Made by a program: the position numbers and the translations under genes. Positions 1 to 64,000 of a DNA stretch of 64,000 bases are shown here, piece after piece. The notes under the pieces were generated by a model. That model was not told the DNA's origin. It worked only from the letters and a program-made list of their open reading frames with translations, and did no database searches. Position 1 is the first letter of the stretch. Every line of letters starts with the position of its first letter. The stretch is from Populus alba (Eukaryota > Streptophyta > Magnoliopsida > Malpighiales > Salicaceae), in assembly GCF_005239225.2 (NCBI RefSeq), contig NC_133294.1, positions 2,542,001 through 2,606,000 on the forward strand. The letters are read 5' to 3'.

Positions 1-1150
1 TTATTTTCACGGGCTACCTTCCCACACATACTTAAACTGGTCTATTTTCAAGGGCAACTGGCCCACACACTAGCGCTGGTCTACTTTCACGGGCGATTGG
101 CCCACACATACTCAAAGTGGTTTATTTTCAGGGGCAACCGACCCACACACTCACACTGGTCTACTTTCATGGGCGACCTGCCCACAAATACTCAAAGTGG
201 TTTATTTTCAGGGGCAACCAGCCCACACACTCACACTGGTTTACTTTCACGGGCGACCTGCCCACACATACTCACTGTGGTCTATTTTCAGGGGCAACCT
301 GCCCATGACTTTCCCACACATACTTACTGTGGTCTATTTTCAGGGGCGACCTATCCACACACTCACACTGGTCTATTTTCACAGGTGACCTCTCACACAT
401 ACTCACTTTGGTCTATTTTCAGGGGCGACCAGCCCACACACTCACACTAGTCTATTTTCACGGGCGACTTGCCCACACATACTTAAAGTGGTCTATTTTC
501 AAGGGCGACCGACCCACACACTCACACTAGTCTATTTTCACGGGCGACCTGCCCACACTTACCCACTTTGGTCTATTTTCACAGGCGACTTGCCCACACA
601 TACTCAAAGCGGTCTATTTTCAGGGGTGATCGACCCACACACTCACACTAGTCTATTTTCACGGGCAACCTGCCCACACATACTTAAAGTGGTCTATTTT
701 TAGGGGCGACCGACCCACACACTCACACTGGTCTGTTTTCACGGGTGACCTGCCACACCTACCCACTTTGGTCTATTTTCACGGGTGACCTGCCCATACA
801 TGCTCAAAGTGGTCTATTTTCAGGGGCAATCGACCCACACACTCACACTAGTTTATTTTCACGGGCAACCTACCCACACATACTTAAAATGGTCTATTTT
901 TAGGGGCGACCGACCCACACACTCACACTAATTTATTTTCACGGGTGACCTGCACACACATACTTAAAGTGGTCTCTTTTCAGGGGCGACCAACCCACAT
1001 ACTCACACTGATCTATTTTCACGGGTGACCTGCACACACATACTTAAAGTGGTCTCTTTTTAGGGGCGACCGACCCACACACTCACACTGGTCTATTTTC
1101 ACGGGCGACTTGCCCACACATACTTAAAGTGGTCTATTTTCACGGGCGAC
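1..1150. repeat. Minisatellite A, 80-bp dimeric unit
   Basis: Tandem array whose monomers each contain a TCTATTTTCA-GGGCGACC core followed by a CCCACACA segment. Monomers alternate between two types, one ending in CTCACACTGG and one ending in ACTTAAAGTGG. Successive GGT anchors near 78, 119 and 158 are 41 and 39 bases apart, so the true period is an 80-bp dimer. The array starts before the window, so its full length is unknown; about 14 dimers are visible. Long open frames across it are a by-product of the period and not genes. Confidence 0.93.
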
Positions 1151-1184
1151 CTTCTCTTTTGATTAAGTTTACCAAAGATCCCAT

Positions 1185-2530
1185 CTGGCGATCTAACAAG
1201 AACAAAAATCGGTGTGTAGCTCGGTTAACCTGAAATCCCATCTAGCGATTACCTTTAACCAAAGCTAAATTATGCGTGGTTAGGCTAAACTGAGATCCCT
1301 TCGCCGATCCCCTTTAACCATAACCAAAATCCTTTGCAGTTACGCTAAACTGAGATTCCTTTGCCGATCACCTTTAACCATAACCAAAGTCTCTTCGTAT
1401 GGTTAGGCTAAACTGAGATCCCTTCGCCGATCCCCTTTAACCATAACCAAAATCCTTTGCAGTTACGCTAAACTGAGATCCCTTTGCCGATCACCTTTAA
1501 CCATAACCAAAGTCTCTTCGTGTGGTTAGGATAAATTGAGATCCCTTCGCCGATCCCCTTTAACTAGAACCAAAATCTGTGTGGTTGGGCTGAACTGAGA
1601 CCCCTTCGCCGATCCCCTTTAACCAGAACCAAAATCCTTTACAATTAGGTTAAACTGAGATCCCTTCGCCGATCCCCTTTAACCATAACCAAAGTCTCTT
1701 CATGGCAAGGCTAAACTGAGATCCTTTTACCGATCCCCTTTAACTAGAGCCAAAATCTTTGTGGTTGGCATGAACTAAGATTCCTTCGCCGATCCCCTTT
1801 ATCCAGAACCAAAATCTATATGGTAGGGCTGAACTGAGACCCCTTTTCCGATCCCTTTCAACTAGAACCAAAATCCTTTATAGTTAGGTTAAACTGAGAT
1901 CCCTTCGCCGATCCCCTTTAAACATAACCAAGGTCTCTTTGTGGCTAGGAACTGAGATCCCTTCGCTGATCCCCTTTAACCAGAGCCAAACTCTTTGTGG
2001 TTGGGCTGAACTGAGATCCCTTTGTCGATTCCCTTTAATCGAAACCAAAATCTGTATAGTTAAGCTGAACTGAGATCCCTTCACCGATCCCTTTTAACCA
2101 GAACCAAAATCCTTTGCAGTTAGGTTAAACTGAGATCCCTTCGCCGATCCCCTTTAACTATAACCAAGGTCTCTTGGTGGCTAGGCTAAACTAAGATCCC
2201 TTCGCCGATCCCCTTTAAGTAGAGCCAAAATCTTTATGGTTAGGCTGAACTGAGATCCCTTCGCTGATCCCCTTCAACCGAAACCAAAATCTATGTGGTT
2301 GGGCTGAACTGAGATCCCTTCGCCGATCCCCTTCAACCAGAACCAAAAATCCTGTGTGGTTAGGATAAACTGAGATCCCTTCGCCGATCCCCTTTAACTA
2401 GAACCATAATCTTGTGTGCAGCTAGGTCAACTTGGAATCCCATCTGGCAAATCCCTTCAACCAAAGCTAAAATCTTCATGTTGTGGTTAACCTGAGATTC
2501 CTTCTGTCAATCTCCTTTAACCAAAAACTA
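1185..2530. repeat. Minisatellite B, about 60-bp unit
   Basis: Roughly 22 tandem copies of a unit containing AACTGAGATCCCTTCGCCGA, then CCCCTTTAACC and an AACCAAAATC segment. Neighbouring copies near 1290 and 1350 are exactly 60 bases apart, and others are 60-62. Units in the middle are near-identical, while those at both edges (about 1185-1260 and 2420-2530) carry a CCCATCTGGC variant in place of CCCTTCGCC. That is the pattern expected when unequal exchange homogenises the core. No relation to minisatellite A is visible beyond adjacency. Confidence 0.92.
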
Positions 2531-5500
2531 TGTTCCTTCTTCAAGATGATATGACTTGAATTGAAGACTCTTCTTCATTGATCTTCTTATTTCTTTGAGA
2601 TTTCCCTAATGTTAGGGCTCATCTCATCTTCCTCCCATTCTAGGGTCAAAACCATGATTCTTTGTTGTTCTACAAATCAACAATTCTTTCTTTGTCCCCA
2701 ATCTTGCTGGACTACATTGAGGATTTTTCCTGCAATAAATAAAAAATATATGCAATGCTTTGATGTTAGATGACATGCATGCATCCTTACCTGATTCAAA
2801 ACATAGGTCCCCCCTCTTCGATGTTCCATCATCACAGCGTGCCTTTGTTTGTTATTCAAAGCTTTATACTTTCAATGCACTGGTTCATTCATGTGCTAGC
2901 CTTCCACTCAGATGTAAGTGCAGTGCCTATCATGGGTTTTCCATGACGATTACTGCTCTCATTTCTTCTCAAGCTTGATCATGCTTTCATGTGTGATGTA
3001 GCTCGCTTCATCCCCCTCCTAGATTCTCTCCAGAATTGTCCTTTGATTGGTTGTGAGTGCCAACACCCATTAAAATTGCAAATCAGTCATGAACTTGCCT
3101 CTAGTTGAAACAGTACTCTTCAAGTACATGTTATCATCAACCTTTTTAGAAATCCAATCATCCAGACATGCATCTCATAGCTTGCAGTACAAAGGCTCAT
3201 GGTTATATGCTCAGTGTTCTTCTCAATAGATTCCTCTCAGCTCTTCTAATCAGATTGTGAAAGGAAATGTCTCGGCCTCATCAATGATGTTGCTTTTATC
3301 ACCCATACTCATGCGGTGAAGTGCGCATTTGGCTTTAAAATAGATGGTACCACAATCAATCTTGGTGGGTGCATCCTTCCAACATTCATTCAAATGCAAT
3401 TATGAGATAACATCGTTCAAAATTCATAGCCATGTTGGAGATGATAAACCAAGATAAAGATATGAAAATATCCTTCAAGTACAACGTTGCTCTTTAATTG
3501 CTGCTAAAAGTGCACCTAAATCACAGACTGTCTTTGAACAACATTGCCCCCGTCGATCTGAACATGCTCATTCTTCTGTCTTATAATCAAATGGCTTTTT
3601 GTGATTGCCAAGAATGACTTCGATGGACTTTGGTGATTCATCATCTGATTCTTTCGTTGCCCCTAGCTAATCTGAATACCTTTTGTTTTTCTTCTCAAGG
3701 TCCACTATATTGCTCTCAACTACTCAACTTCTCAAGAAGTGTCGAGGACTTCAATGTCATTTCTATCAAGGATTCTAGAGACTCAATCGATGTTCTTTTA
3801 TGTCCGATAATCTTCCTTGTTTTGGAATCAACTCTCATATTTCAATGATTATGTCTGTTCAAAGTCTAATTTGTTGAAATGAAATCAGAGATGTCCTTTT
3901 TTGAAAAAACCTTTTGAAAGTCAAGATTTTTTTTTATCAAAGACCCAACACACGTTATTCAAAGCATACAGTCCTTTGATTGTCATGCATTTTGAAAACA
4001 AAAATTGACCCAATGTAAGACTAAAATGGCTTTTTTCCATGGTTCTTTGTATCAGTTTTAATCTTTGATCTTGGGTATATCTTTTGATGGTCTACGATGA
4101 GGTGACCTTTTATGAACAAAAGGCTTAAGTCAAAACTTGAGGATTCATCAAGAAAGATTGTTTTCTTTTTTAACACCAATTTTATCAGCATGCATAATAA
4201 CTAGTAGCTTAATTCATGAAGCCATGACTCTTATGGAAAAACTTTTCAAGTTTTGAGAGCGCCATTTATCGATTCAAATTGCTTGCTTGATTAAAAAGGG
4301 CTTTTAAAAGCACGTAATGCAGGCTATGGTTCATGGCTATGAAAGAAAGGAATTTCAAAGGCTCAAAAGGTGTTTAAGGGTTTTAAAGACCCAGGATCAA
4401 CATCACTTATTCATCAACTCGTTTTTTATTATTGTCTTTATAGAGGAAACAACATAGAACCTTGTTAACCTCAAAGATCATACTTCTTTTAACATAAGTC
4501 ATAATGCAAATCAACCTTTCCTTGATGAATAACCAACCTTAATCATCTTATAACACTAGAGACTTTATAATGGACACCAAAAGTCACGTTTATAGCTTAG
4601 TCTTTTTTCTGGTATTGACTTTTGTTGTGTCTTTCTTTGATTGAAATTTCTTTTGCTCTTCATAGACTTGATAGGCGTTCTCCTGCCTTTATCTTTGACT
4701 TGCCTTTAAACGAAGACAATCTCAACTTCTTTTTTTTTTTTTTTTGCTTTCTTATAGCCTTCCTCAAAATTTTCTTATATGCCTCATTCTATGTGTTTTC
4801 TTTTAGCTCTCTCTCAATCATTGGACTTTTGTTCTAAGCCTTTCCCTTTATCCATTAATTATATCAATGTCTCCAACATATCTCTCATCTGCCCCTAGTG
4901 TGGGGTGTGATCGTAGTCAGGGTTTTTATGAAAAGAATATTATGTGCAACTCAAAATGGGACTTCAAGGGATATAATCTTTATAAAGTGAAGGGATATCA
5001 GAGATGACCTTTTCTCATTTCAAGCAAGGTCGGTTAAAACCGATAAATTTTGACCCTATTCAGTGTAATGTTTTGGACTTGTAAGAATCATGATTCACGA
5101 GTCCATAACTACTGAATCCACTACATGTCATTATGCATACTGCTAAAATCTAGCTACATGATGTGGTTCAGTTTCAGGAGGTATGAGTTCAAAATTATTT
5201 AGTCACCTCATGTCATTTTCAAGCATCGAGTCATTTATGTAATCAAAACACTTTTAATCTTCCGGATTGATTAACCTTTATCGCATGTTGGAATTTGATC
5301 AAAATATTTTGTCAGAATAAAATGTTAAATGTCTGTTGATTTCAAAACAACAAAGAGACAAAAAAAAAAAGATTATGTTTCGTTTAAAGGATGAGATGTG
5401 ATCCCAAAACAAAAATGAGAAATTCCATAACAATATGATTGACAATTCACCCCCGTTCTTGAATCAACTTTTTCTAGCGATATCTGTGTTTTGCCAAGCA

Positions 5501-6017
5501 TTTTCGATCACATGTCATTCTGAAGATTTTTAGGGGACAATATAGCCAATGACACCCTCCTTCGCACACTCTATTTTTCCTTTGCTCACCAAGTTCCAGA
5601 CTCTCTTCTTGAAATTCTTGCAACTGTTCAATTGAAATGGTTGATGACTCTACAATGACATCACATCTCTTGTCTGGATTATACCACCTAGAAAACGATG
5701 GTTGCATGGGATTTGTCGAAGTCAGGTAAAAGTCATGGAATCTAGTAGATGTTGGTAAATAAACTCACATGACAACTGTTCAATTGAAATTCTTGCAACT
5801 ATTCCATTGAAATGGTCGAGGGACCCCACCATCACATTCACATCACAAATCACATTCTTGTCTAGATTATACCTCATGGCGAATGAATGTCTATCTTTGG
5901 CAAAGACATTGGAGTAGTTGATGATACAACAAGACTTTGTTAGACCAAACATAATTAAGGTTTCCCACAGTCAAAGTCTTCTTTTGATTCATCTCTCATC
6001 ATTTATTCTGGAATCAC
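2531..6017. other. Gene-poor AT-rich stretch
   Basis: No convincing gene. Short open frames exist but none shows a recognisable domain. On the minus strand, 5474-5707 and 5722-5952 read as two diverged copies of one coding-like segment: both contain YNPDK/YNLDK-type and ISIEQL motifs, so an internal duplication in a decayed element protein is possible. A poly-T run lies at about 4730-4746. The stretch may belong to the same decayed retroelement as the flanking minisatellites, since some plant Ty3 elements carry tandem repeats in their 3' untranslated region. That is inference only. Confidence 0.5.
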
Positions 6018-7799
6018 TGATTAGAAGTACTTAAAAGTGCATTGTTTATCAAGGGTTTATATCATCAATTTTTGCACTTAAAGTATCAATAACTCCTTAA
6101 CTAAAGCATGTTTTATAATAACAAGTCTTAATATTCATAAAAATACCCTAATATATGGTTAAATGTTCATTCTAAATGCAGGCATATCACATAAATCAAA
6201 GGGATTGATTGAATGAATTAAACTACTGAAATTTTGAACGATAAAGGAGGGTGAAGCTTAGAAAGGAGAAGTCTGAATCTGTCCTGTATCCCAACATCTG
6301 TTCAGTGTTCAGTTCCCAATATCTCGAGCTCTAGATATCCAAAATGATCTGAGAATGTTTTACAGAGATTTGATTAAGACTATAGGCCTACAACTTTCAT
6401 TTGGTACATGAAGATCTAAGAAGGCCGTTTTCAAGTCCAAATTATAAGCAACAACGGAGAAGTTCAAAGCTGTCCTGCAGCCCAAACACTATTCAGTGTT
6501 CAGCCCATATCTTGAGTTCTAGGGAAGTCCAAATGACCTCATCTGTTTTTGCTGGAAAGCTAAAGAGAGATTACTCGCAGAACTTTCATTTGGACATCTA
6601 GACCCAGTTCTGATGCTAGCATTTTTTGTTTATTAAGACAAGAAGATAAGGATTTTCACCAAGTCAAAAGGTGGCCACCCACAATCAACAATTAGTCATC
6701 AAATCAATAATTCTGAATTTTGGCCTATAAAAGGAGGCATTGCCATGTATTTTAGGGGCTTGGTTGTTCAGAATCCGAAGTTCATTGCTCTTTATTTCTC
6801 TCTTTATTATTTTTTTGTAAATTCTAAGTTTTGCTTTCATTTAATTTCTTTGTTTATGCTTTTTCATTTCCTTTCATTTCCTTAGTTAACCTTGTATTTA
6901 TTTTATGTTCTTGTTTTATTTATTTATGTTTTTTCTTCTTCATTATGTTTAGCTAAGTTTATTATGTCAAGGTGAAAAAGTTTACACTAATGGTGGTAAG
7001 AACAAGTATGTGTAAACTCAATATGGACCTTAAATGTTTAATATTAACATGTCTATTCTTTTTATCTTTACTAATTCTTAATATCTTGCTTGTTAAATGG
7101 TTAATCTAAATTGTGTTTGTATAATACTTGGTACAACAAATGCTTGGCACTCTCATAACCCAATCGTATGGTATTACCCTACACCTAGGGCTATGAAAGG
7201 TACTTGATTTGTTGTTAACATCAGTTAACATAATGAATTCCTGACAATATTTAAAAGTTTGGTGTATGTAAATAAGATAATTAATATGATCATGTTAATA
7301 ATTTATAATGAGCTATTAATGACAAATCATCCGACTGGAACCTCCTTCGTGTGTGTTTCCAATTGAGTAATAAGAGTTTATACTATACTTGTTTGAAATA
7401 TCATTGGTGGATCCTCTAACCTTGACATTTGTCTTTATTATTGTTTAATCCTTACATTAATCTTCCATCTCAAAGTTCTCATTAATTTCTTCCTGCTTTC
7501 TTTTTATTGTTATTATTATTATTATTACTAATATTATTTAGTATTAGTATTATTTATTACTATTATTATTATTATTATTATTATTTACATTCTTGTTATA
7601 TTTTATGTACGTTAAGTATGCTCTGTGTTTTGATCAAGGATCCTGATATTGTTGGTCTTGCCTTGTTCATTCGCATCAGAAATCTGTTTATATAATATAA
7701 TATATCTCTTTGATTTTTTTCATAAACTCAGTATATAGGCTGGAAACCTGTGACCCGATTCTTTTAGATCATTCTCAGGTATAACAACGCCACGTATTG

Positions 7800-7864
<65 letters not shown>

Positions 7865-8133
7865 ATTAATATTATTATTACTATTATTACTATTAATATT
7901 ATTTATTACTATTACTATTATTAATATTATTATTATTATTATTATATATTATTATTATTATTGTTAGTATTATTATTATTGTTGTTGTTGTTATTTTGTT
8001 ATTATTGTTGTTGTCTTGTTATTTATATCATTTATACAATTAACCTCTCTGTGGTTCGACTCGATCTTGCCGGGTTATTTATTACTTCGACACTCCTACA
8101 CTTGGAGAAGACATCAATCTTTTGGTCGTGTCA
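6018..8133 (+). repeat. 5' LTR of the Athila-type element
   Basis: Long terminal repeat, about 2116 bp, matching 16442-18474 over its whole length. It begins TGATTAGAAGTAC and ends GTGTCA, seven bases before the primer site. It contains a CCTATAAAAGG segment near 6725, a likely TATA box for element transcription, and two (ATT)n arrays at about 7507-7585 and 7801-7985. Relative to the 3' copy, its first half differs by many single-base insertions, while the second half is nearly identical apart from array length. Confidence 0.9.
7801..7985. repeat. (ATT)n microsatellite inside 5' LTR
   Basis: An almost pure ATT/TTA trinucleotide run with ACT and AAT interruptions, about 185 bases. The matching array in the 3' LTR (about 18177-18330) is shorter and differently interrupted, so the tract has changed length since insertion. 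A smaller ATT array precedes it at about 7507-7585. Confidence 0.9.
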
Positions 8134-8140
8134 AGTTTTT

Positions 8141-8160
8141 TGGCGCCGTTGCCGGAGAGG
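8141..8160 (+). promoter_or_regulatory. Primer-binding site, tRNA-Asp type
   Basis: The sequence TGGCGCCGTTGCCGG lies just downstream of the 5' LTR. It is complementary to the 3' end of plant tRNA-Asp, the usual minus-strand primer of Athila and related plant Ty3 elements. Its position fixes the 3' edge of the 5' LTR. Confidence 0.88.
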
Positions 8161-8357
8161 TAAATTCTTGTCAAAAATTTTAGTATTTGTTTCTTCTTTC
8201 TTTTCACTTTTCTTGTATCTAACTTTGTTTCTTTTGTGTTGTTTCTTTTTCTTTTGTTTTCTTCTTTCTTTTATTCTCTTTCTACACGTGCATGAGTGTT
8301 TTGGTCACGTACTTAAGTGGTAGACTTTTCTAGGTATCCTCATTATTTTCAGAAAAT

Positions 8358-10092
8358 ATGGCCGAAGAAGATAACCAGTCACTTTCATAATGAGAATAAT
8401 GAGAATAATAAGAATAACCGTGTTAGGACACTTAAAGACCACATGAATCCCACAAAAACAAGTACACCCTCATGCATAGTTTTCCCTCCTGATGCATCTC
8501 ATTTTAATTTTAAGCCAGGCATTATTCAACTTTTACCTTCTTTTAATGGCTTAGATCTAGAAAATCCATACTTGTATTGAGAGAATTTGAAGAAGTTTGT
8601 AACACCTATAATGATTAAATTGTAGCATGAATACATTAGATTAAAGCTTTTTCCTTTTTCATTAAAAGATAAAGCTATAAAGATGGCTACAAAAATCTTA
8701 GATCAGAATCCATTCGTGCTTGGGGATGAAATGCAACAACAGTTTTTAAAAGAAGTTTTTTCCATCTCACAGAACCAACTTTCAAAGACAAACACCACGT
8801 TCATCAAAAACCAGGAGAAACATTTTACCAATGTTGGGATAGGTATTGAGACTTGCTTAATACTTGCCCTCATCATGGTTTTGAAACATGGAGATTGGTT
8901 TTCATAAACTTTATGAAGGATTAACACCTAAAGATAGGCAAATGGTTGAATTGATGTGCAATGGAACTTTTAAAGATAAAGACCCTAATGAAGTAATGGA
9001 GTACTTTAGACTTGCTAGCTGAAAATGCAACAAAATTGGGACACTAAGGGCACTTATGAGCACCAAGTAAAACCAACCATACAATCTAGTGGAGGTATGT
9101 ATAACCTTAGGGAAGATCATGACCTCCAAGCCAAGTTTACATCTTTAGCTAGAAAAGTCGAGGCACTAGAATTGAAAAAGAGTGGTCAATTAAAATCTGT
9201 TTAAGACATTGTGTGTCAAATCTGTGAAACAAATGAACATGCAACCAATAACTGTCCAACTTTGCCTTCTTTCAAGGAATGTCTCCATGAACAAGCCCAT
9301 GCCTTAAACAATTTCCAAAGGCCCAATCATAACCCATACTCGCAAACATACAATCCTGGTTGGAGAAATCACCCAAATTTCAATTGGAAGAGTGATAACA
9401 ATAATGCACAAACTACACAGCCACCGTTTCAAGCACACCATAATTTCCAAAATTCTCATGGATATGCACCTCCTTATGCTCCACCTCCTAGAAGAAATCT
9501 TGAGGAAACATTGCATGCATTCATTGAAAAGCAAGAGACAATCAACACTCAACTTACTCAAAGCATGACAAATTTTAAAGATGCTCTTGCAAAATTCACA
9601 TATGCTCTCAGTTTTCAAGAGAAAGGTAAGTTTCCATCTTTACCACAACAAAATTCAAAGGGGCAATACAATGCAAATGCAAGTAGTTCCAAAAGCCAAC
9701 ACATGGATCAAGTCAAATCAGTCATCACTCTTCGCAGTGGTAAGGTTATTGAAAAACCCACTCTTGAACCTTGTGAGAAAGATGATGAGTCAATCTCTGA
9801 GGGTAAGGAAGGGGTTGAATTTGAACATTGTGAAGAAAAGACTGATTCTCCGCCAGCACTTCCATTTCCTCATGCCATGACCAAACAAAGGAAAGTCAAT
9901 CACAATTCTGAAATCCTTGAAATTTTCAAACAGGTAAGGATCAATATACCTTTGTTGGATGCTATTAACCAGGTACCTTCCTATGCTAAAATTTTTGAAA
10001 GATCTATGCACTGTGAAGAGAAAACTGAATGTGAAAAAGAAAGCCTTTTTGCCGAACAAGTAAGTGCTATTTTCAGAATAATAATGCTTTGA
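8358..10092 (+). pseudogene. Athila-type gag (frameshifted)
   Basis: Remnant of the capsid/nucleocapsid gene. The likely start codon at 8358 begins MAEEDNQ, and the frame then breaks within a few dozen bases. Recognisable Athila gag wording continues in changing frames through 8317-8580, 8580-8680 and 8683-8907. The last 293 codons (9211-10092) are open and begin with a perfect zinc knuckle, CQICETNEHATNNC (CX2CX4HX4C), followed by YNPGWRNHPNF, a signature of this family, and a charged C-terminal tail. In an intact element this protein packages the RNA in cytoplasmic particles. At least four frame changes or stops precede the zinc knuckle, so no functional Gag is made from this copy, unless the indels are sequence errors. 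Confidence 0.85.
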
Positions 10093-10620
10093 AATATAAA
10101 GACCCTGGTTGTCCTACCATTTCTTGCTTTATTGGGAGAACATAAAATTGAAAGAGCTTTACTTGATCTTGGAGCTAGTGTGAATTTACTTCCATATTCG
10201 GTTTTTTCAAAAGTCTCAATCTAGGTGAGATAAAACCAACTCTGTAACTCTTTTACTTTGCTGATAGATCTGTAAAAGTGCTAGAGGAATAGTTGAGGAT
10301 GTGTTAGTAATGTTGATAAATTCATTTACCCTGTAGATTTTATTGTCTTGGATACACAACCTGTTGAAGCATGTAATTCAATTCCTGTTATTTTAGGATG
10401 TCCATTTTCTTGCAACTTCTAATGCATTGATTAATTGTAGGAATGGACTGATGAAACTATCATTTGGAAACATGACATTGGAGATGAATATATTTTAACA
10501 TTTGCAAGCAAACCTGGGAGATGATAATGATTTACAGGAAGTGGACTTTATTGAAAAAATTAAGTTCATGATCAATTTTAAACCACTTCTAGTGAAACTG
10601 AGATTGATGAACTTGACGAG
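10093..10620 (+). pseudogene. Retroviral-type aspartic protease (broken)
   Basis: Between the gag and RT frames the translation shows the aspartic protease signature LLDLGASVNLLPYS at about 10159-10201. The usual D-[ST]-G-A motif is here DLGA, with a leucine in place of Thr/Ser. The stretch is split by at least three frame changes (near 10092, 10210 and 10400), so it is not a working protease. In an intact element it would cleave the Gag-Pol polyprotein. Confidence 0.75.
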
Positions 10621-12363
10621 TTGCAAATGGTTTATTTTCAGGAAGAAGCAAAGACATGTAATTGGAGACCACAAATTGAAGAATTGCCATCACGATCAAT
10701 TGAGTCTATACCTTCAAGTGTTCAACCACCAAAACTTGATTTGAAGCCGTTACCAGTCAATCTCAAGTACTCATTTTTGGGAGAAAATGAAGCTTTTCCG
10801 GTAATAATCTCTTCCAAACTTAATGCACATCAAGAAGGTAAGTTATTACAAACTCTAAAAATGCACAAAAATACATTAGGATGGACCATAGTTGACATAA
10901 AAGGAATTAGTCCTTTGATTTGCACACACAGGATTTATTTGGAGGAAAATACTAAACCATCTAGAGAAATGCAACGAAGACTTAATCCTAATATGAAAGA
11001 AGTAGTGAAAAATAAAGTCATTAAGCTTCTAGATAATGGAATCATTTATTCTATTTCTGACAGCAAATGGGTAAGTCCTACCCAAGTTGTACCCAAAAAG
11101 TCTGGAGTCATTGTGATAACAAATGAGAAAAATGAGTTAATTCCAACTCGGACTATTACTGGTTGGCGTATGTGCATTGACTATAGGAAACTTAATTCAA
11201 TGACTAGAAAAGATCATTTTCCTTTACCTTTCATGGATCAAATCCTCGAAAGAGTTGCAGGTCATGAATTTTATTGTTTCCTAGATGGCTATTCAGGTTA
11301 CAATCAAATTGAAATTGCATTGGAAGATCAAGAGAAGACTACTTTCACATGTCCATTTGGTACTTTTGCATATCGAAGAATTCCTTTTGGGTTATGTAAT
11401 GCACCAGCTACGTTTCAAAGATGCATGCTTAGCATATTCAGTGATATGGTTGAACGTTTTCTTGAGATTTTTATCGATGATTTTTCTGTTTTTGGTGATT
11501 CATTTGATGATTGCTTAACTAACTTGGAAAAGGTTTTGAACATGTGTGAAGAGAAGAATCTTGTACTGAATTGGGAAAAATGTCACTTTATGGTAACAAA
11601 CGGCATTGTACTTGGTCACATTGTTTCATCGACAGGAATTGAGGTTGACAAATCTAAAATCGAGTTAATTGCCAACTTACCAACACCAAAATCTGTTAAA
11701 AATGTTAGATCATTCTTAGGACATGTTGGTTTTTACAGAAGGTTCATCAAAGATTTTAGTGTAATATCTAAACCATTATGTAACCTTCTATCAAAGGAAA
11801 CTGTTTTTGAATGGACTGAACAATGTGAAAAAGCCTTTGTTAAACTTAAAAGCTTGCTTACTTCTGCTCCTGTCATTCAACCTCCTGATTGGTCATTACC
11901 TTTTGAAATAATGTGTCATGCTAGTGATTATGCCGTGGGTGCTATCTTGGAACAAAGAAAAGATAAGAAACCTTATGTGATTTCCTATGCAAGTAAAACT
12001 TTAAATAGTGCTCAAATGAATTACACTACCACTGAAAAAGAATTACTTGCAGTAGTATTTGCATGTGACAAGTTCAGATCTTATCTTGTTGGCTCACCTG
12101 TTGTTGTTTTTAGTGATCATTCAGCATTGAAATATCTTCTCTCTAAGAAAGATTCTAAGGCTAGATTGGTGCGGTGGATTTTGTTACTTCAAGAATTTGA
12201 TATCACAATCAAAGACAAGAAAGGCACCGAAAATGTTGTCGCATATCATTTGTCAAGATTGACAACCGATTCGAGATCTGACATCACACCAATCGATGAC
12301 TACTTTCCTGATGAATCTTTATTTTCTGTCTCTATGAATGCCTTGGTTTGCTATAATTGTTAA
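10621..12363 (+). CDS. Reverse transcriptase/RNase H of the Athila-type element
   Basis: An uninterrupted 580-codon frame covering the core of Pol. The RT part carries [11 protein letters not shown], a [11 protein letters not shown] stretch, [30 protein letters not shown] and the catalytic FIDDFSVFG at about 11471-11497, where IDD takes the place of the common YxDD. The connection domain has [12 protein letters not shown]. RNase H follows with a [14 protein letters not shown] start, [14 protein letters not shown] and [11 protein letters not shown]; the late motif VVAYHLSRL replaces the usual VADHLSRL, so one RNase H aspartate appears lost (D to Y). The enzyme copies element RNA to DNA. No separate start is expected, since the domain is normally part of a Gag-Pol polyprotein; the first methionine here is not a real start. 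Confidence 0.85.
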
Positions 12364-12449
12364 TTTCTTATTTCAAGACAATTGCCAGCTCATTGGAGTA
12401 CCCAAGACAAAAGAAAGTTCTTGAAACGAAGTGAAGAACTTTTATTGGG

Positions 12450-13580
12450 ATGAACCCTTATTTATTTAAATATTGTCCTGATCAAATATTTCGAAGATGC
12501 ATTCCTTACAATGAGGTAAGTAGTGTCATTAAATTTTGTCATTCTGAGGCATGTGGGGGTCATTTTCTCATCAAGAAAGACAACTGCAAAAATCTTACAA
12601 AGTGGATTTTACTGGGGCCACCATGTTCAAAGACTTCACATGCATTCTGCAAGACTTGTGAAAATTGTCAAAAGTTGGGATCTATTTTCAAAACGTCACA
12701 TGATGCTTTAAATCCTATTCTTGTCATTGAGATCTTTGATTGTTGGGGTAATAGATTTTATGGGTCCATTTCCTCCATCATTTGGTTTCTTGTATATATT
12801 GGTCGCAGTAGATTATGTTTCAAAATGGATAGAGGCAATTCCAAGTAGAACCAATGATCACAAAACAGTGATAAAATTTTTGAAAGAAAACATTTTAAGT
12901 CGATTCGGAATCCCTCGAGCCATGATAAGTGATGGTGGAACACATTTCTGCAACAAGCCATTTGAATCTTTAATGAAGAAATATGGAATCACACACAAAG
13001 TTGCCACCCCTTATCACCCTCAGACGAGTGGACATGTAGAACTTGCTAATAGGGAGCTCAAAGAGATCTTGGAGAAAACGGCAAACCCTAATCGAACTGC
13101 ATATAAAACATCATTAGGTATGTCACCCTATAGACTAGTCACTTGCCTGTGGAAATTGAACATAAAGCTTATTAGGCTATTAAAGCTTACAATTCAAACA
13201 TTGATGATGCTAGTCAGCTGCGAAAATTGCAAATAAATGAGCTTGAGGAAATAAGAAATGATGTATATGACAATTCAAGAATTCATAAAGCAAGAATCAA
13301 AGAGTTTCATGACAAGAAAATATTGAGAAAAACATTCAATGTTGGTCAAAAAGTCTTGCTTTATAATTCTCGACTCCATTTATTTCCTGGAAAACTAAGA
13401 TCAAGATGGAGTGGTCCTTTTATTGTGAAACATGTGTATCCATATGGGGCCTGTGATATCGAAAATCCAAAGAATGATAATGTTTTCAAGGTAAATGACC
13501 ATCGTTTAAAAGTTTATTTTGACAATTTTTCAGTTGAAAATGACTCTATTGAATTGGGTGATCCTGTATATAAAGATTGA
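12450..13580 (+). pseudogene. Integrase of the Athila-type element (frameshifted)
   Basis: Integrase in three overlapping frames. The N-terminal zinc domain (HSEACGGHF ... CKTCENCQKLG) is in 12450-12700. The catalytic core lies in a second frame from 12740, with DFMGPFPPSFGFLYILVAVD, then MISDGGTHFCN and the GHVELANRELKEIL stretch holding the third acidic residue (D, D, E). The C-terminal part continues in a third frame from 13227 to 13580 with [20 protein letters not shown] and SGPFIV. Frame changes near 12730 and 13130-13230 disable it. The core integrates element DNA into chromosomes. Confidence 0.85.
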
Positions 13581-13780
13581 TTTTTTTTTTTCTCACATTG
13601 TTTTTGTGTGACTTTTGTTTTGCTAGTCTCTCACCCCGGTCAAATGGCGGATAACGGTACTCCGTGACTTTTAAGTCGGTTCTTTCAGTTTCCCATGATA
13701 ACTGATATCTGTGTATATATTTGTGCAATTCTTTGCTCTTTCTCCTTTCTTTGAATCTCTCCCCCAATTCTCAGTTGAAA
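13581..13780 (+). promoter_or_regulatory. Pyrimidine-rich leader ahead of ORF 13781
   Basis: This 200-base gap between the integrase stop and the next frame ends in a strong pyrimidine tract (TTTCTCCTTTCTTTG, then CTCTCCCCCAATTCTCAG) eight bases or so ahead of the ATG at 13781. The tract plus CAG reads like a 3' splice site. Athila-group env-like frames are thought to be expressed from spliced RNA, so a spliced subgenomic message is possible here; that is inferred from sequence shape only. Confidence 0.4.
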
Positions 13781-14377
13781 ATGGACACCACTCTTGAAAA
13801 ATTGAAAAAGTATTTTCCCGCTCTGCCTCAGAATGCGATTACAAAAATTTACCGTGCTAGATGTGCAAGATTGAGATTGTTAATGAACCATGGAATTCCT
13901 GAAGATATTCGCTGGCTGATTGAAGCAAAGATCCGATTATCAGGTGAGTCCTCCAATTCTTTCATTTTATACATGCCTGGAACAGGTAAAAGCACTTTTG
14001 CGAAGAAACATCGTGCAAAACGACTGAAAGTCTATCACCGATGTGCTAGATGGACTTGTAATACGACATGTCGTTCTTTAGGAATGGTATCTGTAAACCG
14101 TGAAGATAAAATACAATTCATTAAGGATGGCCTGAGTAAGGGGTCTTTAGATAATTTTCTATTGACTCTTGAGACGCACCCTATTGGAGATGTGCATCGT
14201 GCAATTTATGATTTATGGCCCCAATTCCATAAAGAACATGCTCGACTTAGTCTTGGGAATCTGACTAAAAAAGACCCTGTTTGCCAGTTTTTAAGAAAAC
14301 TGGATGGGAAGCCCTATCCCCGACCCATAGAGGGCGTTTTAAGCCGTTCTGGACGTAAAAACCAAGGGAAGATGTGA
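13781..14377 (+). CDS. Uncharacterised 198-aa protein in the env-like position
   Basis: An intact frame beginning MDTTLEKLKKYFPALP, preceded by a pyrimidine-rich AG and ending 215 bases before the LOG-like gene. I do not recognise the family. It is basic and rich in Arg/Lys, with a cysteine cluster at residues 88, 93 and 97 (C-x4-C-x3-C), a GTGKST segment at 67-72 and a conserved-looking stretch with VHRAIYDLWPQFHKEH near residues 149-164. There is no signal peptide or membrane segment, so it does not look like a classical envelope protein. GTGKST lacks the first glycine of a Walker A motif, so a nucleotide-binding role is not supported. Its intactness next to a broken pol suggests recent constraint or recent capture. 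It could be a host fragment or an element-specific protein. Confidence 0.6.
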   Translation: MDTTLEKLKKYFPALPQNAITKIYRARCARLRLLMNHGIPEDIRWLIEAKIRLSGESSNSFILYMPGTGKSTFAKKHRAKRLKVYHRCARWTCNTTCRSLGMVSVNREDKIQFIKDGLSKGSLDNFLLTLETHPIGDVHRAIYDLWPQFHKEHARLSLGNLTKKDPVCQFLRKLDGKPYPRPIEGVLSRSGRKNQGKM

Positions 14378-14429
14378 GCCATAAATCACAACTCCTGTAC
14401 ATACATATGCTTTTTCAAAATAAATAATT

Positions 14430-14466
14430 AATAAAGAGAGAGAGAGAGTGTGTGTGTGTGTGTGTG
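14430..14466. repeat. (GA)n(GT)n compound microsatellite
   Basis: A GAGAGAGA run followed directly by a GTGTGTGT run, between the 198-aa frame and the LOG-like gene. Such CT/GA tracts are common in plant 5' leaders and promoters, so it may be part of a captured host promoter. Confidence 0.85.
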
Positions 14467-14518
14467 AGACTACAACTGGCCTACATATAGGTGGTATGAT
14501 TGTATTTTCAATTTCTAA

Positions 14519-14592
14519 TCTATAAATTCTTCTCTTCCTTCCCTTCATTTCTACTCAACCCATACATTCATCAAATACAGACGTGTGTAGAA
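14519..14592 (+). promoter_or_regulatory. Putative TATA box and leader of the LOG-like gene
   Basis: CTATAAATT at about 14520-14528 lies 65-70 bases upstream of the ATG at 14593 and is followed by a pyrimidine-rich leader (TCTTCTCTTCCTTCCC) typical of plant 5' UTRs. If functional, the cargo gene would have its own promoter and not depend on the LTR. The leader also ends in CATCAAATACAG, which could serve as a splice acceptor for an LTR-driven transcript; the two readings cannot be separated from sequence. Confidence 0.4.
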
Positions 14593-15246
14593 ATGGCAGG
14601 TTCCTCAAGTAATCATATAAACAAAATTTGTGTTTTTGGTGGATCCAGTCCCGGGAAAGAAAAAGAGTTTTTAGAATCAGCAAATCATCTTGGTCAGGTA
14701 CTAGCTGAGCGAAAGATTCATTTAGTGTATGAAGGAGGCAACCTTGGGTTAATGGGGGGAGTGTCAATAACTGCATCTTTAGGAGGTAGTCAAGTTTTGA
14801 GGGTTGTCCCCAAAGCTTTAGCACAAGGGGACATCATTGGAAAAACAATTGGAGAGGAATTACAAGTCCCCACAATGTCTGATCGACTGAACGCCATGTT
14901 TAACCATGCTGATGCCTTCATTGCCTTACCAGGTGGTCTGGGCACATTGGAAGAGATCTTTCATATTTCCTCTTGGGCCCAACTGCACATTCACCATAAA
15001 CCCATAGGTTTGTTAAATGTTAATGGTTTTTATGATAAGTTGTTGTCTTTTCTTGATCATGCTGTGGAACAGGAGTTTCTAACATCTTCAGCACGACAAA
15101 TCATAATCTCTGCTGCTACTGCTGAACAATTGATTGACCAACTACAATCTTTCATCCCTGTAATTAATCCCTCCATGAGTCGAATAAATTGGTTAACTAA
15201 GGAAAGCCGTAAAAAGCTTAGATTGGATTTGAGCCTTTGTTTGTAA
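14593..15246 (+). CDS. LOG-type cytokinin riboside 5'-monophosphate phosphoribohydrolase, retroelement cargo
   Basis: An intact 217-aa protein of the LOG (lonely guy; often labelled lysine decarboxylase-like) family, which hydrolyses cytokinin nucleotides to free-base cytokinin plus ribose 5-phosphate in the cytosol. Evidence is the Rossmann-like start KICVFGGSSPGKEKEF (residues 11-26), VYEGGNLGLMGGVS (45-58), the signature PGGLGTLEE (113-121) with the catalytic-type glutamate at 120, an arginine at 98, and WAQLHIHHKPIGLLNV (128-143). Length matches the family (about 210-230 aa). The ATG was chosen because the 31 in-frame codons before it encode a hydrophobic UTR-like stretch. Oddities: the usual GGGxxGLMG is EGGNLGLMG, the usual ERK is DRL, and PGGYGT is PGGLGT. 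Known plant LOG genes have several introns; this copy has none and sits between integrase and the 3' LTR in the same orientation, so it is most simply an mRNA-derived capture. Activity is unproven. Confidence 0.85.
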   Translation: MAGSSSNHINKICVFGGSSPGKEKEFLESANHLGQVLAERKIHLVYEGGNLGLMGGVSITASLGGSQVLRVVPKALAQGDIIGKTIGEELQVPTMSDRLNAMFNHADAFIALPGGLGTLEEIFHISSWAQLHIHHKPIGLLNVNGFYDKLLSFLDHAVEQEFLTSSARQIIISAATAEQLIDQLQSFIPVINPSMSRINWLTKESRKKLRLDLSLCL

Positions 15247-15415
15247 AAACTATCTTTTGGTTTTATTATTGTGTTTTGTTGTTTCTTATATTTGTGTAAG
15301 TGTGTTTCAGGTTTGTCAGTATTCATTATTTCAGGTGATGTCTTCTATACTCTATCTTTCTACCTTAAGACATTGAGGACAATGTCTCATTTTGGTTGGG
15401 GGGAAAGGGTACTAG

Positions 15416-15446
<31 letters not shown>

Positions 15447-16430
15447 GTGTTTTCTATTTCATAAACTATTTGCAAACCTGTTGTTACTAGGATGACAGAG
15501 TAAAAGGAGTTATTTTGTTAAAGTGACTCTTGAGACGCATCTTAGTAAACATTCTTAACAAGGTCTATCATAATACTTCTTGAAATATCTAAGTCTACAA
15601 ACTCTCATATTGTTAACACTTGATTCTGCTCATATGCTCATTTAACAAGTATTCTTAAATCTTCATTTTCACACACACACACTTTAACATATGATTGTGG
15701 GTTGCACAATTGGATTATTACATTATTTATGTTCTTTTGTTAAAGGTAACAACTAAGGGAAATGGATAGTATATAATTTGTCTTAAAAAAAAAAAAAAAA
15801 CTTTCTTTTATAATAATGATGAATAAAAACGTAGATAAGTTTGGTTTCGTAGCCTCCCTAACCTAAGGCAATTAAGCCGAAGGGGTGTTTTAACACTTAA
15901 TACCCTAAAGTCAACTGACTTGGGAGCTATTGGCCCAAAGCTTGTTACATGGGTTAAGGAGAAAAGCTTAAGGGAATCAAACATTGCACTATCTATGTAT
16001 CAGTATCTGCAACCCGAGTTGCTAAGCTCGTAGAGGTGTCTCAACACCTAATGCCCTAAGACCAACTGGTCTGGGAGTCATTAGCCTAAAGCTCGATACA
16101 TGGGTTAAAGATGCATTGTGTTTTAAGTTGTATGTGTAAATAAATAAAAAAAAAAGAAGAAAAAATAATCCCAACCAAGGAAGTTAACCTTAAACATTAG
16201 AACATAATATTGTTTTCTTCCAACAATAGCCCATCATATATGTTTTTCATACATTGAGCATATAAAAAGAAGGTTTATTAATATCTTGTTTAAGAAATAT
16301 GAAGCAGAAATGAGAGTTTGTTTATCTGGATAGATTAATGGAAGTTTAATGATGAATGCCTTGCTTTATGGAATTTGCAAATTGTTTTTCTATTTTAACA
16401 CTTTGATTACTAGGGACTAGTAATAAGCTG
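15247..16430 (+). other. Non-coding 3' internal region of the Athila-type element
   Basis: No open frame of note between the LOG-like stop and the purine tract. It holds a segment reading ATTGAGGACAATGTC followed by GGTTGGGGGGAAA (about 15372-15410), reminiscent of motifs found after the last ORF in this lineage, a 25-base poly-A run (about 15420-15444) and a second A-run near 15785. The poly-A runs could mark 3' ends of captured mRNA, but they do not directly abut the LOG frame. Confidence 0.6.
15850..16115. repeat. Two direct copies of an approximately 85-bp segment
   Basis: Copies at about 15870-15957 and 16023-16108 share the order TTAACACTTAAT/TCAACACCTAAT, CCCTAAAG or CCCTAAGA, ACTGACTTGGGAG/ACTGGTCTGGGAG and TACATGGGTTAA. 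They are separated by about 150 bases and diverged by roughly a quarter of positions by eye. Confidence 0.7.
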
Positions 16431-16440
16431 GTTGGGGGGT
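16431..16440 (+). promoter_or_regulatory. Polypurine tract of the Athila-type element
   Basis: GGTTGGGGGG lies immediately before the TG of the 3' LTR, where plus-strand DNA synthesis is primed in LTR elements. Confidence 0.7.
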
Positions 16441-16441
16441 G

Positions 16442-18474
16442 TGATTAGTACTTAAAAGTGCATGTTTATCAAGGGTTTATATCATCATTTTGCACTTAAA
16501 GTATCAATAACTCCTTAACTAAAGCATGTTTTATAATAGCAAGTCTAATATTATAAAATACCCTAATATATGGTAAATTTTCATCCTAAATGCAGGTATA
16601 TCACATAAATCAAAGGATTGATTGATGAATTAAACTACTGAAATTTTGAAGATAAAGAAGGGTGAAGCTTAGAAAGGAGAAGTCCGAATCTGTCCTGCAG
16701 CCCAATACTGTTCAGTGTTCAGCCCATATCTCGAGCTCTAGCTATCCAAATGATCTGAAAATTTTACAGAGATTTGATAAGACATAGGCCTACAACTTTC
16801 ATTTGGACATCAAGATCTAAGAAGGCCGTTTTCAAGTCCATATTATAGCAACAACGGAGAAGTCCGAAGCTGTCCTGCAACCCAAACACTATTCAGTGTT
16901 CAGCCCATATCTTGAGTTCTAGAAGTCCAAATGACCTCCTCTGTTTTTTGATGGAAAGCTAAGAGAATTTCCCAGAACTTTCATTTGGACATCTAGACCC
17001 AGTTCTGATGCTAGCATTTTTGTTTTATTAAGACAAGAAGATAAGGATTTTCACCAAGTCAAAAGGTGGCCACCCACTCAACAATTAGTCATCAAATCAA
17101 TAATTCCGAATTTTGGCCTATAAAAGGAGGCATTTGCCATGTATTTAGGGGCTTGGTTGTTCAGATCAAGTTCATGCTCTTTATTTCTCTCTTTATATTT
17201 TTTGTAATTCTTAAGTTTTGCTTTCATTAATTTCTTGTTTATGCTTTTCATTTCATTTCCTTTCCTTAGTTAACTTGTATTTTATTTATGTTCTTGTTTT
17301 ATTTATTTATGTTTTTTCTTCTTCATTATGTTTAGCTAAGTTTATTATGTCAAGGTGAAAAAGTTACACTAATGGTGTAAGAACAAGTATGGTGTAAACT
17401 CAATATGGACCTTAATGTTTAATATTAACATGTCTTATTTTTTTATCTTACTAATTCTTAATATCTTGCTTGTTAAATGGTTAATCTAAATTTGTGTTGT
17501 ATAATACTTGGTACAACAAATGCTTGACACTCTCATAACCCAACCGTATGGTATTACCTACAGTTCGGGTTATGAAAGGTACTTGATTTGTTGTTAACAT
17601 CAGTTAACATAATGAATTCCTGACAATATTTAAAAGTTTGGTGTTATGTAAATAAGATAATTAATATGATCATGTTAATAATTTATAATGAGCTATTAAT
17701 GACAAATCATCCGACTGGAACCTCCTTCGTGTGTGGTTTCCAAATTGAGTAATAAGAGTTTATACTATACTTGTTTGAAATATCATTGGTGGATCCTCTA
17801 ACCTTGACATTTGTCTTTATTATTGTTTAATCCTTACATTAATCTTCCATCTCAAAGTTCTCATTAATTTCTTCCTGCTTTTTTTTATTGTTATTATTAT
17901 TATTATTACTAATATTATTATTATTATTATTATTATTACTACTATTATTATTATTATTGTTTACATTCTTGTTATATTTTATGTACGTTAAGTATGCTCT
18001 GTGTTTTGATCAAGGATCCTGATATTGTTGGTCTTGCCTTGTTCATTCGCATCAGAAATCTGTTTATATAATATAATATATCTCTTTGATTTTTTTCATA
18101 AACTCATTATATAGGCTGGAAACTTGTGACCCGATCTTTTAGATCATTCTCAGGTATAACAATGCCACGTATTGAGTATTATTATTATTATTATTATTAT
18201 TACTATTAATATTATTATTACTATTATTAGTATTATTATTATTATTATTATTACTACTATTAATATATATTATTACTATTATTAGTATTATTATTATTAT
18301 TATTTGTATTATTATTATTATTGTTGTTGTTATTTTTGTTATTATTGTTGTTGTCTTGTTTTTTTATAATTTATACAATTAACCTCTCTGTGGTTCGACC
18401 CCGATCTTGCCGGGTTATTTATTACTTCGACACTCCTGCACTTGGGAGAAGACATCAATCTTTTGGTCTTGTCA
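16442..18474 (+). repeat. 3' LTR of the Athila-type element
   Basis: A 2033-bp repeat of 6018-8133, with the same TATA-like CCTATAAAAGG near 17118, the same AT-rich centre and an (ATT)n array at about 18177-18330. It ends CTTGTCA at 18474. Differences from the 5' copy are mainly one-base gaps in short homopolymers and a few transitions. Confidence 0.9.
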
Positions 18475-18814
18475 AATCCTTAGCAGGACCTTCAATCTTT
18501 CCCATCTTGATAGCTTGTTCAATTCCCTCAGCAATTCTCACAACATCATGTCAATCTTCCAATGTTGTTGTGGTTGTTTGAGGATTGTTGGAAACCCCTC
18601 AATAACTAGGCAATCTTGGTAGCGTACAAAAATAAAAACATGTGGAATCACACGTTGTCAAAACTGGAAGAGAGCTTGATGAATCTAAAGCTCCTCTATC
18701 TCCTCTTCGATTCCTCACTGACAGTGCAACAAACAACCACTTTTGCATTTTAATGCCGATACTGGAAGGAAACAATGATGGGAAATTTGAAACCATTGCA
18801 TCCCTTCTTGGATC
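18475..18814. other. 340-bp remnant between two retrotransposons
   Basis: Flanked by the Athila 3' LTR and the chromovirus LTR. On the minus strand, 18475-18533 reads DVVRIAEGIEQAIKMGKIEG, coding-like and perhaps a decayed retroelement gag; one stop lies upstream of it. On the plus strand, 18642-18814 reads through as a coding-like frame (ESHVVKTGRELDE ... EGNNDGKFETIASLLG) that runs on into the LTR. Neither could be assigned to a family with confidence. Confidence 0.35.
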
Positions 18815-19164
18815 TGTTATATTTCTTAGCTTGAGCTGGCAAATAAATATAGAAAAAAGAGTGTAAACTAACTTCGAGGGTAGTTTGGCCTCCAAAAGAC
18901 AATGGTCTTTTCTTAAGGATTGAATTCTGCTTAACATTTCATTTCAGACAAAGATTTAAATACAGAGAATCAGAGGAGTTGTTTCCTCAGTTTATGCCTA
19001 CTTAACAAACTAGTTATTTTGACTCCTGCTTCTAAGGAATTTAACAGCAACATTATTGACTAATTCAAACAAAATACAAAGTAAAATGATAACAAAATAC
19101 TAGTACATAAAACAATATCTTCAAGCAGACTTCCTCAGTAGACTAGGAGACTAGGATCGTAACA
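18815..19164 (-). repeat. 3' LTR of the chromovirus
   Basis: A 350-bp copy matching 24559-24939; on the plus strand it begins TGTTATATTTC and ends GTAACA. It is followed by CCTCCCCCTC, the complement of a purine tract (GAGGGGGAGG). It lacks a 31-base stretch around ACTCATAGTTTGTT that the other copy has. Confidence 0.88.
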
Positions 19165-19209
19165 ATGCCTCCCCCTCAAAACTAACCTTGTCCCCAAGGT
19201 TAAGTTCAG

Positions 19210-19490
19210 GAAACTGCCTCTTCATATCAAATAATCACTCCCAGGTTGTAGAAGCTCGAGAAGTGCCTTCCCATTGAACTAGGATTTCAGTAACATTGCG
19301 TCGCCCCGACGAACTATGCGACCATCCAGCACATGAGTTGGTTTGGGCTTTAGGATTCCCTCATCTGAAATATCTGGAAGGGAAATTTGTGATATGTCTG
19401 CAGTACCTAACTTCCTCTTTAGCTGGGATACATGGAAAACATTGTGGATTCTTGCAAATGAAGGCAAAATGAGCTTGTAAGCCACTGTCC
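19210..19490 (-). pseudogene. Chromodomain end of chromovirus integrase
   Basis: A minus-strand frame with [16 protein letters not shown], typical of the integrase C-terminal region of chromoviruses, followed by [16 protein letters not shown] and, after a stop, QWEG ... TTWE, the hallmark of the retrotransposon chromodomain. A stop codon separates the last part, so it is not intact. In active elements it helps direct integration to heterochromatin. Confidence 0.75.
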
Positions 19491-19724
19491 CAATCTTTTC
19501 TTTGATCTGAAATGGACCATAATATCGAGGTGAAAGCTTGAGAGATCTTCTTATTGCAACGGAGCATTAGCGATACGACTGTAGATGTAAGTAAACATAA
19601 TCACCAACCTCGAATTCACGTTCAGTGCGTTTTCTATCAGAAAAAGTCTTCATGCGGTTTTGAGCTTCAAGTAGATTTTATCGCAACATTTGAAGAATAG
19701 ATGAACAAGTCCTTAGGAGTTCAT

Positions 19725-20354
19725 CTAGCTGAGGTAAAGAAGAGGATTGTTCAATGTATGGACTAACTTTGGAGGCTTACATCCATAAACCGCTTCAAAA
19801 GGAGTATAGCCAGTAGAGGAGTTCACGTTAGTATTATGCCAATACTTTGCCAATATGAGGAATTGCATCCAATCTTTAGGCCGAAGGCTAACAAAACACC
19901 GAAGATAAGTCTGAAGACACCTGTTGATTACTTCCGTCTGATCGTCTGTTTGAGGATGATAGGAAGAACTGAAGTGGAGACTTGTCCCTTGTAACTTGAA
20001 TAACTGTTGCCAAAAGTCACTAAGAAAAACACGATCACGATCACTTACTATGGTTTTAGGCATGCCATGGATTTTGAACACATTATCGAAGAAGGCTTGT
20101 GCAACAGAGGAGGCTGTATAAAGATGAGACAGTGCAATGAAGTGAGCATATTTGGACAAGTGGTCCACGACAACAAAAATGACATTTTTACCTCTGGATT
20201 TGGGTAACCCATCGATAAAATCCATCAATATATCTTCCCAAATCTGGTGTGGAACTAGAAGTGGCTGCAAAAGACCTGCATGATTAACATTTTCTGACTT
20301 GTTGTGTTGACAAGTTTCACACTCCTGAATATACTGTTTTATAAAGGAGCACAT
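19725..20354 (-). pseudogene. Integrase core of the chromovirus
   Basis: A 209-codon open stretch on the minus strand with the end of the zinc domain (CETCQHNK), the catalytic core MDFIDGLPKSRGKNVIFVVV, TIVSDRD and the third acidic residue in QTDDQTEVINRCLQ. It ends before the GPF-type C-terminal region and is out of frame with the preceding RNase H (20538-20960) and the chromodomain. Confidence 0.85.
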
Positions 20355-20537
20355 GTGAGGCCAGTAGAAGTTCTGTCAAATTCGTTGCAGTGTTTGAAGG
20401 AAACCAGAATGACCTCCAACTGGACTGGAATGGAGCTCCTTTAAGATCAAGCTGCGAAAAGATGAATCTGCCCCAATGTACAATTTTCCCGTATCGAACA
20501 CCCTGCCATTGTGAAAAGAACATTTGGATTGATCAAG

Positions 20538-20996
20538 CTAGCCATTTGCATAAGACTGTAGCTTGCCAATGATATATGGATCAGTATGAGTCATTTTATC
20601 AATTGCCTCAATCGAAATTGGTTCCAGCTGAGAGATTGAATGGATAGCAACTTTGGGATCACGCCTGGAGAGTGCATCAGCCACCACATTTAGTGAGCCC
20701 TTGCGATATTCAACAGTAAAGTCATATCCCAGAAGCTTGGACAACCAACGTTGTTGAGAGGGAGTTCCCACCCTTTGCTCAAGCAAATATTTCAGGCTAT
20801 GATGATTAGTTCTAACTATAAAACAGCTACCCAGCAAATAAGGATGCCATCGCTGAACAACAAGAATGAGTGCAAGCAGGTCTTTTTCATAAGTAGAGAG
20901 TTGGAGATTTTTACCACGCAAGGCTTGGCTGAAATAAGCCAAAGGACGTCCTGATTGCATGAGAACTACACCAATCCCACTGCCTAATGCATCACA
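20538..20996 (-). pseudogene. RNase H, distal half (split by the nested LTR)
   Basis: A minus-strand frame with DALGSGIGVVLMQSGRPLAY, LSTYEKDLLALILVVQRW, TNHHSLKYLLEQ and VVADALSRRD. The first residues (EC-DALGSG) directly continue the RT-side frame that ends VIEC at about 22677, showing that one exon-like frame was split at 20997/22676. The usual DASG start of RNase H is DALG here. Confidence 0.88.
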
Positions 20997-21001
20997 CTCG
21001 A
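20997..21001. other. Target-site duplication, left copy (CTCGA)
   Basis: CTCGA directly before the TG at 21002 and again at 22672-22676 directly after the CA at 22671. The perfect 5-bp match is the expected trace of LTR-element integration. Confidence 0.9.
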
Positions 21002-22671
21002 TGTCGCCTGTGTGCGGCGGCGCGGCGATCGTCCACCCTCAAGGAAAAATCGGAATAATTATTCCTGGAAAATGGGGAGAGACAAGGAAATTCTTGTCTC
21101 TATATGTGAAAATATGGACTGGGAGTCGCCACCTAGTATTCTGGTTACTAGGAACCTTAACTGGTCTTTAGAGATCGGGTACAGAGACTGGTTGCGTAAA
21201 GGGAAGGTATTAGCACCCCAACTACGCCCTACCTAAGGTAGGCTGCATTGTTTTAATGTCTGATAAAATCTAAAATCGTGTTGTGGTTTTTTTTGAATTT
21301 GTTGGTTCGTTTATGGTTTAAGAAAAGTCCCCCTCCATAAGGAGATCCTTATCTTTATCGGGTAAAAAACTAACTATTCGAAGTCATCAAAAGAAAATAT
21401 CTTTTTAATATCAGGAATACGATTTACGTATAAATTCATAATCCCTGATACTAAAATCAAACAAAATAAAATATTTTGTTGTTTTTTTGAGATTTTGGCC
21501 AATGTTCTCTTGACTTTAATAAACTGGTTATTAAAGCCAAAATGCATGCTAAAATATTTTTTTTTTTTGACATATGAAAAATACGATATGATTTTTTAGA
21601 TTTGAGACACTTGGCCGTATGTACAAAAATGTTTTATTTTATTTTAATTTTTTTATATTTTTGAAAGTTTGTTGACAAAAAAAAAACCGGGTATTTTAAT
21701 ACCCGATTTGTATTTTTTACGACATAAAAAATACTACCCGATATTAATAAAAATAACATAAATAAAAAATGGGAACATCATAAATATTTTTTAAAACAAT
21801 AATATTTTTTCCTTTTTTTCTTTTTCTTTTTAAATGGGCCGGATCAGGCCCAATTGCATGGGCTGGGCCACACCTGGCCCTTTTACATGGGCTAGGCTGA
21901 ACATGGCCCAAATGCATGGGCTGGTTACTGTGCACATAGTAACCGGGTTACTGTGTGCACAGTGACCAGTGAATTAATTTGCCAAGTTACTGTGCACATG
22001 CACAGTAACCAGGTAATTAATTCTTGCATGCAGAACGTGCACAGTGCACGTTCTGCAAGCAAGAAGATGAATAGTAAAACTAGATAAGGGGTTGAAGGCT
22101 GACCTGTGGTGGCTGTCGTCGATGGCGGAGCTGCTGGTGGCGACAGGAAGCGGCGCTGACAGTGGGGTGGCCGGCGGTGGCTCTGCGTTTTCCTTCTCTC
22201 TCTCCTCTGTTTTTTTTCGTTTTCTCCTCTGCTGCTCCTTCTTCTTCTATGTTCTCCCTTCTCTCTCTTTTCCCCTCTCTTTGCTCTCCCTTCTCTTCTC
22301 TTCCCCCTCTCTCGGGTCTTTTTTTTTTTTTTTTTTTCAGCAGCCCTCCCCTGTATTTATAGGAAAACAGGGGAGGGAGAACGTGTTGGGGCGGCTACTG
22401 TTGGCCGCCCCCTCCACTACCTTCAACGGATAACAACGCCAGGCAAGTGGGTGAATTGTGGGCGTCTTATTGCGCCAAAACCGGGAAAGAAATTAGGCGA
22501 AAAGAGAAGAAAAAAAACAATTCTTCTCCCCTGTTCTCTGCGTGTCCAGGGGAAGAAGACGATGGTGCCGTTTCCAAACGGCACCGTTTTGCATTTTTTT
22601 ATAATATATTTTTTTTGAATTTTTTTATTTTTATTATTTTTTATGTGGGGACCCAAAAATGGGTTACAACA
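21002..22671 (-). mobile_element. Nested solo LTR (Tat/Ogre-like)
   Basis: A 1670-bp insertion beginning TGTCGCC and ending TTACAACA on the plus strand, flanked by CTCGA repeats. No gene or second LTR is present, so it is a solo LTR left by recombination. Segments GGGAGTCGCCACC, ACTGGTTGCGTAAAGGG and GGTATTAGCACCCC recur in the copies at 26485 and 28180 and are typical of Ogre/Tat LTRs in plants. The related copy at 26485 has a primer-site-like sequence at its left edge, so the element orientation is minus. It carries GC-rich coding-like noise (22092-22433), repeated TGGGCC motifs and strong palindromes near 21986-22056. Confidence 0.85.
21986..22056. repeat. Two perfect palindromes in the solo LTR
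   Basis: The first has 11-base arms GTTACTGTGCA/TGCACAGTAAC (21986-21996 and 21999-22009) with a 2-base centre. The second has 13-base arms GCAGAACGTGCAC/GTGCACGTTCTGC (22030-22042 and 22044-22056) around one base. Both contain the core GTGCAC, and further GTGCACA half-sites lie at 21930-21965. Confidence 0.92.
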
Positions 22672-22679
22672 CTCGATAA

Positions 22680-23226
22680 CAAATTTTTTTGAGAAATCAG
22701 GAAGTGCTAGAACTGGCGGCCGAGTCATAGCCATTTTAAGTTCATTGAAAGCTAATTCAGATGTAGGAGTCCATTGAAAAGCCCCCTTCTTCAGCATGTC
22801 TATAAGAGGTCTTGCAATCTGTCCATACCCATGCACAAACTTTCTGTAATATCCAGTGAGGCCAAGGAATCCACTTAAGGATTTCAGCGAAGATGGAAAA
22901 GGCCATTGAAGAATGGATTCAATCTTCTTCTTGTCAACAGCAACCCCGGTAGCAGAAATCACATGGCCCAAATAATCAATTTCAGAGCACCCAAAACGAC
23001 ATTTAGACAGTTTAGCATGCAATTTATAAAGATGAAGAATCTTCAAAGTTTTCTGAAGATGAATGACATCTTCCTCTGAATGGCTATAAACCAGGATATC
23101 GTCGAAGGTGACCATAATGAATTGTCTTAAAAATGGACGAAAGATTTCATTCATAAGGCTTTGAAAAGTTGATGGTGCGTTTGTGAAGCCGAAAGGCATA
23201 ACGAGGAACTCGTAATGGAACGTCAT
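22680..23226 (-). pseudogene. Reverse transcriptase, distal part, of the chromovirus
   Basis: A minus-strand open stretch with FLVMPFGFTNAPSTFQSLMN, the catalytic FDDILVYS (FDD in place of the usual YLDDILVYS), then YLGHVISATGVAVD and GYYRKFVHGYGQIARPL. It ends VIEC at the nested LTR; codons after that belong to the insertion. A frameshift near 23226-23270 separates it from the N-terminal RT frame. Confidence 0.85.
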
Positions 23227-23258
23227 GGTCCTAAATGCAGTTTTAAGAAATGTCTTCG

Positions 23259-24481
23259 TTAGCTACCCTGATTTGGTGGAAATCTGATCAGGTCTAATTT
23301 GGAGAAAATGGTTGCACCATGAAGCTCATCAAGAAGCTCATCTACCACAGGTATAGTAAATCGATCCTTGACTGTGACAACATTTAAAGCACAGTAATCA
23401 ACACATAATCGCCAAGTGCCATCATGTTTGTGAACTAACAGGACAGGAGATGAGAATGGGCTGCGATTGGGACGAATTATTCCTTCATGGAGCATCTCTT
23501 TGACCATGCGTTCAATTTCAGCCTTCTGAAGCATCGGGTACCGGTATGGGCGCACATTAGTAGGCGATGTGCCTGGAGGAAGTATAATGCGATGATCATG
23601 ATACCGAGTAGAAGGCAAACATTTATGGCCAGGTTTGAATTTCTCGTCACAATTATAGCACAGTCCTTTTTCTCGGCGCTCTTTCATCTCTTCAAAAGAT
23701 ATCTTTTTCACCTTTGGGTCTGGAACTGCATGAGTGGATGCTTGGGGTCTTGGAAAACTTCTACGATCTCTTGAATAACTCTTCTCCTGGAGACGAGCGA
23801 GACCGATTGCATCTTTTAAAGAAGTGGGACGGAATGACTTAACATTTGTCCTTATGTCATCTTTGAGACCACTAATGAAAGTGCGTGTGAGAAATCTGTC
23901 AAGAAGACCATCGATTCGTTGAGCCAAATTTTCAAATTGACTTTGGTAAGCTACAACTGTGGAAGTTTGATGAAGCTTTGACAGTTCTCCCTCTGGATCC
24001 TCATATTATGTAGGTCCAAACCGCTTTTCAAGGGCTTGGATAAACGACACCCAATCATTAAGCTCACCTGCATGTTGCAAATATATGTAATATTGAAGTG
24101 CTGCTCCCTTCAAGTGTAAAGAAGCATAAAGGAGACGTTGTGCTGGATGGATCTGATGTAGCAGGAAGTATTGATCAGCTATTAAAATCCAGCCAGAGGG
24201 GTCTTCAGTGCCATCATATTTGAAAAGATCAATCTTTAGCCCTTTTGTTGGTAACTCGCTAGAATCAGAAGCCAATGGATAAGGTATGAAGGTCCAACAC
24301 TATGTTCTTCTCTCACAAGCTGTGGTTCTTTGGTGAGCTTTTCAATGGATAAGGTAAGGGCTGTAATTTGTTGTTGAATATCGATCATATGGGTGTTGAT
24401 TTGTTGCAACATGGAACCTTGCCTGGAAACTGTTTATGATAAGACATTAAAACGGGTTCCTGGGGCGTCTTGGTTAGCCAT
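23259..24481 (-). pseudogene. Chromovirus gag joined directly to N-terminal RT
   Basis: The Gag start at 24481 (MANQDAPGTRF) is soon broken. A capsid-like frame covers 24006-24275 (FKYDGTEDPSGWI), and a further frame 23259-23927 holds a zinc knuckle [14 protein letters not shown] (23619-23660). The same open frame runs, within about 20 residues, into RT wording [16 protein letters not shown] and [20 protein letters not shown]. The protease that should lie between, with its DSGA motif and some 200 residues, is missing, apparently by an in-frame deletion. Confidence 0.78.
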
Positions 24482-24542
24482 ATTTATAAGAAGGGGAGGG
24501 GTTTTGGGTTTAAAGGTTGCTGATGAAGATGGCAGAGGAAGT

Positions 24543-24558
24543 TTGGCTCTGATACCAC
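24543..24558 (-). promoter_or_regulatory. Primer-binding site, tRNA-iMet type
   Basis: On the minus strand TGGTATCAGAGCCA follows the 5' LTR (plus strand TGGCTCTGATACCA), the classic plant LTR-retrotransposon primer site complementary to initiator tRNA-Met. Confidence 0.85.
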
Positions 24559-24939
24559 TGTTATATTTCTTAGCTTGAGCTGGCAAATAAATATAGAAAA
24601 AAGAGTGTAAACTAACTTCGAGGGTAGCTTGGCCTCCAAAAGACAATGGTCTTTTCTTAAGGATTGAATTCTGCTTAACATTTCATTTCAAACAAAGATT
24701 TAAATACAGAGAATCAGAGGAGTTATTTCCTCAGTTTACGCCTACTTATACTCATAGTTTGTTACTTAACAAACTAGTTATTTTGACTACTGCTTCTAAG
24801 GAATTTAACAGCAATTTAATAGCAACATTATTGACTAATTCAAACAAAAGACCAAGTAAAATGATAACAAAATACTAGTACGTAAAACAATATCTTCAAG
24901 CAGACTTCCTTAGTAGACTAGGAGACTAGGATTGTAACA
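24559..24939 (-). repeat. 5' LTR of the chromovirus
   Basis: A 381-bp copy of 18815-19164, beginning TGTTATATTTC and ending TTGTAACA on the plus strand. It has a roughly 31-base insertion (about 24745-24775), which itself looks like a local duplication of CTTA/ACTTA-flanked sequence. Confidence 0.88.
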
Positions 24940-24949
24940 GATTTCCCAC

Positions 24950-25390
24950 TTGCATATCCACAAACAGATTCCTGCCGAGAGATCTCTGCTACGTTGAAGT
25001 TTGATATATGCTCATGTTTTTCAAACTAAGTCTAGCTCTTCAACCTACTACAGTTTCTTCGTGCTGAAACTGATGAGAGAAATATTTGTAGAATATGCAA
25101 TTAGTAAATCCCCTCTTGCACTCTCAACTTGCAACATCATAAACATATTTTTGTAGAGAGAGCTCTGCCACGTTGAAGTTCGACGACTACTCATATTTTT
25201 AGACCAGGCCTGACTCCTCTGCCTACTACAATGTTTTGCTCGTGCCACTAGTGGGAAAAAGTTTCAAAGCATATGTAATTAATACATCCCCTTTTGCTTT
25301 TCCCATTGGCAGATCCACAAATAAATCTCTATAGAGAGAGCTTTACCACATAGAAGTTCATTGTCTAATCATGGTTTTTCAAACCAACAT
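24950..25390. repeat. Three-copy tandem repeat, about 178-bp unit
   Basis: Copies start near 24950, 25122 and 25300. Each contains AGAGAG-CTCTGC/CTTTAC followed by CAC(A/G)TTGAAGTT-like and CTCATG/CTCATA segments, and the first two continue to TAATACATCCCCT-like ends; the third is truncated. Divergence is considerable, so the array is old. Minus-strand frames across it are not recognised as protein. Confidence 0.72.
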
Positions 25391-26484
25391 CTTGTGCTAG
25401 TGAACTGGAATTGAGCTCATAATTGGGGTAACTTCAAAGAAGACTAATTCACCATGTACAGGAGGCTAATAGTTGTTTGGTTCCATTAGATGATGTGGAG
25501 GCGATGAACACTTAACAGTGCAACTGGACAAGAACCAGAGTTGTCATTAGCTGATGACTGAAGGCATTGTTGTTGTTGTTCATGACTGAAAAGGAGAGGT
25601 ACAACTTCAATTGGACGTGAACAAGCAATGTTCCCACAGAAGACTGTGCAAAACATTCTCTTCCATTTGATGCTCAAACATTTGTTCAAGTAGATCTGAG
25701 TCTAGCTACTTCACCTTTGATGCTCTCAACCTTAATCTGATAATGAGCCTCTATCTAACACCTTTTTTCACTTCCATCATCTTTCTTCAATCACGTGCAT
25801 CACAGCTTGTGCGAGGGACCTACCTTTCAACCCGGTACATGCATGATAAATGTATGAATATGTAATCTATATGATGAACTCGCCCTTCGAGGAGTGACAT
25901 ATGGTTGCAACTCTTGCATGATGAAACAAGAATCTTAATTCTTGCACAAACTCTACAATGAAAATTTTCATGAGCGACGGTCATTGTGTCACCCATAAGT
26001 CTGGAGTTCAAGATGCATTAAGAAGGGCTTGCTCGGATGCAAAAGAATGTATACGGAGCATACATCCTAAAGACATGTTCTAATCTTTTTAAGTGAGACA
26101 AAAGGTAGGTTTACTACTTGGTCTCTAAAAAGGGTCTCTCGTTGTCCCAGTGATTACCCTCTTGAAGGCAATATAGGGGTTAGTAGGCAGTGAGATGGCA
26201 CGTGTCCAACTATTACCAGTCTAAGCACTCAACGAAGAGTTGAGGTTTACACAAACTTAAACCTTGACTAAAAGTCGTAAGGTAAGCTGCTAGTCCCCCT
26301 CCTAACCTGAAGCTTGTGTGTGCTTTAAAAATTACATTATGTAATGCATGAGACAATTCTACAAAATGCATGGATAAAACAAAAATAAAATAAGACAAAA
26401 ATGCAAAAACATAAACACATCAAATACATAAAGCTTTGTCCAATAATGTCAGAAACAATACCTTCCCCAGTGGAGTCGCCATTC
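25391..26484 (-). other. Probable decayed internal region beside LTR 26485
   Basis: No intact gene. On the minus strand a primer-site-like TGGCGACTCCACTGGGG (plus strand 26466-26480) follows the LTR at 26485 by three bases, so the sequence to its left would be the 5' internal region of a Tat/Ogre-like element. A minus-strand frame at 25486-25689 (GNIACSRPIEVVPLLF, poly-Q, NDNSGSCPVALLSVH) looks coding-like but was not identified and could be a trapped gene fragment. Confidence 0.4.
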
Positions 26485-28179
26485 TGTCGCACGTTAGAAA
26501 ATCCACGCGGCATCGGGCTTGGCGACGTTTTCATCTCTCCTTTCTCGTTTTGCTTTGATTGGTTCGTTGGAGTCGCCACCTAGTATTTCATTAAAGGCTA
26601 CTAGGAAACCCGGGTGTACTGGTCTCGTTAGAGATTACGGGTAAGGGACTGGTTGTGGTTACGGAAGGTATTAGCACCCCTAACGTACCCTACCTGAGGT
26701 AAGCTGCTTCGTGGACTTGATGTATTAAAGAAGTTTTAAAATTCAGTTCATTCATCGAATTTTAGAAAATACAACTTACGTGTAAGTTCATAATTCTTTA
26801 TCCGTGAGCAAATCAGAATATTAAATTCTTCTTTATTCTTGCAATTTTATCATAATAATAAAAAATAACATTCATAAACAAAATACACACCACACATTCA
26901 CTTTCAAGCTTCGTGGACTTGATGTGATTTTAAAAATAAAATTTTAGCTCGATTCTAAGGCTTTGATAAATCAATTATTAGTTTCCAGAATATATGTAGA
27001 TACATGTTCTACATTTTTATGGAAAATACAACATGATTTTTATCTGTCCTTTAGATATTTGTGCATATAAATTAAATTCATTTTTTTATTATTCAATAAC
27101 ATACATAAAAAAAAAAATACAAACACACACACATCTCTTTTTCTATTATTATTTGTTTTTTCTTTTCTTTTCCTTTTCTTTTACATCCACATTTACACAA
27201 AGTACACATTATATAAAAAAAAACCTCAAAATTACACAAATATTACATTGAAAATTACAAAACAATCTAAAACTATTCAGAACAGTAGCAAACGGACTTC
27301 TAGAATTGCCAGAACAGTAGCGGCGCGTGAACCTCACGCACCACCGCCACTGGCCGCGCGTGGGTCCACGCGCCGCCGTAGACAAACCCGGGCAACCGGT
27401 GGATCCGGCTCGACTTTGTCTCCTCTTCCCTTCTACACTGGCAGTGAGAAGTAAACATCACCTGCAAAAGAAGAAAAACACAAAGCAAAGTCTCGGTTCT
27501 TCCTCTTTTTTTCCAGATTTATTCTCTTCTGTCTTTTCTTTTTGGTTTTCTGTTCTTCTCTTCTTTAGGTGGCGGACGACTCTGAGGTCAAGGTGTTTGC
27601 GGCTTGTGGTCAGCCGGCTGGTTCGGTGGTGCTGCTTGTTGAGAGGAGGAGAAGGGGTAGCGGCCGGTTGAGGGAGGAAAAAAAAAATCCAAAAAGGGGG
27701 TCTCCAGGCCTGGCGGCTGCCTTCGGTAGGGAAGAAGAAAAGTTCAGTTTTTTAGGGTTCTTTCTTTTGTGTTTCCTCCCCTCTCAAAGTTTAAAATTTC
27801 CCCCCCACCCTCTTTTGAATTTTGAACTTATATTTATAGGTAAAATGTTGTCAGGGGCTCAAAACTGGTCCCTCAACTTTTTATTTTTTGTAAAATTTTG
27901 ATTTTTCTTAATTTTTTTTATTTTTTGAAAACGAGCAATATCACCGTTGATTTAATGAGAAAAATCAATGATTTTAAAAAATAATGCGTGAAAAGTCGAA
28001 CGCGTTCCAAAAACCTTTGAAAATTTAAATTCTTGGTTAGATGACGTTGAAAATGCAAAAAATGATACAAATATATTAAAAACATATTTTTTTTAGATTT
28101 TTTTTGGTTTTTTTTTTGCTATTTTTTGAATTTTACGAAAATTTTATCAAAAAGGTGGGTCAAAAATTGGGTAACAACA
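26485..28179 (-). mobile_element. Tat/Ogre-like 5' LTR with adjoining primer site
   Basis: About 1.7 kb beginning TGTCGCACG and ending GGGTAACAACA on the plus strand, the same end pattern as 21002-22671. It contains GGAGTCGCCACCTAGTA, GACTGGTTGTGG and GGAAGGTATTAGCACCCC. A second, adjacent GTGGAGTCGCCA just left of the start is the reverse complement of a primer site, giving minus orientation. The 3' part of the element is not in the window as a recognisable unit, so the copy is truncated. The GC-rich, gene-like part (about 27300-27700) is non-coding LTR. Confidence 0.75.
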
Positions 28180-29040
28180 ATATGGATAAATATTTGGTAA
28201 ATGTGGGGAGACAAGGAATTCTTGTCTTTTATCAGTGGAAAAAAAATAGAATGGGAGTCGCCACCTATTATTTTGGTCACCAGAAACCCTAACTGGTCTT
28301 AGAGATTGGGTACAGAAACTGGTTGCGTAAAGGAAAAGTATTAGCACCTCAAATATGCCCTACCTAAGGTAAGCTGCATTGTTTTATTGTCTGATAAAAA
28401 ATCTAAGGTCTTATCATTTTGGTCCATCTAGGGTTCAAGAAAAGTCCTTCTCAATAAAGAGGTTCTTATCTTATGGGGTAAAAATCTAACCGGTCTAATA
28501 TCTATAAAAGAACTACCTTTTTAATATCGGGAATATGTTTTATGTATAAATTTGTAATCCCAGACATTGAAACAAAACAAAATTTTTTTTTTTTTTTTGA
28601 AATATGGACCAAGTTCTCATGACTTTAAATAAACTAGTTATTAAAGTCAAAATACATGCTATATAATTTTTGAAGTTTTCTTTTTTGTATAAAAAATACA
28701 ATATGATTTTTTAGCTTTGAGAGACTTGGCCGTATGCATGAAAAATAATAATTTTTTTTTAAAAACCAGATATTTTAATATTGGATTTGTATCTTTATGA
28801 TATATAAAAAACAGACCGATATTAATCATAATTGGCGTAGAAAAACCAGTGGGAGAATCACAATTCTCAATATATATTAAAAAAATATACAAAAAAAAAA
28901 AATGAACTAGGCTGGGCTTGTATTGGCCCAGCCACAAGGCTAGACTCAGCACAACTACGTGGGTGGGCTAATGTTCCAGCTTGAAGCAAAAAAAGAGCTG
29001 GACTCAACCTAGCTCTGTGGGAGGGCTGGTTACACGTAGT
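28180..29040 (-). mobile_element. Truncated Tat/Ogre-like LTR, sister of 21002-22671
   Basis: Closely similar to 21040-21960 of the solo LTR: GGGGAGACAAGGAA, ATGGGAGTCGCCACCTA, ACTGGTTGCGTAAAGG, TAAGCTGCATTGTTTTA and GACTTGGCCGTATG occur in the same order. It starts abruptly where the 26485 LTR ends and stops near 29040, before the palindromes. The junction suggests that one LTR element inserted into, or recombined with, another. Confidence 0.75.
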
Positions 29041-29219
29041 CGATTTGATACTTGACTTGTATAAATACTCAGGTATTTATATAACAATGAAAAAGTCGAT
29101 ATGATATTATTGTCTTCATCATAACGTACAAATGTAACTAGTTAAAACTAATTTTCTAATGTTAACTACGACCATGCGCGTGGTATTTTATGCTAGTGAT
29201 TCCGATATTCGCTAAACGT

Positions 29220-30208
29220 GTTGTTTATAGTGATTAATTAATGACATTGTTTTGCTATTCCAACATTAAAGTTTAGAAATTCTAACACAGCAACGCTAGT
29301 GTGGGACATCTGTAGGTCCAATTTGAAGTCGACAAATAATATCTCGATTTTTCTCCATGAATATTCAGCAACGCTAGTGTGGGACCTCCGGTACAAGTCT
29401 TCAAACCAAAACAAGAAGTTAGTATGGGATGAAAAAAGAAGAAGTTGCATGATGATGGTTGTTAAAATCAATGTTTTAACTTTTTTTTTTTTTTTTGTCA
29501 CAGCCGATGTGTCTATGTCTTCCACGGAGTCAGGAATTGGGACCACAAGTAAAGTCGCCATTTTCACACTGTTGATACGATCATTTCCCACCCACTACCT
29601 TTGCCAAAAACTAAAATGCAGCCTAACTACAAAAAAAATAAAAAAAATTGAATTTCCTTATTGATTAAATATTTTATTATTATTGGGAACGTTATTTGCA
29701 CGTTGAATAAATATATATATTTTTTTTTAATTAAAAAGAACTAGGTAAATCATTTTAGTAATCCACTACCTTTGCCATAAAAACTAAAAATGCAAGCCTA
29801 ACTACAAAAATAAATATAAATAAATAAATAAAATGGATGATACATTGATAAATGCATTGATATATAAATAATTTTTTTTAAAAAAAATCTTAATTTATAA
29901 TGGGTGATACATGAAAACAGAGCGAAAGAAAATCACTTGAATAAATCAATTAATCACTTGAATTTCTCTAAGAAAACCCCACGATTTAACCTCAAAACTT
30001 CTTGATCGATTCTTACGCGGAAAGTCAAGATATATAGTACTTTCCAATAGATGGCACCATCGAAATTGCAACCTTTTTTTTGTCCTAAATTCGTTAAACA
30101 AGTTGGCCAATACGCCTCTTGGTATATAAAATACCATCTATATATGCAAAGGGATTTCTTTCACGAAGAAAGAAATTGTGAACAGAAGTTATATTTCCTC
30201 TGTTTGAA
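29220..30208 (+). promoter_or_regulatory. Upstream region of CRK pseudogene 1
   Basis: The 5' flank of CRK1, with a TATA-like TATATAAA at 30123-30130, about 80 bases before the ATG. The stretch 29220-29610 is repeated in inverted orientation at 55010-55425. It contains two copies of CAACGCTAGTGTGGGAC (about 29290 and 29370), also present in the inverted copy. No gene lies here. Confidence 0.6.
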
Positions 30209-30959
30209 ATGGGCTCTAAAACTAATCGGTCTCTCTTCTTTCCATGTTATTATCGTAAGCAATCACTCTTACCGATGCTCAATTGAGCTGTTATACCATC
30301 ACGGAAACTTTACAGCTAATAGCACTACGCAAAAAACCGAGACCTTGTTCTCAGTTCACTAGCTGCCAATGTCACAGCCAATGGGGGTTTTCTATAATAC
30401 TAACAATAGGTTTAGCGCAATGACACAGTTTATGGTCTTGTGCTCTGTATAGCTTCCCCATCAGCTGAAAATTGTTCCAGCTGCGTCAATTCTGCTATTC
30501 AAACTCTCATGGCAGCATGTCCAAACCAAAAAGAAGCAATTATCATGGGAGGGAATCCTAGTTCCATGTATTGTGACGTTATGCGAATCGTTATTTTTTA
30601 GGATCACTTGAGCAATCTCCTAGGCCCTTCGATATAATGTGCTATGCTTGACGCAACTTTTAGACAGTTTGACAATTTTGGAGTGGTTTTGGGAGAAACG
30701 GTAAAAAAACGCTTCCACGGCTCATCCAGGCTTATGCCAGCAGTTGAGACAGCAGACCTACTATCCAATCTAAAAGCTTATGTATTTATGCAGTGCACTG
30801 CTGATGTATCACCGAGTAATTGTAGTGTTTGCCTACAACAATCCGTAGATGACTATAAAAGTTGTTGCTACCAGAATCAAGGAGGTATTTGTCCTGAAAC
30901 CAAACTGTGTTTTTCGGTGGGAATTTATACCTTCTCGACTTATTTCCTCAAGTAACATT

Positions 30960-31020
30960 CTCCATCACCATCTCCATCACGTCACCGTCACCATCTCCAT
31001 CTCCATCTCCACCATCTCCT
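30960..31020 (+). repeat. CCATCT/CCATCA hexamer tract in CRK1
   Basis: A short imperfect hexamer repeat that encodes a Ser-Pro run between the second DUF26 domain and the membrane segment. Such tracts vary in length among CRK paralogues; the inverted copy near 53120-53165 is shorter. Confidence 0.75.
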
Positions 31021-32205
31021 CCATTTGTTATTAGTTCTCCTCCGCCAACCAATACCACAATCAGGAAAGGTAGGCTAACTTCTTTTTCTATACAGAAATT
31101 ATTTCACTTGTTTTACGGTTTCCAGTTTCAGCTTCTGTAATTTCTATCTTAAACATGGGCGTGCTTGGCAGGGAAGGAGAATATCTGCTTCTCGGACAGT
31201 TATTGTTACCATCGTCCCTACAGCTATCTTCTTGGCACTTGTTGTCCTTCATTCTCACCATTTTCCATTTTAGGAAGCCAAGGCAAGAGGTCAAAAGTAA
31301 AGTTATTGTTTATTGGGTTCTTACATATTAAACAGCTTGGGTTCTTAATACGGAATCAAATTCACTAGATTAATTTGTTTTTCTTCCAAAACAATCTACA
31401 AAATTAACTTTGGAAAACAAAACATTAATTTAAGAACTTGCATTTTGTGAAGATTTTGATGAAATTAGTAGCACAAAATTGGGGGAATTCAAATTTGCCA
31501 CCATCAAACGTGCAACAAACGACTTCTCTGTTGATAACAAGCTTGGACAAGGTGGTTTTGGTGCTGTTTACAAGGTACTTTAATGTACAAAAGAAACGGT
31601 ATCGATTTTTTTATAAAAAAAAAAAAAATTAAGAACTTTGAAGGTTAATTTATATTTCAAAATTGATGCACTTAATTTTCTCTGTTTATTTTCTCAATGG
31701 ATATATGGTATAGGGTATACTTTGCAGATGGACAAGCTATAGCTGTAAAGAGATTATCATGTAAATTCTGGGCAAGGAGAAGTAGAATTAGGAATGAAGG
31801 TAGGGCTACTAGCCAAACTTGCTCACCGCAAGCTTGTTAGGTTACTGGGTTCTGCCTTGGAAGGAACAGAAAAAGCTTCTAATCTACGAGTTTGTGCCTA
31901 ATTCAGTCTCGATAAATTTATACATGTAATCCTGAATTCCATATTATCTTTCTATACATTTGTTTTCCTCATCAATTTTTTTTTATCAAGATCAATCATG
32001 TTTGTAAGAGAATTATAACTAGTGTCAAATTCTATAGACAAGTTTTCCGAAGTTTCTGAAGCTCTCATTTATGAACGCTTAGATCCAAACAAACGATTAG
32101 TCCTGGATTGGGAGAAAGCGCTACAAAATCATAGAATGCATAGCTAGAGGGATTCTGTACCTGCATTCAAGATCTCAGCTCCGGATTATTCATCGTGACC
32201 TCAAG

Positions 32206-32221
32206 CCCCCCCCCCCCCCCC
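32206..32221 (+). repeat. Poly-C run in the CRK1 catalytic loop
   Basis: About 16 consecutive C bases where HRDLKPSN codons should read AAGCCCAGCAAC. It destroys the frame at the most conserved point of the kinase. Either slippage in a decaying gene or a sequencing/assembly artefact can explain it. Confidence 0.85.
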
Positions 32222-33007
32222 TAGCAACATTCTGTTAGATGGAAACATGAAGCTAAAAATTTCAGATTTTGGAATGGCAAAGTTAATTGAAAAACTGATC
32301 AAACTCATGATGCTGCATCGAGGATCGCTGGAACCTTGTAGTCTAATTTATATTAGCAATAATGGAAGAGGTTGCGAATACTGAATGCTTATGATTCGCA
32401 CCATTGCAACTAAGATCTGTAAATGTACCATTTCAGTGGCTATATTGCTCCAGAGTATGCAAGGCAAAGACAGTTCTCGGTCAAGTCAGATGTGTTTAGT
32501 TTTGGAGTGCTAGTCTTGGAGATTGTGAGCGGTCAAAAACCTAGTTTCCGCGATGGAGATGACATGGAGCACCTTACGAGCCATGTAAGTACAACTATCT
32601 ACAAATCAAACACATCATTGAAAGATTTACCCTTCAATATTGTGAATTCACTTCGGATAAATTTTGTAGGCATGGAGACGTTGGAGGGAAGGGACTGCTT
32701 TAGATCTATAGATCCCATTTTGAGGAACGACTCAACAGCTGCAATGATGAGATGCATCCACATAGGGTTACTCTGCGTTCAAGAAAATGTAGCTGACCGG
32801 CCGACAATGGCTTCAGTTGTTCTGATGCTAAGCAACACTTCTGTTACTTTACAAATACCTTCTAAACCAGCATTTTTTATTAGCAGAAGAGCATATCAAC
32901 CAGCTTCTTCATTGATCAGCTATACTTCAAGGATGACGCAATCCCAGCTTGAGACTGTCCCACCATCGAAGAATGAGATTTCAATTACTGAGTTAGATCC
33001 TCGATAA

Positions 33008-34472
33008 TTTCCTCATCATATAGCGAAAGAATGGGGTTTGTTATTATTAAGAAAATAATCCATTAAATATTCTTGACTATTTCCTAATTAACAAAAGGAA
33101 CAAATCAAGGGAGAGAACAATTCAAGACAATCACAGAATTATTTCAGTCATCTTAAAGAGGATGATGAAACATCTTGTATAATTTATTCTATTCTATTTC
33201 ATTATATATTTTGTTGTATGACAATATAATTTCTACATTAGTTGAATAAAATATATATAATTAAACTATGGAATTGTAAAATTCTTTTATATTCTAAACT
33301 TCTACATTGTATTAGAGCAAGTTAATTATATCTTATTTAAAATATTAACTCTTTTTTTTTTGGCATGTGACTTTATATCATCTATTCAATCACTTTAAAA
33401 CACTGTGTTTTTAATTTTTTTTAATTGTCTGCCTTCTATTTTATTTACTATTTTATTTCAATGATTCATCAAATCTTGAATTATTGATTCATCTTCCTAT
33501 TTGGAGTATTTACTCCTTTAAGTCTCTATCATTTATTGCTATGAAAACAATAATTGTGCCTTTTGTGGCATAACTTTTCTATTTGGAGTATTTACTCCTT
33601 GTTTATTGTTATATCCGAGAAGAAAACATGAAATTTTGAATTTGAATTTGATTTATGGTTGTTCCGGTAATTTTTTTAGGTTGCAAGTATACAATAAGCT
33701 CAACCTATTTATTGATTAATAATGATTGTTTATTGATAATGGTCACTTTAATAAGCAGGCGAGGCTACCATGACAATACAGGTGATGTTAGTATATGCTC
33801 ATGAAAATTAAATTATCATTAGTATGTTAAGTAATAATCAAGGTAAAAAAACCAATAAAAAAATGTTTCATAGGTTGTAACCATTGCACCATTAAACAGT
33901 TTTACCGACGGATTAAGTCCGTTAGTATGAGACACACAAACCGTCGGTAAAAATATTACCGACGGAATATGTCCGTCGGAATTTTGATTGTCGGTAATTT
34001 CTCATTCTGTCGCCAATTCTGTCAATAAAAAAATAAAAATAAAAACACCGATGGAACACCAACAATTTTGCAGACAACGAAGCGCGCTAGAAAAAAAAAT
34101 TACCTGCGAGAATTTTATTGATAGAATAAGTCCGTCTGTGTTTCCAACGGTATTTACTTCAAGGAGCAATATTAATGATGGTTATTGATGCCTGGACAGA
34201 AGTCACTGATGTTTTATTTGGTTTCTTTGGGCATAAACTTAGTCACAAGTGAAGGGGCTTAAATAGAAACTTTTGGTTCAATTGATTTTTTGAAGATTTT
34301 AGGTTCCATTGTAGCATGAAATATGATTTGTTTGTAAGATAATAGTTCTCAGATTGCAAAGAAAAACAAATCAAGAAGATATGTTTATATCTGTCTGGAA
34401 ATGTTTGTGTTTGTCAAGCTACAACTTTATTCATTCTCTTAAATTTAAAACTTAATTTACAGTCACCGTGGT
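33008..34472. other. Intergenic AT-rich stretch with ACCGACGG element
   Basis: No gene. At about 33900-34165 lies a set of inverted motifs: TTTACCGACGGA, CCGTCGGTAAA, TTACCGACGGAA and GTCCGTCGGAA, typical of the terminal and subterminal repeats of plant DNA transposons. Their ends are too decayed for a target duplication to be named. Confidence 0.5.
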
Positions 34473-34477
34473 GATAA
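34473..34477. other. Target-site duplication GATAA (left) of Copia 34478
   Basis: GATAA at 34473-34477 and GATAA at 37038-37042 flank the element exactly. It is a perfect 5-bp duplication. Confidence 0.88.
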
Positions 34478-37037
34478 TGTTAAAATAATTGAGATCAAAC
34501 ACAAAAAGAAGGTTAGAATTTTGAATAATCTGTATATTATGAATGCATGGTCTTAACCTAAATACAAATAAAGTATATATAGGTTAAACTGAAAGTACTA
34601 TTCTACCCTTGATAAATAAGACTACATAAATATTATTTAACATCTCCCCTCAAACTCACGATGCGGTAGCTACAAGCATCAAGAGTTTGCCAACCAGAAA
34701 ACAAAAGCAAGAGATGAAATGCGCCTTGGTAAAGAAATCTGCAATCTGCAAGGAAGAAGGAACAAAAGGCAAAGTAATGGTTCCATGCTTGAGATGATGA
34801 CGAGTAAGATGACAATCAATCTCAATGTGTTTAGTCTGCTCATGAAAAACTGAGTTGTGAGCAATCTGAATAGAACTCTGGTTGTCACAATATATAGGAG
34901 TAGGATGAGAAAAGGAAACTCCCATGTTAGCAAGTAACCAACATAACCAAACAATCTCTTTAGTAGTAAATGCAATGTCACGATATTTTGCTTCAGTGGA
35001 TAATTGAGAAACAATAAATTGTTTCTTGCTCTTCCAAGAAATAAGAGAATCACCTAAAAAGGTACAAAATCCAGTAACAGACTTGCGATCTGTGGGATCA
35101 ATACCATGATCAGTATCAGAGTATGCACGCAACTCCAAGGAAGAGGTGGATGAAAGTAAAAGACTCTGAAAAATTGTACCCCGAAGATATCACAAAATAC
35201 AAAGAACAACTACCCAGTGAACAGTAGTAGGAGAAGCAACAAACTGACTAACAACATGAACAACATATGCAATATCTGGACGAGTAATGGTGAGATATAT
35301 CAAACTCCCAACAATAGTGCGGAATAAAGTAAGATCTATCAAAGGTAAACCATCAGAAGAAGAGTACCTTGCATTAACCTCAATAGGAGTATCTACAGTC
35401 TTGTTATCAGTAAGTCTAACCCAAATCCTTCATCTCAAATCATCTAGCCAACTCTATCTTCAAAACTGAAATACCATCAATGTCATCACCAATAATAATC
35501 ATGTCATTAACATATAAAGACAGAATGATACGACCTGCATCAGTGCACTTAATAAAAAGAGTAGAATCATGACTGTTAGAAACAAAACCAAAAAACGAGA
35601 TCACAATAGAAAATTTCTCAAACCAAGCACGGGGTGCTTGTTTAAGACCATATAATGCTTTCTTAAGCTAACAAACATATCCAGAGTCATGTGAAATACC
35701 ATGAGTGGGTGCCATAAAAACTTATTCTTAAATATCTCCATTCAAAAAGGCATTTTTAACATCAAGCTAAGAAATATGTCACTGACGAATCGAAGCTACA
35801 ACAATAAGAGTATGAATAGTAGTCATTTTTGCAACCGGGGCAAATGTCTCCTTATAGTCCATACCATACTGTTGAGAGTATCCTTTTGCAACCAGCCTAG
35901 CTTTGTATCACTCCATAGATTCATCAAAATTAGTCTTGATCTTATACACCCAATGACAACCAACAACACTCTTATTAGGAGGTGGAGGAACCAGATCCCA
36001 AGTATCTGTCTTATGCAAAATAAAAAGTTCCTCATCCATAACTTGCTGCCAAAGCGGATCAAGAATTGCTTTTTTATAGAAAGAGGGCTCAAATAGACAA
36101 TGAATAGAGGCTAAAAAAGAAGAAAATGATGAAGAATAACAAGAATAAGCAAAATCTAGTAGTTTTGTAGACTAACGAATGCAAATGGATTGACGTGGAG
36201 GTGGATCCACAATCTCAAATGAAGCTTGAGGGGTTGTAGATGAGAATGGAGTTTCAGGTGTGCCAAAGAGTAAAGTACTAGTACCTGTAGAGTTATGAGT
36301 ACAAATTGATCGAACATGGGGAGAGATATCATTACCAGAATCCTCAGAAAATGGATCTATACTAATAAGATCAGATTTAGTCAGGCTATGAGTAGTGGAT
36401 AGAATAGAAAAGAAAGGTATATGGTCAAGGAAGACAACATGATGAGACACATAAAGTTTCTGAGTTATTGGATCAAAACAACGATAACCCTTTTTACCTT
36501 CAGCATAGCCCAGAAAGACACAAATAGCGGATTGAGCGGATAGCTTACTTCGTTCTACATGAGGACGAAGAACAAAACAAGTACAACCAAAGACTCTAAA
36601 TGAGGAATAATTAGGGACATACCCATATAACTTTTCAAAAAGAGATAGACCCAAACTATGAGAAGATGGAATTGTATTAATCAAACTTACTGCAATAAGA
36701 GCAACTTCTCCCCAAAACTCACTAGGAACAAAAGCAGACAAAAAGAGAGAACGAGTAGTTTCGACAAAGTGGCTATGTTTTCTTTCAGCAACACCATTTT
36801 GCTCAGGAATATATGTACATGAAGTTTGGTGGATGGTTCCATCTAAGACAAGCAATTGGCAAAATTTATTAGAGGTATAATAATTGAGATCAAACATAAA
36901 AAGGAGGGTAGAATTCTGAATAATCTATATATTATGAATGCATGGTCTTAACCTAAATACAAATAAAGTTTATATAGGTTAAACTAAAAGTACTATTCTA
37001 ATCTTAATAAATAAGATTACATAAATACTATTTAACA
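34478..37037 (-). mobile_element. Copia element with internal deletion
   Basis: A minus-strand element with short LTRs at 34478-34642 and about 36880-37037 and a GATAA duplication on both sides. The internal part covers RNase H (34656-35138), broken RT (about 35160-36170) and the integrase C-terminal part (36172-36897). Gag, protease and the first half of integrase are gone: the integrase frame is joined directly to the 5' LTR at about 36878, close to a short AATAATTGAG overlap. It is a sister of the longer element at 57186-61955. It sits just downstream of the last kinase codons of CRK2 (minus strand). Confidence 0.88.
34656..36897 (-). pseudogene. Copia pol remnant (integrase C-term, RT, RNase H)
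   Basis: The integrase part (36172-36897) has YIPEQNGVAERKHSHFVETT and FWGEVALIAVSLINTIPSSH. RT wording is recognisable but broken by stops and frameshifts between 35160 and 36100. RNase H has AYSDTDHGIDPTDRKSVTGF, YCDNQSSIQIAHNSVFHEQT and ADFFTKA. The 57-61-kb element carries the same domains with fewer breaks. It encodes no complete enzyme. Confidence 0.85.
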
Positions 37038-37042
37038 GATAA

Positions 37043-38340
37043 AACGGTAAGGGTTAATTCATTAGCAGAACAAACTTTCTGATATGAGGATTGACTTTCC
37101 ATGGCAACAAATCAGCCGATAGAAACTGCTGGTTGTTTAGGGATAGGGAGCGTTATGGTATCACTAGCTAACATATGAAGCACAGATGACATTGTGGGTC
37201 TATCTGTTGGATATATCCTCTTGCACGCAGAGCAACCTAATATGGATGCATCTCAGCACCTCAGTTGCCACGCTTGATTTCTCTAGCATAGGGTCCATCA
37301 ATTCCAGTCCTTGACCATCAGACTTTAATCCACATAGATTTCACATGCATACCTATTCTCAGATTCGTCCTTCTCCTCATGGCGTAAGTGCAAGCACTGA
37401 AAAATAGCACAACAATAACTGCGGATAGGCCTGCACCGACTTTAATCAACATAGATTTGCTTCCATCTCCTTCATAGTGACAATGTTTTTGTTGCACATC
37501 ATTATTCAAGATAACAGAATCTCATATTAAAGAAACGGTAAAGAAGGATTTTGGAATGATAAAGAAGAAAATAGAACCTTTCCATCTGCTATTGAGCCTG
37601 GAGATGGAGGGAGGGGAACATCTGGCTTGGATAGTGGTGGTGGTGACATTGCCACGACGGCAGCTTCGTTGTAATTGAAGAATTTTCAAATCGAAGATTA
37701 CAGCTTGGAAATATGACTCTTCCTCCTATCGTATTATTACAACAAAATGGTAGGTAAGAGAGAGTTAGGTTAAGACACCGATTAAAATCATATTTAGATA
37801 GATCCGGCGTGCACTGCACAAGAACGTATATAGACTGAAGCCACGTATAAGTAACATTTTTGGCTGCAAACTTTTTTTCACCTGATGGCGCACTTGCAGA
37901 TAAATTAGCAGCATTATATATACTATCCACCACAAACTGGTTATATTGTACATCAACAGTTATACTTTGTGTATTCAACATGACAAGCGCAGGCATTTGG
38001 CTCAAGCTAGAGAAGATGTTACTGTTTGAGTAGCGCAGGAAGCACAGATCCATAATATATGATAGCCTCCTTCTCGATTGGACAACGTTGGACTACATCG
38101 TTTCTTGCACGATTCACACATTGTAGGCAAACTTCGACACTAACATCGCCACGGCAAAGAAAGAGGCCATAGACCTCATAAACATCATGTCCTTTAGAGG
38201 CGTTATAGAATCCGTTAATGTCGTTGCGGGTTGCATTGCCGGCGAGAGAAGAGAGAAGGATATTTAAATTTATTTGTTCTACCTCATTATTTACACACAT
38301 CACTTCTGTTGTTTCCAAAACAGTAAGGTTACCTAATGGA
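37043..38340 (-). pseudogene. CRK 2 (DUF26), kinase body deleted
   Basis: The minus-strand receptor has a first DUF26 domain (38019-38318) with CRGDVSVEVCLQC (C-x8-C-x2-C), a second (37589-38053) with QCTPDLSKYDFNRCLNL and CCNN, and a membrane exon (37318-37509) with LIKVGAGLSAVIVVLFFSAC followed by MRRRTNLR. Directly after it the sequence jumps to the kinase tail (about 37080-37310: LELMDPMLEKSSVATEVLRC), so the glycine loop, catalytic loop and activation segment are missing. The N-terminal end is cut by a plus-strand Copia fragment at about 38320, and the C-terminal end is followed by the Copia element at 34478-37037. Confidence 0.82.
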
Positions 38341-39002
38341 CAACATGCTTCAGTTACTCACATTGATACCATTAAGATTTCAGAATCTTTTATTTTAACC
38401 AATGTGATTTGTATCCTTCCTTTTCTTTCAACTTAATATCTGTCAGCAAGCTTATTCAAACCTTACAATGTTGTGTCATCTTTATATCCAAATTCTGTTT
38501 TGTTCAGACTCTTGTAAACTGGAGAACAATTGGTGTGGGTAAAGAAGCTGGAGGTTTATACCATTTGCTGCAAAATCTAGTTTCTGCTTTATCTAGGAAA
38601 TCTGCATTTTCCACTCTTGTTAAAACCATGTCTCAGCCTACAATAACGAATCTAGCTTCTACTAGTTTCTTTGTTCATTCTGTAAACAATAGTCTATGGC
38701 ATTACAGATTAGGTCACCCTTCATCTTATCCCTTGAAACTGCTTTCTCATGTAATTCCTCAAGTTTTACATGAATCTAATAAGACTTGCAGCATTTGTCC
38801 TTTGGCTAAACAACACTGGTTACCTTTCCCACACAGCATCACAGCTTCTGCACAACCTTTTGATCTTATTCATTGTGATATTTAGGGTCCTTTTTCCACT
38901 AAATCTATTAGTGGATCTTCATATTTTTTAACTATTGTAGATGATCATACCAGATTCACATGGATTCATCTTTTGGACAATAAATCTCAGACTAGAACCC
39001 TT
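38315..39002 (+). pseudogene. Copia fragment (pre-integrase and integrase start), plus strand
   Basis: Reads VRLPNGQHASVTHI, then in a second frame SFSFNLISVSKL, LWHYRLGHPSSYPLKLL (GAG-pre-integrase), CSICPLAKQHWLPFP (zinc-binding CxxC) and, after a stop at about 38884, VDDHTRFTWIHLL (integrase core). It is truncated at both ends, with no LTR, and embedded within CRK2-derived sequence. Confidence 0.8.
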
Positions 39003-39068
39003 TAGCTAACATATGAAGCACAAATGACATTGTGGGTCTATCTGTTGGATATATCCTTTTGGACAATA
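39003..39068 (-). pseudogene. Duplicated scrap of CRK kinase tail
   Basis: Almost identical to about 37163-37229 (AGCTAACATATGAAGCAC, GACATTGTGGGTCTATCTGT). It lies between a plus-strand Copia fragment and a minus-strand Copia gag, so it marks a rearrangement junction. Confidence 0.7.
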
Positions 39069-39835
39069 TGTTGAGAGAATCTATCTTGAAGATCATTCCA
39101 AATTTCAGATGCATCATCAATATAGATGATGTTGTTGACAATCTCTGTTGAAACAGAATTTAATAACCATGAGAGAACCATATTATTGCAGCGAGTCCAT
39201 GCCAAACCTTGAGAATTTGACAGATTGGATGGCCTAGGCAAGGTGTCATTAACAAAATTGAGTTTGTTCTTGGCTGATAAAGCCATCGTCATCGCCCTCT
39301 TCCATTAATTATAATTTTCACCATTGAGTTGCTTTGAAACAATCATGCCTCTAGGACTGTCACCATGATGTAGAAAGAAAGGATTGGAAGAATCCATTTC
39401 TGAGGTAGCTTCAGTCATTTTTGAGAATGAAGAGAAAAGATGTAGAAGAGAGAATGAAGAAGATGAGAAACGTGAAGATACGGAAAAAAAAATTCAGAGA
39501 GAATGCTATGATACCATATTAGAAATGAAAGTGTTTAACTGATTTTCTTCTTATTCATTGACTTAACTGATATAGTATTTATAGCCTATGTTTAGTATAG
39601 TAACAGAATTAGTTATAAATAACAGATTAATACCAGACTTTACAACAGAATCTAACCACCTACTGTGCCTACTCTAACCTTCTGCTAAGCTCATTATGGC
39701 AGCCAATGTCTTCTCGGTGCAATATCTTCATTGTATCCTTTAGCAGACTTGAGTTTGTTGAGTATATTCAATAAAATTGGCTTGATACTAGTTGTTTCTT
39801 ACGAAAGTGGTTGTCGTTGAGAAAGATCTCATGTG
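39069..39835 (-). mobile_element. Copia 5' end fragment (gag start, primer site, LTR)
   Basis: A minus-strand gag start near 39419 (MTEATSEMDSSNPFFLHHGD), then NGENYN and, in 39038-39292, WTRCNNMVLSWLLNSV and IWNDLQDRFSQ. Upstream on the minus strand are TGGTATCATAGC (39505-39516), a tRNA-iMet-type primer site, and LTR-like sequence from 39517 towards 39800. The rest of the element is missing. Confidence 0.72.
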
Positions 39836-39840
39836 CTTCC
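39836..39840. other. Target-site duplication CTTCC (left) of Copia 39841
   Basis: CTTCC at 39836-39840 and at 44524-44528 bracket the element perfectly. Confidence 0.88.
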
Positions 39841-40153
39841 TATTAGAAACAGAAATGCAGAGAGTTTGGTTTACACTCGTTTTGCAGTAATTAGTTTGAT
39901 AAATATTCAAAGAACATAATGGCCTTTTAAAGGCTTTACAAGATAACTGAAATGGAAATTGAACCACGATTTTACAGCACCTACAATCGTGGGAATTAAT
40001 TATTTTGAACGTGCAACGTTACTTCCTTCATAACAGGAACCGTTATGCAAGTGAAGCAATAAACAAGGAAAACTGAAATAAGAGGAAATCCTAACAACTT
40101 TAAGTAAAAACGTCCACTTTAACATCCTCCCTTAGACTAAATACCATTAACAT

Positions 40154-41413
40154 TTAGTCTACTGCTGGATAAGAACAAACACCCAACATATCTCGCAGCT
40201 TTAAGAAAACATCAAGTTTCAAAGGCTTTGTAAAAATGTTTGCAATTTGCTCATGAGTTGAACATTGAACCAACTCCACAATTCCTTCCCTTGTAAGATC
40301 ATAGAGAAAGTGAAAACGAATATCAATGTGCTTACTTCGACCATGCAGAACTGGATTTTTTGAGAGCTTAATGGCTGATACATTGTCACAATATACCACT
40401 GTAGACTTGCGTTGATCATGACACAGTTCTTTTAGAATTCTCCTTAACCAGACAACTTGGCAGACACTATATGTTGTAGAAATAAACTCAGCCTCAGTGG
40501 TGGAAAGGGTAACCACTGGCTGTTTTTTCGAAGACCAGGACACAGCACCGGAGCTCATTAGAAATACATACCCTGAAGTGCTCTTTCTGTCATTTTGATC
40601 CCCTGCGTAATCACTATCAGTGTATCCCAAAAGCTCCTGATTTCCTTCTTTCTTGTAGAACACCCCGAGGCTACTGGTTCCCTTTACATATCGCAGGACT
40701 CTCTTTGCTGCCTGTAGATGCATTTTAGTGGGATGCTTCATGTATCTACTGATCAGACTCACAACAAATGTTATATCAGGACGTGTGGTCGTCAGATACA
40801 TAAGACTGCCAATAATTTGTTTGTAGAGTGTATTGTCAATCCTTACTCCATCTTCATCCTTACTGAGTTTATGCCCAGGGACGACTGGATTGTTCACTAG
40901 ATTGCATTGATCCATTTTGAACCTGTCAAGCACCTCCTGTGCGTATTTTCGTTGTCCAATGAATACACCATCCGGTTGTTGCAACACCTCAATGCCAAGA
41001 AAATACTTCATCTTTCCAAGATCAGTCATCTCAAATTCATTCAACATGGACTGCTTAAAATCTTTGAACATAGCTGCATCATTTCCAGTAAATATCAGGT
41101 CATCAACGTAAAGACAAACAAATAATGATGTACCTCCATCCGTTGTTTTGATGAACAAAGTATGTTCATAGGGGCATTTTTTGAAACCTGTAGTTAAGAA
41201 ATAAGTCTCTATACGGCTATACCAAGCTCTAGGAGCTTGTTTAAGACCATACAAAGCTTTCTTGAGTTTGTACACCTTGTATTCATGGCCTGTTTTCTCA
41301 TAGCCAGGAGGTTGGGTGACAAACACTTCTTCATTCAGTTCTCCATTTAGAAAAGCAGACTTGACGTCTAGTTGATAGATCATCCAACCTTTCTGAGCAG
41401 CAAGCGAAATCAC
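40154..41413 (-). CDS. Copia reverse transcriptase/RNase H
   Basis: An open 419-codon frame: YQLDVKSAFLNGELNEEVFV, KALYGLKQAPRAWY, the catalytic LYVDDLIFTG, FEMTDLGKMKYFLGIEV, then RNase H with YTDSDYAGDQNDRKSTSGY, STTEAEFIS, VYCDNVSAIKLSKNPVLH and ANIFTKPL. All key RT and RNase H motifs are kept. The true protein would start farther upstream in the polyprotein, where a frameshift near 41500 and stops near 41490-41616 cut it off from integrase. It ends just inside the 3' LTR boundary. Confidence 0.88.
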   Translation of the reverse strand: MISLAAQKGWMIYQLDVKSAFLNGELNEEVFVTQPPGYEKTGHEYKVYKLKKALYGLKQAPRAWYSRIETYFLTTGFKKCPYEHTLFIKTTDGGTSLFVCLYVDDLIFTGNDAAMFKDFKQSMLNEFEMTDLGKMKYFLGIEVLQQPDGVFIGQRKYAQEVLDRFKMDQCNLVNNPVVPGHKLSKDEDGVRIDNTLYKQIIGSLMYLTTTRPDITFVVSLISRYMKHPTKMHLQAAKRVLRYVKGTSSLGVFYKKEGNQELLGYTDSDYAGDQNDRKSTSGYVFLMSSGAVSWSSKKQPVVTLSTTEAEFISTTYSVCQVVWLRRILKELCHDQRKSTVVYCDNVSAIKLSKNPVLHGRSKHIDIRFHFLYDLTREGIVELVQCSTHEQIANIFTKPLKLDVFLKLRDMLGVCSYPAVD

Positions 41414-41615
41414 AACTCGAATGGTGTCTAGTCTAGCAACCGATGCAAATACCTCAGCATAATCTACTCCATACTGTTGGCTGTAACCTTTTGCAACGAG
41501 TCATGCCTTGTACTTATCTACTTCCCCTTTCTCATTGAATTGTCTTGTACACCCACTTTACACCGATAACTCTGCTCCCAATTGATAACTTTGTTAGTTG
41601 CCAAGTATTATTTCT

Positions 41616-42866
41616 TTATATGGCTTCAATTTCTGAGTTCATGGCCTGCCTCCATTTCACATTCTTTACTGCATCTTCAAAAGAAATTGGATCACTGTCA
41701 ACCGACAATGCCAAATAAGCAATGTTAGAGACTTCTTCCTTGGAGAGACCTTGTCCACTTTCATAGTCTTGCATCCATGTTGGTGGTCTTCGTTGTCTGA
41801 CAGCATGAGGTGAGTTCTCATTAGTTTCCTCCTGAGATGAGTCGTACTGAGCAGCAGCAGCACCGTGATCAACATGATCCATTTCTTTGTTTTGAACTGC
41901 AATACCATGATCAGTTGCTTCATTGTCCTCACTTTCTTCATTGGTGGTGCTATCGTCAGATTCCTCTGCATTAGCACCATTACCTGTGATCTCTTCTTCA
42001 TCTTGTTCCCACACAAGATCAGTTACAATTTCTTTTTTATAACAGACCTTCCAATCCCAACGTTGATCTTCTTCAAAGACAACATCTCTTCTTACAATTA
42101 TTTTATGAGAAATAGGATCAAATAATCTGTAAGCTTTTGACTCATCACTTACCCCAAAGAATATACATTTTCGGCTCTTGTTGTCAAGTTTCACTCTTCT
42201 GCTATCAGGTATATGAACATGAGATATACATCTAAAAACTCTGAAATGACTTACTGATGGTTTGTTGTCGCTCCAGGCCTCTTCTGGGGTCTTATTCTTC
42301 ACAGCAAATGTTGGACTTCTATTGAGAATATACACAGTCTAGTTAACGGCTTCAGGCCAAAATATGTTTGGAACCTGCTTCCTAGAAAGCATGCAACGTA
42401 CCATATTCATAATTGTTCGATTCTTTCTTTCGGCAACGCCGTTCTGCTGGGGTGTGTATGTAGCTGTTAGCTGTCTTCGAATCCCATTCACACCATAAAA
42501 ATTAGTGAAGTCTTGTGATGTGAATTCTCCTCCACGATCGGTACGTAGTGCTTTTATGCATGCATCTGTTTCTTTTTCAACCTTAGCTTTATAGTGTTTA
42601 AAAACAGCAAAGGCTTCACTCTTTTCAACCAAAAAATACACCCAAGTTTTCCGACTGAAATCATCTATGAAAGTGAGAAGATACCTCTTTTTGCTGTTTG
42701 AAATTGGATTGATTGGCCCGCAGATATCAGCATGTACTAGCTGAAGAATACCTGATGCCCTCCATGTGCTGACTTTTAGAAATGAATCTCTTCGTTGTTT
42801 GCCCACTAAGCAATCTTCACAGACTTTAGACGGGATGCTAAACTGTTGTGGCATGCCTTCTACCAT
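41616..42866 (-). pseudogene. Copia integrase, one in-frame stop
   Basis: A minus-strand frame starting at the zinc-binding end (CEDCLVGKQRRDSF), continuing through the core VHADICGPI, TFIDDFSRKTWVY, RTDRGGEFTS and QNGVAERKNRTIMN, then FWPEAVN, where a TAG at 42336-42338 replaces the usual tryptophan codon. After it the same frame goes on with VYILNRSPTFAV and FFGVSDESKAYRLFDP. One nucleotide change restored by nature would reopen it, so the damage looks recent. The frame ends near 41616. Confidence 0.88.
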
Positions 42867-43106
42867 TCTTTTCTGTTGAAGAACCTTGAGACCAGTCCAG
42901 CCTAGATGCCCATATCGACAATGTCAAAGATGAGATTGGTCTGTGATAAGGGAGACAAAACACTTTTGTTCCTTTGACTCATATTTAGCAATGAGAATAA
43001 ACATTATGTTGTGTGACATGGTAGTTTCGATGATTAAGCCCCTATTTGGATGAAAAATCTTACAGGTGCCATGTTGCATGAGAACTGCAAGACCTTTCTC
43101 TTATAG

Positions 43107-44204
43107 CTACCCAATGCTCAGTAAATTGTTCGTCAGGTCTGGCACATAAAACATCTCAGTAATCACATGTATAATCCCATCTATCTCCATTCGAATACTG
43201 CCCTTTCCTTGTACTTGTAAGCTTGCATCATTTCCCAGCTTAACTGAGTCTTTGAATTCTTCATTGAAAACATCAAACAGATCCTTTTTACCACACATAT
43301 GATTGCTACACCCTGAATCCAGAAACCATATGCATTCACTTCTAACTTGTTTATCATCCACGTATGCCATGAGTAACATTTCTTCACTGGTCTCAGAAAA
43401 ATGTGCCTGCTTCTCCTTCTTAGTACATTCCCATTGAAAATGGCCAAGTCCATGACAATTGTAACATTCAATCATGGATTTGTCAAAAACAGACCGGCCT
43501 TGTCCTCTACCTCTTCCTCTTCCACGACTCCAATTTCTTCCTCCTGGTTGAACTGCATTTGTAACTTGTAGTGCATGTTCATCCAACGTATGTCTGCTCA
43601 TTTGTTGCTCATGAACGAGCAAACTACTTTGAAGCTTGTCAATGGACAAAACATCAATATCATTTGATTCCTCAATTGAGCACACAACATAATCAAATTT
43701 TTGAGTCATGGATCTTAAGATCTTCTCAATAACTACCACATCATTCATCTGTTCTCCATGAATTCTCATCTTGTTAATAATGGTGAGAGTTCGTGTAAAA
43801 TAATCATTCACTGATTCTCCCATTTTCATGTGAAGTACCTCAAACTCTTTGCGAAGAGCTTGCAGCTGGGCACGTTTGACTCTGGTTGTGCCTTGATACT
43901 TATGTTTCAAGGAATCCCAAATGTCTTTCGATGTGTCTTTCTTTAAGATTGTCTCCAATATCGATCGATCAATGGCTTGAAATAAGTAGTTCTTCACCTT
44001 TAGATCCTTTAGCCTGTGATCTTCGATTGTCTTTCTTTGTTCTTCTGTAGGATCCATCCCTTCTGCTGCTACAGGGATCCCAGTCGCCACCAAACTCCAG
44101 TATTCCTTGGATCGCAGGAAGTTCTCCATAAGCATGCTCCAATGATCATAATGCCCATCAAACTTAGGAATGGTTGGTTGCACAAAACTACTTTCACTTG
44201 CCAT
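43107..44204 (-). CDS. Copia gag with protease motif
   Basis: A 365-codon frame from MASESSFVQP: gag domain with FDGHYDHWSMLMENFLRSKE, GTTRVKRAQLQALRKEFE and DYFTRTLTIINKMR, an RG-rich stretch (RGRGRGRGQGR), the zinc knuckle CYNCHGLGHFQWEC (CX2CX4HX4C) and the protease signature WFLDSGCSNHMCG. It then runs to a stop at about 43107 shortly after NLLSIG. Gag forms the virus-like particle and binds element RNA. I prefer the internal ATG at 44204 over the one at 44213 because the MASES start is common in this group. Confidence 0.86.
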   Translation of the reverse strand: MASESSFVQPTIPKFDGHYDHWSMLMENFLRSKEYWSLVATGIPVAAEGMDPTEEQRKTIEDHRLKDLKVKNYLFQAIDRSILETILKKDTSKDIWDSLKHKYQGTTRVKRAQLQALRKEFEVLHMKMGESVNDYFTRTLTIINKMRIHGEQMNDVVVIEKILRSMTQKFDYVVCSIEESNDIDVLSIDKLQSSLLVHEQQMSRHTLDEHALQVTNAVQPGGRNWSRGRGRGRGQGRSVFDKSMIECYNCHGLGHFQWECTKKEKQAHFSETSEEMLLMAYVDDKQVRSECIWFLDSGCSNHMCGKKDLFDVFNEEFKDSVKLGNDASLQVQGKGSIRMEIDGIIHVITEMFYVPDLTNNLLSIG

Positions 44205-44528
44205 GAATTTCACTCACTGACTTATGTTTCGTAAAGTTTTTATCAAGCCCCGTGTGGAGACTCTGATACCATATATTAGAAACAGAAATGCAGAGAGTTT
44301 GGTTTACACTCGTTTTGCATTAATTAGTTTGATAAATATTCAAAGAACATAATGGCCTTTTAAAGGGATTTTACAGCACCTACAATCGTGGGAATTAATT
44401 ATTTTGAACGTGCAACGTTACTTCCTTCATAACAGGAACTGTTATGCAAGTGAAGCAATAAACAAGGAAAACTGAAATAAGAGGAAATCCTAGCAACTTT
44501 AAGTAAAAACGTCCACTTTAACACTTCC

Positions 44529-45757
44529 GTGAGGGCTGCAAAGGAAAGCAGGAATATGGAGAATTTCAGAGCGAACATTTTTATGATAACTGATAAGGTT
44601 TTCTTGCTCTTAATTATTTTGGGCAACAGAGTTGTCCTTCCTTTTACATGGAGGAGCTCCTAGCCGGAAGTCAATGGCAAAAGTCAACTGAGAAATTTCA
44701 TAGTCTGTTTCGTTAAGATAGAGTTGCGTGCTTCTAATGTGAAACTCCAATCGTGGAATATTGAAATATGAAAACAAGAATAAATGATAGTGATAATCAC
44801 ATGTCACGTTAATAAAACTTAACTAAACTAAGTCCCAACAGGGAAAGTTTGTTTTTTTTTTAAGAGTATTTTAAAAAAAAAAATTACAAAGTTTTTTTTT
44901 CAAAAATATATTAATATTAAAAATAATTTTTAAAACATAAAAAATATTATTTTAATACATTTTAAAATAAACACTTTAAAAATTAAAACAACCCTTCACC
45001 ACCCCTAAAGTGCTGATATTAATAAAATCTAATCAAAATGAACGTCACTCCTTAATCTCCAAAAAATAAAAAACAGAGGAACCATCATCTTCTCTGCCAA
45101 ATATCTCCAATTCACCGCTCAACATCGACTAAAACCAGTTATTGTCACCCTTACCCAGTCGAACCAGCAATCAGTGGTGGAGCCACAGTGGATCAAAAGG
45201 GACAATTACCCCTTTAATTTTGTTTATAAACTTTTTATATTAAAATATTAATATATTAGTTTAGTTAATCATTGTTACACGAAATGAAAGTTTTTATTGT
45301 TTATTATTATTTACTCATATGTTAATAATATATATACAATCCCATTCTAAAACTTGAATAATTTTTATTAGTAACAATATACTAAAACTAAAATAATTTT
45401 TTAAAGAGGTCAAAACTTGAATTCTCGATGTTATATATATAAATATATACAATCCCATTCTCGATGATACAAATTTATAGATAAGTCAACTTAACCAAGA
45501 CAGGTAACCAATGTGCATGTAACGTGAGAATTCGTCTGCATTGCATGAATCAGAAAGTAAAAAAACTGGATCAATCAACTCTGCTTTATTTCCTTCGTTC
45601 CATAATTGCCAAGCCTGCTTTGACATTAAGAAAGTAAAAAAAACATTGTTGTCCCGTCAATCAATAACAGCAGGGCCACTTTAAGCTAGTTTTTGTTGTA
45701 TTTAAGGTAATAGATTAAACTTGCATGTGCAACGAGGCTAGGAGCACATTTTGATTG
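44529..45757. other. AT-rich stretch without a confirmed gene
   Basis: A short minus-strand frame near 44520-44580 reads MFALKFSIFLLSFAALTE, a signal-peptide-like start cut off by the Copia insertion at 44523. Its continuation beyond the element (39835 leftwards) could not be assigned. From about 44850 to 45000 there is an AT-rich dispersed repeat similar to segments at 50020-50110 and 50450-50820. Confidence 0.45.
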
Positions 45758-45765
45758 GTGGTATC

Positions 45766-46744
45766 TAGGGGTGAGTAAAAAAATCGAAAAATTAATTAAA
45801 CCGAGAAAATCAGAAAAAAAATAATTAAAAAAACCAAATCTAAAAAAAAACCGACCAAACCGATTAGAAAAATTAAAAAACAAGCCGGTTCGGTTCGGTT
45901 TCGGTTTTAAAATGCTGAAACCGAATAAACCGAACCGGTTCAAATAAAAAAATTAATAGTACTATAAATACCTACTTTTCATCTTTCCCCTTCTCCTTTC
46001 TAAACCCTAGCCGCCACCTATATTTCACAATATTTACCTCTCAACTCAGCCCTCACCACCATCTTCACTCTCAACCTTTATCGCCCATGTTTCTCAATCT
46101 TTATCTCTCAGCAGAGCCCCCTCTTCCATCTTCATCTCTCATCCCTCAACCTTTCTCACAACCCCCCATCACAGCCCCCCATCTTCATCTCTTATCTCTC
46201 AACTTTTCTCACAACCCCCCTCAACATCTTCATCTCTAATCTCTCTCAACCTTTTTTAAGGCTTTAAGCACAATTGTTTTGTCCTTTTCTTTAACCATAA
46301 TCGATTAAGCTCTTGGATTTACAACCAAATGGTAGCTCTGGAGCCTCCCTCTCTTCAATCTTTATCTCTTAATTTTTATCCCTATTTATTTTTATTTTTA
46401 TTTTTGTAGATCTGTTATGTATTCATTTTCTATATTTATTTACAAAAATGTTGATTTGCCATTCATGTAGCGATTACTATAATGGATGTTGTGATAAATA
46501 TTTTTTTCAAATTTTTGTTTGAATCTTGTTCTTTTTGGCTTCCTGATTCAGAAAACCTGCCTGATATGTTTGGCCAAAATGAAATCGGTTTTTTCCGGTT
46601 TTTCCTTTCAATTAACCGAACCGAAAATGCTTGGTTTGAACCGGTTTCGGTTTGGTTTCGTTTTTGATTAAAAAATAAATAAATAAATCGGTTTGGTTAG
46701 TTTTTTTGGTGAAAACCGGACCGAACCGGAAATGCTCAGTCCTA
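45766..46744. mobile_element. Non-autonomous hAT-like DNA transposon
   Basis: A 979-bp element with terminal repeats TAGGGGTGAG and (reverse complement) TAGGACTGAG, bracketed by the perfect 8-bp duplication GTGGTATC (45758-45765 and 46745-46752), the length made by hAT transposases. Subterminal regions are full of CCGAACCGG/CCGGTTCGG motifs, a common feature of this group. No transposase frame is present. The interior contains TATAAATA at about 45964-45971 and, about 45 bases on, AAACCCTAGCCGCCACC, then long pyrimidine-rich repeats of a CATCTTCATCTCT type, which looks like a captured gene leader. Confidence 0.85.
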
Positions 46745-46762
46745 GTGGTATCCAACTTTTTT

Positions 46763-46866
46763 TCTCCCGCTTATGACCTCAAGCAAGATAACTCCAAAAC
46801 TAAAAACATCAGATTTGGTTGAATATAATCCCTCCATTGCATATTCTGGTGCCATGTATCCACTTT
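46763..46866 (-). pseudogene. CRK kinase exon fragment (activation segment)
   Basis: Minus-strand reading [20 protein letters not shown] followed by [12 protein letters not shown], the exon after the DFG motif of a receptor-like kinase; the frame is intact across the fragment. The hAT-like element is inserted a few bases downstream. Another exon of the same orientation is at 49330-49575. Confidence 0.85.
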
Positions 46867-48400
46867 TCATAGAGGGGAAAAATAAATGTTCAGGACATTA
46901 AGAACTAATCATTTGTTAAAATGTTCAGAAGGAAACTCTTGTCAAAAAGTCAATCCTTGGTGTTCAAATATGTATGGGGGCGCAACATTCTAAGGCTGGA
47001 AATGCTGAAGCTAGTAATATGAAATCGGATTTGTCCCTCTCATATTTTGAATACCATGACTTATCATACTACCACATTGAAATGATTAATGTGAAATCAA
47101 GGATTCTTGGATTAATCACTTATCTAAATTTGTTTGTGATTGGGTCAAAATTGCGTTAAGATAAAACCAACCAACTAAGCCCAAAGAAAAGGAAAGAGGG
47201 AGAAGAAAGAAGAAAAGGAGAAGGAAGGCCCATCTTTATCCTAGTAAAGAACGATAAGAGTAGAATAAGAGAATTAAGGAAGAGAAGAATGAAGAACCCA
47301 ACCAGGCATAAACCCTTCGTCCAAGGAGAAAACGAGGAGAGGAGGAAAAGAAAGAGAAAAAAGAAAAAAAGAAAAAAAGGTAAAAAAGAAGAGAAAGGAG
47401 AAGAAAGGGGTAATTTGATAAATCAAGGTTAAATAAGAAAATTCACATTTGAAGAAATGATAAATAAGAAGAAAAGAAATTATAAATTGGATAAAAACTC
47501 TTAATAATTTGACCTAAATTTCATATAAAATTCAAGTAATAATATCATCACATGAAACGTTAACTCGTTATAAATCACATAAATTTTCTGTCTGAGTAAA
47601 ATAATTATTTTAAAAGAATAATGTTTGCAAATTTAGGGTGATAATATTTAGAGAAATATGATGGAATTCCAAACAAATTAAAGTATGAATTTACAAGTAA
47701 ATAATGCTAATTACCAGTATAAAACCTATGTATCCAATGTTTATAGAGGGAAAAAATAATTATTCAGGACATTAAAAACGAATCATTTGTTAAATTATTC
47801 AAAAGAAAAACTCTTGTCAAAAAGTCAATTCTTAGTGTTCAGATACATAACGGGAAATGTTGAAGCTAGTAGTATGAGATCAAATTTGTCCCTCTCATAT
47901 TTTGAATACCATGATCATACTACCACATTGAAATGATTAATGTGAAATCAAAGATTTGCGGGTTAATCCCTTATCTAATTTTGTTTGTGATTGGGTCAAA
48001 ATAGAGCGGCTACTCCAATCCCAAAGTAAATGCACCAGCTCACTTGAGCCCAAAATTGATGAATCAAGGTTAAATAAGAAAATATATAGTTGGAGAAATG
48101 ATAATTAAGAAGAAAAATTGGGATAAATTGGGATAAAAACTCTTAGTAATTTAACTTAAATTTCAAATGAAATTATAGTAATAATACTGGTACACAAAAT
48201 GTTAATTAGTGATAAATCATGTAAACTTTCTAATCAAGTAAAATAATTATTTTAAAAGAATAATTTTTGCAAATTTAGGGTGAAAAATATTTAGAGAAAT
48301 ATTTAGGGAATTCCAAACAAATTAATGTATGATTTTACACACAAATAACACTAACTACAAGTATATAATCTATGTACAATCACACAATTGTTTAACCAAA
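46850..48400. repeat. Direct duplication, two copies about 870 bp apart
   Basis: 46850-47160 and 47720-48010 share TCAGGACATTAA, CATTTGTTAAA, CTCTTGTCAAAAAGTCAAT and TTTGTCCCTCTCATATTTTG in order. Copies resume with AAGGTTAAATAAGAAAA at about 47427 and 48068 and run on to about 47720 and 48390. The first copy has an extra 265-bp purine-rich stretch (47160-47425). The duplicated segment begins at the end of the CRK activation exon, in its intron. Confidence 0.82.
47165..47425. repeat. Purine-rich tract (GA/AAG)
   Basis: About 260 bases that are almost all A and G on the plus strand, with GAAGAAAG and GGAGAAGG words. It is missing from the second copy of the duplication. Confidence 0.85.
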
Positions 48401-49026
48401 AAGAGAGGAAATCTAAGTGAATTTTTTTTTTATTATGATTAGGGATTAAAGTCCTCCAATAAATTAGTTTGAAAATCTTGACAATTTAATAACTAAATAA
48501 ATTTGTACATGAATTCAGATTTATGTGTAAAATTATCTACCGTTTAATTTTACAATATCATACATGACTCTCAATATAATTGTTGGTCAGGTTGAAATTA
48601 TACAAGCAATCTCTTGAAATATTGTTATATCTTGGATTAAAATTTTAGATTAATTAAAATTCAGAAATGCCTTATAAAAATGATGATGGTTAGACAAAAA
48701 TATAAAAAAATAACATATGAACTTATTAATTGCATTGTCATAAATAAGTAAAAACGATCTCTCCCTTGGTTACTATAGCAAGGAATAGAGAAGCTCTATT
48801 TCTCTCATTTTCCTGAAAAAAATGGTGATTTCTTTCAAAAGTGTGAGCCTAGAGAGTGATGTGAGTGATTTCTAGTGTGGAAAAACAAGTACAAGGTTAA
48901 GATTTATAAAGAAAAACAAGTTTAGTAACTTGACAATTAAAAAGATGAAAATCGTATTAAAAGTTTAGGTTGTTATAAAAGGAACCCTCAACTTCACGAG
49001 GCTCAAGGTTAAGAAAGGGAAAGGAA

Positions 49027-49224
49027 TAGCCATCTAAGTGGTGGTCCAGTGGTAAAAACTTGTGATCAAGAGGTTTGCTCTTTGTGTGGTCTCAGGTTCA
49101 AATCCTAGGTTGCTCATATGATGACCACTGGAGGTTTACATGGTCACTAACTTCAGGGCTCGTGGGATTAGTCGAGGTGCGCGCAAGCTGGCCCGAACAC
49201 CCACGTTAATTAAAAAAAAAAAAA
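49027..49224 (+). mobile_element. tRNA-derived SINE
   Basis: A 198-bp element with an RNA polymerase III box A (TGGTCCAGTGG, 49042-49052) and box B (GGTTCAAATCC, 49095-49105) spaced about 42 bases apart, then a unique body with GGTGCGCGCAAGCTGGCC and a poly-A tail (about 49210-49224). Flanks AAAGGGAAAGGAA and AAAAGGGAAAGAAAGG are consistent with a slightly diverged target duplication. The box distance and A tail mark a SINE and not a tRNA gene. It lies in a CRK intron, in the opposite orientation. Confidence 0.85.
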
Positions 49225-49329
49225 GGGAAAGAAAGGAGAAGAAAATGAAGAAAAATGAAAGGTCCAACCTGTCTCGAGGGAAATAAGGGAAGATATTGAA
49301 AGATATGAAAGAGCGCTTACTATGTTCAT

Positions 49330-49575
49330 ACTATTCGAGCAGTATTGGCTTCGTCTTCATTGCTTGAAAAAAATCCTTGTCATTCCAAAGTCAGAAATCT
49401 TCGGATTCATCCCATTGTCTAACAATACATTAGAGAAGCTTTTAGGTCTCGATGAATGATTCTAAGCCTAGAATCCTCGTGAAGATAAAGCATTCCCTTT
49501 GCAATTCCATTTATAATATCAATTCTACTGCTCCAATCAAGTTCTGCTCGTTTCGTAGGATCTACCATCAAATCA
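49330..49575 (-). pseudogene. CRK kinase exon fragment (catalytic loop)
   Basis: Minus-strand reading [40 protein letters not shown], the core catalytic exon of a CRK, ending in a broken frame after HRDLKAS. The frame is good up to that point. It precedes 46763-46866 in minus-strand order, so both may derive from one gene. Confidence 0.85.
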
Positions 49576-50828
49576 AAAGCAAAATAAAATGATATTTAGA
49601 ATACATTTGAGCTTATTTATAAAAATTAACTTATCATTTCAAATCATGAATCAAAAATTATTTTTTTATATAATTAAGTTATAATAGAAATGAGTTAAAA
49701 TGACTTTTAAATTGGAAATGTAATCGGTAAAAAGTGACTTCAAGCAAAAAAAATTTAATAAGTTAGAAATAAAAAATTTCAACTTTTGTTTAAATCAAAA
49801 TTTTGACTTAATTTTCAAATAAATTTTTCAGAGAAAAATTATTCCAAATATATATATATGACTTTTCTATAAATAAAAATTTTAAAAAATAATTTAAATT
49901 AATTTGTAAAAGCTAATATTAATACTTTAACATTAGCAATCAAACAGAACCTACTCTTCAATATTAAAAAAAAAAAAAAAAAAGGAAGGAGAAATAGCTA
50001 AGCATATTACTATTTTTAAATATTTTAAAAAAAAAATTAATTTTTTTTGTATTTTTATTTTCAAATTAATATTTTTTAATATTTTTAGATCATTTTGATA
50101 TACTATATCATTTTGAGTTATGTCTAAATAGCTACACCAGCAATCTCATTTTTTAGTCAAAGTTTACAATGCAAATACTAATCATTTTCTATTCATCTCA
50201 TGTAAAACTCATACGCCTCTTATTTCTCTAACAATGGCTAGTTCTTGCTAACCATGTAGTTTATATTCACAATACCACTATTCAGATAAGTCAATACAAA
50301 CAAGATTTATAATATCTTAAATCACTAAGTAAAAATAAAAAGCTTTGTAGAACATAAATTTTATTCTCACTTTTATATTGTATTATGAGACTTTTGTTTT
50401 ATGTTCAACACTTATAGTTCTGATCCATTTGGTATTTATTAGTATCAGTTATTTTTAAAAATTATTTTGTTGCTTAAAAACATATTAATATATATTTTTT
50501 TATTTTTAAAATTTAATTTTGATATCAACACATCAAAACAATAAAAAAATATAAAAAAAATTAATTTGGAGTAAGGAAAAAAAAATTATTTTTTTATAAA
50601 GTGTTTTTGAAATGCAAACACAAAGAAGCTATTAATCTATCATATTATTCTTACGTTTAAAAAGTGTTTTTTTAAAAAAATAATTTTTTTATTTTTTTTG
50701 CTTCAAATTAATATTTTTTTTGGTATTATCAGATCATTCTGATATGCTAATATAAAAAATAATTTTTAAAAAAATTAAAAAATATTATTTTAATATACTT
50801 TTAAATATAAATACTTTTAAAAAAACAA
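49576..50828. other. AT-rich intronic/intergenic sequence
   Basis: No gene. Contains several related AT-rich repeat units with AAATTAATATTTTTT and AGATCATT(T/C)TGATAT words at about 50020-50110, 50450-50540 and 50650-50820; the last is in inverted order relative to the second. They are likely copies of a dispersed AT-rich non-autonomous repeat. Confidence 0.5.
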
Positions 50829-51480
50829 TCACATGCATTTCAGTACCTCAGTTGCTGTACTTGATCTCTCTAGCATTCGGTCCGTCAATTCCAGTCGGCG
50901 ACCTTCAGTCCACATTCGGTCTCCTGAATTATCACTCAAATTATACGTTGTCATTTCTGAAAAGACGAAATTAGATGCATGAAGAAGCGATATCACTATT
51001 AATAATCCAAATGTATATTGAGGTTGAATTAAGCTTTGAAAATTAGACTTTTCTTGCAAATCAGCACCGCTAATAATCATATAAAATTGACTACACTGAG
51101 CCAAACTCTTCTTGACCAAGTTTATTTTCATTAGAAAAATTGCTTTTTGTAGCTTCAAGCACAGTATCTAGCCTTATCAGAGGAGAATCCTGGGATTTCA
51201 CCTATCCCTGAATAATTTCATTGGAGCAAGAGAAGATCAAGCAGCCGGTCTTCCCTGAGTAAAGTAATTTAATCACTTGGCTGTTTTTCACTTTCTCTAC
51301 TGTGCAAGTTTGAAATAAAAGTGGCAATAATAATGATGATTATCAGGACAATGATTGATAAAAAAGAAGAAGCGATCTAATTTTGTAGCGGCAAGAATTG
51401 TTTTTGTACCTTTTTTCAGATTCTTCCTTCTCCACATGGCGTGAAGTGTGAGCACAAGAACTGAACAGAAAGTATACAGA
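50829..51480 (-). pseudogene. CRK fragments: kinase tail and membrane exon
   Basis: At 50829-50950 the minus strand reads RMWTEGRRLELTDRMLERSS and TATEVLKCM, the kinase C-terminal subdomain. At 51410-51480 it reads LCSVLVLTLHAMWRRKNLKK-like wording, the end of a CRK membrane segment and its juxtamembrane part. The kinase centre is missing between them, the same shape as CRK2. Confidence 0.72.
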
Positions 51481-51982
51481 CATATATCATTAAAATTCTT
51501 TGATGAGAACTGAAGTCATATAGGTGGCCAATGGAAATTTGTTGAACAGCGCCATTTCGTACATGTTTTGACAGTTTCACTTTCATGTCAAAAGCGAAAG
51601 GGTCTTCTTCGCCTGTTACTATTAAAAATTGCTAGTGGGCTCTGTGGTTGTGGGAGGAGCTCTTGGGCTCAACAATATTTTTGAGCTCCTCCGAATAAGT
51701 TGCAGATCAACAATTTGGTGTCATTCCTCCTTTCAAGAAATCTAACTTTAGAACATCTCCTTGTCAATAAAAAAAAATAAAAAAAATTATTGAGCAACTC
51801 TCAGATACTAGGCAATGAAAGTACTCCTAGATCCAGGGAATTCGTCGGAAACTGACTTTTAAGCTCAAGACATCAGTGGTAAGGCAGTATAGCTTATGGA
51901 GTGGATTCCTCTTTAAAGGTTTCGGTTCATCAATGCTGTTATCATCATTGATGGTTAGGCTATTTCAAAAAACGAGATTTGT

Positions 51983-52068
<86 letters not shown>

Positions 52069-52430
52069 CCAGTACTACAACATGGACTAAACATAACCCT
52101 ACAAGCATCGGAATTACGAAGAGACACGATCCCATAGTAGCAAGGAATTTTTAAATAAAGACCAAATTGTAAGCGAAAATAAAATACAAGGGCTAAAATG
52201 AATTTTGTAAAAAAATTACCAAATGAATCATTTTTTTACATTACATTACACTACATCATATTTCATAAAAAATACATGCAAATTAAAATGTGTTAGAATT
52301 CAAGCCAATTACTCGATCTCTGCCTAATTTCGTCTTCTTCTCCTGTTATTATTAAAAATTGCTAGTCAGTCCATAGGGTTTTTTAGGTCCATGTTTTTTT
52401 AGTTAATTCATTTTATTTGGATCCATCACA
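51481..52430. other. Intervening sequence with (AT)n microsatellite
   Basis: No gene. A pure (TA)n run of about 80 bases lies at 51988-52067; it makes an artefactual Tyr-Ile frame. Near 51600 and 52340 a short repeat (CGCCTGTTACTATTAAAAAT/CTCCTGTTATTATTAAAAAT) occurs twice. Confidence 0.6.
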
Positions 52431-52740
52431 CATCTCTCCTTCATAGAAACAATGTTTTTGTGGCACATCCTTATTCAAGATAACAGAATCCATATTACCA
52501 TTCCATGATTTATGAAATGATAAAGAAGAAAATAGAATCTTCTCCTACAGCTCGCTCCTTATTACAACAAATGGAGGGGGGAGAACAACTGGCGTGGATA
52601 GTGGTCGTGGTACCATTGCATCGAAAACAACTTCGTTGAAAAATGAGTAATTCTCAAATCAAAAATATTTACAGCTTGAAAATAAAATTGTTACTCCTCG
52701 CTTATTATTACAACAAATTGATAAGCTGAGGTTAGCTAGT
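52430..52740 (-). pseudogene. CRK fragment: second DUF26 end and intron
   Basis: Aligns by eye with 37475-37760 of CRK2: CAATGTTTTTG, GATAACAGAATC, GATAAAGAAGAAAATAGAA, GGATAGTGGT and ATTATTACAACAAA occur in the same order. Coding frames are lost. Confidence 0.65.
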
Positions 52741-53059
52741 AGAAGACAAATTGATTTTCGATCTTTTTGCATTTATTATTTGTCTTTAATCTTATCCATA
52801 TATTTGGCATCATTCGTTATCTTACTAGGGTCAACTAACAGAACTTAGTCAACTTAATTGCTGCACGATGAAGATTTCAAAATTGTTTAAATGGTAGTAG
52901 GGGTTAATTTGAGCTAAAATATTGTAGTTAGACTGAATTACCAGGGACCCACTAAAATGATTATCTTGCCCTTTATGGGCTTTTGTCTGATATTATGTTC
53001 CTGTGCCATTTATGGCTTTATCAGGCCTTCAGCTCCTGGAAATATGATCAACGGGCTGG

Positions 53060-53856
53060 ATCCCTTCCAGAGATAAGATAGCAAAAATGATGCTTCCTCT
53101 TTGTTTGGGTTTTTGACTTCAAGGAGCAATATAAAAGAAGAGATGAAGATGGAGATGGTGGTGTAGATGTTACTTGAGGAAATAAGTCGTAGAAGGGATA
53201 CAAATCCCACCGAAAAACACAGTTTGGTTTCAGGACATTACCTCCTTGATGCAAACACTGCAATTACCCGGTGACACATTATAAATACATACATAAATTT
53301 TTTGAGTGGGTGGTAGGTCTGCTGTCTCAGCTGCTGGCATAAGCCTGGATGAGCCCGTGGAAGCGTTTCTTACCGTTTCTCCCAAACCACTCCAAAATTG
53401 TTCAAACTGTCTAAAAGTTACGTCAAGGATACCCGTATTATATAGAATGCTTTTAGGAGATTGCTCAAGTGATCCTAAAAAATAACGATTCGCATAATGT
53501 ACAATACATGGAAGTGGATTCCCTCCCCATGAAATTGCTTCTTTTTGGTTAGGACATCCCGTCATGAGAGTTTGAATAGCATAATTGACGCAGCTGGAAC
53601 AAATTTCAGCTGATGGGGAAGCCATACAGAGCACAAGACCATAAACTGTGTCATTGCCTAAACCTATTGTAGTATTGTATAAACCCCCATTGTTTGTGAC
53701 ATTGGAGGCTAGTGAACGGAGAACAAGGTCTCGGTTTTTTGCGTAGGTGCTATTAGCTGTAAAGTTTCCTGTGGTATAACAGAATTGAGCATCGTTAAGA
53801 GTGATGCTTACGATAATAACATGGAAAGGAAGAGAGACGATAGTTTTAGAGCCCAT
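53060..53856 (-). pseudogene. CRK 3, DUF26 exon, nearly intact
   Basis: The minus-strand exon opens at the ATG at 53854-53856 (MGSKTIVSLPFHVIIVS, a signal-peptide-like start), then ITLNDAQFCYTTGNF, the first DUF26 with LCMASPSAEICSSC (C-x8-C-x2-C) and the second with NVSPGNCSVC. The 208-codon frame ends near 53230 by a frameshift or small deletion within the second domain, after which PNCVFRWDLYPF and Ser/Pro codons continue in another frame. It is an inverted copy of exon 1 of CRK1 (30209-31069), with a better preserved frame. No kinase exon of matching type follows at once, but degraded ones lie downstream (46763-52740). Confidence 0.85.
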
Positions 53857-55430
53857 TTCATCAAAGGAAATATTAACTTCTGTTCACAATTCCTTTCTTC
53901 GTGAAAGAAATCCCATGCATAGATGGTATTTTATATACCAAGAGGCTATTGGCCACATTGGCATGTTTGTTAACGCATTTAGGACAAAAAAAAGAGGTTG
54001 CAATTTTCTTTCACGAAGAAAATTACTTGCACTGTCAAGGTTTTAATCATTCGTTCATTAATAAGAGTAGGTGGCTGATATGATGATTACTGCTTTCTGG
54101 GATTATAAACATGCAATAATTGACTAAAACAAACATCTGTGAAGTTGACAAATTTGGCCATCAATAGTTAAACTTCTTTTTTAAAATAAAATAAATTGGG
54201 ATTGTTTTCCTTTCAATTTTATTTTTTTTTACATCATCAATACATAAGATCTTACATGTTGAGTTTACAAGTCAAAAGTCAGTCCTTTTTTTTTTTTAAG
54301 AAGTCAATTTCTAATCCATGTAGAAACCTTAGTTATTTACTTTTTATGTATTTTGAGAAATTATTAGATATTTAATTTGTGTGTTTTTGATATTTTTATT
54401 AAAAATATTTTTAATTTTTATATTAGAACATTAAAAATCACTAAAAAAATATTAATTTAATTTTTTTTATTATACGGCTATGAATTTTAGAATTAGAAGT
54501 TTCTTTGTAAAAGAAAAAAAGAAAGAAAGAAAATAAGTATAATTTATAAAATTCAGCTAGGCTAATGATACGGTTTAAGAGTTGGATTGGACGGGTTATT
54601 TAAAACAATATTATTTTGAAAGAAAATCAAATTATATTATAGGTTAACTTATTAGATAAAACAGGTTTAACTATGCCAACTTTTACATGGTTCGATATAA
54701 ACATGTCCCGAGTTTGGTTATGAATTGGTTAGTTACCGGTTGATCCATGGATGGGTTTAACAGCACTGAAAAGGAAGGATAATGTAGCTATTTGATAACA
54801 ATAGATTTGAAAGGATTCTTTTTGGAACCTGCTTCGTAATTACTCAACCGGTCGAATCTCTTAGTTTAAACATAGTCCCACCATGATCCTTACATGCATA
54901 AATATAAAATGCAATAGAGTCCAAGGAAATCAATAAATTTACTGTTTTTCCATATCAAACTGCAATTAACCTTCCCCAAATAAAACAAAGTTTAGAGTAA
55001 ATATTTTAGTTTTATGGCAAAGGTAGTAGGTGGGAAATGATCGGTATCACAGTGTGAAATGGCGACTTTACTTGTGGTCCCAATTCCTGACTGCTTAATT
55101 GCCTTTAGACTGTTTAAAATTATTCAAAGACTCCGTGGAAGACATAGACACTGTGGCTGTGACAAAAAAAAAAAAAAAACAAAGTCAATAGACTCAGTCA
55201 CATGCAACTTCTTTTTTTCCGTCCCATACTAACTTCTTGTTTGGTCTGAAGACTTACCGGATGTCCCACACTAGCGTTGATGAATATTCATGGAGAAAAA
55301 TCGAGATATTATTTGTCGACTTCAAAATGGGACCTACCAGATGTCCCACACTAGCGTTGCGGTGTTAGAATTTCAAAACTTTGATGTTGGAATAGCAAAA
55401 CAATGTCATTAATTAATCATTTTTTCCTTC
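53857..55430 (-). promoter_or_regulatory. Upstream region of CRK 3, inverted copy of 29220-30208
   Basis: A TATATAAAA box on the minus strand (53929-53937), about 75 bases before the ATG, in the same setting as in CRK1. The outer part (55010-55425) matches 29220-29610 inverted, including two GCTAGTGTGGGAC words on the minus strand. Between about 54080 and 54990 the copies do not match; this part is AT-rich and longer than its counterpart. Confidence 0.6.
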
Positions 55431-55484
55431 TTATTTTCCACAGTTACTGAGATATTTAGACTAATTCAAGTAAAAGTGTAAAAC

Positions 55485-55686
55485 CCATTGATCAGCACTA
55501 CGATCTGGGCCCATATTTACTGCTCTGACACTTTTGTTGCTCGTATTGAACATTCCAAGAACCAGTGTTTCTCACCTAAAACCAGACCACAATTAAGACC
55601 ATTAATTGTCTACTCCTCGTTTGCCACCCTCTTTCCAAGGAAAATGCTCCATGAAAATAACGGAATGTGGCTATTTGGTTTTCCAA
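55485..55686 (+). repeat. Diverged member of the 62.5-63.7-kb repeat
   Basis: Shares GGCCCATATTTACTGCTCT, ACTTTTGTTGCT, CATTCCA-GAACC and CTCCATGAAAATA order with the repeat units at 62530-62890 and 63500-63700. Confidence 0.6.
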
Positions 55687-57114
55687 GGCTCCGTTTGCAG
55701 GAAGGTAATTTCTTTTTGGAAAGTGAATTTCGAGGAAAGTGAATTCCAGAAAAGTATTTTCTGATGTTTGGTAGTGTTATAAAAAATAAACTAGAAAATA
55801 TTTTCCAGTGTTTGGTTGTGTTATGGAAAATGAACTGAAAAAATAATTTATTAATGAATTAATTTTTTTTTCAAGTTTATCTAATATATATAAAATATTT
55901 AATCACTTACAATAAAAAAAAATGAAATCTAAAAAGTATAATGATGGATTTTTTTTATTATATCCTATATTCATACATAGCTTATTTTATAAAAATATAA
56001 CTATATATATCATATCATATTATAAAGAAATAAGCTTGTGAAATATTTTTTATCTAAAAACCTATTAATATATTTTTTTCAATTTTAAAAGCTTAAAATA
56101 TGTTTTTTTTTTTTCATATAAAGAAAGCCAAATTAATTTATGGTAAGAGTTATATATTTGGGTTTTTTTATATATATAATTTTTTTAAAAAAAATAAATA
56201 CATACAAAAATATTTATTGTCGCCTGGTGCATAGCTTATTCTACATTCAACACTCAAACGTTATATAATTCTTAAAGAAATATAAGCTTACCATTTTCAA
56301 TTGCTATTACTGTCAAAATATTCAATTGTAGTTATTAATTCCAATTCTTTTATTCCCACTGCATTTGGTTTCCCTTCCCGGTTTTCCCTTTCATTCCCCT
56401 CATTTCCCCTCTCATTCGGTTTCCCCTCTGTCATTCCCATTGTCATTCGGTTTCCCCTCTTTCATTTTCCCTTTCATTCCCCTCATTTCCCCTCATTCCA
56501 CTGTCAATCCGTTTCCCCTCATTCCCCTGTCATTCCCCATCAAGGATCTACTCCTCAGTCGAGTTCTCTCCCCCCCGACAGTTTCCCCACTCTTTGTTCT
56601 TTTTTGTTCGGAAACAAGGTAGGACTGGTTGTGGCCGAATGTGCAAGAAAATTTTTGTTTTTAATGGCTTGCTTGCTTGTGATAAATTTGGTTGGGTTTT
56701 TTTGTGAGATTGTTTGAATGTGACGAGGAGATGAAAAATCAAATTGGGTATGAGAAAAAAATTGAGAGGCAGCTTACCCAACAATGATGGATTGTTTGCG
56801 CAGCAAATACAAATACAGAGAAATTGTTTTCTTCGGAACAGGCAACAAATAAACAATATCAAGGTTTTTTTTGTTATAATTCTTTCAATTGTTTTCGGAC
56901 ACAGAGAAGAGGAGAGGGGAAGATGTGTTTTATCCATAAAGTAAAGTGTTTTCCTTTTGACAAGGAAAGGAAAACACTTTCCTGCGGGTAAGAGGAATTT
57001 ATTTGTTGACCGGAATTCACTTTCCTTTGACTGACTTTCCAAATTGTTCCCAAACATGGGAAAATGAGGAAACTGAATTCCTGGAATTCAGTTTCCTTGA
57101 AACAAACAAGGCCC
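55687..57114. mobile_element. Inverted-repeat-bounded element of unknown class
   Basis: Left end GGCTCCGTTTGCAGGAAGG and right end (reverse complement) GGGCCTTGTTTGTTTCAAGG are imperfect inverted repeats, followed inward by matching GGAAAGTGAATT-type words. Inside are a hairpin with 15-base arms (AAAGTGTTTTCCTTT at 56943-56957, AAAGGAAAACACTTT at 56966-56980) and a pyrimidine-rich block of CATTCCCCTCATTTCCCCT repeats (about 56365-56540). No transposase is visible. I could not find a clean target duplication. Confidence 0.55.
56365..56545. repeat. Pyrimidine-rich short tandem repeat
   Basis: Irregular repeats of TTTCCCCT and CATTCCCCTCATTTCCC words over about 180 bases, nearly free of G on the plus strand. 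The open frames across it are compositional. Confidence 0.8.
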
Positions 57115-57180
57115 AAATCAACAAATATTTTCCATTTGACTGATTATAGAACAGGAGATTCAGACTTCATATTTCGAGTT

Positions 57181-57185
57181 AAAGC
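57181..57185. other. Target-site duplication AAAGC (left) of Copia 57186
   Basis: AAAGC precedes the TGTTAAACTAATTGAG start at 57186 and recurs at 61956-61960 directly after TTTAACA. It is a good 5-bp duplication, although the right LTR has lost its last 13 or so bases. Confidence 0.78.
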
Positions 57186-57354
57186 TGTTAAACTAATTGA
57201 GATCAAACACAAAAAAGGAGGCTAGAATTCTGAATAAACTGTATATTATGAATACATAGTCTTAACCTAATTACAAATAAAGTATATATAGGTTAAACTG
57301 AAAGTACTATTCTACCCTTAATAAATAAGACAACATAAATATTATTTAACATCT

Positions 57355-60352
57355 CCCCTCAAACTCACGATGCGGCAGCTACAAGCATCGAGAGTTTGCC
57401 AACTAGAAAACGAAAACGAGATATGGAATGCGCCTTGGTAAAGAAATCTGCAATCTGCAATGAAGAAGGAACAAAAGGCAAAGTAATGGTTCCATGCTTG
57501 AGATGATGACGAGTAAGATGACAATCGATTTCAATGTGCTTAGTCCGCTCATGAAAAACTGAGTTGTGAGCAATCTGAATAGAACTCTAGTTTTCACAAT
57601 ACATAGGAGTAGGATGGGAAAAGGAAACTCTCATATCAGCAAGTAACCAACGTAACCAAATAATCTCTTTGGTAGTAGATGCCATGGCACGATATTCTGC
57701 TTCGGTGGATGATTGAGAAACAATAGATTGTTTCTTGCTCTTCCAAGAAATAAGAGAATCACCTAAAAAGATACAAAACCCGATAACAGACTTGCGATCT
57801 GTGAGATCACTACCATGATCAGCATCAGAGTATGCACGCAACTCCAAGGAAGAGGTGGATGAAAGTAAAAGACTTTGAAAAACTATACCCCGAAGATATC
57901 ACAAAATACGAAGAACAGCTGCCCAATGAACAGTAGTAGGAGAAGCAACAAACTGACTAACAACATGAACAACTTATGCAATATCTGGACGAGTAATGGT
58001 GAGATATACCAAACTCCCAACAATAGTGCGGTATAAAGTAGGATCTATCAAAGGTAAACCATTAGAAGAAGAGTACCTTGCGTTAACCTCAATAGGAGTA
58101 TCCACAGTCTTGTTATCAGTAAGTCTAGCCCGCTCAAGAATATCTGCAACATATTTCGACTAAGAAAGAAGGTAACCTCTAGGTGAGTATGCTACCTCAA
58201 TACCCAGGAAATATCGAAGATAACCCAAATCCTTCATCTCAAATCGTCTAGCCAACTCTGTCTTCAAAACTGAAATACCATCAATGTCATCACCAGTAAT
58301 AATCATGTCATCAACATATAAAGACAGAATGATACGACCTGCATCAGTGCATTTAATAAAAAGAGCAGAATCATGACTGCTAGAAACAAAGCCAAGAGAC
58401 GAGATCACAATAGAGAATTTCTCAAACCAAGCACGGGGTGCTTGTTTGAGACCATATAATGCTTTCTTAAGCTTACAAACATATCCAGAGTCATGTGAAA
58501 TACCAGGAGGGGGTGCCATATAAACTTCTTCTTGAAGATCTCCATTCAAGAAGGCATTTTTAACATCAAGTTGAGAAATATACCATTGACGAATCGAAGC
58601 TACGACAATAAGAGTACGAATAGTAGTTATTTTTGCAACCGGAGCAAATGTCTCCTCATAGTCCATACCATACTGTTGAGAGTATCCTTTGGCAACCAAC
58701 CTAGCTTTATATCGCTTAATAGACCCATCAGAATTAGTCTTGATCTTATACACCCAACGACAACCAACAACACTCTTACCAGGAGGTAGAGGAACCAGAT
58801 CCCAAGTATCTATCTTATGCAATGTAGAAAGTTCCTCATCCATAGCTTGCTGCCAAAGCGGATCAAGAATTGCCTCTTTATAGGAAGAGGGCTCAACAAG
58901 ACAATGAATAGAGGCTAAAAAGGAGGTAAATGATGAAGAATAACAAGAATAAGCAAAATCTGGTAGTTTTGTGGACTTACGAATACGGATGGACTGACGT
59001 GGAGGTGGATCCACAATCTCAGATGAAGCTTGAGGGGCTGTAGATGAGAATGGAGCTTCAGGTGTGCCAGAGAGTAAAGTACCAGTACTTGCAGAGTTAT
59101 GAGTATAAATTGATCGAACATGGGGAGAACTATCATTACCAGAATCCTCAAAAAATGGATCTATACTAATAAGATCAGATTTAGTCAGGTTATGAGTAGT
59201 GGATGGAATAGAAAAGAAAGGTATATGCTCAAGGAAGACAACATGACGAGACACATAAAGTTTCTGAGTTATTGGATCAAAACAACGATAACCCTTTTTA
59301 CCTTCACCATAGCCCAAAAAGACACAAATAGCGGATCGAGAGGATATCTTACTTCGTTCTACATGAGGACGAAGAACGAAACAAGTACAACCAAAGACTC
59401 TAAATGAGGAATAATCAAGGACATACCCATATAACTTTTCAAAAGGAGATAGACCCAAACTATGAGAAGATGGAATTGTATTAATCAAGCTTACAGCAGT
59501 AAGAACAGCTTCTCCCCAAAACTCACTAGGAACAAAAGCAGACAACAAGAGAGAACGAGCAGTTTCGACAATGTGCCTATATTTTCTTTCAGCAACACCA
59601 TTTTGCTCAGGAGTATCTGTACATGAAGTTTGGTGGATGGTTCCATCTAGGGCAAGCAATTGGAAAAATTTATTAGAAGTGTATTCCCCACCTAAATCAC
59701 ACCTAAAACATTTAATCACAGTAGAATATTGAGTTTTGATAAGAGCTCGAAAAGCTGCATATATCTCAAAGAATTCAGAACAATGTTTCATTAAATAAAC
59801 CCAACAATAACGAGTATGATCATCAATAAAAGAGATATAATATCGAGACCCTCCTTTTGTGGCAACAGGAGAAGGTCCCCATACATCAGAATGAATCAAA
59901 TCAAATGGTGAAGAAGAAACAGAAATACTTCGATTAAAAGGTAAGGCGGAAAATTTTGCCAATTTACATCCACTACAATCAGAAATGTCACAAGTTTTCA
60001 AATTTTCTAAAGCTCCTGTGGATGCCAAAAATCTCAAACGAGAAGACGAAACATGACCTAGACGAGAATGCCATAAATAAAAACTAGAAGATGAAATACT
60101 CAAACGAAAGGAAGACAAATCAACTGTAGTAGTAGCAGCGGCAGCAGCAGCAACTGACACTTTTAACTCATCCAAAATATATAGTCCATTCTCCCTACGG
60201 CCTGTCCCAATCAGCTTCTGAGACTGCAAATCCTGTATACAACAAAAGGAACCAGAAAACATGACTAAATAATCACCAGAATCACATATTTGACCAACAG
60301 ACGCAAGATTGAATTTGAGCTGTGGAATAAGATAAACATTAGGGAGAGACAT
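57355..60352 (-). pseudogene. Copia pol (integrase, RT, RNase H) with point stops
   Basis: A single frame with the pre-integrase LWHSRLGHVSSSRLRF, CKLAKFSALPF, integrase core FDLIHSDVWGP, SFIDDHTRYCWVYLM, RCDLGGEYTSN and TPEQNGVAERKYRHI, then RT with WDLVPLPPGKSVVGCRWVYK, QLDVKNAFLNGDLQEEVYM, GLKQAPRAWFEKF and LYVDDMIITGDD. It is open for 730 codons (58160-60352). Downstream, stops lie at 58160-58162 (TAG), 57974-57976 (TAA), 57899-57901 (TGA) and 57587-57589 (TAG), all in frame, and RNase H continues with AYSDADHGSDLTDRKSVIGF and STEAEYRAMAS. Several stops are at positions where related copies have Gln or Trp. Confidence 0.88.
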
Positions 60353-60382
60353 GTGAGGTGTGACAACAGAACCAACACCTGC

Positions 60383-61522
60383 TCAGGGCATTTGAGTGCC
60401 ATCAGCAGTCATAACAGGAATGGAGGACAAAGGGGATACAGAGGTAAAAGATGAGGAATCTGGAGACATATGATGAGAAGCACCAAAATCCAAGACCCAT
60501 TCAGAATGTGACATACCTGAGGAACTATGAGGCAACTGACTTATGGAAGAAGAAGCGGACATTGCTTGTGGCTGCAAGGAGAGAAACTTCTGAAATTGCT
60601 CAGCTAAAATATTAAGATCGGTAATAGAACTCGAGGAAGCTACTGCTGCAGTATTGTGGTGTTGTGGTTTATAACCCTGAGGTGGTCTATGAGCATTAGA
60701 TTGTGACTGATTGCCAGGCTTCCAAGCTTGATTCTGATGTCTCAACTTAGGACACTGAGCCTTCCAATGACCTTTCTGCTTACAGAAACTACACTCATTG
60801 AAGCCAACCCTTGTGTGAGACTTCTGATGATTAGAGAATGACCTAGAAGGTACTGCTAGTACAAAAGGATTTGAAGCTGAAAGAATTCCTTTTTCAGAAT
60901 AAGACTGAAAACGTATTTCTTCAGCCAATAACTCACTGACAACAGAGTCAACAGAAGGCAGTGGAGAATGATGCAGAATTGAACCTCTAAGTCCTTCGAA
61001 ATCACTGCGAAGTGCTGTTAAAAACTGTACCAATCTTTGCTGCTCTCTACGCTCAATATAGGCACCACATGCCTTTAATTCTGTCAATTATGTAAGAGCC
61101 AATTGATCCCAAAGATCTGTCATAGCAGAATAAAACTCTTGAATACTCATATTCTTCTGATGAAGAGCTCGTATGTCATTCTCTAACTGATACTGTTTTG
61201 CAAAATTTGATTGTGTGAATAACCTTTGCAGATGATCCCAAACCTCTTTTGCTGTCTCATATTTCGCCAACTGCGTACCTATTGAATGCTCAACAGAATT
61301 GTTGATCCAAGTAATGATCTTTGCATTATTTGCTTCCCATGTATCTATCAAACCAGCATCCCCCTCCTCAATATTCTTAGGTATCACATAAGTTCCACTA
61401 ACATACCCCCACATCTTCTTACCCTTAAGGAAATTTCTCATTACATAACTCCAATATGAATAGTTCTTCCCATCCAACCTCACACTCACAGACTGAAGCG
61501 AATCATCTCTTTCAGTAGCCAT
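60383..61522 (-). pseudogene. Copia gag-protease with two in-frame stops
   Basis: Starts MATERDDSLQSV at 61522, then the gag domain DGKNYSYWSYVMRNFLKGKK, a TAA at 61088-61090 where neighbours suggest a Gln codon, RFLTALRSDFEGLR-like wording, the zinc knuckle CSFCKQKGHWKAQC (CX2CX4HX4C) and the protease signature WVLDFGASHHMSP, with Phe in place of the usual Ser. A TGA at about 60383-60385 ends it, but the same frame continues into the next entry without a shift. Confidence 0.86.
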
Positions 61523-62029
61523 AATCAACAATCACAGATAACCAGAATGCAAAAGCAGCGGAAGACAAAATACTCAATTGCAGAAACTAAACAAATATCT
61601 TCTCGAAATTATACGATTACTCCCAAAACACAAAACAAATTTGCAAAAACTGAACGCAGATACCAAATTGCAGAAGCTGAAGGGAAGACGAAATACCAAA
61701 ATAATTGCAGAAACTGTCGAAATACCAAAATAATTGCAGAGACTGTCGAAATATCTAATTTTACAGAAGCGGAAGACAAAATATCACTCCACAAAAAAAT
61801 TGAGATCAAACACAAAAAAAAGAGACTAGAATTCTGAATAAACTGTATATTATGAACGCATAGTCTTAACCTAATTACAAATAAAGTATATATAGGTTAA
61901 ACTGAAAGTACTATTCTACCCTTAATAAATAAGATAATATAAATATTATTTAACAAAAGCAATGTCGAGTTAAAGTAATTTTATTTTAACTTTTGTTATT
62001 ATGTCCCTTTACTATATGGGGCATTATTT

Positions 62030-62153
62030 TGTGAAAAGCAGGAACAGCTTGAGCTTGCCAATAATGGAGCCGGACTCTGACCAATCTACTAGCAAGTCGA
62101 AATCTTTGTCTGCGAATGATATGTCAATCACAGAGCTATATCCTCGTTGATGC
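62030..62153 (+). pseudogene. CRK C-terminal tail fragment
   Basis: Reads SRNSLSLPIMEPDSDQSTSK and then SANDMSITELYPR with a TGA stop at about 62151-62153, the standard end of CRK proteins (compare ISITELDPR of CRK1). The rest of the gene is absent. Confidence 0.82.
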
Positions 62154-62479
62154 AACAAAAATAATCTTCAAAACATGCAGGACGTTATAGCTTTTTATTT
62201 AACATCGCAATTGTGTGTGGTTTTTTATTTATTTATCTATCTACATAATTTTCATTGGTGAAATAAATTAAGTATTCTTTAACCATTCTAATAATCCTAT
62301 AGACACCTTAAATATTAATAGCCATACTCTACATGTTCAGCCTTACCCCACCCTATACCTGTAATGTCTCATTCGTCAAAGCAATTGTAGGTGCTTGTCA
62401 AATTACTGTTGCCCTTTTTTCACACTTCATTCCAAATCAATGTCACATTTTTCTCTACCTCAGAGGTGTTCATAATGCA

Positions 62480-62893
62480 TTTTGCTTCTTATTTCCAGAA
62501 AGATACCTGACTAATATTTTTAAGTGCCAGACCTGACCATATGGCCCCATATCGCGTGCTCTTATGCTTTTGTTGCTTTAATTGCATATTCCACGAACCT
62601 GTCTTTCTCACATCAAGCCAAACCACCATCAAGCCTATTAGTTTGCCTTTTGCTTCTTATTTCCACAAAGATACCTGACTAATATTTTTTAGTGCCAGAC
62701 CTGACCATATGGCCCCATATCGCGTGCTCTTATGCTTTTGTTGCTTTAATTGCATATTCCACGAACCTCTGTCTTTCTCACATCAAGCCAAACCACCATC
62801 AAGCCTATTAGTTTGCCTATTTCTACTTTTGCTACGCTCTTTCCAAAAGAAAAGTCTCCATGAAAATACCTTCGTTTTTACAGCAAGGAAAAC
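62480..62893 (+). repeat. Tandem pair of an about 168-bp unit
   Basis: TTTGCTTCTTATTTCC at about 62480 and again at 62647, each followed by AAGATACCTGACTAATAT, GTGCCAGACCTGACCATATG and CGCGTGCTCTTATGC. The second unit runs on to about 62893 with CTCCATGAAAATACC. A third unit lies at 63499-63705. Confidence 0.9.
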
Positions 62894-62959
62894 CGGTCTT
62901 ACTTTTCTAGGCCAATATAAGGCACCTTTAAAATTTTAGAATCATGCATTTAAAACCTC

Positions 62960-63480
62960 GGATCATCTTATTAATCATATGCCAACCTTCATTTTAAGCA
63001 ACAAATCTCCTTTTGAATGTTTGTTTCATTAGACACTTGATTATGCTTTTTATGTACTTTTGGATGTTTCTACTTTCATTTTCTTTGTCCTTACAATGCT
63101 CATAAGCTAGATTATTGCTCCACTCCATATGTGTTCTTCGACTATAATTCATCTTATCTAGGCTATCGTTTTCTTGATTTGTTGTCTGATTGCATCTATA
63201 TTTCCCATCACGTTCGATTTCATAAACAAGTTTTCCCTTCTATTCAGTCTATCCTCCCATCTCCATCCTCCTCTCCGCCTGCCACTGTCTCTAGCCTACC
63301 CTCCCTCATATTCTCTTTGTCTCAACTAGTCTCAGCCCCACCTTCCCTTCCCACTAACATGTTGGTCCCCTCACCATCATCTCCATGTCTCTTGATCATT
63401 TTGTAGGTTCAGGTTCTGCAGTGCCAGTTGTATCTTTATCAGATTCACCCTCTGCTGCAACCTCTCCAACCTTGTCATCA
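62960..63480 (+). pseudogene. Copia integrase C-terminal fragment, plus strand
   Basis: Reads LSNKSPFECLFH, then (after stops and frame changes) CSSTIIHLI/FDYNSSYLGYRFLDLLSDCI and ISHHVRFHKQVFP, the C-terminal part of Copia integrase, followed by a Ser/Pro-rich linker. It is flanked by copies of the 168-bp repeat on both sides. Confidence 0.8.
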
Positions 63481-63498
63481 ACACTTTCTTCTCCATCT

Positions 63499-63705
63499 AA
63501 GTGCCAGACCTGACCATATGGCCCCATATCGCGTGCTCTTATGCTTTTGTTGCTTTAATTGCATATTCCACGAACCTCTGTCTTTCTCACATAAAGCCAA
63601 ACCACCATCAAGCCTATTAGTTTGCTTATTTCTTCTTTTGCTACGCTCTTTCCAAAAGAAAAGTATCCATGAAAATACCTTCGTTTTTACAGCAAGGAAA
63701 ATCAC
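63499..63705 (+). repeat. Third copy of the 168-bp-family unit
   Basis: Nearly identical to 62688-62893 from GTGCCAGACC to CAGCAAGGAAAA. It lies immediately after the Copia integrase fragment, so the fragment sits between two copies of the repeat. Confidence 0.9.
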
Positions 63706-64000
63706 TTTGGCTTTGGCAATTTGTGAAGAATGGCAGCGCACTTAGAACCAAAATAAAATAAAATAAGAGAGACAAAATAATTTTCTGGAAGTGCATCTTT
63801 CATTGATCTATTGTTATTGAAGATTATGTTCCCTCATCTTTAAAATTTCCTTTTATATTAGATTCCCTCATGTCGGCAAAGAAAATTAAGTTCAGAAAGA
63901 AAAATCTAAAATAAAATATTTATGGACTCAATTAAATTTTATCCAAGGTTTAATTGAATTTATAGAGGGTTTGATTACATGACAATTGATTTTTTAAGTC
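63706..64000. other. AT-rich end of window
   Basis: No gene, repeat unit or transposon end recognised. Confidence 0.5.

Follow-up and report, generated by a model that had tools for sequence, protein, structure and literature searches.

To our knowledge, the accessory genes of plant LTR retrotransposons are mostly without a known function. A YgdH (LOG) domain in Gypsy elements is said to have been noted by Steinbauerova in 2011, in agreement with the report that comes closest to the present case. In that report, the domain was found in Gypsy consensuses of Citrus sinensis and C. clementina and, once a count filter was dropped, in those of Populus trichocarpa (PMC9289625). The core idea of a LOG gene in poplar gypsy elements is already in print, since the domain described there is likewise a non-canonical LOG-family domain of plant Gypsy elements, Populus included. 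The portion of the paper covered here devotes one sentence to it, without position, integrity, selection, active site or neighbours, all of which are given here for Populus alba. The first-pass annotation of this locus had regarded such a gene as unusual cargo for a retrotransposon, a view that is weakened by this precedent from Citrus and Populus.

An acquired accessory enzyme is also found in Ty3/gypsy elements of orchids, which hold an m6A demethylase (AlkB-like) domain, and AlkB has been found in Betaflexiviridae too (PMC9289625). In these elements both the enzyme and the host are different, and the same portion of that paper describes no partner resembling the viral nucleic-acid-binding proteins (NABPs). 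The carlavirus-type cysteine-rich proteins (CRPs; PF01623, PF05515), which bind nucleic acid, combine a basic motif with a four-Cys zinc-finger-like motif, as does ORF182, the gene found upstream of LOG in the family described here, and suppression of RNA silencing has been shown for some of them. Both motifs are described in PMC3689765, where the finger of potato virus H reads CX2CX9CX4C, while that of ORF182 reads CX2CX4CX3C. Unlike the viral proteins, ORF182 is borne by an LTR retrotransposon and, at 182 amino acids, has additional regions at its N and C termini.

The main text of PMC6317226 mentions neither LOG, YgdH nor Populus, and the terms Lonely Guy, cytokinin, lysine decarboxylase, Populus, carla- and nucleic acid binding are likewise unmentioned in the main text of PMC7264820. 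Among listed papers that mention both retrotransposons and Betaflexiviridae, neither Carla_C4 nor Viral_NABP occurred, by name or by accession. A pair formed by a viral-NABP-like gene and LOG was not found in the titles and abstracts of the element literature searched, which covered few subscription papers. Relative to that literature, the new points are a partner gene resembling viral NABPs, purifying selection acting on this gene and on LOG, the altered pocket, the element LOG group shared between plants, and the pol-deleted derivatives that keep the cassette.

The element and its lineage

The window, meaning the whole stretch of 64,000 nucleotides of Populus alba DNA that was analysed, contains a gypsy element whose features are collected in Table 1. 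The first-pass annotation had placed an intact LOG frame with the motif PGGLGTLEE (residues 113-121) between integrase and the 3' LTR, in the orientation of the element and behind a second intact frame, and both frames were confirmed.

Table 1. Features of the LOG-bearing element, in window coordinates
Feature	Position	Strand	Basis
5' LTR, TGATTAG...TGTCA	~6018-8133	+	alignment with 3' LTR
Primer-binding-site-like stretch, TGGCGCCGTTGCCGG	8141-8155	+	read from sequence
Gag/protease-side frame, piece of broken polyprotein	9211-10092	+	no Pfam match
Reverse transcriptase-RNase H frame, 580 codons	10621-12363	+	PF00078, PF17917, PF17919
Integrase core frame	12721-13236	+	PF00665, E=6.3e-17
Integrase C-terminal frame	13227-13580	+	named from position; no Pfam match
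198-codon frame, window version of the family's ORF182 (viral-NABP-like)	13781-14377	+	no stop
Spacer with GA/GT repeat and TATAAAT stretch upstream of LOG	14378-14592	+	sequence
LOG-family phosphoribohydrolase frame, 217 codons	14593-15246	+	PF03641, E=1.3e-36; structures 2a33, 1ydh
Tail from LOG to 3' LTR, polypurine tract GGTTGGGGGG at its end	15247-16441	+	sequence
3' LTR	16442-18474	+	alignment with 5' LTR

The 5' and 3' LTRs, of ~2.1 and ~2.0 kb respectively, diverge by a K2P distance of ~0.065 (2052 columns, with a few flanking bases included), and inspection of their ends by eye gave no clear target-site duplication. The primer-binding-site-like stretch is presumably of the tRNA-Asp type. 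Between LOG and the 3' LTR, the tail of ~1.2 kb holds no listed long forward frame. Both gag and integrase are broken across several frames, which makes this copy defective and, in its present form, non-autonomous.

The LTRs, the order of reverse transcriptase, RNase H and integrase, and an extra forward ORF 3' of integrase are all Athila-type features, although they are not exclusive to Athila. The Athila ORF-1 domain PF03078, which is present in 16% of Athila elements (PMC6317226), had no match in the scanned frames, among which the broken gag region was scanned in part. From the original assignment to an Athila-type element, what stands is a gypsy element with an Athila-like layout.

Other repeats are found in the same window. 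A tandem array of 41/80-bp units (28 copies of 41) occupies positions 2-1152 and is adjoined by a second one, of 59/239-bp units (19.5 copies of 59), at 1252-2418. Beyond the 3' LTR, a pair of direct repeats at 18814-19164 and 24558-24939 (98% and 95%), ~5.75 kb apart, are perhaps the LTRs of another retrotransposon, and the reverse-strand frame enclosed by them at 19725-20354 is integrase-like by eye.

LOG as a standard component of the family

The LOG frame of the window scores 126.1 bits against PF03641 (Pfam cut-off 27), and the solved structures nearest to it by sequence are those of Arabidopsis LOG3 and LOG8. The 416 Mb genome of P. alba gave 1248 unconfirmed first-look seeds with the LOG Pfam family and 1193 with the LOG DNA. 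Among the best 150 scored places, a ranking that favours intact copies, LOG was stop-free in 149. Twenty of these places, on 18 contigs, were retrieved, and the ORF182 region was at least partially present in all of them, together with an integrase piece in 17 and an LTR head in 18.

A census anchored on reverse transcriptase, with 75 scored matches out of 6132 candidates, gave a similar picture. In 56 of them a LOG match in the same orientation follows after 0.7-2.8 kb, and for the remaining 19 the retrieval of 751 bases at the expected place revealed LOG in 14, one of these consisting of its first 101 bases alone. In all, no fewer than 70 of the 75 scored matches are thus followed by LOG, which is a standard component of a multi-copy Ty3/gypsy family in P. 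alba. The recurrence of the ORF182-LOG arrangement on 18 contigs, together with this census, can be explained neither by chance nor by misassembly. The proposal that the element spreads LOG is borne out by these copies, and the concern that the junctions were misassembled is removed.

TATA-like words occur upstream of LOG in 51 of 53 copies and upstream of ORF182 in 41 of 53, uncontrolled counts that come from AT-rich, related copies; an internal promoter ahead of either gene would be a guess. RNA structure ahead of LOG gave no signal (z -1.6). Besides the main set, six element copies (L041-L046) have a LOG with a host-like FCGS near its start and an upstream gene that matches over its last 235 bases alone; they probably form a separate, older subfamily.

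Active site of the element LOG

In Corynebacterium CgLOG, Arg99 and Glu122 are the proposed catalytic residues, and the prenyl-group site is formed by Met96, His97, Lys100, Glu125 and Trp129 (PMC4979012). These places were compared in 45 frameshift-free poplar element LOGs, 44 of them distinct (L009 and L075 are one and the same copy). The catalytic residues are kept, with Arg98 present in 44/45 and Glu121 in 45/45, as are the Glu at the place of CgLOG Glu121 (45/45) and, within PGGxGTxxE, Gly117 (44/45) and Thr118 (43/45). The Met and the Trp of the prenyl pocket are each retained in 44/45. The other three pocket residues are replaced: His by Ser in 44/45, Lys by Leu (42) or Met (3) in all 45, and the Glu corresponding to CgLOG Glu125 by His in all 45. 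The element LOG thus has the family, the PGGxGTxxE motif and the catalytic Arg and Glu in common with AtLOG3 (2a33), AtLOG8 (1ydh) and CgLOG, and differs from them in these three pocket residues, in being intron-less and in being encoded by an element.

As judged by alignment, then, the poplar element LOG retains the hydrolytic residues while three of the five side-chain pocket residues are altered. Because the pocket is altered and the catalytic Arg and Glu are kept, we infer a changed substrate, and cytokinin activation by this protein is doubtful. An alternative would be that the element LOG is an ordinary cytokinin activator which favours transposition by favouring dividing, germ-line-forming meristem cells. 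The retained family match, motif and catalytic pair would agree with it, and so would the purifying selection on LOG (see below) and the canonical MHERK and EELFE stretches kept by the LOGs of Xanthoceras. The replaced pocket residues of the poplar copies argue against it, and plant LOGs that share the same conserved residues can still differ in product (PMC11593424), so the alternative is possible but rather unlikely.

The upstream gene ORF182

The gene preceding LOG is 182 codons long in 32 loci, some of which are overlapping pieces of one copy; the window version is longer, with its last ~16 codons in another frame than the family ORF182. PF05515 (Viral_NABP) is above its cut-off in 10/10 family copies and PF01623 (Carla_C4) in 9/10, whereas the window's own frame is below both. 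In a set of 34 diverse homologues, picked from the best 120 of 631, the two families match at E<=0.01 in 31 and 30 respectively, and the named sources among those 120 are Populus, Xanthoceras and Acer. The protein carries a basic motif, KKRRAKRL, followed by the zinc finger, in which one Cys is invariant and the other three are present at >=90% (n=34). The first-pass annotation had considered this frame to be env-like on account of its position, but no envelope family is among its Pfam matches, and the envelope reading was rejected.

The best reading of ORF182 is that of a small basic zinc-finger protein probably related to the nucleic-acid-binding proteins of carlavirus type. Its basic stretch and CCCC finger could instead have arisen independently, without common descent with the viral proteins. 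In line with this, the viral match is short (~85 residues for PF05515 and 30-37 for PF01623) and centred on the basic/Cys stretch, the single match in the PDB has E=0.25, and AlphaFold2 yielded a model of low confidence (pLDDT 54, pTM 0.30). The consistency of both Pfam matches across family copies and diverse homologues speaks against it, as does the placing of the finger directly after the basic motif, like in carlavirus CRPs (PMC3689765), and an independent origin is accordingly judged improbable.

Copy integrity and selection

Selection was assessed on 40 copies, the window included, which were chosen by similarity of their tails (15480-16430; 1449 first-look candidates) because picking for intact LOG was to be avoided. 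Within the stretches retrieved, LOG is present over >=90% of its length in 37 of them, including the poorly aligned L063 (74%), and is free of stops and frameshifts in 19 of the 37. For ORF182 the corresponding numbers are 33 of 40 and 22 of 33. A broken LOG in about half of the copies is as expected for dead insertions.

Pairwise dN/dS was calculated by NG86 with stops masked and rows with frameshifts or gaps dropped (for LOG, 4/23 in the near and 1/12 in the far subfamily; for ORF182, 4/23 and 3/12); L063, L067, L068, L072 and L073 were placed in neither subfamily. For LOG, dN/dS is 0.31 in the near subfamily, 0.37 in the far one, and 0.28 between them at a dS of 0.19 (0.17-0.43 in a codon bootstrap on every third pair), while shifted frames used as control give 0.71-1.15 overall and 0.97 and 1.15 between subfamilies. 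For ORF182, the values are 0.41, 0.26 and 0.21, against 0.45-0.73 and 0.94-1.43 in shifted frames, so the signal inside the near subfamily is weak (0.41 against a shifted value of 0.45). The values between subfamilies indicate purifying selection on both genes. Dead copies drift at a ratio of 1 and raise these means, so the lineage that does the copying should be under stronger selection than they express.

Some derivatives with deletions in pol retain both ORF182 and LOG. Five of the 20 retrieved copies (L009, L010, L011, L014 and L016) share a loss of the integrase core, from window position 12677 to 13343, and the same five plus L025 lack reverse transcriptase-RNase H (10647 to ~12207). The pol-side stretch is open over 394/397 codons in L011, 392/397 in L014, 334/397 in L010, 305/397 in L016 and 172/266 in L009. 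Among the five, dN/dS is 0.24 for LOG (0.13-0.57) and 0.19 for ORF182, which is no more than suggestive of selection for the cassette: in the LOG tree these derivatives are scattered instead of forming a single clade. They have probably recombined with full copies, and this may account for their intact LOG.

This scatter, as well as the LOG genes broken in half of the copies, could also fit a passenger captured once and copied without use, its low dN/dS being due to few recent sources and recombination. The gap between the between-subfamily dN/dS, at a dS of 0.19, and the values of the shifted frames makes this distinctly unlikely, as does a LOG frame that has stayed open and can still be recognised although its identity to Arabidopsis LOG3 is down to 47%. 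An assembly artefact or a single nested retrogene insertion can be set aside altogether, given the 20/20 copies with ORF182 region and LOG and the census of reverse transcriptase matches.

Origin of the element LOG

Host LOG genes of P. alba were sampled at four (L083-L086) of 19 host-type places. Introns follow ...ALPG and ...HNKP/HEKP/HDKP in all four, and L084 has two more farther upstream. The element frame is continuous across both of these places, and the absence of the two introns implies that LOG was taken up from spliced RNA.

A recent capture is not supported. At the last exon of Arabidopsis LOG3, the 19 host-type places (among them C16:8820690 and C6:10797587 of G000) have 65-96% identity, and the element copies stand apart at 50-56%, which speaks against one of today's host genes as a recent source. 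The element LOG is 47% identical to AtLOG3, 44% identical to AtLOG8, and 54-61% identical to four LOG stretches of P0253 and P0254 of Xanthoceras sorbifolium. In the P0253 gene model, two LOG stretches lie on either side of a gag/protease-like linker, and window positions 9820-9975 match this linker with 50% identity over 52 amino acids (tblastn, E=2.7e-15). An ORF182 homologue of Xanthoceras, P0202, is on a contig with the same length as that of P0253 (21981555 bases), apparently the same one. Linkage of ORF182 and LOG is therefore likely in Xanthoceras as well, with the limit that gene models may fuse distant exons.

A tree was built of 15 LOGs, namely seven presumed element, six host and two bacterial ones with long branches; three host rows were half-filled, and none of the host LOGs was from Xanthoceras. 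The element side comprises five LOGs from Populus, including two database entries that are taken to be element-borne, and two from Xanthoceras. These seven fall on one side of a branch with support 95/89, and the six host LOGs are set apart by a branch of their own (96/93). The capture of LOG thus looks old, as the element LOGs of poplar, a fabid, and of Xanthoceras, a malvid, group together and apart from the sampled host genes. The capture may have preceded the split of fabids and malvids, the element may have passed between the lineages, or two related host genes may have been captured separately. From the first-pass proposal that a processed host mRNA had been captured, the origin from spliced RNA stands and a recent date does not.

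Two further candidates were discarded. A poly(A) relic 3' of LOG does not serve as a mark of the capture, as an A-run of at least 8 is absent from 33/53 copies, while the remaining 20 have runs of 8-25. The 'LOGL10' proteins P0095 and P0120 were tried as the host parent and rejected, since their best place in P. alba is an element copy (89% over the first 45 residues). Together with P0244, these P. trichocarpa and P. nigra proteins have the 217 amino acids and the C-terminus of element LOGs, lie on contigs that differ in length, and look element-encoded.

Proposed role of the cassette and its meaning

The explanation that we consider rather probable is that P. alba hosts a high-copy Athila-like Ty3/gypsy family with a two-gene accessory cassette, ORF182 plus a perhaps retargeted LOG, between integrase and the 3' LTR, and that this cassette would serve the element. 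The LOG gene would have been acquired long ago from a spliced host LOG mRNA. ORF182 would bind nucleic acid and blunt RNA silencing, and the element LOG would hydrolyse a nucleotide in the cells that express the element. Its substrate might be a cytokinin monophosphate, for which the specificity of the enzyme would have changed, or a different nucleotide of the N-substituted or signalling kind. In both cases, the cassette would improve the success of the element itself.

A narrower version of this explanation, held tentatively and thought less likely to be right, is that of a counter-defence cassette formed by a virus-type silencing suppressor and a LOG that hydrolyses a non-cytokinin nucleotide, possibly one involved in stress or immunity, shared by fabids and malvids and maintained by selection.

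Two accessory genes of recognisable biochemistry lie side by side here, in a family for which a single genome gave no fewer than 150 scored LOG places, so the role of such genes for an element becomes testable. If ORF182 is indeed related to the carlavirus-type proteins, genes would have been shared between RNA viruses and plant retrotransposons. Finally, some of the 'LOGL10' models of poplars may be genes of elements, which would distort the counts of the LOG family.
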